DNA of 39,466 nucleotides, taken from positions 1 to 39,466 of the forward strand of contig JAFUMF010000176.1 of NCBI GenBank assembly GCA_017482945.1, in the 5' to 3' direction. Shown piece after piece: positions 1 to 39,466 of the stretch. Numbering within the stretch: position 1 is the stretch's first letter; every line of letters starts with the position of its first letter. The notes under the pieces are model-generated. The model made no database searches, was not told where the DNA came from, and saw only the letters and a list, made by a program, of their open reading frames with translations. A program made the position numbers and the translations under genes. The stretch is from Lachnospiraceae bacterium (GTDB lineage Bacteria; Bacillota; Clostridia; Lachnospirales; Lachnospiraceae).

Positions 1-1106
1 CCGAAATCCGCATATGCCCTGGTCTCCGGGACTCCGGTCTCCATTTGGTTCACCGCCACCTGCATTTCCTCATAGAGCGGATGCATTCCTTTCTTCGCGG
101 ACCTTCCATAATCAAGAGTCATCTTCTTCCAGGCCGCCTTCGCCGGATATCCCGCACCGGTCAGAATCAAAAATTCCGACACCAGATCCGGATAATCCTC
201 CATCAAGCTGTTCTCCCGCCGCTTTTTCGCCTCTTCCAAATCACTTTTTTCCTTCAAAAACAGGCACAACGCCGCAACAATCCCCAGAAAAACCAAGACC
301 AGATTCTGCGAGTGCCCCGGAGCATGGTATGTCAGCTTCTTTCCTTCAAATTCCTGCGGCAGAACCACATCCACATATTCCGGCTCCAAAAGCACCAGTT
401 CCTCCATCATGGCAAGAAACCGCTCTTCCATGGATTCCTCAGGCGGATACACCACGACTGGGATCTCCACGATTTCCTCAGCGATTCCATTGGTCAGTGT
501 GGCCTCAAGGAAAACTTGAATTCCAATTTCTCCAAAATCCTTCGTAGTATCATCAAGCCCCAATGAAACATCAGCCATAACTGACTCTTCAACTGCCGCT
601 TCATTGCCATCCACTCCATTGCCCTTCGCCTCAGCCGACCCTGCAGATCCGTCCACAACACCCATCGAACTCACAACTTCCGGCCGGTCCGAATCCCAGG
701 TGACCGTAACACCAAACTCCGGAACTTCCTTCACCAGCTCCAGATCTGACCGCACCTCAGTTAGCGAAGCATTCTCCCCAAGAATCCGCTCACAAAGTAC
801 CTCCACCATCTCTGGCAGCCGCTCCGCAAACTGTTCCGCGGTCAATTTCTGCTCCGGCACCTGAATCACTACCGAAATACCCTGTCCCTCAGTCCCGCCA
901 TCAACCGGATTATCCACAGTCCCTTCCATTCCAGACACCAGTCCATCCACATAAAATTCATAGACTGCCTCACCTTGTCCACAAGGATTCCGAGAAAGTT
1001 TTCCGTTTTCCACAACCGAACTGGCAGAATCCACCGTCTCTGCTGTCAAATAAAGCACCACTCCAGCCCCGACACAGGCAAGATACCGAAACCACTTCCG
1101 CCTCAT
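1..1106 (-). CDS. TadC-like type II secretion F-domain protein with N-terminal ectodomain (partial)
   Basis: Translation of the minus strand from ATG at 1106 stays open to the window edge (368 codons, 3' end missing). Residues 1-24 form a signal or membrane anchor (MRRKWFRYLACVGAGVVLYL). About 240 residues of acidic, Val/Glu-rich extracytoplasmic sequence follow, then a second membrane helix around residue 275 (NLVLVFLGIVAALCLFL). The start of a T2SSF domain comes next (MEDYPDLVSEFLILTGAGYP). In Tad systems two T2SSF proteins, TadB and TadC, form the inner-membrane platform driven by the TadA ATPase; this is the second one. Its ATG overlaps the TadB stop (ATGA at 1103-1106), so translation is probably coupled. 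The long N-terminal ectodomain is larger than in the short classical TadC. Function is inferred from the domain and the operon. Confidence 0.82.
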   Translation of the reverse strand, partial: MRRKWFRYLACVGAGVVLYLTAETVDSASSVVENGKLSRNPCGQGEAVYEFYVDGLVSGMEGTVDNPVDGGTEGQGISVVIQVPEQKLTAEQFAERLPEMVEVLCERILGENASLTEVRSDLELVKEVPEFGVTVTWDSDRPEVVSSMGVVDGSAGSAEAKGNGVDGNEAAVEESVMADVSLGLDDTTKDFGEIGIQVFLEATLTNGIAEEIVEIPVVVYPPEESMEERFLAMMEELVLLEPEYVDVVLPQEFEGKKLTYHAPGHSQNLVLVFLGIVAALCLFLKEKSDLEEAKKRRENSLMEDYPDLVSEFLILTGAGYPAKAAWKKMTLDYGRSAKKGMHPLYEEMQVAVNQMETGVPETRAYADF

Positions 1107-1912
1107 ACCGAAATCTCCAGCATTTTCTTTGCCAGCACAATCGCCCCCAGATACACCACCAGGCACCCAGTCATAATCAACCGACCCACCAGCGTTGTAT
1201 ACAGCACATCAAAGAACCCCGGCGAAGTAACATCCAGATAAACCACGATGAGGATCGGAATCATGTTCATAATCTTCTGCTCCAGCCGTCTCGAGGCCGT
1301 TGCCGTAAGAATATCCTCCTGAATCCGGATCTTCTCGCCGATGATCTCCGCCGTCCGGGCGATGATCTTCATAAGCTCACCGCCACTGACCTTCGCCGCC
1401 AGAAACACGTCCGCAAAGCTTTTCACATCTTCCAGCCCGCTCCGTTTTGCAAAATCCAACAGTGCCTCTTCCAAAGTCCGATTCATCTTCGTCTTTCGGA
1501 TCATCAGCCGGATTTCCTCCGAAATCATGGACTCCCGCCCATAAATCCGGTCCGTTTCCTTCAGGGCCTCCGAGAACGCATTCTCCACCGAATATCCTGC
1601 GTTCAGACACGATGCCAGCGAAAGGATCGCATCCTTAAACTGCCCCCGGAGCACCTCCAGCCGCCTGCGTTTTAAGTCATTCCGAATCATCAGAGGATAA
1701 CAAATTCCAACCGGCACCAAGGCAAGAAACACCCAGACACTCCGGTAAAACACAAAACTCACCAGGCCAACATACAAAATTCCCTGTCCTCCATAGGTCA
1801 GCCATTCCTTCTTACTCAACCAATAGACCTCATAGTTGATACCCGGAAAATCTGAGTTTTTCCCAATGTTTAAGTTCTCCCGTCTTTTTAAGCTCCCCTT
1901 CCACTTTCTCAT
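1103..1912 (-). CDS. tadB: TadB-like type II secretion system F family protein
   Basis: This is a membrane platform protein of the Tad/Flp pilus. It has two hydrophobic segments near the N-terminus (GILYVGLVSFVFYRSVWVFL and following), then a cytoplasmic T2SSF four-helix domain (LRGQFKDAILSLASCLNAGY through SGLEDVKSFADVFLAAKVSGG), and two C-terminal membrane helices (MNMIPILIVVYLDVTSPGFF; LIMTGCLVVYLGAIVLAKKM). The start is uncertain. ATG at 1912 gives 269 residues and an 83-base overlap with TadA. A TTG at 1819 preceded by GAGG is an alternative, but the conserved-looking residues NYEVYWL lie upstream of it, so I prefer 1912. It ends in a four-base overlap with the TadC-like gene. Confidence 0.85.
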   Translation of the reverse strand: MRKWKGSLKRRENLNIGKNSDFPGINYEVYWLSKKEWLTYGGQGILYVGLVSFVFYRSVWVFLALVPVGICYPLMIRNDLKRRRLEVLRGQFKDAILSLASCLNAGYSVENAFSEALKETDRIYGRESMISEEIRLMIRKTKMNRTLEEALLDFAKRSGLEDVKSFADVFLAAKVSGGELMKIIARTAEIIGEKIRIQEDILTATASRRLEQKIMNMIPILIVVYLDVTSPGFFDVLYTTLVGRLIMTGCLVVYLGAIVLAKKMLEISV

Positions 1913-3053
1913 CCGTTCCTGTTTCCACAAAGGTATACAGTGGATTGAGGATAATCTCACCGTCTTCAAATCTGTCCACCTCCTCGATCGCAACCACTTT
2001 CCTGCTCTTATCCCTCATTCGGGCTACATGGACCATGATGTCCACCGCCGATGCGATCTGTCTCCGGATCGCCATAAGCGGAAGATCCGCAGCCATGGAA
2101 ACCATGACCTCCAGGCGCGAAAGCATGTCCCGAACACTGTTGGCATGGCCGGTCGAAAAGCTTCCATCGTGGCCTGTATTCATCGCCTGCAGCATATCAA
2201 AAGCCTCTTTTCCGCGCACCTCTCCCACGATGATCCGATCCGGCCGCATCCGCAGTGCCGCGCGGATCAACCCACCGATTCCAATGGCACCTTCTCCCTC
2301 TGCATTTGCCTCCCTGGTCTCTAACCGCACCAGATTTTCAATATGAGGCAGATTCAGTTCCGCCGAATCTTCGATGGTAATGACGCGCTCCTCTGTCGGT
2401 ATGAACTCCGACAGTGCATTTAAAAAAGACGTCGTTCCTGCGCCGGTACCGCCGCTGACGAAAATATTGTACCGGGCCGCTGTGAGCACTTTCAGAACTT
2501 CTGCGGCCTCCTCCGAAATACTCCCGTACCGAAGCAGCCGTTCCATAGTCATCGGCTCCGGAAATTTTCGGATCGTCAGGATCGGCCCATTGATTGCCAC
2601 CGGCTCCAGCACAACATGAACACGGGACCCGTCGGGAAGTCTCGCATCGGCAATCGGAGAGGAAGTATTGACGATGCGGTTCACCCGCCCGACGATCTGC
2701 TGGATCAAATCCAGAAGCTGTTCTCGTGATTCGAAAGACCGCTCCCACCGCTCTATCCTGCCCCCGGTCTCCACGAACACGTCCTCAGGCCCATTGACCA
2801 TGATCTCCGTAATCGCCGGATCATCCACAAGCTCCTGCAAAATATCCAGCCGTCGAAACGAATCAAACAGCTCCCGCTGAAGCTTCAACCGCTCCCCAAG
2901 AGTCATGACCCCCATATCTGTCCGCTCAAAAATCTTCTCATCGATAATCTGCGAAATTTCCTCATCCGACATCTGTCTCTCGTAGGAAAACCCCTGCAAA
3001 ATCTCTGTTTTCAACTGTTTTTTCAGTCCATGATCCTGCTCTAAACCTGCCAT
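1830..3053 (-). CDS. tadA: TadA/CpaF-family secretion ATPase with degenerate Walker A
   Basis: The 407-residue protein has the normal length and order of a Tad pilus motor ATPase: an N-terminal domain to about residue 150, an Asp box (VITIEDSAEL), the Walker B region (RMRPDRIIVGEVRG), and a His box (GHDGSFSTGHANS). These hexameric ATPases power pilin assembly at the inner membrane. The P-loop reads GGTGAGTTSFLN: the catalytic Lys of GxxxxGK[TS] is Thr (codon ACG, bases near 2434-2436), one base away from AAG. The usually conserved Arg-Asp of the TIRDLIRAALR segment is also Gly-Gly here (IGIGGLIRAALR). Both changes should impair ATP hydrolysis in a family where the lysine is normally essential. 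The gene overlaps tadZ by 13 bases, and the ATG at 3053 follows a GAGG motif. Confidence 0.9.
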   Translation of the reverse strand: MAGLEQDHGLKKQLKTEILQGFSYERQMSDEEISQIIDEKIFERTDMGVMTLGERLKLQRELFDSFRRLDILQELVDDPAITEIMVNGPEDVFVETGGRIERWERSFESREQLLDLIQQIVGRVNRIVNTSSPIADARLPDGSRVHVVLEPVAINGPILTIRKFPEPMTMERLLRYGSISEEAAEVLKVLTAARYNIFVSGGTGAGTTSFLNALSEFIPTEERVITIEDSAELNLPHIENLVRLETREANAEGEGAIGIGGLIRAALRMRPDRIIVGEVRGKEAFDMLQAMNTGHDGSFSTGHANSVRDMLSRLEVMVSMAADLPLMAIRRQIASAVDIMVHVARMRDKSRKVVAIEEVDRFEDGEIILNPLYTFVETGTDEKVEGELKKTGELKHWEKLRFSGYQL

Positions 3054-4066
3054 AAATGCCTCTGTCCTTTCAAAAGTCCCCGGACAAAATCGCCCATGTC
3101 GCCCCAGAGAAGCTCCTGTGGAAAATGCTCCATCCGCTTGGTCCCAGTCATAAGCGGCACATGGATCTTGTGAAACTTCTCCTTAAGCCCCTTATTCCCG
3201 AACCGGTCCACGTACTTCTCAAATTCTTTCAGCTTCGCCTGCGAGATCATATCCTCCTTCACCGGCATATACACCACCTGACAAACATCCAGAATCGGCA
3301 GGACCTGCCTGTCATAATTTCCAATATCCAGCACGATCGTCTCATAACTGCTCTCATTCAAAATCTGCACAAGAAATCCTGCCATTTCCTCCGTCGTCAC
3401 CTGGCTGTAATCATCTGGATACCGAAGCGGCGGAAGCCACGCCATATCCCCCAGGTAATAAATGATCGAATTCAGCCGCAGCGCATGGAACCGCCCCTGC
3501 TTATAATAATAAAGAAGATCCGACATATCCCGCTTCCACTGCTCGTCCAAAAGCTGTGAAAAACCACTGAAGGTATCCAGAGTAATAAAAAGCACCTTCT
3601 CTTCCTTTGCAAGCACCTGCCCGATGGAAAGTGACAGCGACGTTTTTCCGCATCGTCCCACCGGCGAATAAACCCCGATGATCCTCTTGTCCTTCGCCGC
3701 CAGCCCCGGAAACACGCCTTTCACTCCCGGAAGTTCGCAGTAAGCCGCCATCACCTCCCGGATAATATCATCACCGGACTGGTACTTATAAATTTCCCGG
3801 TCTTCCTGGCCCCCGTCTGCGTTTCGCTCCTCTGTAAGATAGATTTTCTGTGCCGCCTGCAGGGCAGAAATCGCCTCCGTATCCATCGGCATTCCCGTCA
3901 AAAGAACATCCACATCATTGCCTCTGGCAAACTCCTCCAGCCGCTCCTTCGAAGTAAAGGCCTGGGCCTTAAAGATCCCCTTCTCTTTTCGGTTTACATA
4001 ATCAGACAGCCGCTCCGCATAAAACGGATCCTCATCATACACCGCCATAATCTTCTTCATCGTCAT
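3041..4066 (-). CDS. tadZ: TadZ/CpaE-like pilus localisation ATPase
   Basis: A 341-residue protein: the first ~125 residues resemble a receiver-like domain (IMAVYDEDPFYAERLSDYV), followed by a ParA/MinD-type domain. The deviant Walker A is IGVYSPVGRCGKTS, followed by FITLDTFSGFSQLLDE and the Walker B-like ETIVLDIGNYD. TadZ/CpaE proteins place the Tad machine at the cell pole. The start was set at ATG 4066 because it forms an ATGA overlap (4063-4066) with the upstream prepilin peptidase frame; the reading frame continues upstream without sense as TadZ. The two glycines of the classical KGGxGKT motif are not kept, but YSPVGRCGKTS is the form I expect for clostridial TadZ, so this does not look like damage. 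Confidence 0.87.
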   Translation of the reverse strand: MTMKKIMAVYDEDPFYAERLSDYVNRKEKGIFKAQAFTSKERLEEFARGNDVDVLLTGMPMDTEAISALQAAQKIYLTEERNADGGQEDREIYKYQSGDDIIREVMAAYCELPGVKGVFPGLAAKDKRIIGVYSPVGRCGKTSLSLSIGQVLAKEEKVLFITLDTFSGFSQLLDEQWKRDMSDLLYYYKQGRFHALRLNSIIYYLGDMAWLPPLRYPDDYSQVTTEEMAGFLVQILNESSYETIVLDIGNYDRQVLPILDVCQVVYMPVKEDMISQAKLKEFEKYVDRFGNKGLKEKFHKIHVPLMTGTKRMEHFPQELLWGDMGDFVRGLLKGQRHLWQV

Positions 4067-4578
4067 CCTCCCAAAACCACTACCGCTAAACGCCGCGCAA
4101 CAGCCATCCACCAACTCACACAATATCCTGCAAGCAAATACGGCGCCAGCCGCATCTTGAGTCCCCGAAGACACAACACCCCATGTCTCCAGATCTTCAT
4201 CCGGACGCACGCCACCAAAAGTGCCAGAACCATCCCGCAAAAAATCATACATCCACCGCGTTCAACTCCAAGAATCCCCACACAGACCGCCATCAGCTTA
4301 ATGTCCCCGGCCCCCAGCATCCTGCACAAAAAGAACACATAAAACACAGCACATGTACCAACGACACGGCCGAAAAATCCCAACAATTCCCCGAAAACAT
4401 CCGGCCGCCCATCAACCAGACCACTCAAAGCATCAATCTCAGCTCCAACTCCAGACCCGAAACCAAGAATCTCACCAACACCAACGATCAGACCAAGTCC
4501 AATGACCCAATGATATACTTTCCCCGTTTTTCAATCCGTCACTGCGGCCAAAAAGAGTACAACAAATAAGCCTGTCAA
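4063..4578 (-). pseudogene. Tad prepilin peptidase (A24 family) interrupted by an in-frame TGA
   Basis: The minus strand from TTG at 4578 (preceded by AAGGAG about ten bases upstream) reads a hydrophobic helix and then the first A24 motif, AAVTD-stop-KTGKVYHW. After that it is open through the second motif GAGDIKLM and four further membrane helices to the TGA at 4063-4065. A24 aspartyl prepilin peptidases use one Asp in the first motif and one in GxGD to cleave (and in some, methylate) prepilins. The TGA at 4531-4533 sits immediately after the first catalytic Asp, where Trp or Arg would be expected. No good start exists between it and the GxGD motif except TTG at 4428, which would yield a 121-residue protein without the first catalytic Asp. 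Sequencing error cannot be excluded. Confidence 0.78.
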
Positions 4579-4932
4579 AATCCAGTCACTCCTTCCGTAT
4601 AAACCAACTAGAAAACAAACATTTCCTTTCGGATACCGCCCCGATTTGGAGCATCCGGCGAATCTGCCGGCAATTTATATGCTAAGTGAAATGAAGAACT
4701 CATTTCTGAATGTGTCATTATTATCCCCGAAATCGGACTGAAAGTAAATATCGAATCTGTAAAAAACGCCCCTTAAAATTCAGCGAATTCTTCCAAAAAG
4801 AAGTTTGACCTCCAAAGAAAAATCTGTCACATTTGTCTATTGCCAAAATTCCCAGTCGCCCATGAATATCCCCAAACACCCGCGGATATACTACCAGTAA
4901 CAAGAAATTCGCCCAAAAAGGAGCAGCCATAC
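4579..4932. other. Intergenic region between the Tad operon and the DUF2508 gene
   Basis: This 354-base stretch separates two divergent genes. It holds the ribosome site of the prepilin peptidase (AAGGAG, minus) and a short perfect hairpin CCGGC/GCCGG at 4655-4670. I see no open frame with coding character and no convincing -35/-10 pair. I looked for a c-di-GMP riboswitch, because Tad pili are often controlled that way, and found none. Confidence 0.4.
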
Positions 4933-5166
4933 ATGATCTTTTCCAATAAAAAATCTCCCCAGAGAACTCAAAACTCCAAAGATATCGCCGAACTGAAAAA
5001 ACAGATCGAAGCCAGCAAACTGGCCATCTCCTCCGCCCAGAACCAGTTCGAGCATGTCGTTGATCCGACGCTCATCGACTGTTACATCTACGAACTGAAC
5101 GCCGCCCAGCTCCGCTATCAGTTTCTCTTAAGAAGCCTGAAAAGTAAGGAACTCATGGAGGCATGA
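4933..5166 (+). CDS. DUF2508 (YaaL-like) family small protein
   Basis: A 77-residue soluble protein with the signature of DUF2508: a coiled, charged N-terminal half (DIAELKKQIEASKLAISSAQ) followed by FEHVVDPTLIDCYIYELNAA and QLRYQFLLRSLK. Members are small conserved proteins of unknown function, often found near recR in Firmicutes. Here the gene is alone, without recR. ATG 4933 was chosen over the upstream ATG at 4840 because AAAGGAG lies ten bases before it and the family similarity starts there. A strong hairpin follows at 5205-5252. Confidence 0.85.
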   Translation: MIFSNKKSPQRTQNSKDIAELKKQIEASKLAISSAQNQFEHVVDPTLIDCYIYELNAAQLRYQFLLRSLKSKELMEA

Positions 5167-5204
5167 TTTCGACTATTTTTTGTTATTTGTCAGGAATTTT
5201 TAAG

Positions 5205-5252
5205 ACGTTCACCATCCTTTTGTGTTATACTAAGGATGGTGAACGTTTTTTT
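5205..5252 (+). promoter_or_regulatory. Perfect 15-bp inverted repeat with an extended -10 promoter in its loop
   Basis: The arms ACGTTCACCATCCTT (5205-5219) and AAGGATGGTGAACGT (5232-5246) pair perfectly and run into a T tract to 5252, a classic terminator for the DUF2508 gene. The 12-base loop and its edge contain TGTTATACT (5223-5231), an exact extended -10 (TGnTATAMT), with no good -35. Transcription from it would begin in the right arm, so its own RNA could not form the hairpin. The response regulator starts 23 bases after the right arm, with AAAGGAGG at 5256-5263. Confidence 0.65.
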
Positions 5253-5269
5253 ATAAAGGAGGACCCCAT

Positions 5270-5965
5270 ATGCAGACAATTCTTGTATGTGATGATGATA
5301 AACAGATCGTCGAAGCCATCAACATTTACCTGACCGGCGAAGGCTTCAACGTGATCAAAGCGTACGATGGCTACGAAGCGCTCGACCTTCTGGCGACCAA
5401 CGAAGTGAACTTAATGATCGTGGACGTGATGATGCCGGGTCTTGATGGAATCCGCACCACCTTAAAAGTGCGCGAGACCAGCAGTATCCCGATCATTATC
5501 CTCTCCGCAAAATCCGAAGACACAGACAAAATCCTCGGCCTCAATATCGGTGCCGACGACTACATCACAAAGCCATTCAATCCGCTGGAGCTTGTGGCCC
5601 GCGTAAAATCCCAGATCCGCCGCTACACCCAGCTTGGTAACCTGAACCAGCAGAACAATTCCCAGGTCTACAAATGCGGCGGCCTGATGATCAATGATGA
5701 AAATAAGGAAGTAACGGTGGACGGCGACCTGATCAAGCTGACCCCGATCGAATACAACATCCTGCTTCTTCTCGTAAAGAACGCCGGAAAAGTATTCTCC
5801 ATCGACCAGATCTACGAAAAAATCTGGAACGAGGATGCCATCGGTGCCGACAATACCGTTGCCGTACATATTCGCCATATCCGCGAAAAAATCGAAATCA
5901 ATCCGAAAGAGCCGCGCTACTTAAAAGTAGTCTGGGGCGTCGGATATAAAATTGAAAAACAATAA
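5270..5965 (+). CDS. OmpR/PhoB-family response regulator
   Basis: This 231-residue regulator pairs with the histidine kinase that begins 11 bases downstream. The receiver domain covers residues 1-118, with acidic residues D8-D10, the phospho-acceptor Asp52 in IVDVMMPG, and the conserved Lys in DYITKPF. The C-terminal winged helix (about 130-228) ends with the typical VHIRHIREKIE and VWGVGYKIE. Phosphorylated by its partner, it would bind DNA as a dimer. Ribosome site AAAGGAGG lies 6 bases before ATG. Target genes are not shown by the sequence; the M20 peptidase downstream of the kinase is the nearest candidate. Confidence 0.94.
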   Translation: MQTILVCDDDKQIVEAINIYLTGEGFNVIKAYDGYEALDLLATNEVNLMIVDVMMPGLDGIRTTLKVRETSSIPIIILSAKSEDTDKILGLNIGADDYITKPFNPLELVARVKSQIRRYTQLGNLNQQNNSQVYKCGGLMINDENKEVTVDGDLIKLTPIEYNILLLLVKNAGKVFSIDQIYEKIWNEDAIGADNTVAVHIRHIREKIEINPKEPRYLKVVWGVGYKIEKQ

Positions 5966-5976
5966 GGAGATCTCCC

Positions 5977-8277
5977 ATGAAACAAAAAGTCCCTTCTACG
6001 TTTTTTAAACGTTTCATCGGCTTTCTCCATGTGGTTTTCGCCTGCGTTACTCTTGTGGGCATCGGTTTTATGTACCTGAACACCAACTATGGCCGTGGAC
6101 TGGACTGGATCAACAACGAATCCTTCGAACAGTCCCCGGACTTCAACAAAAAAGTACAGACCGATATTTCAAATATTTTTAACTACATCAAATACCGCGA
6201 GTTTTTCGAAACAAATGGAGAAATCGACTATTCAAAAACTGTTCTGGAAGTTACTTCCGGCCCCGGCGGAGATAAAACTTACACGTTAAATGACATCATT
6301 CTCTACGGAAAAGAGCTGGGATACTATCTGGATGAAGCCAACGACTATGCACTTCAGGGGCCATATGAAAATCTGGAACTCCCGGAGGAGGCAAACGAAC
6401 GTCTCTATGTCCAGTGGCGCTGTTACCAGTCAGCCGAAGAACTGACCGGTCCGGAGCAGGCCTATGAGACGCTCCCAAAACTGACTTACGAGATTTTAAA
6501 GCGGTATTCCGCCTACTACTCCATCCACTCCAGGCTCATGTCCGACTTTACGAACCTGTATTTCCGCGTGGCGTTCTACTCAAAGAATGATATCATTTAC
6601 CAGATCCACACCAACGCCCCGGAAATGACCACAGAAGACATGATGTCTAAAGGAAAATATGTGTATTACGCCGGCGATTCCAATGATCTGGCAGTGCGGA
6701 CCAATTTTGATTCCACATTCCCGAGCATTCCGGCGCTGATGATCCAGAACAATCCGTACAACAGCACAAAAAACTATGTTGTGATCGGTCTGGACACATC
6801 CTATAAGGCGAACGACGACTATTACCAGGCATACACCACCTACAACCGTTCCACGGAGACATTTATTAATGGTATTTATCTGACCGTCGCAGGTCTGGCA
6901 GGCTCTCTTCTTACATTCTTCATCCTGCTGTTCCTGTCGGGCCATAACACCTTTGACGATAAGACCGTTTCCATGTACCCGCTTGATAAACTGAAAACAG
7001 ATTTCTTCTTATTAATTATGATGCTTGTCACATACCTCGGTATTTCAGTGGGTGCGCCGACGCTTTCGAAGCTTCTTCATCTGGTGGTTGCCTCCAATTA
7101 CTGGGAGCGCGCGAACCGCATGGTCATGTTCGGCGTCATTTATTTCTGCATGCTGCTGACATTTTTCAGCCTGGTGCGCCGCTACAAAGCAGAGACCCTC
7201 TGGTCCAACAGCTTCCTTCACGATCTGACAAATGCGCTGTCTGAGAGCACCTTCAAATATCGCCTGACCATGGTATACGTGCTTTATTTAAGCTACAATG
7301 TGTTCATTATCACCATCGGCGCGTTCTATGTGCTGAACAATGGCGACGAATCCCTTCGCTCCATCCCGTTCATCGCAGGCATGATCGTCTGGATCGTGGG
7401 AAACCTGGTCGTGTTCTACCATCTCTACCGCAACGCCAAGCAGACCGACATGCTCCATCAGGCAATCGAAAAGCTTGCGGCCGGTGAGACCAGCTATAAA
7501 GTAGATGTTTCCGAATTTTCCAGCCTCGAGGCCAGCCTGGCTGAGGGACTGAACCGGATCAGTGACGGTCTTGAGACCGCCCTCGCTGAGCAGGTCAAGA
7601 GCGAGCGACTGAAAGCCGACCTGATCACCAATGTTTCCCACGATATCAAGACACCATTGACCTCGATCATCAACTACGTGGATCTGATCAAACGTGAGAA
7701 GATTGATAATCCGACGGTTCAAAAATATCTGGAAGTCCTGGATCAGAAGTCCCACCGTCTGAAAACTCTGACGGAGGACCTTGTCGAAGCATCCAAGGCA
7801 AGCTCCGGCAACATCAAACTGGAAATGAACCATATCGATATCGTCGAGCTGGTTCAGCAGACCAACGGTGAATTCGAAGAGAAATATGCATTCAGAAAGC
7901 TTGAAATGGTCAACAACTTGCCGAACGAAGTCATTTTAATCGAGGCAGACGGAAGAAGGCTGTGGCGAGTTCTTGAGAACCTTTACAACAATGCATGCAA
8001 GTACGCGCTGGAAAATACTCGTGTGTACATTTCCGTGGAAGACAGAGGTTCCGATGTGGTATTTTCCATTAAGAACATCTCCGCCGATCCGTTAAACATC
8101 AGCCCGGATGAGCTGACCGAGCGATTTGTCCGCGGCGATGTCTCCCGTACAACAGAAGGCAGCGGCCTTGGACTTTCCATCGCCAAGAGCCTGACTCAGT
8201 TACAGGGCGGCAAATTCTTGATCACCATCGACGGCGACCTGTTTAAGGCCGAGGTTTCATTCCCGATCAAAAACTAA
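5977..8277 (+). CDS. Multi-pass membrane sensor histidine kinase
   Basis: A 766-residue sensor. One membrane helix at about 12-34 is followed by a ~260-residue extracytoplasmic domain. Five further helices lie near 299-321, 341-362, 381-402, 431-453 and 465-486, then a HAMP-like linker. The HisKA domain has the H-box VSHDIKTPLTS with His555. The HATPase domain carries NLYNNACKYA (N box) and TEGSGLGLSIAKSL (G2 box). It autophosphorylates on His555 and passes the phosphate to the upstream regulator. The extra bundle of helices between sensor and kinase is more than the usual two. The ligand is unknown. No terminator separates it from the M20 gene 38 bases downstream. Confidence 0.93.
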   Translation: MKQKVPSTFFKRFIGFLHVVFACVTLVGIGFMYLNTNYGRGLDWINNESFEQSPDFNKKVQTDISNIFNYIKYREFFETNGEIDYSKTVLEVTSGPGGDKTYTLNDIILYGKELGYYLDEANDYALQGPYENLELPEEANERLYVQWRCYQSAEELTGPEQAYETLPKLTYEILKRYSAYYSIHSRLMSDFTNLYFRVAFYSKNDIIYQIHTNAPEMTTEDMMSKGKYVYYAGDSNDLAVRTNFDSTFPSIPALMIQNNPYNSTKNYVVIGLDTSYKANDDYYQAYTTYNRSTETFINGIYLTVAGLAGSLLTFFILLFLSGHNTFDDKTVSMYPLDKLKTDFFLLIMMLVTYLGISVGAPTLSKLLHLVVASNYWERANRMVMFGVIYFCMLLTFFSLVRRYKAETLWSNSFLHDLTNALSESTFKYRLTMVYVLYLSYNVFIITIGAFYVLNNGDESLRSIPFIAGMIVWIVGNLVVFYHLYRNAKQTDMLHQAIEKLAAGETSYKVDVSEFSSLEASLAEGLNRISDGLETALAEQVKSERLKADLITNVSHDIKTPLTSIINYVDLIKREKIDNPTVQKYLEVLDQKSHRLKTLTEDLVEASKASSGNIKLEMNHIDIVELVQQTNGEFEEKYAFRKLEMVNNLPNEVILIEADGRRLWRVLENLYNNACKYALENTRVYISVEDRGSDVVFSIKNISADPLNISPDELTERFVRGDVSRTTEGSGLGLSIAKSLTQLQGGKFLITIDGDLFKAEVSFPIKN

Positions 8278-8315
8278 ACGTTATGATTTATCACTAATTA
8301 TTTAGGAGGGTTACT

Positions 8316-9452
8316 ATGCAGACACTGAATGAAAAAGACTTATGCTTTATCAAGGAAAACATTCAGACCAACTATGATTTCCTGACTACTCTCGGAAAGA
8401 TTCCGGCGCCGTCTCATCAGGAAGACAAGCGTGCGGCATTCTGCAAAGAGTACATGGAATCTCTCGGTGCGGCCAACGTGAGAATCGATGCGGCAAAGAA
8501 CGTTGTGTGTGAGATCGACTGCGAAGGAAAGGACCAGGTCGTGATTTTCGCAGCCCACACCGACATCGTTTTCCCGGATCTTGATGAGCTGCCGATGACC
8601 ATCGAAGGCGACCGGATCGCGGCTCCTGGCATCGGCGATGATACAGGAAACCTTGCGAACCTGATGATGGGCTTAAAGTACGTGCTGACACACCCGGGCT
8701 CCTGTCCGTATGGACTTGTGATCGTGGCGAACTCCTGTGAGGAAGGCCTCGGAAATCTGGACGGTACAAGAGAGCTTGTGAAAACATACGGTGAAAAAAT
8801 CAAGGCCTTCATCTCCTTCGACGGCTACTGTCCACAGTGCTGTTCCCGCGCAGTTGGTTCCCACCGCTACGAAATCACCATCCGCGCTCAGGGCGGCCAT
8901 TCCTACGCAAACTTCGGCAACACCAGTGCCATCAAATTTGCGGCTGATGTGATCGAACGTCTCTACACCCAGGAAATTCCGGGCGGTGATAAGACAACCT
9001 TCAACATCGGCACCATTGAAGGAGGCACGACCGTAAACACAATCCCGGAAAAATGTGTACTTCTTTACGAGTTCCGTTCTGAGAGCCAGGACAACTTAAT
9101 GTTTATGGCAAACCAGATCGAATCCATCATTGAAGAATTCAAGGCCGGCGGCATGGACATCACACTCAAGACACTCGGCATCCGCCCGGGCAACCGCGCA
9201 GTTCCGCCGGAGGGAATTGAAGAAATGACAGCAAGAAATGCCGAGATCCTGTCCCAGTTCTGGGAGGGTCCGCTTGATTTCAACGCATACTCCACAGATG
9301 CCAACATCCCGCTTTCCCTCGGAATCCCGTCCAACGTCATCGGTACCATCGTTGGCGGCGGCGCACACACCTACGACGAGTGGATCGACTTCTCCTTCCA
9401 GGAGACCGGAATGAAGATTGCAATCAGCTTATTAAAAGAATATTGGAAGTAA
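8316..9452 (+). CDS. M20 family metallopeptidase (PepT-like)
   Basis: A 378-residue di-zinc hydrolase of the M20/M28 superfamily. Metal-binding residues are visible: H81-x-D83 in AAHTDIVF, Asp108/Asp109 in PGIGDDTGN, Glu142-Glu143 in ANSCEEGLGN (general base and ligand), and a C-terminal His in VGGGAHTYDE. A dimerisation domain interrupts the catalytic domain at roughly 185-290 (HRYEITIRAQGGHSYANFGN). The nearest known type is tripeptidase/aminoacyl-peptidase PepT. It acts in the cytoplasm, as there is no signal peptide. It starts 38 bases after the kinase with AGGAGG before ATG and no terminator between, so it may belong to the two-component operon. Confidence 0.9.
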   Translation: MQTLNEKDLCFIKENIQTNYDFLTTLGKIPAPSHQEDKRAAFCKEYMESLGAANVRIDAAKNVVCEIDCEGKDQVVIFAAHTDIVFPDLDELPMTIEGDRIAAPGIGDDTGNLANLMMGLKYVLTHPGSCPYGLVIVANSCEEGLGNLDGTRELVKTYGEKIKAFISFDGYCPQCCSRAVGSHRYEITIRAQGGHSYANFGNTSAIKFAADVIERLYTQEIPGGDKTTFNIGTIEGGTTVNTIPEKCVLLYEFRSESQDNLMFMANQIESIIEEFKAGGMDITLKTLGIRPGNRAVPPEGIEEMTARNAEILSQFWEGPLDFNAYSTDANIPLSLGIPSNVIGTIVGGGAHTYDEWIDFSFQETGMKIAISLLKEYWK

Positions 9453-9473
9453 TCGTTCCACTACAATAAAAAC

Positions 9474-9507
9474 GGCGGAGCCCAGTCACTGAAGCTGGGG
9501 CTCCGCC
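9474..9507. terminator. Bidirectional terminator
   Basis: GGCGGAGCCCAG (9474-9485) pairs with CTGGGGCTCCGCC (9495-9507). The tail is ATTTT on the plus strand and GTTTTTATT on the minus strand, so it can end both the PepT-like gene and the convergent M20 pseudogene. Confidence 0.8.
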
Positions 9508-9570
9508 ATTTTCATGTCCATTTCTTCTATTAAATATGTATCTCCGGGGCCATTCCCCCGCAGTCATTTC

Positions 9571-10695
9571 TTAAATATTCGGGATCATAGATGCCAGCAG
9601 TGCCATTCTCGGGATCAATTCATCGATCAGAATGTACTCCTCCGGAGAATGTGCATGGTCGCCGGATGCGCCAAGACCATCCAGTGTCGGGATTCCCATG
9701 GCAGAAATTGTGTTTCCGTCGCTGCCGCCACCTACGAACTGGCTTGTGAACTGGATGCCCAGTTTCTCACCGCTTGCTTTTGCGATCGCGAACAGTGCCA
9801 TGTTGCCCTCAGTCTCTTCCATCGGCAGCTTGCCATCGATAAATTCTACCTCGCGGGTCGCGCCCGGAACCACGGTCTCAAGATTGTGGATCGCGTCGAT
9901 CACGCGCTGGCGCTCTGTCATGGATTTGAAGCGGCAGTCTACGTTGAACACAGCAGTATCCGGAACTACGTTCACTTTTGTACCGCCTTTGGCAACGCCA
10001 ACGTTCACGGTTGTGCCAGCCTCGTAATTGGTCAGTTTCTGGATGAACAGAATCTCATGTGCCATTTCCTCGAGAGCGTTGATACCATCCTGATGAGCAT
10101 TTCCTGCATGAGCTGCTTTTCCGTGGATCGTAACAGTGAATTTCATGTTGCCTTTTCTTCCGGTCTTTAAGTTGCCGTTTGCCACGCACGGCTCAGTAAC
10201 CAGTGCAGCTTTTGCATCTTTTACGTTCTCTTTGATGATGTCAGTGGAATCTTTGCTTCCTGTCTCCTCGTCACCGTTGAATACACAGACGATTTTCTTG
10301 CCCGGATCGATTCCCAGATCCTGATATGCCTTGATCGCCCAGATCGCGGAAATCAGTCCGCTCTTCATATCATAAACGCCCGGTCCGCGGAGCTTGTTGC
10401 CCTCTGCAACATACGGAAGTGCACCGATCGGATGCACCGTATCATAGTGACCTACGATCACGATCTTTTCTTCGCCTTCGCCGTACTCAAATTTTACTAC
10501 GTCATGGCCGCCCTTTGTCTAGTAAACATACGGTACAATGCCGGTTTTCTCGGTGATCTGGCCTTCCAGTACCTTTCTTACCTGAGCCAGTTCCTCAAGA
10601 TCGGATGTGCTGGCCTCTGCCAGAACCAGAGTTTTTAAATCCTCAAAGATCTCTGCCTCATGCTCTTTGTAATAAGCTAAAATTTTCTGTTCCAT
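9571..10695 (-). pseudogene. M20 peptidase (glutamate carboxypeptidase-like) with in-frame amber codon
   Basis: From ATG 10695 (GGAGG six bases upstream) the frame reads 58 codons beginning MEQKILAYYKEHEAEIFEDL, then TAG at 10519-10521. It resumes in the same frame (KGGHDVVKFEYGEGEEKIVI) to 9571, for a full length of 374 codons. The catalytic part is intact: GHYDTVHPIG, GPGVYDMKSG, FNGDEETGS, and a C-terminal HAHSPEEY. M20 carboxypeptidase-like enzymes hydrolyse C-terminal amino acids from small peptides or folate-like substrates. A single C-to-T change in a CAG codon would explain the TAG. A GTG at 10461 could restart a 296-residue product, but this would lack the N-terminal ~78 residues and has no clear ribosome site. 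It follows the MATE gene by 44 bases, probably in one operon. Confidence 0.82.
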
Positions 10696-10739
10696 TTTAC
10701 TGCCTCCTTGCTTTCGTTTGCCCCACCCGGGACGTGCCT

Positions 10740-12095
10740 TTACTTTTTAATAACTTTGATTCTCTTCCATTTGCCGGTCAGATACCAGCTAAAGGAAATG
10801 ATATAGTTTGCGGCCCAGCCCATCGGAACCGCCATCCATGCTACCTGAATACCATAAATCGGTGCAAACACATTTGTCACGATCACGCGGATGGACAGAT
10901 TTACAAGGTTTGCTGTTGTAAATGCCGCCACGTCTCCCGCACCTCTGAGAAGTCCATCCACCGACTGTTTGAGACCGATGAAGGAATAGAAGAAGGAAAG
11001 GAATGTGATGAACTCGATACCGACCGCATACGCCTCTCCGCTTGTATCCTCCAGGAACAGGGAAATAAAGAAATCTCCGAATAACTGGTACATCATACAG
11101 AGAAGAAGACCTGTCGTGAGCACGATCACGTAGCTCATCTTGTAACCTTCCTTGACGCGCTCCAGTTTTCCGGCACCAATGTTCTGCGCCGTAAATGTGG
11201 ACATCGCATTGCCCATCGCAAGCATCGGAACGATGCTCAGGGACTCGATTCTCGTACCTGCGGCATAACCTGCCAGCGCTGCGGAACCAAAACTGTTCAC
11301 CACGGACTGAACCAGGAGAATACCGATGTGGACAATGGACTGCTGCAGTGTGGACGGAACTGCAATGCGCACCATGGAGCCCACCATGTTTTTATCGTAA
11401 AAGGAATATTTTTCTGTTGTTTCATAGCCTTTCAGCTTCTTCATAAGAAGGAAGAACGAAAGAACGGCGGAAACACCCTGCGCGATCAAAGTCGCGATCG
11501 CCACGCCACGAACGCCTTCATGGAAGGAAATAACAAACACCAGGTCCAGTACAATATTTAACAACGAAGAAAAAATCAGAAGATACAGCGGTTTTTTGGA
11601 ATCTCCCAGGGAGTTAAAAATCGATGCCTGCACATTGTACATAAACAGGAATGGGAGTCCCATAAAATAAATCGCAAGATAAACGCCCGCATCCTCAAAA
11701 ATATCTGCCGGCGTGTTGACCCATGTCAAAATCTGGTCGTTGAAAAGCAGGCCAAAAGACGCAAGACAGACGGAAATCACAATGAAATTAATGAGCGTTG
11801 TAAACACCGCAGTCTTCATTTTCGCAATTTTTCCGGCTCCGAAGAACTGGGACACAACGACTGCACTTCCGTTTCCGCCGCCGATGGCGATAGCAATGAA
11901 TACGTTGGTGATCGCAGCCGATGCACCGACCGCCGCCAACGCCTGTTCACCGACGAACCGGCCAACGATCACGGAGTCCGTAATGTTGTAAAACTGCTGA
12001 AACAGGTTTCCGAGGATCATGGGGATCACGAACATCAAAAGCGCTTTGCCCGGATGGTCTGTGATCATGTTGTACTTCTTTTTTGTGGTTGACAT
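10740..12095 (-). CDS. MATE family multidrug/toxin efflux transporter
   Basis: A 451-residue integral membrane protein with twelve predicted helices in two homologous halves. MATE hallmarks are seen near the N-terminus (MILGNLFQQFYNITDSVIVG, GEQALAAVGASAAITN) and in the second half (VPSTLQQSIVHIGILLVQSV, GYAAGTRIESL). Members export cationic drugs and metabolites using a sodium or proton gradient. It lies between a small conserved gene and the broken M20 peptidase, all on the minus strand. The substrate cannot be told from the sequence. Confidence 0.92.
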   Translation of the reverse strand: MSTTKKKYNMITDHPGKALLMFVIPMILGNLFQQFYNITDSVIVGRFVGEQALAAVGASAAITNVFIAIAIGGGNGSAVVVSQFFGAGKIAKMKTAVFTTLINFIVISVCLASFGLLFNDQILTWVNTPADIFEDAGVYLAIYFMGLPFLFMYNVQASIFNSLGDSKKPLYLLIFSSLLNIVLDLVFVISFHEGVRGVAIATLIAQGVSAVLSFFLLMKKLKGYETTEKYSFYDKNMVGSMVRIAVPSTLQQSIVHIGILLVQSVVNSFGSAALAGYAAGTRIESLSIVPMLAMGNAMSTFTAQNIGAGKLERVKEGYKMSYVIVLTTGLLLCMMYQLFGDFFISLFLEDTSGEAYAVGIEFITFLSFFYSFIGLKQSVDGLLRGAGDVAAFTTANLVNLSIRVIVTNVFAPIYGIQVAWMAVPMGWAANYIISFSWYLTGKWKRIKVIKK

Positions 12096-12171
12096 AATAC
12101 TACTCTGTCCTTTCTTATTTCGCCCGATTTCTCGAGCATATCGCTAAAGCCAAGACTTTGGCCAGCTACTT

Positions 12172-12444
12172 TTACTTTTTATTTCCATATTCAGCCTCGT
12201 AATGTTCGTTGAGCCATTTCACAGCTTCCAGAATACCTTCGTGACTGAATGGAACATCCTGAGACACCTTCTTCTCATCATCCGTCATTGCAAAATTATA
12301 CGGCCCCGGCCACGCAATCGCCCGGATCCGGTCGCCATCGTCGTCACTCACCTTTTTCACCATAAAATTCATGCCCCGGTGACTGCCGGTGAATACGGTC
12401 TTTTTCAGGAAAGGAATGGAAATCATTCCTGTTAAGTCAATCAT
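12172..12444 (-). CDS. Small conserved protein of unknown function
   Basis: A 90-residue acidic protein with no signal or membrane segment. Features are FTGSHRGMNFMVKK near the N-terminus, then AIAWPGPYNFAMTDDEKKVS, and a C-terminal helix GILEAVKWLNEHYEAEYG. The pattern resembles small conserved hypothetical proteins of clostridia, but I cannot assign a function. AAAGGAG precedes the ATG. It is the first gene of a probable minus-strand unit with the MATE transporter (76 bases downstream). Confidence 0.75.
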   Translation of the reverse strand: MIDLTGMISIPFLKKTVFTGSHRGMNFMVKKVSDDDGDRIRAIAWPGPYNFAMTDDEKKVSQDVPFSHEGILEAVKWLNEHYEAEYGNKK

Positions 12445-12517
12445 ACTTTATCTCCTTTTTGTTGGCTCTGCCCAACGCCTACGTGTACATTATACCAGTA
12501 AAATCCACTTCTGCCTA

Positions 12518-12546
12518 TTGTATTTTTTCTACTTTCCCACTATACT
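12518..12546 (+). promoter_or_regulatory. Sigma-70 type promoter for the M20D amidohydrolase
   Basis: TTGTAT (12518-12523) and TATACT (12541-12546) are separated by 17 bases, about 80 bases before the ATG at 12629. Confidence 0.6.
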
Positions 12547-12628
12547 AAAAGAAAGTGTCCGTCTGCCTTTTCGCTCGCACCGGGCTGGTTCATGGCACAA
12601 CAATTTTTTCATGAAAGGAACAATCAAA

Positions 12629-13804
12629 ATGAAAGAAATGATCAAATCCCTCGTAACCGAATACGAGTCCAAGCTGCTGGATACCCGTCACCATCTCCAC
12701 GAAAATCCGGAGCTTTCTTTCCAGGAGTATAAGACTGCAGAATATATCCGCGAGAACCTGAAAAACATGGGCATCGAGCTTCAGGAGGGTATTTCCGGAA
12801 CAAGTACTGTCGGTATCTTAAAGGGCTCTGAGCCTGGTCCGTGCATCGCATTCCGTGCAGACATCGACGCACTTCCGGTAGAAGAAAACAATGATCTCCC
12901 GTACAAATCCAAAACTCCGGGAATCATGCACGCCTGCGGTCATGACACTCATGTGGCATGTCTCCTGACTCTGGCTGACATCCTTTCTTCCCACAAAGAA
13001 CTGGTAAAAGGTACTGTAAAATTCGTATTCCAGGCTGCGGAAGAAAAACTTCCGGGCGGTGCAAAACAGCTCTGCGCAGACGGTGTCATGAACGATATTG
13101 ACGTGATCTTCGGCATGCACTGCTCCTCCGGCTATCCGATGGGCATCGTGGAAGTCTGCCATGCAGTAAGCTCTGCTGCCATCGGCGTTTACGAAATCAA
13201 GATCCACGGCAAAGGCGGCCATGGAAGTTCTCCGCACAATGCGCTGAACCCGGTTCCGGTGGCATGTATGGTGGCAAACTCCTTAAACCAGATCCTGGCA
13301 GAGAAAAAAGACCCGACTGCATGCGGCGTATTTACCGTTTCTTATATCAACGGCGGCCAGTACCCGAACATCATCACAGACACTGTGACCATGGGCGGTA
13401 ACGTTCGTACACTGGATAACGACCTGATTCTGAGAGTATTCGACACCATCAACGCAGTGACTAAGGGCATCTGCGAAGGCTATGGTCTCACCTGCGAAGT
13501 GACCACAACCGTCGGCTATCCGGCAACCGTAAACACTCCTCGCTATGCAGACGTGATCCAGGAAGCTGCCACAGCAATGGAATACGAAGTCATCGAAAAA
13601 GCAACCGCTCTCGGCGGCGAAGATTTCGCATACTATGTAATGGAAAAACCGGGCGCATTCTTCCACGTAGGAATGGCTGATCCGGAGCGCCCGATCACAT
13701 CCACACCGCACCACAACGGCCAGTTCATCCTGGACGAGCGCGGACTGAGAATCGCACTGGAGACAGAGATCGCCGTTTACTTAAAGGCAACCGGCCAGAT
13801 GTAA
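12629..13804 (+). CDS. M20D family amidohydrolase / N-acyl amino acid hydrolase
   Basis: A 391-residue cytoplasmic hydrolase. The subfamily signature is clear: RHHLHENPELSFQEYKTA, FRADIDALPVEE, and MHACGHDTHVA with metal-bridging Cys103. Further motifs are FQAAEEKLPGG, the dimerisation domain HGKGGHGSSPHNALNP, and C-terminal ALGGEDFAYY and TSTPHHNGQF. M20D enzymes deacylate N-acyl or N-acetyl amino acids and conjugates such as hippurate-like or indole-amino acid amides. ATG 12629 fits the family start, with AAAGGA nine bases upstream; ATG 12611 in the same frame is an alternative adding six residues. It is transcribed divergently from the MATE unit and followed by a strong terminator. Confidence 0.9.
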   Translation: MKEMIKSLVTEYESKLLDTRHHLHENPELSFQEYKTAEYIRENLKNMGIELQEGISGTSTVGILKGSEPGPCIAFRADIDALPVEENNDLPYKSKTPGIMHACGHDTHVACLLTLADILSSHKELVKGTVKFVFQAAEEKLPGGAKQLCADGVMNDIDVIFGMHCSSGYPMGIVEVCHAVSSAAIGVYEIKIHGKGGHGSSPHNALNPVPVACMVANSLNQILAEKKDPTACGVFTVSYINGGQYPNIITDTVTMGGNVRTLDNDLILRVFDTINAVTKGICEGYGLTCEVTTTVGYPATVNTPRYADVIQEAATAMEYEVIEKATALGGEDFAYYVMEKPGAFFHVGMADPERPITSTPHHNGQFILDERGLRIALETEIAVYLKATGQM

Positions 13805-13830
13805 TTGAATTTTTAACCTGTACATACAAG

Positions 13831-13865
13831 AAACGTCCCGGAAACTCATCATTTCCGGGACGTTT
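13831..13865. terminator. Terminator hairpin
   Basis: AAACGTCCCGGAAA (13831-13844) and TTTCCGGGACGTTT (13852-13865) are perfect complements with a 7-base loop. It lies between the M20D gene and the convergent C11 protease. Confidence 0.8.
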
Positions 13866-13924
13866 CTGTATTCACTATTTTATTCTCACTGAGTCAGACT
13901 CCATACTCGTCCGGCATCTCCGCC

Positions 13925-16372
13925 CTACGGTGTCGGCTCAGTCCAATACTCCTGATTATAAATATCCGTAAACCGGTAAGTCAGCTGCGCTGCATCTTCA
14001 TCCACATACACATCACTGATCACCAGCTCGCCATCTACAACCATCTGATCGCCCAGCATGTAGCTGTCCAAATATTCTCCGTCATAACTATAATAATCGC
14101 AGACGAAATCCAGTGTATCACCATCTACCACCGGATCCATGGTCTTCGGGATCGTATCGGTCTCATCATTCATGTATACAGTACGCACACCGGCCACACT
14201 GCCATACGGATCTTCATCTGTAAACACAAGGATCAACTCCGCACGCACCCCATTGTGCAGGACCGGAACATAACCGGTAATCGTATAATCTTCGCCGTCA
14301 TCCATCGTCGACTCATGATAATATGCCACCGGCTGCTCATTGATCGCGATCCATGTGCACTCCTCCGGCGCCAGAAGATTTCCTTCCTCATCAAAATCAT
14401 AAACCGTATCAAGGCCAAGATCGATATACCCTTCGCCATCATCATAGAACATGTTCGCATGCAGTGTCTGCACCAGCTCCCACTGCTCCTCAGGAAGACG
14501 GATCGCCATGCCATTTCCGGACTCCGTCCAGACAAGTGCATCACCATCAAACCGTTTCTCAGAAAGATATGCCGCCATGTCCTCATCGCTCATGGAACGG
14601 TCATCCAGGAATCCAATATTGCCGGCCCCAAGACCTGCAATATTGCTGACATCGCCGCCGAGGAATCCCATAAGAAGCTGGCCGATGAGTTCCGCACTCT
14701 CCGCAGAGTAAGAACCTGACGCACCATTTCCCATCATGCCCATCAGAGACGGAAGCGGGGAAGTCGTACCGCCGCTCACAGCCTGACCGCTGACCTCCAT
14801 GCTAGCAAACTCCTGAATGCAGCGCATGTATTCCTCGTCCATACCAATTTCTTCAAAGGTAGCAACTGCCTCATCCACCGTAGAGATCTTCTTGAACGGG
14901 AAATAAATCGATACACCGTAGGAATTAGTCATATTGGAAGAAGTACGATTGTACTTGATCGCTCCAAGGAGAGCCTCCGCCAATGCTTCGCCTTCCTCTG
15001 TTCCCATATTTTTCGCCAGATGCACAAGATCTACCTGATCGATCTTACTGGACACCGCAAACTCACGGGCACCGCTGCGGGCGTTGGAAACCACCTGATA
15101 CTCCTCATTGCGGATCAGATCGCTGGTCGCGCTGGAGAACTCCGTAAATGCCTTCGGCACCGTTGTCTCCATCTCCGCCAGGTCAATGATGGAGAGCGTT
15201 GTGGACTGACCCTTACACTTCTGCGCGCAGACATCCACAAAATCATCAATGATCTTCTTACCGATTTCAATGGTCGGCATGGACGGATCCTCAGAAAGCT
15301 CTGTCAACCAATTGGTATAATACCAGCCCACGCCCGGCTCCGTCTCCTCACTGGCAATCAGATAATCCGCATGCTTCGTGAGCATCAGCGCATTCTCCGC
15401 AGTTGCCATCAGACAAGCATCAAAACCGACAAAATCAAACTTCACGCCGCCGTCTGTCAGCGCCTCATCAATTCCAGCCAGACTCATAGAGCCGGAGGAA
15501 GAAAACTTCTCATCATAACCATAACCGCTGACAGAACCGCCGCCATGATCCCAGAAAATCAGAGAATAACGGTTCGCCGGATATTTATCCGCACACCAAC
15601 GGATAAATCCAGAAAGCGTATCCGGATCCGTCATGGAAACACTTCCAAGATCGTCCTCCAGACACACCAGACCATCATCCCTCACCTGCCAGATCTGGTT
15701 GGTATTACTGCTGATCACATTATTGCGCCAGCCGCTGCAGCCGCCGGTATACACCAGAAGATTCACATCATCAGAAATGTCCGCATTGAGCATCTCCTGA
15801 AGATCCGATGTTCCCATTCCACTGCGTGACTCCAGGTCCGTACCACAAAGATATACCATCAACGTAACCTTATCGTTGCCATTTCCGAGAATCTCCGTCC
15901 GCTTTTCCCTGGAACCTTCCGCCACAGTCGTATCCAGCTTTCCAATATTACTGCCCACATCCCAGCCAGTAGAAATACTGCCGCCGCCAAGACTATTCAG
16001 CAGTGTAGTAAGATCCGCACCACTCACCTGAGCCTGCTGCGACTGCTCCTGCTGATACTGTTCATAGCCACCCGCCTGGCCATATCCTCCAGAACCGGAA
16101 CCGCCGGAAAATCCACCCATAAGACTTCCAAGTCCCGTACCGCCGCCAAGAAATACCACGATCAGCAGCATAATAATCTTCATGAGGCCACCGCCACCGC
16201 TTCCACCCGAGCGGGTCGGTCTGCCGCCTCCGCCGGATCCACCAGTCGGTCTCCCCGAGTACCCTCCGCCAGAACCCACCGGCCCGGTACCGAGGCCGCT
16301 GCCTCTTTTATACACACCTTTTCCTTGACCGCTCACATTCCGCTGACGGCCACGAGGTCTGTTCCCTGCCAT
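13925..16372 (-). CDS. Membrane-anchored clostripain-like (C11) cysteine protease
   Basis: An 815-residue protein. Residues 1-62 are a basic, Gly/Arg-rich low-complexity tail, 63-86 a membrane helix (LMKIIMLLIVVFLGGGTGLG), and about 90-120 a Gly/Gln-rich spacer. The C11 catalytic domain starts near 165 (KVTLMVYLCGTDLESRSGMG). His276 lies in IFWDHGGGSVSGYG and the nucleophile Cys320 in FVGFDACLMAT, the catalytic dyad of clostripain-type peptidases that cut after Arg or Lys. The C-terminal ~250 residues are acidic and beta-rich (DGDALVWTESGNGM onward) and of unknown role. With an N-in topology the protease would face outward. The gene stands alone with its own promoter region. Confidence 0.88.
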   Translation of the reverse strand: MAGNRPRGRQRNVSGQGKGVYKRGSGLGTGPVGSGGGYSGRPTGGSGGGGRPTRSGGSGGGGLMKIIMLLIVVFLGGGTGLGSLMGGFSGGSGSGGYGQAGGYEQYQQEQSQQAQVSGADLTTLLNSLGGGSISTGWDVGSNIGKLDTTVAEGSREKRTEILGNGNDKVTLMVYLCGTDLESRSGMGTSDLQEMLNADISDDVNLLVYTGGCSGWRNNVISSNTNQIWQVRDDGLVCLEDDLGSVSMTDPDTLSGFIRWCADKYPANRYSLIFWDHGGGSVSGYGYDEKFSSSGSMSLAGIDEALTDGGVKFDFVGFDACLMATAENALMLTKHADYLIASEETEPGVGWYYTNWLTELSEDPSMPTIEIGKKIIDDFVDVCAQKCKGQSTTLSIIDLAEMETTVPKAFTEFSSATSDLIRNEEYQVVSNARSGAREFAVSSKIDQVDLVHLAKNMGTEEGEALAEALLGAIKYNRTSSNMTNSYGVSIYFPFKKISTVDEAVATFEEIGMDEEYMRCIQEFASMEVSGQAVSGGTTSPLPSLMGMMGNGASGSYSAESAELIGQLLMGFLGGDVSNIAGLGAGNIGFLDDRSMSDEDMAAYLSEKRFDGDALVWTESGNGMAIRLPEEQWELVQTLHANMFYDDGEGYIDLGLDTVYDFDEEGNLLAPEECTWIAINEQPVAYYHESTMDDGEDYTITGYVPVLHNGVRAELILVFTDEDPYGSVAGVRTVYMNDETDTIPKTMDPVVDGDTLDFVCDYYSYDGEYLDSYMLGDQMVVDGELVISDVYVDEDAAQLTYRFTDIYNQEYWTEPTP

Positions 16373-16594
16373 AAAAACTCCTCCTTTGTTGCACTCAAAC
16401 TAACTGGTTTTAGTATATCATATTCCAAAAAAAATTTCTGCATAATCTCTTGCATTGCTCCACATTAAGAGATGCCAGATTCACCATAAACAACTTATCG
16501 TACTATCAAAATATGAGAACCCATTCGCAGATCATCCGAAAGACAAACGTCCTATATTTTGATATGATAAAAGCACCGAAAGGAGGATTCGTAA

Positions 16595-17704
16595 ATGATA
16601 AATTTCAAATTGGCAGAACTCAGGAAAAAGAATAACCTCACACAACAGGAACTTGGTGACATTCTTAATGTCTCTTATCAGACCATCAGCAAATGGGAAA
16701 ATAGTATCGTATTTCCTGACATCACCATGCTGCCGCAAATCAGCAGTTACTTTGGCGTATCTGTCGATGCGTTGCTGGGGCTCGTTCCTTTGGAAGAAGG
16801 ATACCGTCCATCCAACACAGGAACTGCGGATTACTGGGAATCCCGGTTAGAATACTTAAAACACACCAGAAAAACCATGTGGAATGAAGATTATATTCGA
16901 TTTTTGATTCGCGATGTTTGGAACATCGACCGACCGATTTCAGTGTTAGATTGTGGATGTGGCTTTGGATCCATGGGCTTATTGATCATGCCGCTTTTAC
17001 CGCCTGGAAGCAAGTATACGGGAATTGATTTTTCAAATACAATGATCAGCGCCGCAAAAGACATGTTCGCACATTCTGGTATTGATGCAACATTTATTTT
17101 ATCAGATATCATGGCCTATGACACAAGCACAAAGTATGACATGGTCATCAGCCAGGCAGTCCTCCGTCATGTAGATAATGGCGAAACCGTTCTCCGCAGG
17201 ATGGCAGGATTTTTAAAAGCAGGCGGACTTTTAGTCAGCATGGAATGCAACCGCGAATTTGAAGCAGACGGTCTGTATGTTCAGGGAATGGATTATTTTA
17301 AATTATGTCAGCATGACGGCTTGAAAAAAATGTGGAAAATGGAGTTTGAAAAACAGAATCGTGACTATTCCATCGCCATGAAAATTCCTCACTATATGAA
17401 ACTGGCAGGATTAAAAAACATCTCATGCCGAATGAACGACCGGGTGACTTTCCTGGATCCGGAACAAGAGAAATACCAGGAGCAGTTGGAGTGTTTCATC
17501 AATTCTGCCCATTGGAATGAGGAAAAAACGGATCAGGAATTAGAAGAAAATATTTCCTACTTTATGAACCATGGAATGAGTAGAAAAGAGGCAGAGGATT
17601 ACTGCAGACAGCAGAATGGGATCGTGAAATATTTGAAAAAGAATAAAGGAGAAGTGGCGCTTACGAAAGTTGGCGGTGTGATGATTTCTTATGGATGGAA
17701 GTAA
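16595..17704 (+). CDS. XRE-type HTH fused to a SAM-dependent methyltransferase
   Basis: A 369-residue protein with two domains. Residues 4-62 are a Cro/CI helix-turn-helix (ELRKKNNLTQQELGDILNVS, YQTISKWENS). From about 80 there is a class I Rossmann methyltransferase with SAM motif I VLDCGCGFGSMG (117-128), the acidic TGIDFSNTM, and VISQAVLRHVDN. A C-terminal ~100 residues of helices follows. The HTH could bring the enzyme to DNA or sense SAM-dependent activity; the methyl acceptor is unknown. The methyltransferase lacks a DPPY/NPPY motif, so a small molecule or tRNA-like acceptor is likelier than DNA. AAAGGAGG stands 8 bases before ATG. It is followed by a hairpin terminator and sits at the left edge of an accessory-looking stretch. 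Confidence 0.85.
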   Translation: MINFKLAELRKKNNLTQQELGDILNVSYQTISKWENSIVFPDITMLPQISSYFGVSVDALLGLVPLEEGYRPSNTGTADYWESRLEYLKHTRKTMWNEDYIRFLIRDVWNIDRPISVLDCGCGFGSMGLLIMPLLPPGSKYTGIDFSNTMISAAKDMFAHSGIDATFILSDIMAYDTSTKYDMVISQAVLRHVDNGETVLRRMAGFLKAGGLLVSMECNREFEADGLYVQGMDYFKLCQHDGLKKMWKMEFEKQNRDYSIAMKIPHYMKLAGLKNISCRMNDRVTFLDPEQEKYQEQLECFINSAHWNEEKTDQELEENISYFMNHGMSRKEAEDYCRQQNGIVKYLKKNKGEVALTKVGGVMISYGWK

Positions 17705-17721
17705 AATGCAGCCGACAAAAC

Positions 17722-17756
17722 AGGACCATGCATTTTTTATACGAATGCATGGTCCT
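17722..17756. terminator. Terminator hairpin
   Basis: AGGACCATGCATT (17722-17734) pairs perfectly with AATGCATGGTCCT (17744-17756), followed by ATTTC. It lies 18 bases after the HTH-methyltransferase stop and before the convergent small gene. Confidence 0.75.
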
Positions 17757-17798
17757 ATTTCAAAGAAACCTGGCAAATCAAAGTCTCCTTCTCAGTCC

Positions 17799-17978
17799 TT
17801 ATTTGATTCTATATTGTTCTGCTTCCATTTCCGTCAATGGTCTCCCGAGTTTTTCAATCACCTCAATCATTTTTCTATAATCAAAAACTTTTCCATCCGA
17901 CGGTATTGTCAATCTTCCATCGCTGGAATATTGCTCCAAGTTAATGATTCTTCCATTCTGCTTTGTTCCAGCTACCAT
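17799..17978 (-). CDS. Small partner protein of the GNAT-like gene, unknown function
   Basis: A 59-residue protein with a basic N-terminus (MVAGTKQNGRIINLEQYSSD), a short beta-like middle (GRLTIPSDGKVFDY) and a C-terminal helix ending LGRPLTEMEAEQYRIK. It starts nine bases after the stop of the GNAT-like gene, with AGGTG upstream of ATG 17978; a GTG at 17987 in frame is a weaker start. Close spacing indicates co-expression. I do not recognise a named family. It is not a ribbon-helix-helix protein, so a classic GNAT-toxin/RHH-antitoxin reading is not supported. Confidence 0.65.
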   Translation of the reverse strand: MVAGTKQNGRIINLEQYSSDGRLTIPSDGKVFDYRKMIEVIEKLGRPLTEMEAEQYRIK

Positions 17979-17987
17979 TGCAAACAC

Positions 17988-18485
17988 CTACTTTCTAATA
18001 TATTGATCCAACAACTTCTGCGCAGCATCTTCAAATATAACCAATCTACGTGGGTATATTTCTATCGCACCCAACTCCTTTTTATAATATTCTACCAGAC
18101 TGGATTTTGCATCAAATGCAACGACTCCGTCACAACCAGCATCAAAACTTATTTTACAAGCAATTGCAAACAGATGTCCTCCTACACCCTCATACTTTCC
18201 CTCATGTCCGAAATTATGCGGTGCAGTCTCCACAATATCGATATTTACAACACCACCCTCGATTTTTAAAGATATGCGCCCTTGAACAATATCATTCCCT
18301 TCCACAAATAATTCATAAATAGAATATCCGTTCTTCATTGTTATATCCCAATCAAACTTCCAACCAGAATATTCACGCTTCTTTATCGGATTCTCACGCT
18401 TTATGTACTTGGTTTCTACAGTTCTACCTGTAGATCGCTCAACTAGACATTCTGTAAGTCGGTCAATTAGTATATCAACTTGCAT
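17988..18485 (-). CDS. GNAT-like acetyltransferase-fold protein
   Basis: A 165-residue protein. The N-terminal half is beta-rich (WKFDWDITMKNGYSIYELFV, NDIVQGRISLKIEGGVVNID). The C-terminal half matches the acetyl-CoA binding core of GNAT enzymes: YEGVGGHLFAIACKISFDAG (pyrophosphate-loop pattern GxGG before a helix), DGVVAFDAKSSLVEYYKKELGA (helix preceding the acceptor side), and a final strand RRLVIFEDA. The acceptor is unknown. It is the first gene of a two-gene unit with the small protein downstream. The region is AT-richer than the flanks and next to an integrase remnant, so acquisition by transfer is plausible. Confidence 0.75.
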   Translation of the reverse strand: MQVDILIDRLTECLVERSTGRTVETKYIKRENPIKKREYSGWKFDWDITMKNGYSIYELFVEGNDIVQGRISLKIEGGVVNIDIVETAPHNFGHEGKYEGVGGHLFAIACKISFDAGCDGVVAFDAKSSLVEYYKKELGAIEIYPRRLVIFEDAAQKLLDQYIRK

Positions 18486-18504
18486 CTTTCATCTTCTTTC
18501 TTTC

Positions 18505-18513
18505 ATTATATCA
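18505..18513 (-). promoter_or_regulatory. Extended -10 promoter of the GNAT-like unit
   Basis: The minus strand reads TGATATAAT, a perfect extended -10, about 20 bases before the ATG at 18485. A TTGACA (18535-18540) is present but 24 bases away, too far to act as a normal -35. Confidence 0.45.
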
Positions 18514-18835
18514 TATTTCACAATACAATACTATTGTCAAACATGAAACTTTGCTTCCTCTTCGACTCGCCTCATTCCTTCACTATAATCTATGTCAACA
18601 TTCGACAAAATATTCTATTTTTTTAATAATATATTGAATCAGCGAGACAAAATTTTTCACCCATTTATAGTGTCAAAAATGACCCATTTTCCCCATAAAC
18701 TCTAATTTGCAACCAAAACTTCTGTATTTCGCAATTTGGGCGAGCTGTCCAACTGTAAATTTGATTTGATGTCCCACCATATTGAGAATCTAGAGTTTTC
18801 ATCGCCTTCTCTGTCGTACTTGGAAACAAGCCTCC

Positions 18836-18912
18836 TTAAATTTTTAGCGTCACCGTAGGATCTGCATGACCAACTATCTTACACACTTCCAGAACCGAGA
18901 TTCCTTCTTCAC
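18836..18912 (-). pseudogene. Tyrosine recombinase (phage integrase) C-terminal remnant
   Basis: The minus strand encodes SEEGISVLEVCKIVGHADPT followed by VTLKI and a stop. This matches the end of the catalytic domain of tyrosine integrases, where GHxDPxVTLKxY carries the second catalytic His and leads to the nucleophilic Tyr. The codon for the Tyr is replaced by TAA, and sequence upstream is out of frame or stopped. Only about 25 codons survive. It marks an old integration event in this stretch. Confidence 0.55.
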
Positions 18913-18991
18913 TCTTTTGACTTAGAGGATATTGCCTACTTGCTCATAGTACTTCGCGCATGGTAAGAGGTTTATGCTACTTTAGTACAAA

Positions 18992-19033
18992 TAAAAACTC
19001 CCGCAGAAGGAGTAATTCTTCCTTCTGCGAGAA
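18992..19033 (-). terminator. Terminator of the surface protein gene
   Basis: On the minus strand, CGCAGAAGGA and TCCTTCTGCG pair around an 8-base loop, followed by GGGAGTTTTTATTT. It lies about 25 bases after the stop at 19056. Confidence 0.75.
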
Positions 19034-19055
19034 TCAATATTTCTTAAATCACTTT

Positions 19056-21398
19056 TTACTGAATCCAGACACCATTCTCATCTACACTGTAGCCATCAGG
19101 TGTTGTTGTGTTCACTAATAAAGAACCTAACGGACCACCAGAAACCGGATTGAAGTAGTACCACTTACCATCAATCTGTCTCCATCCTGTATACATCTGA
19201 CCTAATGTTCCATCCGATACAGAATGTAAATAATACCAGAGGCCACCATCTAATAACCAACCGGTCTTCATGTAACCAGTATCACCAAAATAATACCAGT
19301 TGTTTGTTCCGTTCCAATTAAGCTCAATCCATTTTGATACCGGATAAGAACCATCCGAATATCTGAACCACCAGCCTGTGGCATCCTGCTTCCAATCACC
19401 AGACTCCGCATTATCTGCTTTATCCTCTTTTACAGAAACAGATTCATAAACAGCATTATCATAATAATCGTTCCAATCAGAATAGTTATTATCATTGGAT
19501 GTGTTGTCCTCGACTTCTTCAGATTCACCTTCTCCTGCATTATTACCAGTACCTGTTTCTACAAAGACAAAAGTACTCAGCTTGTCTACCGCAAAAGATG
19601 CTACCCCATTGTTTACTGTTATATCTAATTTGATAGGTTCTTCGCCTTCATGGATATGGTATACTTCTGTTTTTTCCGGATCAAATTCAGTTGGAATCGA
19701 AACATCAACAAGAATTGGCAACGGCAGTACAGACTGCTCTTCACCGTCAGCTAATAATGTAATATCCAAAGAAGTTACTTTTTCGTACTCTTCTTTAAAC
19801 TCTTCATTGATGCTTTCTTCCTCTTCTGGAAGATCAACATTCAACTGCACCATATTTGTATCTGGATCCACAGCAAGTGCCGCACCTACAACGGATACTC
19901 CGTTGGTAATAGATCTGGCATTCGTAAGACTTCCCTGCAGCTTTTCTGCTGCCTCCTCAGATACTGCCGGTTCATCTGTCATCATTCCTTCTGTTGTCAA
20001 ATATGTTTCTTCTAATGTTGAAACTTCACTTTTATTAGACTTCCACTTATCCATAACTGCGTCTTTTGAATCTTCGTAATCTGGATCTGTTGTAATTTCT
20101 TTTAATGCCTTGACACCAGAAGCTTCCATACCAGTTCCGGAAGTCTTGAACAAACCATCTACAACTACTTCTGTAGAAGCAGCCACATCACTTCCCATCA
20201 CGATTTCAACCGTTATTGTCGCTTCACACTCATCGATAATCAGTACTACATCGACTTTACCAGGTGCTTTTGCTTCAAAATCTACAGACACAACACCATT
20301 TGCTTCCCTGCGCACATTATTTGCATTTGAATTGTTAGCAAGCAATCCTGGATTTTCATTTTCTTCAAAGCCACGTACCACATAAATATCATGGTGCTTC
20401 GTTAATGGAGAAGCATCACTTGCACTTGCACGTTCTACTTCATAATATAATGTCACCTTTTCTCCAACTGTAGTTTGCACATTGTCTTCGCGAGGTGTAA
20501 TCGCCAACACATCATCTTTTTTTGCTTCCTCAACTCCCGCGATAATCTGCGCTGCATTGGAATGTGTTACAATTTCAGCTTCCAGATCGTTTAAAGAATA
20601 GCCCTTTCCATCATTATCAAACCAGTACCAACCTTTAGGGCCTTTTGCTTCATCATCAAGATAAAGATACTGATTCTTTACCATATTTCCAAAATGAGAA
20701 TAGTATTCGTTCTTAGCGCCATCTTCATAACTATAACCATCATCAATCCGATAATAATCATCACCGTAAGTTCCTACCCATTGGCTCTGATACATTTTTC
20801 CAGATGGATTAAATAAAAAGAAGGCATTGCCAATTTTTCTTTGATTGGCGCGAATCGCACTACCTTTTGAATTGAACCAGTACCAGTCACCCTGGTCCAC
20901 TTCATATGACATCTGATATCCATCTTTCTTAACCATAACCCAGTTTTTAGTTGCGAGATGTCCATCTGGGTACGCATACATAATAGAATGAACACCACCA
21001 TCGCCTGCTCCATCATTAAATATTATATCATGGTCATAATCTTTAAATTCTACGATTTCATTTCTATTATCTGCATCATATTCCACTAAAAACAATTCAT
21101 CTTTTCGAATAGAACCATCCTCATCGATACAATACTGCTTTCCATTTACATTAATTAGCTGCGGTTCATCCACCCAGTCGCCATTGTTATCCAAATAGAA
21201 ACTTCCTTGCTTATCTGTAACAATCTGGTTTTTAATAAGCTCTCCCTCAGCACTGTAGCAATGCCAAACACCTTCTTCCACTTTCCAATTCCATTGTCTG
21301 TTTGTCGGTGTCTCATCCGCATAAGCCACTGTTGAAAAACTTCCGACCATCAACACAGCTGCCATCAGAATTGACGTTAATCGTTTCATCTTCTTCAT
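19056..21398 (-). CDS. Secreted surface protein with cell-wall/glucan-binding repeats
   Basis: A 780-residue protein. The signal peptide is MKKMKRLTSILMAAVLMVGS with cleavage after AYA (about residue 27). Aromatic repeats of the choline/glucan-binding type occur at both ends: roughly 35-285 (WYWFNSKGSAIRAN, FFLFNPSGKMYQSQW, GWYWFDNDGKGYSL) and 690-780 (GWWFRYSDGSYPVSKW, NNWYYFGDTGYMKTGW, GKWYYFNPVSGG). The central ~400 residues are acidic, with an Ig-like segment (VQTTVGEKVTLYYEVERASA) and helical parts. It has no LPxTG motif, so attachment would be non-covalent through the repeats. ATG 21398 follows AGAGGA, fits the signal peptide, and is preferred over 21419. Its promoter contains a nine-G tract. 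Confidence 0.88.
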   Translation of the reverse strand: MKKMKRLTSILMAAVLMVGSFSTVAYADETPTNRQWNWKVEEGVWHCYSAEGELIKNQIVTDKQGSFYLDNNGDWVDEPQLINVNGKQYCIDEDGSIRKDELFLVEYDADNRNEIVEFKDYDHDIIFNDGAGDGGVHSIMYAYPDGHLATKNWVMVKKDGYQMSYEVDQGDWYWFNSKGSAIRANQRKIGNAFFLFNPSGKMYQSQWVGTYGDDYYRIDDGYSYEDGAKNEYYSHFGNMVKNQYLYLDDEAKGPKGWYWFDNDGKGYSLNDLEAEIVTHSNAAQIIAGVEEAKKDDVLAITPREDNVQTTVGEKVTLYYEVERASASDASPLTKHHDIYVVRGFEENENPGLLANNSNANNVRREANGVVSVDFEAKAPGKVDVVLIIDECEATITVEIVMGSDVAASTEVVVDGLFKTSGTGMEASGVKALKEITTDPDYEDSKDAVMDKWKSNKSEVSTLEETYLTTEGMMTDEPAVSEEAAEKLQGSLTNARSITNGVSVVGAALAVDPDTNMVQLNVDLPEEEESINEEFKEEYEKVTSLDITLLADGEEQSVLPLPILVDVSIPTEFDPEKTEVYHIHEGEEPIKLDITVNNGVASFAVDKLSTFVFVETGTGNNAGEGESEEVEDNTSNDNNYSDWNDYYDNAVYESVSVKEDKADNAESGDWKQDATGWWFRYSDGSYPVSKWIELNWNGTNNWYYFGDTGYMKTGWLLDGGLWYYLHSVSDGTLGQMYTGWRQIDGKWYYFNPVSGGPLGSLLVNTTTPDGYSVDENGVWIQ

Positions 21399-21442
21399 AA
21401 TACGTCCTCTCTTTCTCATTGCAAATAAATGAATTTTACTAA

Positions 21443-21470
21443 ATTATACCCCCCCCCAGTATTAAGTCAA
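21443..21470 (-). promoter_or_regulatory. Promoter with poly-G spacer (likely phase-variable)
   Basis: Reading the minus strand, TTGACT (-35, 21465-21470) is followed by a 16-base spacer that ends in nine consecutive G (C at 21449-21457 on the plus strand), directly joined to TATAAT (-10, 21443-21448). Transcription would start near 21436, some 38 bases before the ATG at 21398. Addition or loss of one G shifts the spacer to 17 (optimal) or 15 (poor). Confidence 0.8.
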
Positions 21471-21632
21471 TCAATAAAATTAAATATGTAAAAGACAAAT
21501 GTTTTTTCTCCATCGACAATACCCTCTAATGTCTTTTCTCATCATTTTAAAATATAATTTTACAATCTTATATGAGTTCAATTCTCTTTTTTGACTTTCC
21601 AAATCTACTTTATTTTTCCATAACATCAGAAA

Positions 21633-21660
21633 AAACCGCCTGCACGTCCACAGGCGGTTT
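21633..21660 (-). terminator. Terminator after the amidohydrolase remnant
   Basis: AAACCGCCTG (21633-21642) and CAGGCGGTTT (21651-21660) pair perfectly. On the minus strand the hairpin runs into TTTTTT. Confidence 0.75.
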
Positions 21661-21685
21661 CCATATATTCTCAATTTCTTTATTC

Positions 21686-21932
21686 TTATTTATACAGATT
21701 CGGCATCGTCTGACCACGGAGTCCATAAATATCTCCATACGCACAGAAGTAATCAAATTTCTCCCCAAGACGAGAGCGCATTTTGTTGAAAGCAGTATCT
21801 GCGTCCTTCAGAATCTGAGTCTCATCACAGGCTTTTATTACTCTGCCTTCCACCATAATTTCACCATCTACAATTACAGTGTCTACATCACTGCCTTGCG
21901 CATGGTACACACACGGTGAATCGGCATTACAC
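21686..21932 (-). pseudogene. C-terminal remnant of a chlorohydrolase/deaminase-type amidohydrolase
   Basis: The frame reads NADSPCVYHAQGSDVDTVIV, then DGEIMVEGRVIKACDETQIL and about 40 more residues to a stop at 21686. The motif GSDVDTVIVDGEIM belongs to the C-terminal beta-sandwich strand of TRZ/ATZ/SsnA-type amidohydrolases, which are normally about 440 residues. The metal-binding barrel (HxH, His, His, Asp) is completely absent, and a stop lies just upstream at about 21933. An ATG-like start would give at most 74 residues, too few for function. It was probably cut away by an insertion or deletion between it and the tRNA gene. Confidence 0.7.
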
Positions 21933-22086
21933 TAAATGGTGCCAAATGCGGTTATTTTGTATTTACGATGATAATATCGTCCTTTTTAATAACATACACC
22001 ACTCGGAATTATTACTGCAATTACACAGCAATACTCCTATAAATAATATATCAAATATTATAGTACATGAAAAGACAAATACAAAA

Positions 22087-22111
22087 AAAGCACCAACACT
22101 AGGTTGATGCT
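22087..22111 (-). terminator. Terminator of tRNA-Lys
   Basis: The minus-strand RNA pairs AGCATCAAC (22103-22111) with GTTGGTGCT (22089-22097), one G-U pair, followed by seven T. Confidence 0.75.
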
Positions 22112-22114
22112 TCG

Positions 22115-22187
22115 TGCGCCCTCAGGGACTCGAACCCTGGACAAATAGATTAAGAGTCTACTGCTCTACCAACTGAGCTAAGGGCGC
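22115..22187 (-). tRNA. tRNA-Lys (anticodon CTT)
   Basis: A 73-base cloverleaf: acceptor stem GCGCCCT/AGGGCGC with discriminator A, D-arm AGCTCAGTTGGTAGAGC, anticodon stem GTAGA/TCTAT around loop CTCTTAA (anticodon CTT), and T-arm with GGTTCGAGTCC. CCA is not encoded. It reads Lys AAG codons. The 3' end faces the accessory-looking stretch to the left; tRNA 3' ends are common integration sites, but I found no repeat of it nearby. Confidence 0.96.
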
Positions 22188-22228
22188 TCATTTTTTATTT
22201 TTTGTGTTACCTCATCGGCACGTTCATC

Positions 22229-22257
22229 ATTATATTCCATAAGGAACAAAAAGTCAA
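22229..22257 (-). promoter_or_regulatory. tRNA-Lys promoter
   Basis: On the minus strand TTGACT (22252-22257) and TATAAT (22229-22234) are separated by 17 bases, about 42 bases before the tRNA 5' end. Confidence 0.8.
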
Positions 22258-22428
22258 CACCTTTTTTTAAATTTTTTCATTTTTTTCGAAAACTTTGTAA
22301 ATGCGCAGACCTAGTGAACAGTAACAAAACTTTTTCAACTGCCGTTTTCGCAGGAAAACGTATTCTGCGAAAGGTCTCGCCGCCATTTTCCAACAGGAAA
22401 ACAGCGGCGTCTCCCAACTCACAAATGA

Positions 22429-23322
22429 TTAATTTCCACTGAGCTTCGCAATCGCCCACTTCGGAATTTCCATGCGCACGGTCTTCATCGGATTCACGAT
22501 CTGGCATACGATCAAATTGCCGAGCATATCAATGAGCATACCTGCATCCACATTGTTCAGCCCAAACTGTTCCTTTAAAAACTGGAACATCTGCTTCGAT
22601 GCTTTTGCAGCCGCCTCATCCAGCGTCTCTCCGTAGGCCACTGTGATCCATTGCTCTTCATTCTCGATCAGTGGGAATGTAAACTTCATATCATGAACAA
22701 CATCCAGCTTTAATGTAGCCTCGCCTTCAATCTCCACGCCGCAGTTTCCGACTTCGCCTTCACCCATGATGGCATGGAAATCGCCGAGCGCCAGAAGTGC
22801 ACCTTCCACAAACACTGGAAGATACAGCTTCGCACCCTCACAAATCTTCGTGCAGTCCATGTTTCCGCCATGGTCCTTCGGTGTCATTGTGCTGACAGAC
22901 TCCTCAGCCGGAGCGTTTCCGATCACACCGATCATCGGCTCTGCCTTGATCTGCAGGCGCTCATCATATTTCAGAACACCATCCTTCACATGGATCCGGT
23001 TGATCGATACCTCATCGAAGTACTCTTTCAGCGCTCCGGAATTCGGGCCAATATCCAGAATGCCCACCGGACCGAGCTCCAGCTTTTCAACTGTAATCTT
23101 CAACATATCCCCCGGCATCGCTCCGTTCACAAACACAGGACCTGTGGCCGGATTTCCAAATCTGCGATCCACATTTTTAAATGTATTTCCCTCCGGAAGA
23201 AGCTGTCCCTGATAACAATCATAGGTCTCAAAAACAACCGTTTCCCCGGAATCCACCTTTGCAGCCGGCGGATTTTCCGCGCTCATTTGATAAATAACAT
23301 CTTTTCTCGTAATTTTTATCAT
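22429..23322 (-). CDS. Acetamidase/formamidase family protein
   Basis: A 297-residue protein of the FmdA/AmdA family. Typical segments are MIKITRKDVIYQMSAENPPA, GNPATGPVFVNGAMPGDMLK, GVIGNAPAEE followed by TPKDHGGNMDC, GALLALGDFHAIMGEGEVGN and CGVEIEGEATLKL. These zinc-dependent enzymes hydrolyse formamide or short aliphatic amides to ammonia plus the acid; the conserved Asp/His in the GGNMD and GDFHAIMGEGE segments form the metal site. ATG 23322 has GGGGGAG just upstream; the frame before it has no family similarity. It lies 16 bases after the thioredoxin gene, so the two are likely co-transcribed. Confidence 0.9.
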   Translation of the reverse strand: MIKITRKDVIYQMSAENPPAAKVDSGETVVFETYDCYQGQLLPEGNTFKNVDRRFGNPATGPVFVNGAMPGDMLKITVEKLELGPVGILDIGPNSGALKEYFDEVSINRIHVKDGVLKYDERLQIKAEPMIGVIGNAPAEESVSTMTPKDHGGNMDCTKICEGAKLYLPVFVEGALLALGDFHAIMGEGEVGNCGVEIEGEATLKLDVVHDMKFTFPLIENEEQWITVAYGETLDEAAAKASKQMFQFLKEQFGLNNVDAGMLIDMLGNLIVCQIVNPMKTVRMEIPKWAIAKLSGN

Positions 23323-23338
23323 ATGCTCCCCCAACCAA

Positions 23339-23653
23339 TTAAAGCACAGACTCGATTGCCTTCCTAAGTTCATTCTGATTATGAAGGCCAATCAGTTTCT
23401 CTGTAACCACACCGTTCTTGAAAATAAGAACAGTCGGAACATTCATAATGCCGTATTTCATGGCGATGTCTCCGCTTTCTTCCACATCCAGCTTGCCAAT
23501 CACCACACGTCCCGCAAACTCTTCAGAAAGCTTCTCCAGTACCGGCGCCATGATTTTGCACGGTCCACACCATGTCGCAAAAAAATCCACCAGGACCGGA
23601 CCTGAAGCACCTAAAACCTCTGACTCAAAGTTTGCACTTGTAAACATCTCCAT
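23339..23653 (-). CDS. trxA: Thioredoxin
   Basis: A 104-residue thioredoxin with the active site W28-CGPC in VDFFATWCGPCKIMAP, the cis-proline segment NVPTVLIFKNG and a conserved GLHNQNELRKAIE tail. It reduces cytoplasmic disulfides. ATG 23653 follows GAGGAG eight bases upstream; ATG 23647 is possible. It precedes the acetamidase gene in the same unit. No thioredoxin reductase gene is adjacent, so it may be a secondary thioredoxin. Confidence 0.93.
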   Translation of the reverse strand: MEMFTSANFESEVLGASGPVLVDFFATWCGPCKIMAPVLEKLSEEFAGRVVIGKLDVEESGDIAMKYGIMNVPTVLIFKNGVVTEKLIGLHNQNELRKAIESVL

Positions 23654-23837
23654 TGCTGTATCTCCTCTATTTCTTCTTTCCGTCACCAAGACACGCACAT
23701 GCCTCATCCAACCGCTTTTTTATCTTCAAAGCAAACCGGTGAAGCTCATGCTTATCACAGGTCATCTTCTGTAGACAACGTACTATTTTTCTCTTTATGT
23801 CCATAAAAGACACATCCAAACATTTGTTACTTCTATA

Positions 23838-24488
23838 TTATTCTGCATCTTTATTTCTGGATGCAATTAATTTGCAGATCGGCTTTCCTTCGCCGCTGAA
23901 TTTTGTCTCATACTCGGTCATCACATTGCCCTCAGCCATCCAGCTGTTGTGAAGGTCAAAAGTCGCTGCCTCAACGGTCCATCCTGCCTCCGGAATGGAC
24001 TCCATGGAATAATTGAATAATCCCTGATTGTCTGTCTTGAACTCAATGATTCCATCCTTTTTTAAAATCTTATCATAAATCGGTAAGAAACGGTCAGATG
24101 TCAGGCGGCGTTTCGCGTGACGGTCCTTCGGCCACGGATCAGAGAAGTTCAGGTAGATTCTATCAACTTCCTCCTCTGCAAACACTTCCTCCAGCTCCAG
24201 AGCATCGATGCGCATGAAATAAATGTTGGAAATTTCCATCTCCGCACGTTTCTGAAGGCCGCGAAGCAGAACACTGGAGTAGCGCTCAATTCCAACATAG
24301 TTCACATCCGGATTCTTTTCGGCCAGCTCCATAATAAATTTACCCTTTCCCATACCGACTTCGATGCGGATCGGGTTGTTATTTCCAAAGAACTCATGCC
24401 ATTTTCCTTTTAATTCCTTCGGCTCCTGTACTACGTAAGGGCTCTCTGCGATATCTTCTTCCGCGCCTTTGATATGGCGTAATCTCAT
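23838..24488 (-). CDS. trmB: tRNA (guanine-N7-)-methyltransferase TrmB
   Basis: A 216-residue methyltransferase making m7G46 in tRNA variable loops. Signatures are the SAM motif EVGMGKGKFIMELA, the GIERYSSVLLRGLQK segment, and the family hallmark LNFSDPWPKDRHAKRRLT. The C-terminal TEYETKFSGEGKPICKL is also typical. ATG 24488 is preceded by AGGAGG with good spacing and matches the family N-terminus MRLRHIKGAEE; an upstream ATG (24530) is not supported. Single gene, divergent from the SH3b protein. Confidence 0.95.
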   Translation of the reverse strand: MRLRHIKGAEEDIAESPYVVQEPKELKGKWHEFFGNNNPIRIEVGMGKGKFIMELAEKNPDVNYVGIERYSSVLLRGLQKRAEMEISNIYFMRIDALELEEVFAEEEVDRIYLNFSDPWPKDRHAKRRLTSDRFLPIYDKILKKDGIIEFKTDNQGLFNYSMESIPEAGWTVEAATFDLHNSWMAEGNVMTEYETKFSGEGKPICKLIASRNKDAE

Positions 24489-24760
24489 AGTTGTTCCTCC
24501 TAAAATCTCATATAGTTTCGTCCGGCACACCTCTGCACCGATTCCATATCTTCATAATTATTTTCCATTCTATCATTTCCATGGTGCGTTTGCAAGATTG
24601 CTTTCTCTATCTGTCTTTTTTGCACAAAAATATGAACTTTTTGTAAATCTTTGCACATTTTGGGTGCTTTTTTTTAAAGTTTCCATTATAATAAAAGATA
24701 AGATTGACGATTTCCTGCCCTAATCTTGGGCAGAATGAATATATTTATGGAGGGTAAGGT

Positions 24761-25639
24761 ATGGGAAAGATCGATAACCAGGGAAACTGGGAAAAAATAC
24801 AAAAAAGCGTTCAAGAAACAGAACGTCTCATGGGTCAGAAAAAGTATAACCTTTCGATGATCAAAGCCCGTCAGACAATGGAATTTATGGTTAAGCTCCA
24901 GTGCGATAAGGCCGGCATTATCGAAAGTACAACGGACCAGATGATCCGCGACCTCTACGAGGAAAAGGTGATTTCCAAATCCACCGCGGAACACTATCTT
25001 CAGATTTTATCCATTGGAAATAAAGCCACAAAGGAAGGCGACAACAGCGCCTACAATGCAAACCAGGCGTACCATGTTCTGTCACAGGAAATCTATTCCT
25101 TCGTTGACTCTGACAAGGCTTCCAAGCCGCGCCGCAGCACAGCGACCAGACAGCAGCAGTCCCAGCAGACACAAAGCCGTAAACGCCAGTCCTCTTCCTC
25201 TTCTTCCGCGAGAAGTTCCAAGAGCTCCAGAAGTTCTAAGAACGCAGGCCTGAACACCGACGACCTGATTAAGTTGTTTATCCCAATTGTTCTGGTAATT
25301 ATTTTAATCTTCCTGATCAAAGTACTGACTCCGGACAAGGACCCGACTTCTGAGACAACGACACCGGAAGCTCAGGTTACTACAACAACAGAAGCAGAAG
25401 TAACCACCGAAGCTGTTCCGGAAGTTCCGACTGAAACAGCAGCTCAGGTGATCTACAAGACTACAACGACTCTCAATGTCCGCAGCGGCCCGTCCATAGA
25501 AACTGATCGAATCGGCAAACTGGATCCTGACCAGACCGTAAACTTCGTCCGTGACCATGATGACTTCTGGGCAGTGATCCTGTACAATGACCAGGAGGCT
25601 TATGTTGCAAAAGAGTATCTGACAGTTGCAGCGGAGTAA
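24761..25639 (+). CDS. Single-pass membrane protein with extracellular SH3b domain
   Basis: A 292-residue protein with a four-part layout. Residues 1-120 are a helical cytoplasmic domain resembling DUF4145-like modules (MIKARQTMEFMVKLQCDKAG). About 120-165 is a Ser/Gln/Arg low-complexity stretch. A membrane helix follows at about 170-190 (FIPIVLVIILIFLIKVL), then a Thr/Glu-rich linker. The C-terminal bacterial SH3 domain at 230-292 reads YKTTTTLNVRSGPSIETDRI and AYVAKEYLTVAAE. SH3b domains often bind cell-wall peptides. GGAGGGTAAGGT precedes ATG, and TATAAT at 24687-24692 is a possible -10. The exact role is unknown; it may link a cytoplasmic process to the wall. Confidence 0.85.
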   Translation: MGKIDNQGNWEKIQKSVQETERLMGQKKYNLSMIKARQTMEFMVKLQCDKAGIIESTTDQMIRDLYEEKVISKSTAEHYLQILSIGNKATKEGDNSAYNANQAYHVLSQEIYSFVDSDKASKPRRSTATRQQQSQQTQSRKRQSSSSSSARSSKSSRSSKNAGLNTDDLIKLFIPIVLVIILIFLIKVLTPDKDPTSETTTPEAQVTTTTEAEVTTEAVPEVPTETAAQVIYKTTTTLNVRSGPSIETDRIGKLDPDQTVNFVRDHDDFWAVILYNDQEAYVAKEYLTVAAE

Positions 25640-25664
25640 TGTTGAAACCTACTTACGAATGATA

Positions 25665-25714
25665 AGCGGCGTTGGCGCCGGTCTCCTACCATGGAGATTC
25701 CTGCCAACACCGCT
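25665..25714 (+). terminator. Terminator after the SH3b gene
   Basis: AGCGGCGTTGGC (25665-25676) pairs with GCCAACACCGCT (25703-25714) with one mismatch, around an inner TCTCC/GGAGA stem, followed by TTTCTTTT. Confidence 0.8.
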
Positions 25715-25838
25715 TTTCTTTTGATGCGCCGTCATTTTTTGTCGGTTTCCGCTCTAATTTAAGGAAATTGACAGTTGTATTTGTGGCTGTGGATGTTAAA
25801 ATAAAGATATCGAAAATACGAAAATGGAGAAATATGTG

Positions 25839-26579
25839 ATGTCGTTAGAAAAATCTTACAAAACTACAGACAAACTCTGGATTACCGGACTTGGTATTTT
25901 GTGTGCCTGTTTTCTGATGCTGGTGTTTTTGATCACAGCAATCGAGGCAGTCGTTTACTGGACTCCGGGATATTTTGAGAGTGAATATACGAAATATCAG
26001 GTGCTAAACAGCCTCCCTGAAATGACAATGGAAGACCTCCTGGTAGTGACGGACGAGATGATGGCGTATCTTCGCGGTAACCGTGAAGATCTTCACGTAT
26101 TCACGACCATGGGCGGAGAATATCGGGAGTTTTTCAATGCCCGTGAGATCGCTCATATGGAAGACGTTCAGGATCTTTTTATCGGCGGTCTCTGGCTGCG
26201 CCGCATTGGCCTTGGGCTCACACTTGTTTATGCTGTGATCCTGGGACTCTGGGGCAAGAATCATGCAGATAGAACGTCGATGTTAAAATCCACCGTTCCA
26301 GGTGCTCTCTGTGCCGGAACCGGCGCATTTTTCGCCGCTGCTCTCATCATTGTCGGAATCGTTGCAACTGACTTTTCCAAGTACTTCATTGTCTTCCACC
26401 ATATTTTCTTTGACAATGACCTCTGGATCCTGAATCCGGCCACAGACATGCTGATCAACATTGTCCCAGAGCCATTTTTCATGGATACTGCCCTGCGCAT
26501 TGCAATTACATTTGGATGTTTTGTAATTGTGTTCTTTGCAATCTGTTTCGTTTTGTGGAAGCGCGGCCGCAAAAAATAA
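25839..26579 (+). CDS. TIGR01906 (DUF1461) integral membrane protein
   Basis: A 246-residue membrane protein. Helices are near 15-37 (ITGLGILCACFLMLVFLITA), 123-140 (LGLTLVYAVILGLWG), 157-178 and 217-240. The signature FVFHH-like IVFHHIFFDNDLWILNPATD and INIVPEPFFMD is the hallmark of the family, whose function is unknown. ATG 25839 is preferred because GGAG sits eight bases upstream; ATG 25824 in frame would add five residues. The next gene, a DD-carboxypeptidase, starts 19 bases downstream, so both probably form a cell-envelope unit. Confidence 0.85.
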   Translation: MSLEKSYKTTDKLWITGLGILCACFLMLVFLITAIEAVVYWTPGYFESEYTKYQVLNSLPEMTMEDLLVVTDEMMAYLRGNREDLHVFTTMGGEYREFFNAREIAHMEDVQDLFIGGLWLRRIGLGLTLVYAVILGLWGKNHADRTSMLKSTVPGALCAGTGAFFAAALIIVGIVATDFSKYFIVFHHIFFDNDLWILNPATDMLINIVPEPFFMDTALRIAITFGCFVIVFFAICFVLWKRGRKK

Positions 26580-26598
26580 TTTAGTTAGGAATATTTAT

Positions 26599-28200
26599 AT
26601 GAAGAAACTCCTCAGCATTTTGCTTTGTGTGGCGCTGCTTCTTGGTGTCACTCCAGCCGGTTCTGTCTACGCGTCAGTAACATGGCCGTCCGATGTTTCC
26701 ATCGCCGCAGAAGGAGGAATTGTCATGGATGCCAATTCCGGCACTGTTCTGTATGGCAAGAACATCCATGAAGCCTACTATCCGGCCAGTATCACAAAAA
26801 TTCTTACGGCACTGGTCATTATTAAAAACTGTGACCTGGATGACATTGTGACCTTTACTCACTCTGCAGTGAATACGCTTGAGCCTGGATCTTCCATCTT
26901 AGGTGCCCGCGTAAATGACCAGATGAGTGTCCGCGATTGTCTCTATGCTCTGCTTTTACAGTCGGCAAATGAAGTCGCAAACGCACTTGCAGAGCATTGT
27001 TCCGGAAGTATTGAAGCATTTGCGGAACTGATGAACAAGGAAGCACAGTCTCTTGGATGTACAGATTCCAATTTTGCAAACCCAAGCGGACTGAACAATG
27101 AAAATCACTATACTTCCGCCCATGATATGGCTCTCATTGCGAAAGCAGCCTTCTCTGATCCGACTTTTGTGGAAATTGACTCCACTCTCTATTACGATGT
27201 TCCGGCGGGCCAGCTGCAGCAGTATCCGGACGGATGGCGCTACTATGCCCACCACCGCATGATGAAAAAAAATGATTCCAACTACTACAGCGGAATCATC
27301 GGCGGAAAGACCGGCTATACTTCCCTGGCAGGAAATACGCTGGTAACATGCGCAGAACGCGATGGAATGAAGCTGATCGCCGTTGTATTAAACGGCCACC
27401 AGACTCACTATTCCGATACGAAAGCTCTGTTAGACTTCGGATTTGACAATTTTAAATCCGTAGCCATCGCAGACAAAGACAGTACTTACCAGAAAATCGA
27501 AAACGATTTAAGCATTGGCGGAATCTTCCCAAGCGAGACAACGAAACTCTCCGTCAACCAGAACAGTGTGATCACACTACCGACTGAAGCCGATTTTTCC
27601 GATGTGACATCGACTCTCGATTATGACCTGGACAACTCTGCACCGGATTCCGCAGTGGCCAGAATTGATTACATGTACGGAGAAAAAATCGTCGGACAGG
27701 CATGGTTAGAAGCTTCCACTGTCCCGGGCTACGTTCCCTCTGTTTCCCAGAATACTACCGACTCCTCCTCTGAACATGCATCAGCTCAGGAATCCGATAT
27801 TCAGGACAACGGACTTGCTGCAAACTCCGCTTCTGTTTCAAACATCACCGCTGAACGAACCCCGGAAGAAGAAACCTTCCCACTGTTCAATCAGACAAAA
27901 GAAGCCGAGGAACCGGCTGAAGAAACATCTTCCTTGTTCTCTACCTTGAAAAAAGTTCTGATCGGTGCCGCTGTGATCGGTGTCATCGGTGCTGCGATCT
28001 GTGGAATTTTAATTTACCGCGAACGTCAGGAAGAACGCGAGCGCATGATCCGCCGCGAAAAAAGAGAACGCCGCATGAAAGACTGGGGCTATTCCTCCAC
28101 CGAATTCGACATGATCATGCAGGAACACCTCCGCTCCAAGAACCAGTTCAAAAAACGTGGATTCCTGGATCAGATCAAAGATTTCGTCCGAAGAAGATAA
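26599..28200 (+). CDS. D-alanyl-D-alanine carboxypeptidase (S11, DacF-like) with C-terminal anchor
   Basis: A 533-residue penicillin-binding protein. The signal peptide is about residues 1-25. Catalytic motifs are S64-ITK67, S122-A-N124 and K237-T-G, the three S11 motifs for trimming the terminal D-Ala from peptidoglycan stem peptides. A PBP5-C-like domain follows to about 385, then a Ser/Glu-rich linker. A real membrane helix (VLIGAAVIGVIGAAICGILI, about 455-475) comes next, and a ~55-residue strongly basic cytoplasmic tail (RQEERERMIRREKRERRMKD). Most DacF/DacA proteins end in an amphipathic helix instead. AGGA lies nine bases before ATG 26599. Co-transcription with the TIGR01906 gene is likely. 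Confidence 0.93.
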   Translation: MKKLLSILLCVALLLGVTPAGSVYASVTWPSDVSIAAEGGIVMDANSGTVLYGKNIHEAYYPASITKILTALVIIKNCDLDDIVTFTHSAVNTLEPGSSILGARVNDQMSVRDCLYALLLQSANEVANALAEHCSGSIEAFAELMNKEAQSLGCTDSNFANPSGLNNENHYTSAHDMALIAKAAFSDPTFVEIDSTLYYDVPAGQLQQYPDGWRYYAHHRMMKKNDSNYYSGIIGGKTGYTSLAGNTLVTCAERDGMKLIAVVLNGHQTHYSDTKALLDFGFDNFKSVAIADKDSTYQKIENDLSIGGIFPSETTKLSVNQNSVITLPTEADFSDVTSTLDYDLDNSAPDSAVARIDYMYGEKIVGQAWLEASTVPGYVPSVSQNTTDSSSEHASAQESDIQDNGLAANSASVSNITAERTPEEETFPLFNQTKEAEEPAEETSSLFSTLKKVLIGAAVIGVIGAAICGILIYRERQEERERMIRREKRERRMKDWGYSSTEFDMIMQEHLRSKNQFKKRGFLDQIKDFVRRR

Positions 28201-28203
28201 CTA

Positions 28204-28255
28204 AAAAGGGCATCGCACCCACCGCATAGATTACTGCGGCTGTGCATGCCCTTTT
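28204..28255. terminator. Bidirectional terminator
   Basis: AAAAGGGCAT (28204-28213) pairs with ATGCCCTTTT (28246-28255), with further pairing of GCACCCACCGCA with TGCGGCTGTGC inside. It separates the convergent carboxypeptidase and exonuclease genes, and the exonuclease stop (28231) lies within it. Confidence 0.8.
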
Positions 28256-29217
28256 GCTAACTTCTTTGCTTTGCTTCTCTCTGCCCGGCGAATTTTCGTT
28301 TCTTCCTTCTTCTTCACCACCATCTCAGCCTCTTCCTCACCAACAAGCTTCTGGGTCTTAACGGCAAAGACAAAGCCATCTTCTGTTTTCTTGACTCTGA
28401 TTTTTCCTTTCATGAATCCATGTTCCGGACAGACAGCCAGACACAAATAGAACTTCTGTCCATAGGAAAACCAGCGGATTTTCTTTCTGAGCATCCTTCT
28501 GCATTTATAACATACCATATCGGTCACCTGCTTATCCGCCATGACCTCTTCCTTGGTGTCATAAATCTGAGATACGAACTTCGTATAATCCGGGAAATAA
28601 AGTGTAAATTCCTCTTCCTTAGTCTCCGGAAGCTGATAGTAATCCACAGATATATAATCCTCAATCTTGTAGAAATCCATCCTGCTCATCACTTTTCCCG
28701 TATAATCTGCATCCTCCAGCGCCCGGTGGAACGGTGCATCTACCTGAATCTGGAAAAATTCTACGGCTTCATCAAGAGAAGCTCTCGTTTTTCCATCCGA
28801 ATACAACAGACTGAATAATTTCTGAACATCATAGAATAAAAGCGGAAACTCAAACGGAATCTCCATTCCATGATACATCATATTCCGCTGCAATTCTGTA
28901 AGGTCCATACTGCCCCATGTGCAGAAGATATAATCTTCTCCGCACCACTCAATGAAATCTTCCATCACCTTCGTGAACGGTTCTCCATTGCGCTCCAACT
29001 CATCCATTGACACATGAGTGACTTCTGAAATAATGTGATGCATCTGGCGGTATACGCACGGTTTGATCAATCTACGAAACTCTGATACTTTTTCTAATTT
29101 TTCATTTAATTTAACGGCTCCGATTTCAAAAATTTCAAAAGATAATCTTGGTGAAGAACATTCTCTTCCAGCGGAGCTCTGATTCCATTCTAAATCAAAT
29201 ACAATATAACTTTTCAT
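28231..29217 (-). CDS. DEDDh-type 3'-5' exonuclease with C-terminal Zn-ribbon-like segment
   Basis: A 328-residue protein. The DnaQ/RNase T-type exonuclease domain spans about 1-180: Exo I D8-L-E10 in IVFDLEW, Exo II around FCTWGSMDLTELQ, and Exo III HRALEDADYTGKV with the catalytic His and Asp. After residue 230 there is a CxxC...CxxH-like pair (MVCYKCRRMLR and LAVCPEHGF), suggesting a zinc ribbon that could hold nucleic acid. A Lys/Glu-rich tail follows. The family includes sporulation-inhibitor KapD-like and oligoribonuclease-like nucleases. The substrate, RNA or DNA, is not shown. It has a bidirectional terminator at its 3' end. Confidence 0.85.
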   Translation of the reverse strand: MKSYIVFDLEWNQSSAGRECSSPRLSFEIFEIGAVKLNEKLEKVSEFRRLIKPCVYRQMHHIISEVTHVSMDELERNGEPFTKVMEDFIEWCGEDYIFCTWGSMDLTELQRNMMYHGMEIPFEFPLLFYDVQKLFSLLYSDGKTRASLDEAVEFFQIQVDAPFHRALEDADYTGKVMSRMDFYKIEDYISVDYYQLPETKEEEFTLYFPDYTKFVSQIYDTKEEVMADKQVTDMVCYKCRRMLRKKIRWFSYGQKFYLCLAVCPEHGFMKGKIRVKKTEDGFVFAVKTQKLVGEEEAEMVVKKKEETKIRRAERSKAKKLAKGHAQPQ

Positions 29218-29295
29218 AATGTTACAAGTATAACACAGTTTTTCCTGATTGTAAATTTATGTTTCTATCCATATTGGCACATTCTTCGATTCTTC

Positions 29296-29324
29296 TTGTG
29301 TTTCCCATGCGCAAAGTTTATACT
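29296..29324 (+). promoter_or_regulatory. Promoter of the metallophosphoesterase unit
   Basis: TTGTGT (29296-29301) and TATACT (29319-29324) are spaced by 17 bases, 33 bases before the ATG at 29357, which has GGGAGG upstream. Confidence 0.6.
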
Positions 29325-29356
29325 AAACTTAAGAAAAACTATTTGGGAGGAATGTT

Positions 29357-30157
29357 ATGAGTGTAATTACCATTGCTCATTTAAGCGATATCCACTATGG
29401 CCCCAATGAAAACAGCCAGGTATCCACAATGTTACGGGAAAAAGGTGTATTTGTGGAAAAGCTTCTGCCGGTCTGTCTGGAAAACTTAAAAATTCGAAAA
29501 CCTGACATCATCCTCATCACAGGAGATATCACACACGATGGAAGCCCTGAAGATTATCAATATTTAAAAGATACATTTTCCGAAGCGCTGCCTGACACTC
29601 CGGTATTTTGCACCATTGGAAACCATGATATTCGCAGTTCGTTCCGTTCCGGATTCTTAAATGAGAATGCTTCTGATACTCCTTATTATGCCTCAACCAT
29701 CGTAAAAGGATACCAGTTCATCTCTTTGGATAGTTCCTATGAAAATGGACTTCTCGGCATTTTCACAGATGAGGCCCTTGATTTTCTGGAAGAAAAACTT
29801 GCAGACCCGGAAGTAAAAGGAAACTTCCTCCTCATGCACCATCCAATCATGGAATCCGCCAGACATCTTCGCTTCCTCATGAACGACCGCCTAGAAACCA
29901 TGCTCAAATCCGGTAAAATCACAGGTATCTTCAATGGCCATGTTCACGGCTGCTACACAAGCACAGTACATGGAACGCCTCAGTTCACTGCAGAGTCATT
30001 AAAAACGGACTTTGACATTCTCCACGACCGCCTGTCCTACAATGACAGAGCCGGCTACCAGATCGTGACATTCAGAGAAAACGGTGACTGGCAAACAGAA
30101 CGATTCATCCTAAACCCGAAAACACACATTTTCTTTGAGAGGATGTACAAGAAATAA
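29357..30157 (+). CDS. Calcineurin-like metallophosphoesterase
   Basis: A 266-residue enzyme with all five metal motifs of the class: HLSDIHYG (D-x-H), ITGDITHDG (GD), TIGNHDIR (GNHD), LLMHHP (H) and FNGHVHG (GHxH). The layout resembles CpdA/Icc-type cyclic nucleotide phosphodiesterases and related phosphoesterases; the substrate cannot be fixed from sequence. It has no signal peptide, so it acts in the cytoplasm. The VOC gene follows after 21 bases with its own AGGAGG, so the two are likely co-transcribed. Confidence 0.9.
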   Translation: MSVITIAHLSDIHYGPNENSQVSTMLREKGVFVEKLLPVCLENLKIRKPDIILITGDITHDGSPEDYQYLKDTFSEALPDTPVFCTIGNHDIRSSFRSGFLNENASDTPYYASTIVKGYQFISLDSSYENGLLGIFTDEALDFLEEKLADPEVKGNFLLMHHPIMESARHLRFLMNDRLETMLKSGKITGIFNGHVHGCYTSTVHGTPQFTAESLKTDFDILHDRLSYNDRAGYQIVTFRENGDWQTERFILNPKTHIFFERMYKK

Positions 30158-30178
30158 TTTCTATAGGAGGAAACTGAA

Positions 30179-30580
30179 ATGAAACACTTAACAGGACTCG
30201 CGCACATCGCCCTCTACACAAAAGACATGGAAACATCCGTGAAATTCTATGAAACGCTTGGGGGTGTGGTAACAGATCACGCAGACGTAAAAAAACCGAC
30301 CGGAACCAACCACATTAAGATGGTACAGATGCCTGGATTTTTCCTTGAAATTATCGAACCACACGATGGAAGTCCAGTCACCGCAGAGGGCGGTTTATTC
30401 CCGCACATCGCAATCGAAGTTGACGACATTGACGCTGCAATCGCAGACTTAAAAGCCGCAGGAATCACTTCCTTCCGCAACCCGGAGCCGAACACAATGC
30501 CAATCTTCGGCGGAATCCGCAACATTTTTCTCTTTGGACCGGATGGTGAGTTACTGGAATTCCTCCAGCACCTTTCCTAG
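30179..30580 (+). CDS. VOC family protein (glyoxalase/dioxygenase fold)
   Basis: A 133-residue vicinal oxygen chelate protein with two beta-alpha-beta-beta-beta modules: LAHIALYTKDMETSVKFYET and FPHIAIEVDDIDAAIADLKA, ending FLFGPDGELLEFLQHLS. Candidate metal ligands are His9, Glu60 (LEIIEP), His80 and Glu128, the lactoylglutathione lyase pattern. It may detoxify methylglyoxal or act on another small metabolite. AGGAGG lies before ATG. It is the second gene after the phosphoesterase and is followed by a terminator. Confidence 0.85.
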   Translation: MKHLTGLAHIALYTKDMETSVKFYETLGGVVTDHADVKKPTGTNHIKMVQMPGFFLEIIEPHDGSPVTAEGGLFPHIAIEVDDIDAAIADLKAAGITSFRNPEPNTMPIFGGIRNIFLFGPDGELLEFLQHLS

Positions 30581-30648
30581 TTTTTTCCTGACCAATATCT
30601 TTTATCAGACATTCGGGACAGGATTCACTGTCGTACTTAGAAACGAAA

Positions 30649-30690
30649 GAATGGACTGCCATGAAATCTGTGGCAGTCCATTCTTATTTT
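30649..30690. terminator. Bidirectional terminator
   Basis: GAATGGACTGCC (30649-30660) pairs perfectly with GGCAGTCCATTC (30672-30683), followed by TTATTTT on the plus strand and TTTCGTTTC on the minus strand. It separates the VOC gene from the C4-acid locus. Confidence 0.85.
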
Positions 30691-30712
30691 CATAATAAAA
30701 GCTTACAATCAA

Positions 30713-32083
30713 TTATTCGAGTTCAAGTCCTTTTTTATAAAGCTTATAAGTTTCTAAGCCGGATAAATCCACATCATCCATTGTGACTGGATTCCCCTTC
30801 TTCACATCATTCAGTAATGTTGCACCATTTAAAAGATAGAACGGAGCCGCATTACCAACAGCTTTTCGCTCCAGCAGTTCAGGTGTCAGACCATCGATTT
30901 CATGGTGGTGGCCATGAACGCTGAGAACGGTTCCCTTCGGGATGTCCATATTTGCAACACCTGCAAGAACAGATACCTGTCGGCATTCTGTATGGGTGCC
31001 GATTCCAAGGAAATCACCGAGAATAATAGTAGCCGGTGTCTCCAATCCCATGTAGTGGTATGGATAGTAGATACAGCAATACTTGTCATTCTTGCTCATG
31101 ACATGGCCTTTTCCTTTTAAGATTTCCCACATCTTCTCATTCTCACATTTTACGATGATGAACTCACCACCACAGAAGCTGGCCTCATCTTTCCCTCTCA
31201 GGTTATAGAACACATCCACAACTCCTGTTTTATCAAGGATACCACCATCCTCCTTCGGAATAAAGATATTGGCAAGCTCACTGATTTTTGCGATCGGATA
31301 GCTTAAAAACGGAGTAGTCGGAACCAATCCTGATACGTTTGACACCAGATTCATTTCACAAAGATCAGCCGGAATCACATCTAAGTATTTTGCTAACAGT
31401 TTCCGACGCTCTTCCAGAGTCTCAGTTCCTTTGTAATACCAACAGTCCAACATCTCCGGAATATTTTCTGTCTCGCTGCTGCCATCCAAATATGTAAAAT
31501 CGCTGGTTTCTCTATCCCAGACAAAATCATATTCACTGGATTTACCTGCTGCAACAACCTCCAGTCCTAACAGCATTGCCCAGGAATACAGGTCTAAAAG
31601 GTTTCTCGGCTGATCACCATTCACAAGCGCATAAACTGCATTATTTTCTGCAGCGACCTGATTTAAGATTGGTCCACATACACTGTCTGTTTCCTTAGAA
31701 ACCATATATACGTTAATACCTTTTCTCAAAGCAATCAATGCAGCATCAGAACTAACTGCCGTATTACCCGTACACTCCACAAGAGCTGTGATGCCACATT
31801 CCATTACCAAACGATAATCCGCCACAATCAGGATTGCATCTTCTGCTGCGGCATCGATTTCTTCCTTATTTGCACACACGACAATCTTATTCACATCATA
31901 TCCGATTTCTTTTAAAACATCTAAACACTCATCGGTATGTCTGGAGCAGATTACTCTCAGTTCCATATGCTTTACAGTCGGGATCTGAGCTAATAATGTA
32001 TAACCATATCCACGGGTCGCACCGATAACTCCCACTTTTGATTTTTTTCCGGATTTATCATTGATCAGATTTGTATAATCCAT
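30713..32083 (-). CDS. Rossmann-fold oxidoreductase-like protein with SAF domain
   Basis: A 456-residue protein. The N-terminus has a dinucleotide-binding pattern (KVGVIGATRGYGYTLLAQIP) and a homoserine-dehydrogenase-like arrangement (CGITALVECTGN, GINVYMVSKETDSVCGPIL). From about 350 a SAF-type domain follows (ATIILGDFLGIGTHTECRQV, SVLAGVANMDIPKGTVLSVH). SAF domains bind sugar acids and related ligands. Such proteins recur in polyol and acid-sugar operons, but the exact reaction is not known to me. It is the third gene of the leftward sigma-54 unit, 78 bases after the dehydrogenase, with AAGGAG before ATG 32083. A dehydrogenase or epimerase step on the four-carbon acid is a reasonable guess. 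Confidence 0.75.
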   Translation of the reverse strand: MDYTNLINDKSGKKSKVGVIGATRGYGYTLLAQIPTVKHMELRVICSRHTDECLDVLKEIGYDVNKIVVCANKEEIDAAAEDAILIVADYRLVMECGITALVECTGNTAVSSDAALIALRKGINVYMVSKETDSVCGPILNQVAAENNAVYALVNGDQPRNLLDLYSWAMLLGLEVVAAGKSSEYDFVWDRETSDFTYLDGSSETENIPEMLDCWYYKGTETLEERRKLLAKYLDVIPADLCEMNLVSNVSGLVPTTPFLSYPIAKISELANIFIPKEDGGILDKTGVVDVFYNLRGKDEASFCGGEFIIVKCENEKMWEILKGKGHVMSKNDKYCCIYYPYHYMGLETPATIILGDFLGIGTHTECRQVSVLAGVANMDIPKGTVLSVHGHHHEIDGLTPELLERKAVGNAAPFYLLNGATLLNDVKKGNPVTMDDVDLSGLETYKLYKKGLELE

Positions 32084-32124
32084 GCTTCATATCTCCTTCT
32101 ATCAATCTTATGCTAATTTAGTGG

Positions 32125-32150
32125 AATACTCCGGCTCTTGCCGGAGTATT
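32125..32150 (-). other. Intercistronic hairpin
   Basis: AATACTCCGGC (32125-32135) and GCCGGAGTATT (32140-32150) pair perfectly around a 4-base loop, between the MDR and SAF genes. No T tract follows on the minus strand, so RNA stabilisation or partial termination is likelier than a full stop. Confidence 0.5.
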
Positions 32151-32161
32151 CATCAGAGAGT

Positions 32162-33151
32162 TTATGGACGGAACACAATTTTAATTGCTGCATCATCTTT
32201 ATCAGCAAGATCAAATCCAGCTTTAATATCAGCAAGTTTAAATTCATTCGTAATTAATGGTTTGATTTTTACAGATCCCTGAATAATCGGACGCATGGTA
32301 TCCGGAACCCATACATAGCGCTGCTGCCATGTATGATGCACAAGGCAAGTGTTCACGAACTCAAGTCCGTCATCATGCCAGCGACTGATATTTAATGTTA
32401 CCGGCTTTGTTACCCAGCTATAAAATACAAATTTACCATTGTGGCGGATCATTTCGCTGGCTGCATTGAAGGATTCAGCTGTTCCTGCTGCCTCAACCAC
32501 AACATCTGCACCACGGCCGCCTGTTAACGCCTTTACTTTAGCAACTGCATCTTCCTCATTGGAATTGATAACGATATCAGCTCCAAGAGTTTTTGCAAGA
32601 TTTAACTTACCCTCAAGTACATCAACAACGATGACCTGATATGCACCTTTTAATTTTGCGCACTGAGCAATGATCTGACCTGCATATCCGCCGCCCATGA
32701 TCACAACAGTGTCACCAAGCTGTACACCAGAATTTAAACCAGAATACATTGCACATGCAGTCGGCTCACCGAGCGCTGCAATATCCATATCCAGTCCTTC
32801 CGGAACTGGCTGAAGCTGGAAGCTTTTAGCCTTAAAATAATCTGCAAAGTTATTATTCCAGCCGAATGCGATTACTTTATCACCGACTTTATAATCACTT
32901 ACACGGTTACCAACTGCTACAACTGTACCGCCGCTCTCATGTCCAAGAAGGAACGGAAACTCCGGCGGCTGGCGGAATTCAGCCGTCTGCGGCGGCATGA
33001 ATCCGCGATAAAAACTCTTATCGGATCCGCAGATGCCCATCATGTGGTTTTTGACAATAATGTCATCCTCACCACATACCAGCTCACGTTCAATCAACTC
33101 GATGTCATATGCTTTGTTTAAGCGGGCTGCTCTTGTAATGAATTTTTCCAT
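32162..33151 (-). CDS. Zinc-type MDR alcohol/polyol dehydrogenase
   Basis: A 329-residue medium-chain dehydrogenase. Catalytic zinc ligands are Cys41 (MGICGSDKSF) and His71-Glu72 (LLGHESGG), with the NAD(P) motif VVIMGGGYAGQIIAQCAK. The four-cysteine structural zinc lobe normally after residue ~90 is missing: the sequence runs directly GDKVIAFGWNNNFADYF. This places it with the shorter sorbitol/threonine-dehydrogenase-like MDRs that lack structural zinc. In this operon it would oxidise the hydroxy acid or polyol before phosphorylation. ATG 33151 follows AAAGGA. It is the second gene after the GntP permease, 99 bases downstream. Confidence 0.85.
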   Translation of the reverse strand: MEKFITRAARLNKAYDIELIERELVCGEDDIIVKNHMMGICGSDKSFYRGFMPPQTAEFRQPPEFPFLLGHESGGTVVAVGNRVSDYKVGDKVIAFGWNNNFADYFKAKSFQLQPVPEGLDMDIAALGEPTACAMYSGLNSGVQLGDTVVIMGGGYAGQIIAQCAKLKGAYQVIVVDVLEGKLNLAKTLGADIVINSNEEDAVAKVKALTGGRGADVVVEAAGTAESFNAASEMIRHNGKFVFYSWVTKPVTLNISRWHDDGLEFVNTCLVHHTWQQRYVWVPDTMRPIIQGSVKIKPLITNEFKLADIKAGFDLADKDDAAIKIVFRP

Positions 33152-33250
33152 ATAGTTTTTCCTTTCTGCGTCATTACCGGTCTATTGTTTCACACGGATC
33201 CATACCGACCCATGCATGATTCATATTCACGAACTGTTTTTAGTTTTATA

Positions 33251-34576
33251 TTAGATAATACCTGCAAATACCAGGATACACGTCACAACTGCACCGGTGA
33301 ATCCTGCTACGGTCGAAGCACCGCCTACGCCGCGGATACCCTGATTAACGTCCATGTTGGACATGGAAACAGTTACCCAGAAACCAGAAGAGTTTGCATG
33401 TTTGAACATCAGAGCACCAGTACCACATGCTAAGAATGCTGCTATCGGAGAGATGCCAAGTGTTGCTAACATCGGCTCTACAAGAGCTGCTGTTGTCATA
33501 ACACCAAGGGAGTTGGAACCTGTTACAACGTGGATAAGCGCTGCGATAATAATCGGGATAAGGATCGGCGGGAAGGATGTGCCGGCGATTACCTCTGCAA
33601 TTCTGTCTGCAACGCCTGCATTCTTAACGAATGTTGCAAGTGCACCGCCCATACCAGTTACTACGATCGGCATAGCGGATGCCACAATACCTTCATTTAC
33701 CCAATCATTTAATACCATCTTGGATTTCCACTTATCTCCTGTTAACAGAAGAGAAAGGAGACATCCGGAGAACAGAGCTGCTAATGGGCTTCCGATAAAT
33801 GCGAAGAAGTTCGCAATTCCTGTATCCGGAACAATGATGGATGCGCCTGTGTTCAGAAGAATAAGGAATAACGGGAACAGGATCGGAAGCATGGACTTTG
33901 TCAGGGACGGAAGTTCCATCTTTTCACTTTCCTGTGCGGCTTTGATAAATTCCTCTTTCGGAGAAACCGGAGTCTTTAATGTCATGCAGTATAATGTGGA
34001 AGCAATTACACTTGGGATCGCTACGATGATACCCCAGAGGATTGCCTGTCCAAGCGGTACATTTAACAGCGCTGCTGCAGATACCGGGCCTGGTGTCGGT
34101 GGTACTAAGGATGCAGTTACAAGAGCACCGAGATAAAGTGCTGTACCATAGCTCATCATGGACTTTTTAGTCTGAACAGCCAGAAGAGATACGATCGGGA
34201 TTAAAAGAATAACTACTGTGTCTGCGAAAATCGGAATACCGAGAATTGCAGAGCTGAGAGCAATGGCCCAGATCATATGTTTCTCACCAACAAGGCCGAT
34301 AGCCCATTTGGTAATACGAACAGCTGCGCCGGTCTTCTCAAGGACAGTACCCATGGTACATCCAAGGAAAATTACGATAGCTACACTCTTGATGGTTCCT
34401 GAGAAACCGCTGTTGATGGTTCCTTCAATGTCCTGCCACGGTGTTTTGAGTCCGATTGCGAGAACGATCGCTGCGATCAGGATACCCATTGATGCATTCA
34501 CGTTACACTTAGAGATTAAGAAAATCATCAGTATAATCGCAATCGCAAAAACGATAAGTACATAAGATGTTGACAT
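33251..34576 (-). CDS. GntP family acid-sugar permease
   Basis: A 441-residue permease with about twelve membrane helices and the family motifs GIPIFADTVVILLIPIVSLL, LYLGALVTASLVPPTPGPVS and HVVTGSNSLGVMTTAALVEP. GntP proteins take up gluconate and other hydroxy acids by proton symport. It is the first gene of the leftward unit that continues with the MDR dehydrogenase and the SAF protein. AGGAGG lies upstream of ATG 34576 and a sigma-54 promoter is 73 bases upstream. A four-carbon hydroxy acid such as threonate, erythronate or a relative is the likely substrate, by context. Confidence 0.9.
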   Translation of the reverse strand: MSTSYVLIVFAIAIILMIFLISKCNVNASMGILIAAIVLAIGLKTPWQDIEGTINSGFSGTIKSVAIVIFLGCTMGTVLEKTGAAVRITKWAIGLVGEKHMIWAIALSSAILGIPIFADTVVILLIPIVSLLAVQTKKSMMSYGTALYLGALVTASLVPPTPGPVSAAALLNVPLGQAILWGIIVAIPSVIASTLYCMTLKTPVSPKEEFIKAAQESEKMELPSLTKSMLPILFPLFLILLNTGASIIVPDTGIANFFAFIGSPLAALFSGCLLSLLLTGDKWKSKMVLNDWVNEGIVASAMPIVVTGMGGALATFVKNAGVADRIAEVIAGTSFPPILIPIIIAALIHVVTGSNSLGVMTTAALVEPMLATLGISPIAAFLACGTGALMFKHANSSGFWVTVSMSNMDVNQGIRGVGGASTVAGFTGAVVTCILVFAGII

Positions 34577-34648
34577 AAAATCAAACCTCCTTTATAGTAT
34601 TTCTCTTGCCGTAATCCCCTTACAACAAGTGTGATGCCCTTATATATA

Positions 34649-34663
34649 GCAATTGGTGTGCCA
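34649..34663 (-). promoter_or_regulatory. Sigma-54 (-24/-12) promoter for the gntP unit
   Basis: The minus strand reads TGGCAC (34658-34663), five bases, TTGC (34649-34652) followed by T, an exact match to TGGCAC-N5-TTGC. It lies 73 bases before the permease ATG and some 120 bases downstream of an inverted repeat that could be the activator site. Confidence 0.85.
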
Positions 34664-34779
34664 ACTTTAATTTCCAAGTAAAAATTTTTTCGAATTTCTT
34701 TATAAACTTTATATAAAAGCCATTTTTCTAATATATTTTATTTGTGCAAAAATACTAGGGTAAATGTTGTAAAAACAAA

Positions 34780-34833
34780 TGTGGTGCAACAATTGCAACG
34801 TTTTTAAAACAAACGCAACATTGCTGCACCACA
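34780..34833. promoter_or_regulatory. Long inverted repeat, candidate activator site (and/or terminator) A
   Basis: TGTGGTGCAACAAT (34780-34793) and ATTGCTGCACCACA (34820-34833) are inverted with one mismatch. Between them lie further TTGCAAC/CGCAAC half sites. The 9-mer GTGCAACAA here recurs at 36836-36844. At 117-184 bases from the -24 element it sits where sigma-54 enhancers usually sit. On the minus strand it also follows the regulator stop by 22 bases and runs into TTTGTTTTT, so it could double as that gene's terminator. Confidence 0.6.
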
Positions 34834-34854
34834 TATTTCGTTTATCTCTTGCTA

Positions 34855-36765
34855 TTACAATTGATATTTCTGCATTTTTCTCCAAAGAGTAGACCGATCC
34901 ATTCCAAGAAGCTTCGCTGCCTGAGTCCGGTTTCCATTACACTGCTCCAAAGCCTTTTTCAATCGTTCCGGTTCGCTTACAACCGGAGATTCCTGATAAT
35001 CCAGACTCGAAGAAGGCATCATAATCGAATCCATGCTAAGATCCTGTGGGTAAAGTGCCTCTTTTAAATCTTCTTTTGTTATCATACTTCCATCTTTCAA
35101 AGCACAGGCACGCTCCACAATATTTTTCAATTCCCGGATATTTCCCATAAATGGATACTGGTGAAGAAGCGGCAATGCATTGGGATTAAGAACCGGTACC
35201 GGCATTCCCATTTCCATGCTCTGATGCTTTAATAAGTTCAAAAACAGAACTTCCACGTCATTCTCTCTGTTCCTAAGCGGCGGAATAAACAGTCTCAGAA
35301 CATCCAGCCGATACATCAGATCCTTTCTGAACATTCCCTGCTCTGACAGTTTCGAAATGCTTTTATTGGTCGCAGAAATAATCCGGACATTGATATCAAT
35401 GACTTTATTATCACCAATTCGACGTACCTGTTTTTCCTGCAGAACCCGGAGCAGTTTGCTCTGAATCGACATGGTCACCTCACCGATTTCATCTAAAAAT
35501 AAGGTTCCTCCATGAGCCTGCTCAAAAAGACCCATCTTTCCACCTTTACTGGTTCCTGTAAATGCGCCTTCCACATATCCAAACAATTCACTTTCCAGAA
35601 GATTTTCCGGAAGTGCAGCACAGTTAATTGCCACAAACGGTCCATTTTTCCGACTGCTGGCATTATGGATGCTCTGTGCAAACAATTCTTTTCCGGTACC
35701 TGTCTCACCAACGATGATGACGTTGGAATCGGAAGCCGCATATCTTCTGGCAGTTTCTATGGTCTGCTCCATAGTCCGGCTCTGATGAATGATATCTTCA
35801 AATGTATATTTTGCTTTTAAGCCTCGTTCGCTGAGTTTTCGACGAATCTGACTCTCTAAGTCCTGAATCATGGTAATATCAGAAAGATTGATTACCACAC
35901 CGGATATTTCCTTATTGGCAATAACAGGGATTCCGCTCACTGACACAGTAGTTTTTGTACCAGGAATTGTAAGGATCCGTCCAATTTCTTCCTGACCTGA
36001 AGCCATAACATTTTTAAACGTTTTATATAAATACGGAAGTGTCTGTTTTAATGGGCGTTCCAACAGACTGATATCCCCATTCATCTGACGAATAACTCTG
36101 TTTCGAACCAGAATGGTACCTTCTGCATTCACATAAAGAACACCATCTTTTGAGGAATAAATAATGGTCTTATACATCTGAGCAATCACACGCTCATATC
36201 GAATCTGTTTCACTGTATGGACCGCCTCATCAATGGCCTGATAAATCGTATCTTCACCAGTTCGAATCACAACGGAGTTGATTCCATGCTGGCGTGCCAG
36301 GATATTCGCAGAATAACCGCCGATAATCGCATCACATCCCGCATCAATTGCTCTGTCGACCGACTCATGAAGCGCTTCATGAGTAGCTGGTGCATAAACC
36401 TTTGCCTCTACACCAAATAATTTACTTATATTCTCTGCCTCAAATAATTGTCCACTAAATCCACAAATAGCAATCTTCTTTGGATGATATGCTTCACAAC
36501 ACTCAGAAATTGCCCGGATGATATCATAACCGGAAATAATCACACCAATGGTCGGTATCTGTTTATACTTTTCCGACGTTTTTCTTGCCGTATATCCTCT
36601 TGCAATAATTGCATCATATTCATCTGCAGGAACGTCCGGTGTCTCCTCCACAGTCATTACCTGGACATCCACATTCAAGTTCTTTTTTTCCGGATGATGA
36701 GAAAGAACGTACTCAACTTTTTCCTTCAATTCAGGATATGGAACGATAAATAACAAACGGATCAT
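34855..36765 (-). CDS. PrpR-type sigma-54 activator
   Basis: A 636-residue enhancer-binding protein. Residues ~1-185 form a PrpR_N sensor domain (IIARGYTARKTSEKYKQIPT, ISECCEAYHPKKIAICGFSG). A PAS domain lies at about 200-320, and the AAA+ domain at about 330-560. The latter has Walker A GETGTGKELFAQ, Walker B GGTLFLDEIGE, an arginine-finger region (MFRKDLMYRL) and the sigma-54 contact loop GAFTGT instead of GAFTGA. A Fis-type HTH ends the protein (GNRTQAAKLLGMDRSTLWRK). It would sense an acid-sugar metabolite and open both flanking -24/-12 promoters. ATG 36765 was chosen for the GGGGGGA ribosome site and because the PrpR_N similarity starts there. Confidence 0.92.
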   Translation of the reverse strand: MIRLLFIVPYPELKEKVEYVLSHHPEKKNLNVDVQVMTVEETPDVPADEYDAIIARGYTARKTSEKYKQIPTIGVIISGYDIIRAISECCEAYHPKKIAICGFSGQLFEAENISKLFGVEAKVYAPATHEALHESVDRAIDAGCDAIIGGYSANILARQHGINSVVIRTGEDTIYQAIDEAVHTVKQIRYERVIAQMYKTIIYSSKDGVLYVNAEGTILVRNRVIRQMNGDISLLERPLKQTLPYLYKTFKNVMASGQEEIGRILTIPGTKTTVSVSGIPVIANKEISGVVINLSDITMIQDLESQIRRKLSERGLKAKYTFEDIIHQSRTMEQTIETARRYAASDSNVIIVGETGTGKELFAQSIHNASSRKNGPFVAINCAALPENLLESELFGYVEGAFTGTSKGGKMGLFEQAHGGTLFLDEIGEVTMSIQSKLLRVLQEKQVRRIGDNKVIDINVRIISATNKSISKLSEQGMFRKDLMYRLDVLRLFIPPLRNRENDVEVLFLNLLKHQSMEMGMPVPVLNPNALPLLHQYPFMGNIRELKNIVERACALKDGSMITKEDLKEALYPQDLSMDSIMMPSSSLDYQESPVVSEPERLKKALEQCNGNRTQAAKLLGMDRSTLWRKMQKYQL

Positions 36766-36796
36766 ATACTTTCCCCCCACCGTAATCACATATAAT

Positions 36797-36844
36797 TTGT
36801 TGCAACACCTGTTGCATTGTTTCAAGTATACAACAGTGCAACAA
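36797..36844. promoter_or_regulatory. Inverted TTGTTGCA/TGCAACAA sites, candidate activator site B
   Basis: TTGTTGCA (36797-36804) and TGCAACAA (36837-36844) are exact inverted copies, with a further TGTTGCA-like half site between them at 36810-36815. The block is 56-103 bases upstream of the sigma-54 promoter of the kinase-aldolase gene and shares GTGCAACAA with site A. Confidence 0.6.
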
Positions 36845-36854
36845 GTGTCGTCAA
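36825..36854 (-). promoter_or_regulatory. Sigma-70 promoter of the sigma-54 activator
   Basis: The minus strand has TTGACG (36849-36854), 18 bases, TATACT (36825-36830), 60 bases before the ATG at 36765. The candidate site GTGCAACAA (36836-36844) lies in its spacer, which would allow the activator to repress itself. Confidence 0.55.
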
Positions 36855-36899
36855 CTGCGAAACCTATCAATACAAAGGGATTCTTTCCTTTCTTCATGA

Positions 36900-36914
36900 T
36901 GGCACAAAATTTGC
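36900..36914 (+). promoter_or_regulatory. Sigma-54 (-24/-12) promoter for the kinase-aldolase gene
   Basis: TGGCAC (36900-36905), five bases, TTGC (36911-36914) followed by T, is an exact -24/-12 element. The ATG at 36960 is 45 bases downstream, with AAGGAGG before it. Confidence 0.85.
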
Positions 36915-36959
36915 TATAATTAAGAGTAATACTTTCTATCAATCTTAAGGAGGAACATT

Positions 36960-38809
36960 ATGGCTGTATTAGGATGTATTGCTGATGATTTTACCGGTGC
37001 CAGTGATGCGGCTTCATTTCTTGTAAAAGGCGGAATGAGCGTACGGCTCTATAACGGAATTCCAGAACATAAAGCACAAGCTGACGAAGCACAGGCCATT
37101 GTCATTGCATTAAAGTCAAGAACTCAGGAAACAGAGTATGCAGTAGAAGACAGTTTAAAAGCTGCTGCATTTTTATTGAATCAGGGCGTCAAACAATTGT
37201 ATTTTAAATATTGCTCTACCTTTGATTCCACACCGTCAGGAAATATTGGACCTGTGGCGGATGCTCTCATGGAATTGATAAATGCGCCATGTACGATTTT
37301 ATGTCCGGCTCTTCCGGTAAATGGAAGGACTGTTGAAAACGGAAATCTTCTGGTAAATGGTATTCCACTCCATGAAAGCCATATGAAAAATCATCCGCTG
37401 ACACCAATGTGGGACAGCAAAATTGCAAAGCTGATGGAACCACAGAGCAAATATGAATGCTTGAATGTCAATGCTGCAGAACTAAAAGAGTTTTGTCTGG
37501 ATTCTGTATACAAAGAGTATCAAAAATCCGGTCGACCAATTTATATCATACCAGACTATATCAATTCCAATGACGGTGAAACAATTGCCGAGATATTTGG
37601 CCAGCTTCCACTTTTGACCGGAGGAAGCGGAATTTTAGAGCCTCTGGCAAAAATATGGACCAAAAAACTTTCCTCAGAAGGAAATATTCCGACCAGTGCA
37701 ACTACAGGAAAAGCCCTTATTTTAGCAGGCAGCTGTTCGAACGCGACTCTCGGACAGATTGCATGGTACAAAAATCAGAATACACCATGCTATAAATTGG
37801 ATCCAAAGGCCATGATGGAGGGACGGCAGACCATCGAAGATGCCTGGACATTTATCAAAGATCACACAACAGAGACTGAATCTGTCCTTGTGTATAGTTC
37901 GGATACTCCGGAAAAAGTTAAGGAATATCAGAAAATGGGGATTGAAGCAGTTGCGTCCATGTTGGAAGGTGCCACTGCCGAACTGGCGGTTCGCGCTGTG
38001 GATGCCGGATTCACAAGAATTATATCTGCCGGCGGAGAAACTTCCGGTGCTGTAACAAAAGGACTGGGATTTTCTTCTTACTGGATGGGAGAAAGTGTCG
38101 CTCCGGGTGTTCCGATCATGGTACCGACCGAACGCTCTGATATTCGTTTAATTTTGAAAAGTGGAAATTTCGGCCAGGAAGATTTCTTTGGACGTGCGCT
38201 TGCAATGACGACTAATTATGATCCGGAATTAAAAAGCAAACTAGATACAGCTGTCTGGATCGCACACAGCTTGTTCGAACGCGGAAAAACTTCCGGCTCT
38301 TCTGCCAACTTAAGTTTCCGCCATAAAGATCATATTTATATTAGTATCAGTGGTTCCTCTTTCGGAACCATGAAAGAAGATGATTTTGCAGTTATTTCTC
38401 TGGACGGTTCCATTCTTTCCGAGAAAAAGCCCAGTAAAGAGTGGCCGCTTCACCTTACTCTTTATGGGAAATCGCCGGATATTGGTGCTGTTATTCATAC
38501 CCACAGCACTTACTCCGTCCTTTGGAGTTTGTACCTTCCTCAACGGAACACGACTGTATCCCGGACCATACTCCCTACCTGAAGATGAAACTCGGAACCG
38601 TAGGCTTAATTCCCTACGAAAAGCCCGGTTCCGAGGCCCTCTTCTCTGCATTCCGTAATGAAATCAACAAGAGCGATGGTTATCTCCTAAAACATCATGG
38701 TCCTGTGGTACCTGGAAAAACAATGATGGACGCTTTCTACTGCTTGGAAGAACTGGAAGAAAGTGCACGTATTGCATGGGAATTATATCGGGCAGGAATC
38801 AGCCAATAA
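36960..38809 (+). pseudogene. DUF1537 four-carbon acid sugar kinase fused to class II aldolase, frameshifted
   Basis: The first ~410 residues are a DUF1537 kinase (GCIADDFTGASDAASFLVKG, YFKYCSTFDSTPSGNIGPVA, ISAGGETSGAVTKGLGFSSY). This family phosphorylates threonate, erythronate or 3-oxo-tetronate. From about 424 a class II aldolase/decarboxylase domain follows (SSANLSFRHKDHIYISISGS, IHTHSTYSVLW). After 38545 the frame goes wrong and stops at 38582. The frame one base earlier continues EHDCIPDHTPYLKMKLGTVG to LLKHHGPVVPGKTMMDAFYC and stops at 38809. Restoring one G in CAACGG-AACAC (near 38545) rejoins both parts at the family's expected spacing. The kinase half may still be made; the aldolase half, with its last metal His, is lost unless the shift is a sequencing error. 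Confidence 0.82.
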
Positions 38810-38825
38810 CCTCCTTATACAAAAC

Positions 38826-38855
38826 GAAAGAGCAGCTCCCCCTGGCTGCTCTTTC
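38826..38855. terminator. Terminator hairpin
   Basis: GAAAGAGCAGC (38826-38836) pairs perfectly with GCTGCTCTTTC (38845-38855), followed by ATCTTTTC. It ends the kinase-aldolase unit. Confidence 0.8.
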
Positions 38856-38883
38856 ATCTTTTCTACACCTATAATATTTACAA

Positions 38884-39466
38884 TCAAGTATTCTTCATCA
38901 CAATCAACTCAATGGAATCGCCCACATGCTCACATGCATCTGCACAGTCTTCCATATGATCATAAATCTCTCTCCAGGAAATAATATCCAGAACATCACT
39001 GCAGTGATCACGCACCTTCAGTGTAGCTTCCAGATAAAGATCATCGCAAGTCTCCTCCATGTGGCTGAGTTCAATGATCATCTCATGAAGCTTCTGCGGT
39101 TTCTTGAAGTTTGCAAGCTCTGTCAGCATATTTTTCATAAGATCACAGCACTTTACAATTCGTTTTGCAAATTCCAGAGCCTCCGGTGTCACTGTTTTGA
39201 TCTGGTCCACATAAAATCTCTGAAGAACTTCTTCGATGCAGTCTGCCACTTCGTCAATATTCTGGCTGATCACTGCCAGATCTTCACGATCAAGCGGTGT
39301 CACGAACGCCTTTGCTAACGCCGCAGTCATTTCATGCTTCTTAGTATCTGCATCATGCTCCAGACGATGCATCTTCTCTAACATCTGCTTGATATTGTTA
39401 TAATCATAATGATTCAGGCACTCTTCCAGATAATTTGCCGCCTGACAGCAGCAAGTCGCCGCTCCA
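38884..39466 (-). CDS. DUF47 / PhoU-like protein (partial)
   Basis: At least 193 residues are visible; the 5' end is beyond the window. The frame is open to the edge and starts there as ATCCCQAANYLEECLNHYDY. Helical segments include MHRLEHDADTKKHEMTAALA, KAFVTPLDREDLAVISQNID, EVADCIEEVLQRFY and WREIYDHMEDCADACEHVGD. The E/D-x-x-x-D repeats at helix starts are the metal-cluster motif of PhoU/DUF47 proteins. These regulators usually sit beside a Pit-type phosphate transporter, and that gene could follow or precede outside the window. Confidence 0.9.
   Translation of the reverse strand, partial: GAATCCCQAANYLEECLNHYDYNNIKQMLEKMHRLEHDADTKKHEMTAALAKAFVTPLDREDLAVISQNIDEVADCIEEVLQRFYVDQIKTVTPEALEFAKRIVKCCDLMKNMLTELANFKKPQKLHEMIIELSHMEETCDDLYLEATLKVRDHCSDVLDIISWREIYDHMEDCADACEHVGDSIELIVMKNT

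What the first reader, a model, noticed from the sequence alone, without database searches (positions are those of the whole stretch)
21443..21470. Nine-G tract between -35 and -10 of a surface-protein promoter: likely phase variation
The minus strand has TTGACT, a 16-base spacer ending in nine G, then TATAAT, directly upstream of a secreted cell-wall-binding protein. Homopolymers in this exact position switch expression of surface genes in Neisseria (porA) and Bordetella fimbriae by slipped-strand mispairing. One extra G would give the optimal 17-base spacing. I do not know of this layout described for a commensal clostridial wall-binding protein. The element is seen directly; the switching is inferred.
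Basis: partly seen in the sequence, partly recalled or inferred. Interest (0 to 1): 0.85.

Follow-up and report, generated by a model that had tools for sequence, protein, structure and literature searches.

The report
Poly-G promoter switch for surface protein
A run of nine Gs sits inside the promoter of a cell-wall protein gene in a gut bacterium, where gain or loss of one G should change expression; the same layout, nearly always ahead of surface-protein genes, recurs across many uncultured gut bacteria, which suggests a widespread random on/off switch so far known mainly from pathogens.

Summary
It is not isolated. Of four G>=8 tracts in this 2.7-Mb genome, three lie in exactly this position: this gene (9G, 16 nt), a paralogue (10G, 17 nt) and an ABC-import operon (9G, 17 nt). 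In 397 genomes of the family the layout gives 24 hits, the poly-C version 1 and the reversed control 0. A wider scan gave more than 118 loci, mostly in gut Bacillota. About 71% of linked genes encode exported proteins against 11% of background (p about 1e-35). Some genomes carry up to 20 copies; among copies with identical flanks, tract length differs in 11 of 15 groups. This fits promoter-spacer phase variation of the porA/tp0126 type. Switching itself (length mixtures in one population, expression per length) could not be tested. In these promoters the consensus 17-nt spacing is depleted (14 of 143, against 15 of 30 tract-free promoters), so the assembled state is usually off-optimum. The mechanism is known; such multi-locus poly-G repertoires in gut commensal Bacillota appear undescribed in the papers I could search.

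The parts
21465..21470 (-). -35 hexamer TTGACT
   Evidence: Sequence; scan gives 11 of 12 consensus bases for the pair of hexamers.
21449..21464 (-). 16-nt spacer TAATACT + GGGGGGGGG
   Evidence: Sequence. The paralogue on C172 has TTATACA + 10 G = 17 nt.
21449..21457 (-). nine-G homopolymer, proposed hypermutable switch
   Evidence: tract length differs among matched promoter copies in other genomes.
21443..21448 (-). -10 hexamer TATAAT, directly after the G tract
21434..21437 (-). predicted transcription start region (about 21436)
   Evidence: Inference: 6-8 nt downstream of the -10. Not measured.
19056..21398 (-). secreted cell-wall-binding protein, 780 aa (first in-frame ATG at 21419 would give 787 aa); N-terminal signal peptide, C-terminal choline/cell-wall-binding repeats
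   Evidence: ORF; Pfam Choline_bind_3 8e-12 and Choline_bind_1 4e-7; NCBIfam part-matches to PspC/PspA repeats, far below cut-off; start chosen by ribosome-binding site (inspection).
18996..19035 (-). terminator-like hairpin after the gene
   Evidence: 16-pair stem followed by T run.
22229..22257 (-). internal comparison: tRNA-Lys promoter TTGACT-N17-TATAAT, same hexamers, no G tract, 17-nt spacer

Best explanation
The nine-G tract is a hypermutable spacer in a sigma-A promoter. Slipped-strand mispairing during replication should add or remove single Gs, changing the -35/-10 distance (16 nt as assembled) and so the strength of transcription of a secreted wall-binding protein: random, reversible phase variation of the porA/tp0126 type. 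One added G would give 17 nt; one lost G would give 15 nt. The gene belongs to a small set in this genome with the same device (a paralogous surface protein at 17 nt, an ABC-import operon at 17 nt) and to a much wider class of poly-G promoters in gut Bacillota and some other phyla that mainly drive exported proteins. Shown: anatomy, recurrence, strand bias, link to exported proteins, tract-length differences between matched copies. Inferred: slippage in living populations, effect on expression, direction (16 nt weaker than 17), benefit to the cell.
For: Exact anatomy. Three of four G>=8 tracts in the genome are in this position. 24 hits against 1 (poly-C) and 0 (reversed) in 397 genomes. More than 118 loci in the species-wide collection, 150 distinct promoters in all. 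Linked genes exported in 84 of 118 against 43 of 384 background genes, OR 19.6, p = 1e-35, from many unrelated families (72 Pfam families). Genomes with 20 sites and with a tandem array of six ~1200-aa surface proteins, each with its own tract of 8, 9 or 10 G. Copies with identical -35 and non-G spacer in one genome differ in tract length in 11 of 15 groups; cross-species pairs differ by 1-2 G with the length of the rest of the spacer unchanged (8 v 9, 9 v 11). Published precedents show spacer tracts controlling expression: tp0126, best at 17 nt (PMC7864442), and porA, 11G > 10G > 9G (PMC3639595).
Against: No within-population or within-species length variation was seen, because only one genome per species was available. 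The two same-genus genomes have no such promoter; one homologue there has a tract-free promoter-like sequence with a 17-nt spacer. Several homologous pairs have equal tracts (8/8, 9/9). The 17-nt spacing expected to be optimal is rare (14 of 143), which the simple model does not predict without a further assumption. Slippage rate and promoter activity were not measured.
Confidence: 0.78

Rival explanations
1. A fixed promoter element: the G run tunes promoter strength (an off-consensus spacing for an otherwise near-perfect promoter, or helix geometry) and its length is stable in populations; differences between copies are slow evolutionary drift.
For: Spacing is concentrated at 15-16 and 18-19 and avoids 17, as if near-consensus promoters were being toned down; several related pairs keep total spacing although the boundary changed (L084/L114 19/19, L080/L097 16/16).
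Against: Damping does not need a pure G run, and G runs of 9-11 are known to vary in length in porA and T. pallidum. Lengths differ between otherwise identical copies in one genome. The strong link to exported proteins is typical of phase-variable genes.
Confidence: 0.13
2. The G tract is the recognition site of a dedicated regulator or alternative sigma factor that binds GGGGGGG next to the -10, so the set is a conventional regulon.
For: Strict strand asymmetry (24 G to 1 C); within one genome many promoters share the same non-G part (for example ATGACACTCC, AAAGTGCC); C is over-represented just before the tract (89 of 143).
Against: The non-G part differs between genomes; tract length is not fixed; the layout is scattered over many phyla; both hexamers are ordinary sigma-A consensus. 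Shared non-G parts are also expected from gene-family duplication.
Confidence: 0.06
3. Chance placement or an assembly/sequencing artefact of poly-G.
For: Two-colour Illumina chemistry makes false poly-G and some G runs in other genomes lie at contig ends; the tract alone is not improbable in this window.
Against: The tract is internal, flanked by consensus hexamers; controls are 0 and 1 against 24; an artefact would not prefer the coding strand of promoters for exported proteins.
Confidence: 0.02

Closest known systems
Treponema pallidum tp0126 (OmpW homologue) promoter
   Same: Poly-G between -35 and -10 of a surface-protein promoter; transcription best at 17-nt spacing (PMC7864442).
   Different: Spirochaete pathogen with an outer membrane; variation and reporter effect were measured there, not here.
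Neisseria meningitidis porA promoter
   Same: Poly-G between -35 and -10 of a major surface protein; single-G changes grade expression (11G high, 10G 2-fold lower, 9G 13-fold lower at the surface; PMC3639595).
   Different: Gram-negative pathogen with one such porin promoter cited here, against sets of up to 20 promoters in some of the genomes found now.
Invertible promoters of clostridia (for example C. difficile pdcB, pdcC)
   Same: Promoter-level random switching in Clostridia, including signalling genes (review PMC11868660).
   Different: Site-specific inversion between inverted repeats; no inverted-repeat pair closely brackets this promoter.
Bordetella fim C-tract (recalled, not looked up)
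   Same: Homopolymer upstream of surface structures changes expression by slippage.
   Different: C tract lies between the -10 and an activator site; not two consensus hexamers.

Membership tests
Simple-repeat promoter-spacer phase variation (porA/tp0126 type) | Homopolymer lies between -35 and -10 | tested here: met
Simple-repeat promoter-spacer phase variation (porA/tp0126 type) | Hexamers are a plausible housekeeping promoter and spacing is within one or two nt of 17 | tested here: met
   TTGACT/TATAAT, 11 of 12 consensus, 16 nt.
Simple-repeat promoter-spacer phase variation (porA/tp0126 type) | Drives a surface-exposed product | tested here: met
   Signal peptide and wall-binding repeats; class-wide enrichment.
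Simple-repeat promoter-spacer phase variation (porA/tp0126 type) | Tract length is hypervariable relative to its flanks | tested here: inconclusive
   Met between paralogues and related species; not testable within one population or species.
Simple-repeat promoter-spacer phase variation (porA/tp0126 type) | Expression depends on tract length | not testable with these tools
   Needs reporter assay or RNA-seq by tract length.
Simple-repeat promoter-spacer phase variation (porA/tp0126 type) | Changes are frequent and reversible | not testable with these tools
   Needs culture or longitudinal reads.
Invertible promoter | Inverted repeats bracket the promoter | tested here: not met
   Only a distant 11-nt pair (arms 21132 and 21788, 645 nt apart, one arm inside the gene) and a terminator-like hairpin.

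The most novel reading that the evidence does not exclude
Poly-G promoter-spacer switching is a general strategy of gut commensal Bacillota and some other phyla (including Saccharibacteria and spirochaetes): whole surface repertoires, up to 20 promoters in a ~1-Mb genome and tandem arrays of six surface proteins, are under independent stochastic control, with spacers built so that the usual tract length lies off the 17-nt optimum, keeping most members weak or off until a slip of one or two Gs.
Probability: 0.6. Interest if true: 0.85.

Novelty: new member of a known kind. Interest (0 to 1): 0.74.

Why it matters
[quoted passage not shown] The loci found here are a concrete, testable set of candidates in mostly uncultured gut commensals. 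If they switch, individual cells of one strain display different surface proteins and importers, which bears on phage resistance, immune recognition, niche use and why strains behave differently between hosts. Tract lengths can be read directly from existing metagenomes.

Tried and rejected
(1) Chance or artefact: rejected by reversed and poly-C controls and the own-genome census. (2) Invertible promoter: no bracketing repeats. Depletion of 17 nt survives (10 seen, 19.4 expected, p = 0.005). (4) Same-species length variation: sought in viral contigs (L207 and L209 share one phage promoter, both 7 G), phages and plasmids (no match) and by comparing the two genome collections (same assemblies, or no extended match between L025 and L123): nothing usable. 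(5) Protein query of genome contigs with the window protein: no relative. (6) Neighbouring genera of G097: few further sites. (7) Literature searches for a description in Firmicutes or gut commensals found none; the library is open-access only, so absence is weak evidence.

Full report
THE OBSERVATION. The minus strand at 21470-21443 reads TTGACT, TAATACT followed by nine G (16 nt), TATAAT. It is the only G>=8 tract in the window, and a TTGAC-N17-TATAAT match (TTGAC, its sixth base, a 16-nt spacer, TATAAT) occurs once in the window and never in 100 shuffles. The ORF list gives 19056-21419, 787 aa; the second ATG at 21398 has a GAGAGG ribosome-binding site and a classical signal peptide behind it (MKKMKRLTSILMAAVLMVGSFSTVAYA), so 780 aa is more likely (my reading). 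Pfam finds choline/cell-wall-binding repeats at the C-terminus. A terminator-like hairpin follows the gene. The nearby tRNA-Lys has the same two hexamers at 17 nt with no tract, a useful internal comparison.

THE SAME GENOME. The window is contig 147 of a 2.7-Mb, 250-contig assembly. It has only four distinct G>=8 tracts. Three lie in the same place: this one; contig 172, TTGACT-TTATACA-G10-TATAAT (17 nt), in front of a secreted protein 34% identical to the window protein over most of its fetched length; and contig 217, TTGACA-AATTACTC-G9-TATACT (17 nt), in front of a lipoprotein of 568 aa followed by two permease-like genes, that is an ABC importer operon (the assignment is from gene order and lipoprotein signal, Pfam gave no hit to a 477-aa part). 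The fourth, on contig 5, shows no such promoter. By contrast, of 30 G9+ tracts sampled one per genome from relatives (the window's own included) only two lie in such a promoter. The window gene and its paralogue thus carry the same kind of spacer with 9 and 10 G, at 16 and 17 nt.

RELATIVES AND CONTROLS. In 98 relatives the layout occurs 12 times in 7 genomes, reversed control 0. In 397 genomes of the family it occurs 24 times in 17 genomes, reversed control 0, and with poly-C in place of poly-G once. The bias to G on the non-template strand is therefore real; sites occur on both strands of contigs, so an assembly-orientation effect cannot explain it. The two same-genus genomes have none. One homologue there (37% identity) has a tract-free promoter-like sequence, TTGAAA-N17-TATAAT (read); a wall-binding paralogue in the own genome also lacks a tract.

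HOW FAR IT GOES. With the earlier loci this gave 150 distinct promoters. The ORF behind the promoter is exported (signal peptide, lipobox or single N-terminal anchor by a hydropathy rule) in 84 of 118 cases, against 43 of 384 other genes in the same loci: odds ratio 19.6, p = 1e-35. The proteins belong to 72 Pfam families at E <= 0.001: BspA-type leucine-rich repeats, MBG, collagen, VWA, InlB-type repeats, choline-binding repeats, but also ABC transporters, GGDEF proteins and a few regulators. The rule is a heuristic, not SignalP.

MULTI-LOCUS GENOMES. Whole-genome scans of 17 carriers (all controls 0) show 20 sites in a ~1.0-Mb genome (G498), 20 in Streptobacillus notomytis (G500), 9, 8 and 7 in three related genomes (G490, G489, G491). 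In G496 six tandem genes of 1138-1262 aa, with signal peptide and a wall-anchor-like C-terminus, each carry their own promoter with 8, 9, 10, 9, 9 and 9 G. In G489-G491 most sites precede members of one family of ~350-aa secreted proteins, with 7-11 G. The trait is patchy: 6 of 78 genomes in the family of G498.

TRACT LENGTH VARIES WHERE FLANKS DO NOT. In groups of promoters within one genome that share the identical -35 and non-G spacer, tract length differs in 11 of 15 groups, for example AATGACACTCC with 9, 9, 9, 10, 10, 11 G. Between species, L108/L119 have 8 and 9 G with closely similar surroundings, and L047/L072 have 9 and 11 G with an identical non-G part; other pairs are equal. This is evolutionary evidence for instability, not proof of switching in a population. 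Only one genome per species was available; searches of viral contigs, phages and plasmids gave no useful same-species pair.

AN UNEXPECTED PATTERN. Spacers run from 14 to 21 nt with peaks at 16 and at 18-19 and a dip at 17 (14 of 143). Tract-free TTGACA...TATAAT pairs in the same DNA peak at 17 (15 of 30; Fisher p = 2e-6). The dip persists when tract lengths are permuted among sites within the limits of the search (10 seen, 19.4 expected, p = 0.005) and in the whole-genome lists (12 of 116), though sites within a genome are not independent. Two readings: the assembled majority state is usually weak or off, as expected of a switch with a rare on state; or poly-G DNA shifts the optimum and near-consensus promoters are damped. 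The data do not decide. A C immediately before the tract in 89 of 143 sites is unexplained.

MECHANISM. Slippage in the G run changes the -35/-10 distance. For the window gene, +1 G gives 17 nt and -1 G gives 15 nt. Published cases establish the principle: in tp0126 of Treponema pallidum transcription is best when the tract gives 17 nt (PMC7864442); in porA 11G, 10G and 9G give graded surface expression (PMC3639595). Shown here: anatomy, recurrence, strand bias, association with exported proteins, length differences among matched copies. Inferred: slippage rate, effect on expression, direction, and advantage.

NOVELTY. The mechanism is a known kind, so the window locus is filed as a new member. 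What seems new is its distribution: large poly-G promoter sets in gut commensal Bacillota and others. My literature searches found no description, but the library is limited to open-access papers. [quoted passage not shown]

Noticed in passing
G000 C217 (L241:445-3258): A poly-G promoter (9 G, 17 nt) precedes an ABC-import operon in the same genome, so a nutrient importer as well as surface proteins may be switched.
   Followed up: partly
L242/L243 (G496 C4:5198-24398): Tandem array of six ~1200-aa wall-anchored proteins, each with its own poly-G promoter of 8-10 G.
   Followed up: partly
G076, G031, G063, G015: Related genomes with 95, 26, 19 and 14 G9+ tracts, mostly not in this promoter position; some sampled tracts lie in long open frames and could be frameshift switches.
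   Followed up: no
L208:10316-10341: A contig in the viral collection carries a poly-G promoter (14-nt spacer) ahead of a trimeric autotransporter adhesin with ESPR and YadA stalk domains.
   Followed up: partly
L199 (G010 C8): TTGACA-N20(10 G)-TAAAAT: same layout with an off-consensus -10, so the pattern counts are lower bounds.
   Followed up: no
143 promoters: The base just before the G tract is C in 89 of 143 cases; no explanation.
   Followed up: no
L112 (Blautia luti MSK.16.34): In a cultured human gut species the layout precedes a 550-aa ORF with a cytoplasmic N-terminus, possibly the PucR-type regulator found in the family scan (not checked singly), an exception to the exported-protein rule.
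   Followed up: no
L031, L037, L039 (G251): Three near-identical copies of a 7-G promoter segment in one genome, possibly part of a repeat element.
   Followed up: no

Follow-up and report, generated by a model that had tools for sequence, protein, structure and literature searches.

A one-base deficit splits the aldolase half of a fused OtnK-OtnC gene in a draft Lachnospiraceae genome

The DNA analysed here, called the window, comprises all 39,466 bases of contig C147, one of the 250 contigs in a 2.7-Mb draft genome. It carries a gene in which a 3-oxo-tetronate kinase (OtnK) is fused to a class II aldolase-type decarboxylase (OtnC), and the OtnC part is divided between two reading frames by a net deficit of one base, see Table 1. 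The fused gene stands in a conserved cluster, both domains can be assigned to known families, and the deficit probably lies beside the TTT at 38528-38530. On balance we believe that the draft consensus is wrong at this place and that the gene is intact in the cell; an error is slightly favoured over a real mutation. In either case, error or recent mutation, the broken gene is an ordinary one.

Table 1. Features of the fused gene and of the neighbouring cluster in the window.
Feature	Position	Strand	Basis
Fused gene, OtnK + OtnC	36960-38809	+	
OtnK domain, intact	36960-38204	+	NF043035; Pfam SBD_N and NBD_C
OtnC (Aldolase_II) first half, kinase frame	38205-38527	+	PF00596 positions 6-101 of 183; NF043034 positions 8-103 of 205
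Probable site of the net one-base deficit, next to TTT 38528-38530	38526-38531	+	W-S/T-F-V-P of relatives, DNA gap placement, profile scan
OtnC second half, other frame	38528-38809	+	PF00596 positions 103-182 of 183; NF043034 positions 104-188 of 205
Premature TGA stop, kinase frame; 540-aa product	38580-38582	+	
Sigma-54 type -24/-12 promoter-like element, TGGCAC-N5-TTGC, 5' of fused gene	36900-36914	+	Pattern scan
Sigma-54 dependent activator with PrpR_N domain, divergent; listed start TTG (putative)	34855-36942	-	Pfam
GntP-family permease	33251-34576	-	Pfam
Zinc-dependent alcohol dehydrogenase family protein	32162-33151	-	Pfam
DRL_cat oxidoreductase	30713-32083	-	Pfam PF21135

The kinase scores 451 bits against the OtnK model (cut-off 350) over model positions 1-417 of 418, and the solved chains nearest to it are 1yzy, 5dmh and 3dqq. 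It resembles OtnK of the DUF1537 family in domain order and in scoring above the curated cut-off; however, it differs in being fused to OtnC at its C-terminus. The kinase frame continues into the aldolase and includes the motif HTHSTYS (38496-38516), after which, as the preliminary description had noted, the frame changes. The kinase frame runs into the premature stop, while the aldolase resumes in the other frame and reaches its expected stop at 38807-38809. The two halves match consecutive parts of the OtnC model NF043034, which is cut at positions 103/104, with 79.8 bits for the first half and 73.3 bits for the second. Each half stays under the 250-bit cut-off, and with one base missing there is no full-length OtnC match in a single open frame; the cut-off was, however, reached by 0 of the 397 genomes of the family search. 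By analogy with L-fuculose-phosphate aldolase, the metal histidines of class II aldolases are an H-x-H and a later His. The putative ligand motif HTH lies in the kinase frame (38496-38504), while the later conserved His, that of L-K-H-H-G-P, is in the other frame and aligns with N-H-G-P of the aldolase 6voq, which together with the aldolase 6vop is the best solved match to the OtnC tail. The only other match of the query in the genome is 29% identical and covers aldolase residues only.

Searches by tblastn in 103 loci located three parts of the gene separately, namely the kinase, the first half of the aldolase and the tail; loci whose kinase match was at least 36% identical were kept. Among the 72 loci L032-L103, kinase and aldolase are adjacent in 55 and apart in 4, and the first aldolase half is unmatched in 13. 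They are also adjacent in L003, L004 and L007, giving 58 adjacent pairs in total, and apart in L006. The tail was not found in two of the 58 (L065 and L097), leaving 56 testable relatives. The number of independent cases is smaller than 56, as some loci (L003/L038, L039/L040) come from the same or nearly the same genome. L093, which is among the 56, has a damaged OtnC. Both aldolase halves are in one frame in all 56. A fused OtnK-OtnC gene is present in 4 of the 58 adjacent pairs (L033, L039, L040 and L049). Six stretches of viral contigs matched a pattern, and none of the six encodes a relative.

The size of the lesion is clear from the distance between two anchor residues, which is 11 nt in the window, 12 nt in 48 of the 56 relatives and another multiple of three in the remaining 8. 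The preliminary description had proposed that one base be added at CAACGG-AACAC near 38545; the one-base deficit holds, but the site is poorly supported. Just past the HTHS motif, most of the close relatives compared read W-S/T-F-V-P. In the window the upstream frame gives W and S, and the downstream frame reads F-V-P-S-S-T-E-H-D-C from 38528; therefore the frames meet at 38526-38531, beside the TTT. Pairwise DNA alignments were made with 29 relatives, counting duplicates, in which the first half of the aldolase is 60% identical or more. In 24 of the 29, the co-optimal solutions include a gap immediately 5' of T38528, several of these alignments permitting other places too; in the remaining 5 (L043, L045, L051, L059 and L111) the gap lies elsewhere. 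Read-through profile scans point in the same direction, with a modest preference for 38525-38531 over the CGG at 38544-38546: in the close set the peak is 371.9 bits against 367.2 at the CGG (4.7 lower), and in the wide set 339.3 against 335.5 (3.8 lower). A break at 38545 is disfavoured; the profile scores by themselves would still allow it, but the DNA gap placement and the W-S/T-F-V-P residues weigh more. The break is thus probably about 16 nt upstream of the CGG.

A programmed -1 frameshift, another option raised earlier, would yield both a kinase-only product of 540 aa and the full fusion, and we consider it most improbable. The downstream frame is indeed the -1 frame, and one base read twice at the break gives the conserved residues, as is true of any one-base loss. 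However, the only X XXY YYZ heptamer in 38441-38582 is off-frame, the same interval has no homopolymer of four or more bases, and the gene is split in none of the 56 testable relatives, the four fused ones included. The G run that had been placed at the break is likewise absent from this interval. That the cell uses the split, with a -1 shift near the TTT that sets the ratio of kinase-only protein to complete fusion and depends on some signal other than a typical slippery heptamer, is hardly to be expected.

In the pathway described in passages of PMC12540250, 3-oxo-tetronate is phosphorylated by OtnK and the product is decarboxylated by OtnC to dihydroxyacetone phosphate. For the window gene, we infer the enzyme activities and the use of the promoter. 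The -24/-12 pattern has three matches in the window when both strands are scanned, and one of them lies upstream of the fused gene. Its sequence, TGGCAC-N5-TTGC, resembles the sigma-54 -24/-12 consensus. With this element and a divergent protein with Sigma54_activat and PrpR_N domains, the gene appears to be sigma-54-controlled, as had been suggested.

Going by record titles, Enterocloster hominis, Lachnospiraceae and others carry the whole cluster or some of its genes. With 40% identity as the lower limit, the activator is present in at least 22, the DRL_cat oxidoreductase in at least 19, the GntP permease in at least 13 and the dehydrogenase in at least 12 of the 72 loci. The loci of Enterocloster hominis (L033) and Clostridiales bacterium 1_7_47_FAA (L034) contain the same cluster genes in the same orientation, with an activator 70-72%, a permease 86-88% and a dehydrogenase 92-94% identical to those of the window. 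However, their OtnC is intact, and it is fused to OtnK in L033 but separate in L034. The OtnK of the window is only 71-74% identical to theirs, well below the values for the dehydrogenase and the permease. The two other genomes of the genus, which are drafts as well, have no DNA that matches 30700-39466. The high identity of the dehydrogenase and the permease compared with OtnK, together with this missing match within the genus, suggests that the cluster was acquired by horizontal transfer.

The tail itself carries no sign of decay. Against nine intact relatives it averages an identity of 0.854, and its divergence relative to that of the N-half (ratio 0.56) falls inside the span of these relatives (0.46-0.73). 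The tail is 79-87% identical to that of the 15 loci whose kinase identity is 65-75%; to L093 and L098, both of which have kinase fragments only, it is 55% and 79% identical, respectively. As the tail is conserved as in the nine intact relatives, an old pseudogene is ruled out, and the lesion must be either very recent or an artefact.

To gauge the quality of the assembly, broken genes were sought in 61 stretches, namely 60 of the 250 contigs (four cut at 20 kb) and the window, 619,096 bases in all. The references were open frames from relatives, and coverage was counted at 40% identity or more. A first frame-change scan was noisy and was replaced by a best-match scan at this threshold, and a first in-frame stop scan was swamped by antisense frames and was replaced by later scans. 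Besides the break, the first frame-change scans had flagged two places in L147, which proved to be antisense frames of opposite-strand genes, and one near 38184-38201. The hit at 38201 was judged to arise where a reference with a separate aldolase gene has its frame extended 5' of the gene start, so that it enters the kinase region. In five isolate or named loci (L032, L033, L034, L059 and L068), the same kind of scan covered 37,501 bases and flagged 7 places, most of them where kinase and aldolase join or close to the start of the locus match; all were judged false. A weak in-frame stop at 344 of L151, with 33% identity, was dropped by the identity cut.

Three broken genes remain in 114 best matches and 105,544 covered bases: OtnC, an M20-family peptidase and uppS. 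Two of the three lie in the window, which is a non-random pick chosen for its lesion. In the peptidase (9571-10695, minus strand) there is a single in-frame TAG at 10519-10521, and the orthologue in the same-genus genome G002 (L238) is open for 379 aa with GAG at the stop site. In uppS (contig C183; L150 at 13039) there is an in-frame TAA, where the control genome G037 has GAG in an F-S-T-E-N motif. Both firm stops thus correspond to GAG in one reference each. The simplest reading of both is a G-to-T change. Two examples are few, but oxidised-DNA errors or a mutator might lie behind such changes. The control G037, one contig, has 4 stop sites in 115 best matches and 102,646 bases; at 3 of the 4 a longer open frame covers the site, so that these are probably antisense artefacts, which leaves 1 candidate. 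In G002, there are 0 stop sites in 33 best matches and 27,455 bases.

UppS is an essential enzyme. The broken copy is the single PF01255 match in the genome, and the family is present in 14 of 14 control genomes. The TAA is therefore probably a false stop; it follows that part of the lesions seen in this assembly are probably spurious and that its sequence is unreliable at the level of single bases. This argues for an error in OtnC as well, and the position of the break, 936 bases from the end of the contig, was counted on the same side. If the draft consensus is wrong at about 38526-38531, the cell would carry an ordinary intact OtnK-OtnC gene of four-carbon acid-sugar catabolism. A single polypeptide would then phosphorylate 3-oxo-tetronate and decarboxylate the product to dihydroxyacetone phosphate, and the fused gene would be expressed from the sigma-54 promoter under the divergent PrpR_N activator. 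Some observations stand against an error. The uppS and M20 lesions are substitutions to stop and not indels, so this assembly is not shown to make indel errors; the 60 sampled contigs contain one firm lesion, that in uppS, so errors are uncommon; and the TTT run is no classic homopolymer trap.

It is quite possible, on the other hand, that the deletion of a single base is real and recent. The cell would then make a 540-aa protein whose kinase works but whose aldolase is cut short and inactive, without its C-terminal half and the conserved histidine, and the pathway would halt at the phosphorylated intermediate. There are signs that real loss may also happen in the OtnK-OtnC family. The pair is damaged as well in the record of [Clostridium] clostridioforme AGR2157 (L093, positions 1-1400), apparently an isolate. 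Its first 298 kinase residues are unmatched in the 453 bases between the remaining kinase part and the contig end, and the OtnC tail has lost about 35 residues from its middle, in frame. L097 and L098 likewise have partial kinase matches only. The cluster is also accessory, as neither of the same-genus drafts has a DNA match to it, and no other frame change in the sampled assembly held up on inspection. However, with a tail free of decay such a mutation must have occurred very recently, the phosphorylated intermediate might build up if OtnK worked with no OtnC behind it, and the uppS stop speaks against taking every lesion of this assembly as real.

The case calls for caution. An automatic annotation pipeline would report OtnC as truncated and, from that, lost growth on four-carbon acid sugars. 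Such a prediction would rest on one base of a draft contig, in a genome that also "loses" uppS.

The fusion of OtnK to OtnC is uncommon yet not unique. An artefact of a second indel is disfavoured as its origin, as the junction in L033 is the same, at the same length. In the literature searched we found no description of a bacterial OtnK-OtnC (Aldolase_II) fusion, which is no proof of absence. A related three-domain protein is found in plants: passages of PMC12540250 describe Arabidopsis LTD (AT1G18270), with LtnD, OtnK and OtnC in one polypeptide. It shares with the window gene an OtnK-like domain joined to an OtnC-like domain; however, it has LtnD domains in addition, and the OtnC part belongs to the F_bP_aldolase type (PMC12540250). 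A mention in PMC4921024 concerns DUF1537 fused to a vitamin B6 (PLP) pathway gene. The OtnK-OtnC fusion, present in a few lineages, offers a modest natural example of enzymes for successive pathway steps being joined. Open frames of 615 aa in L104 and 638 aa in L106 suggest that these are also fusions; L104 reads like L033 around the break and may come from the same genome.
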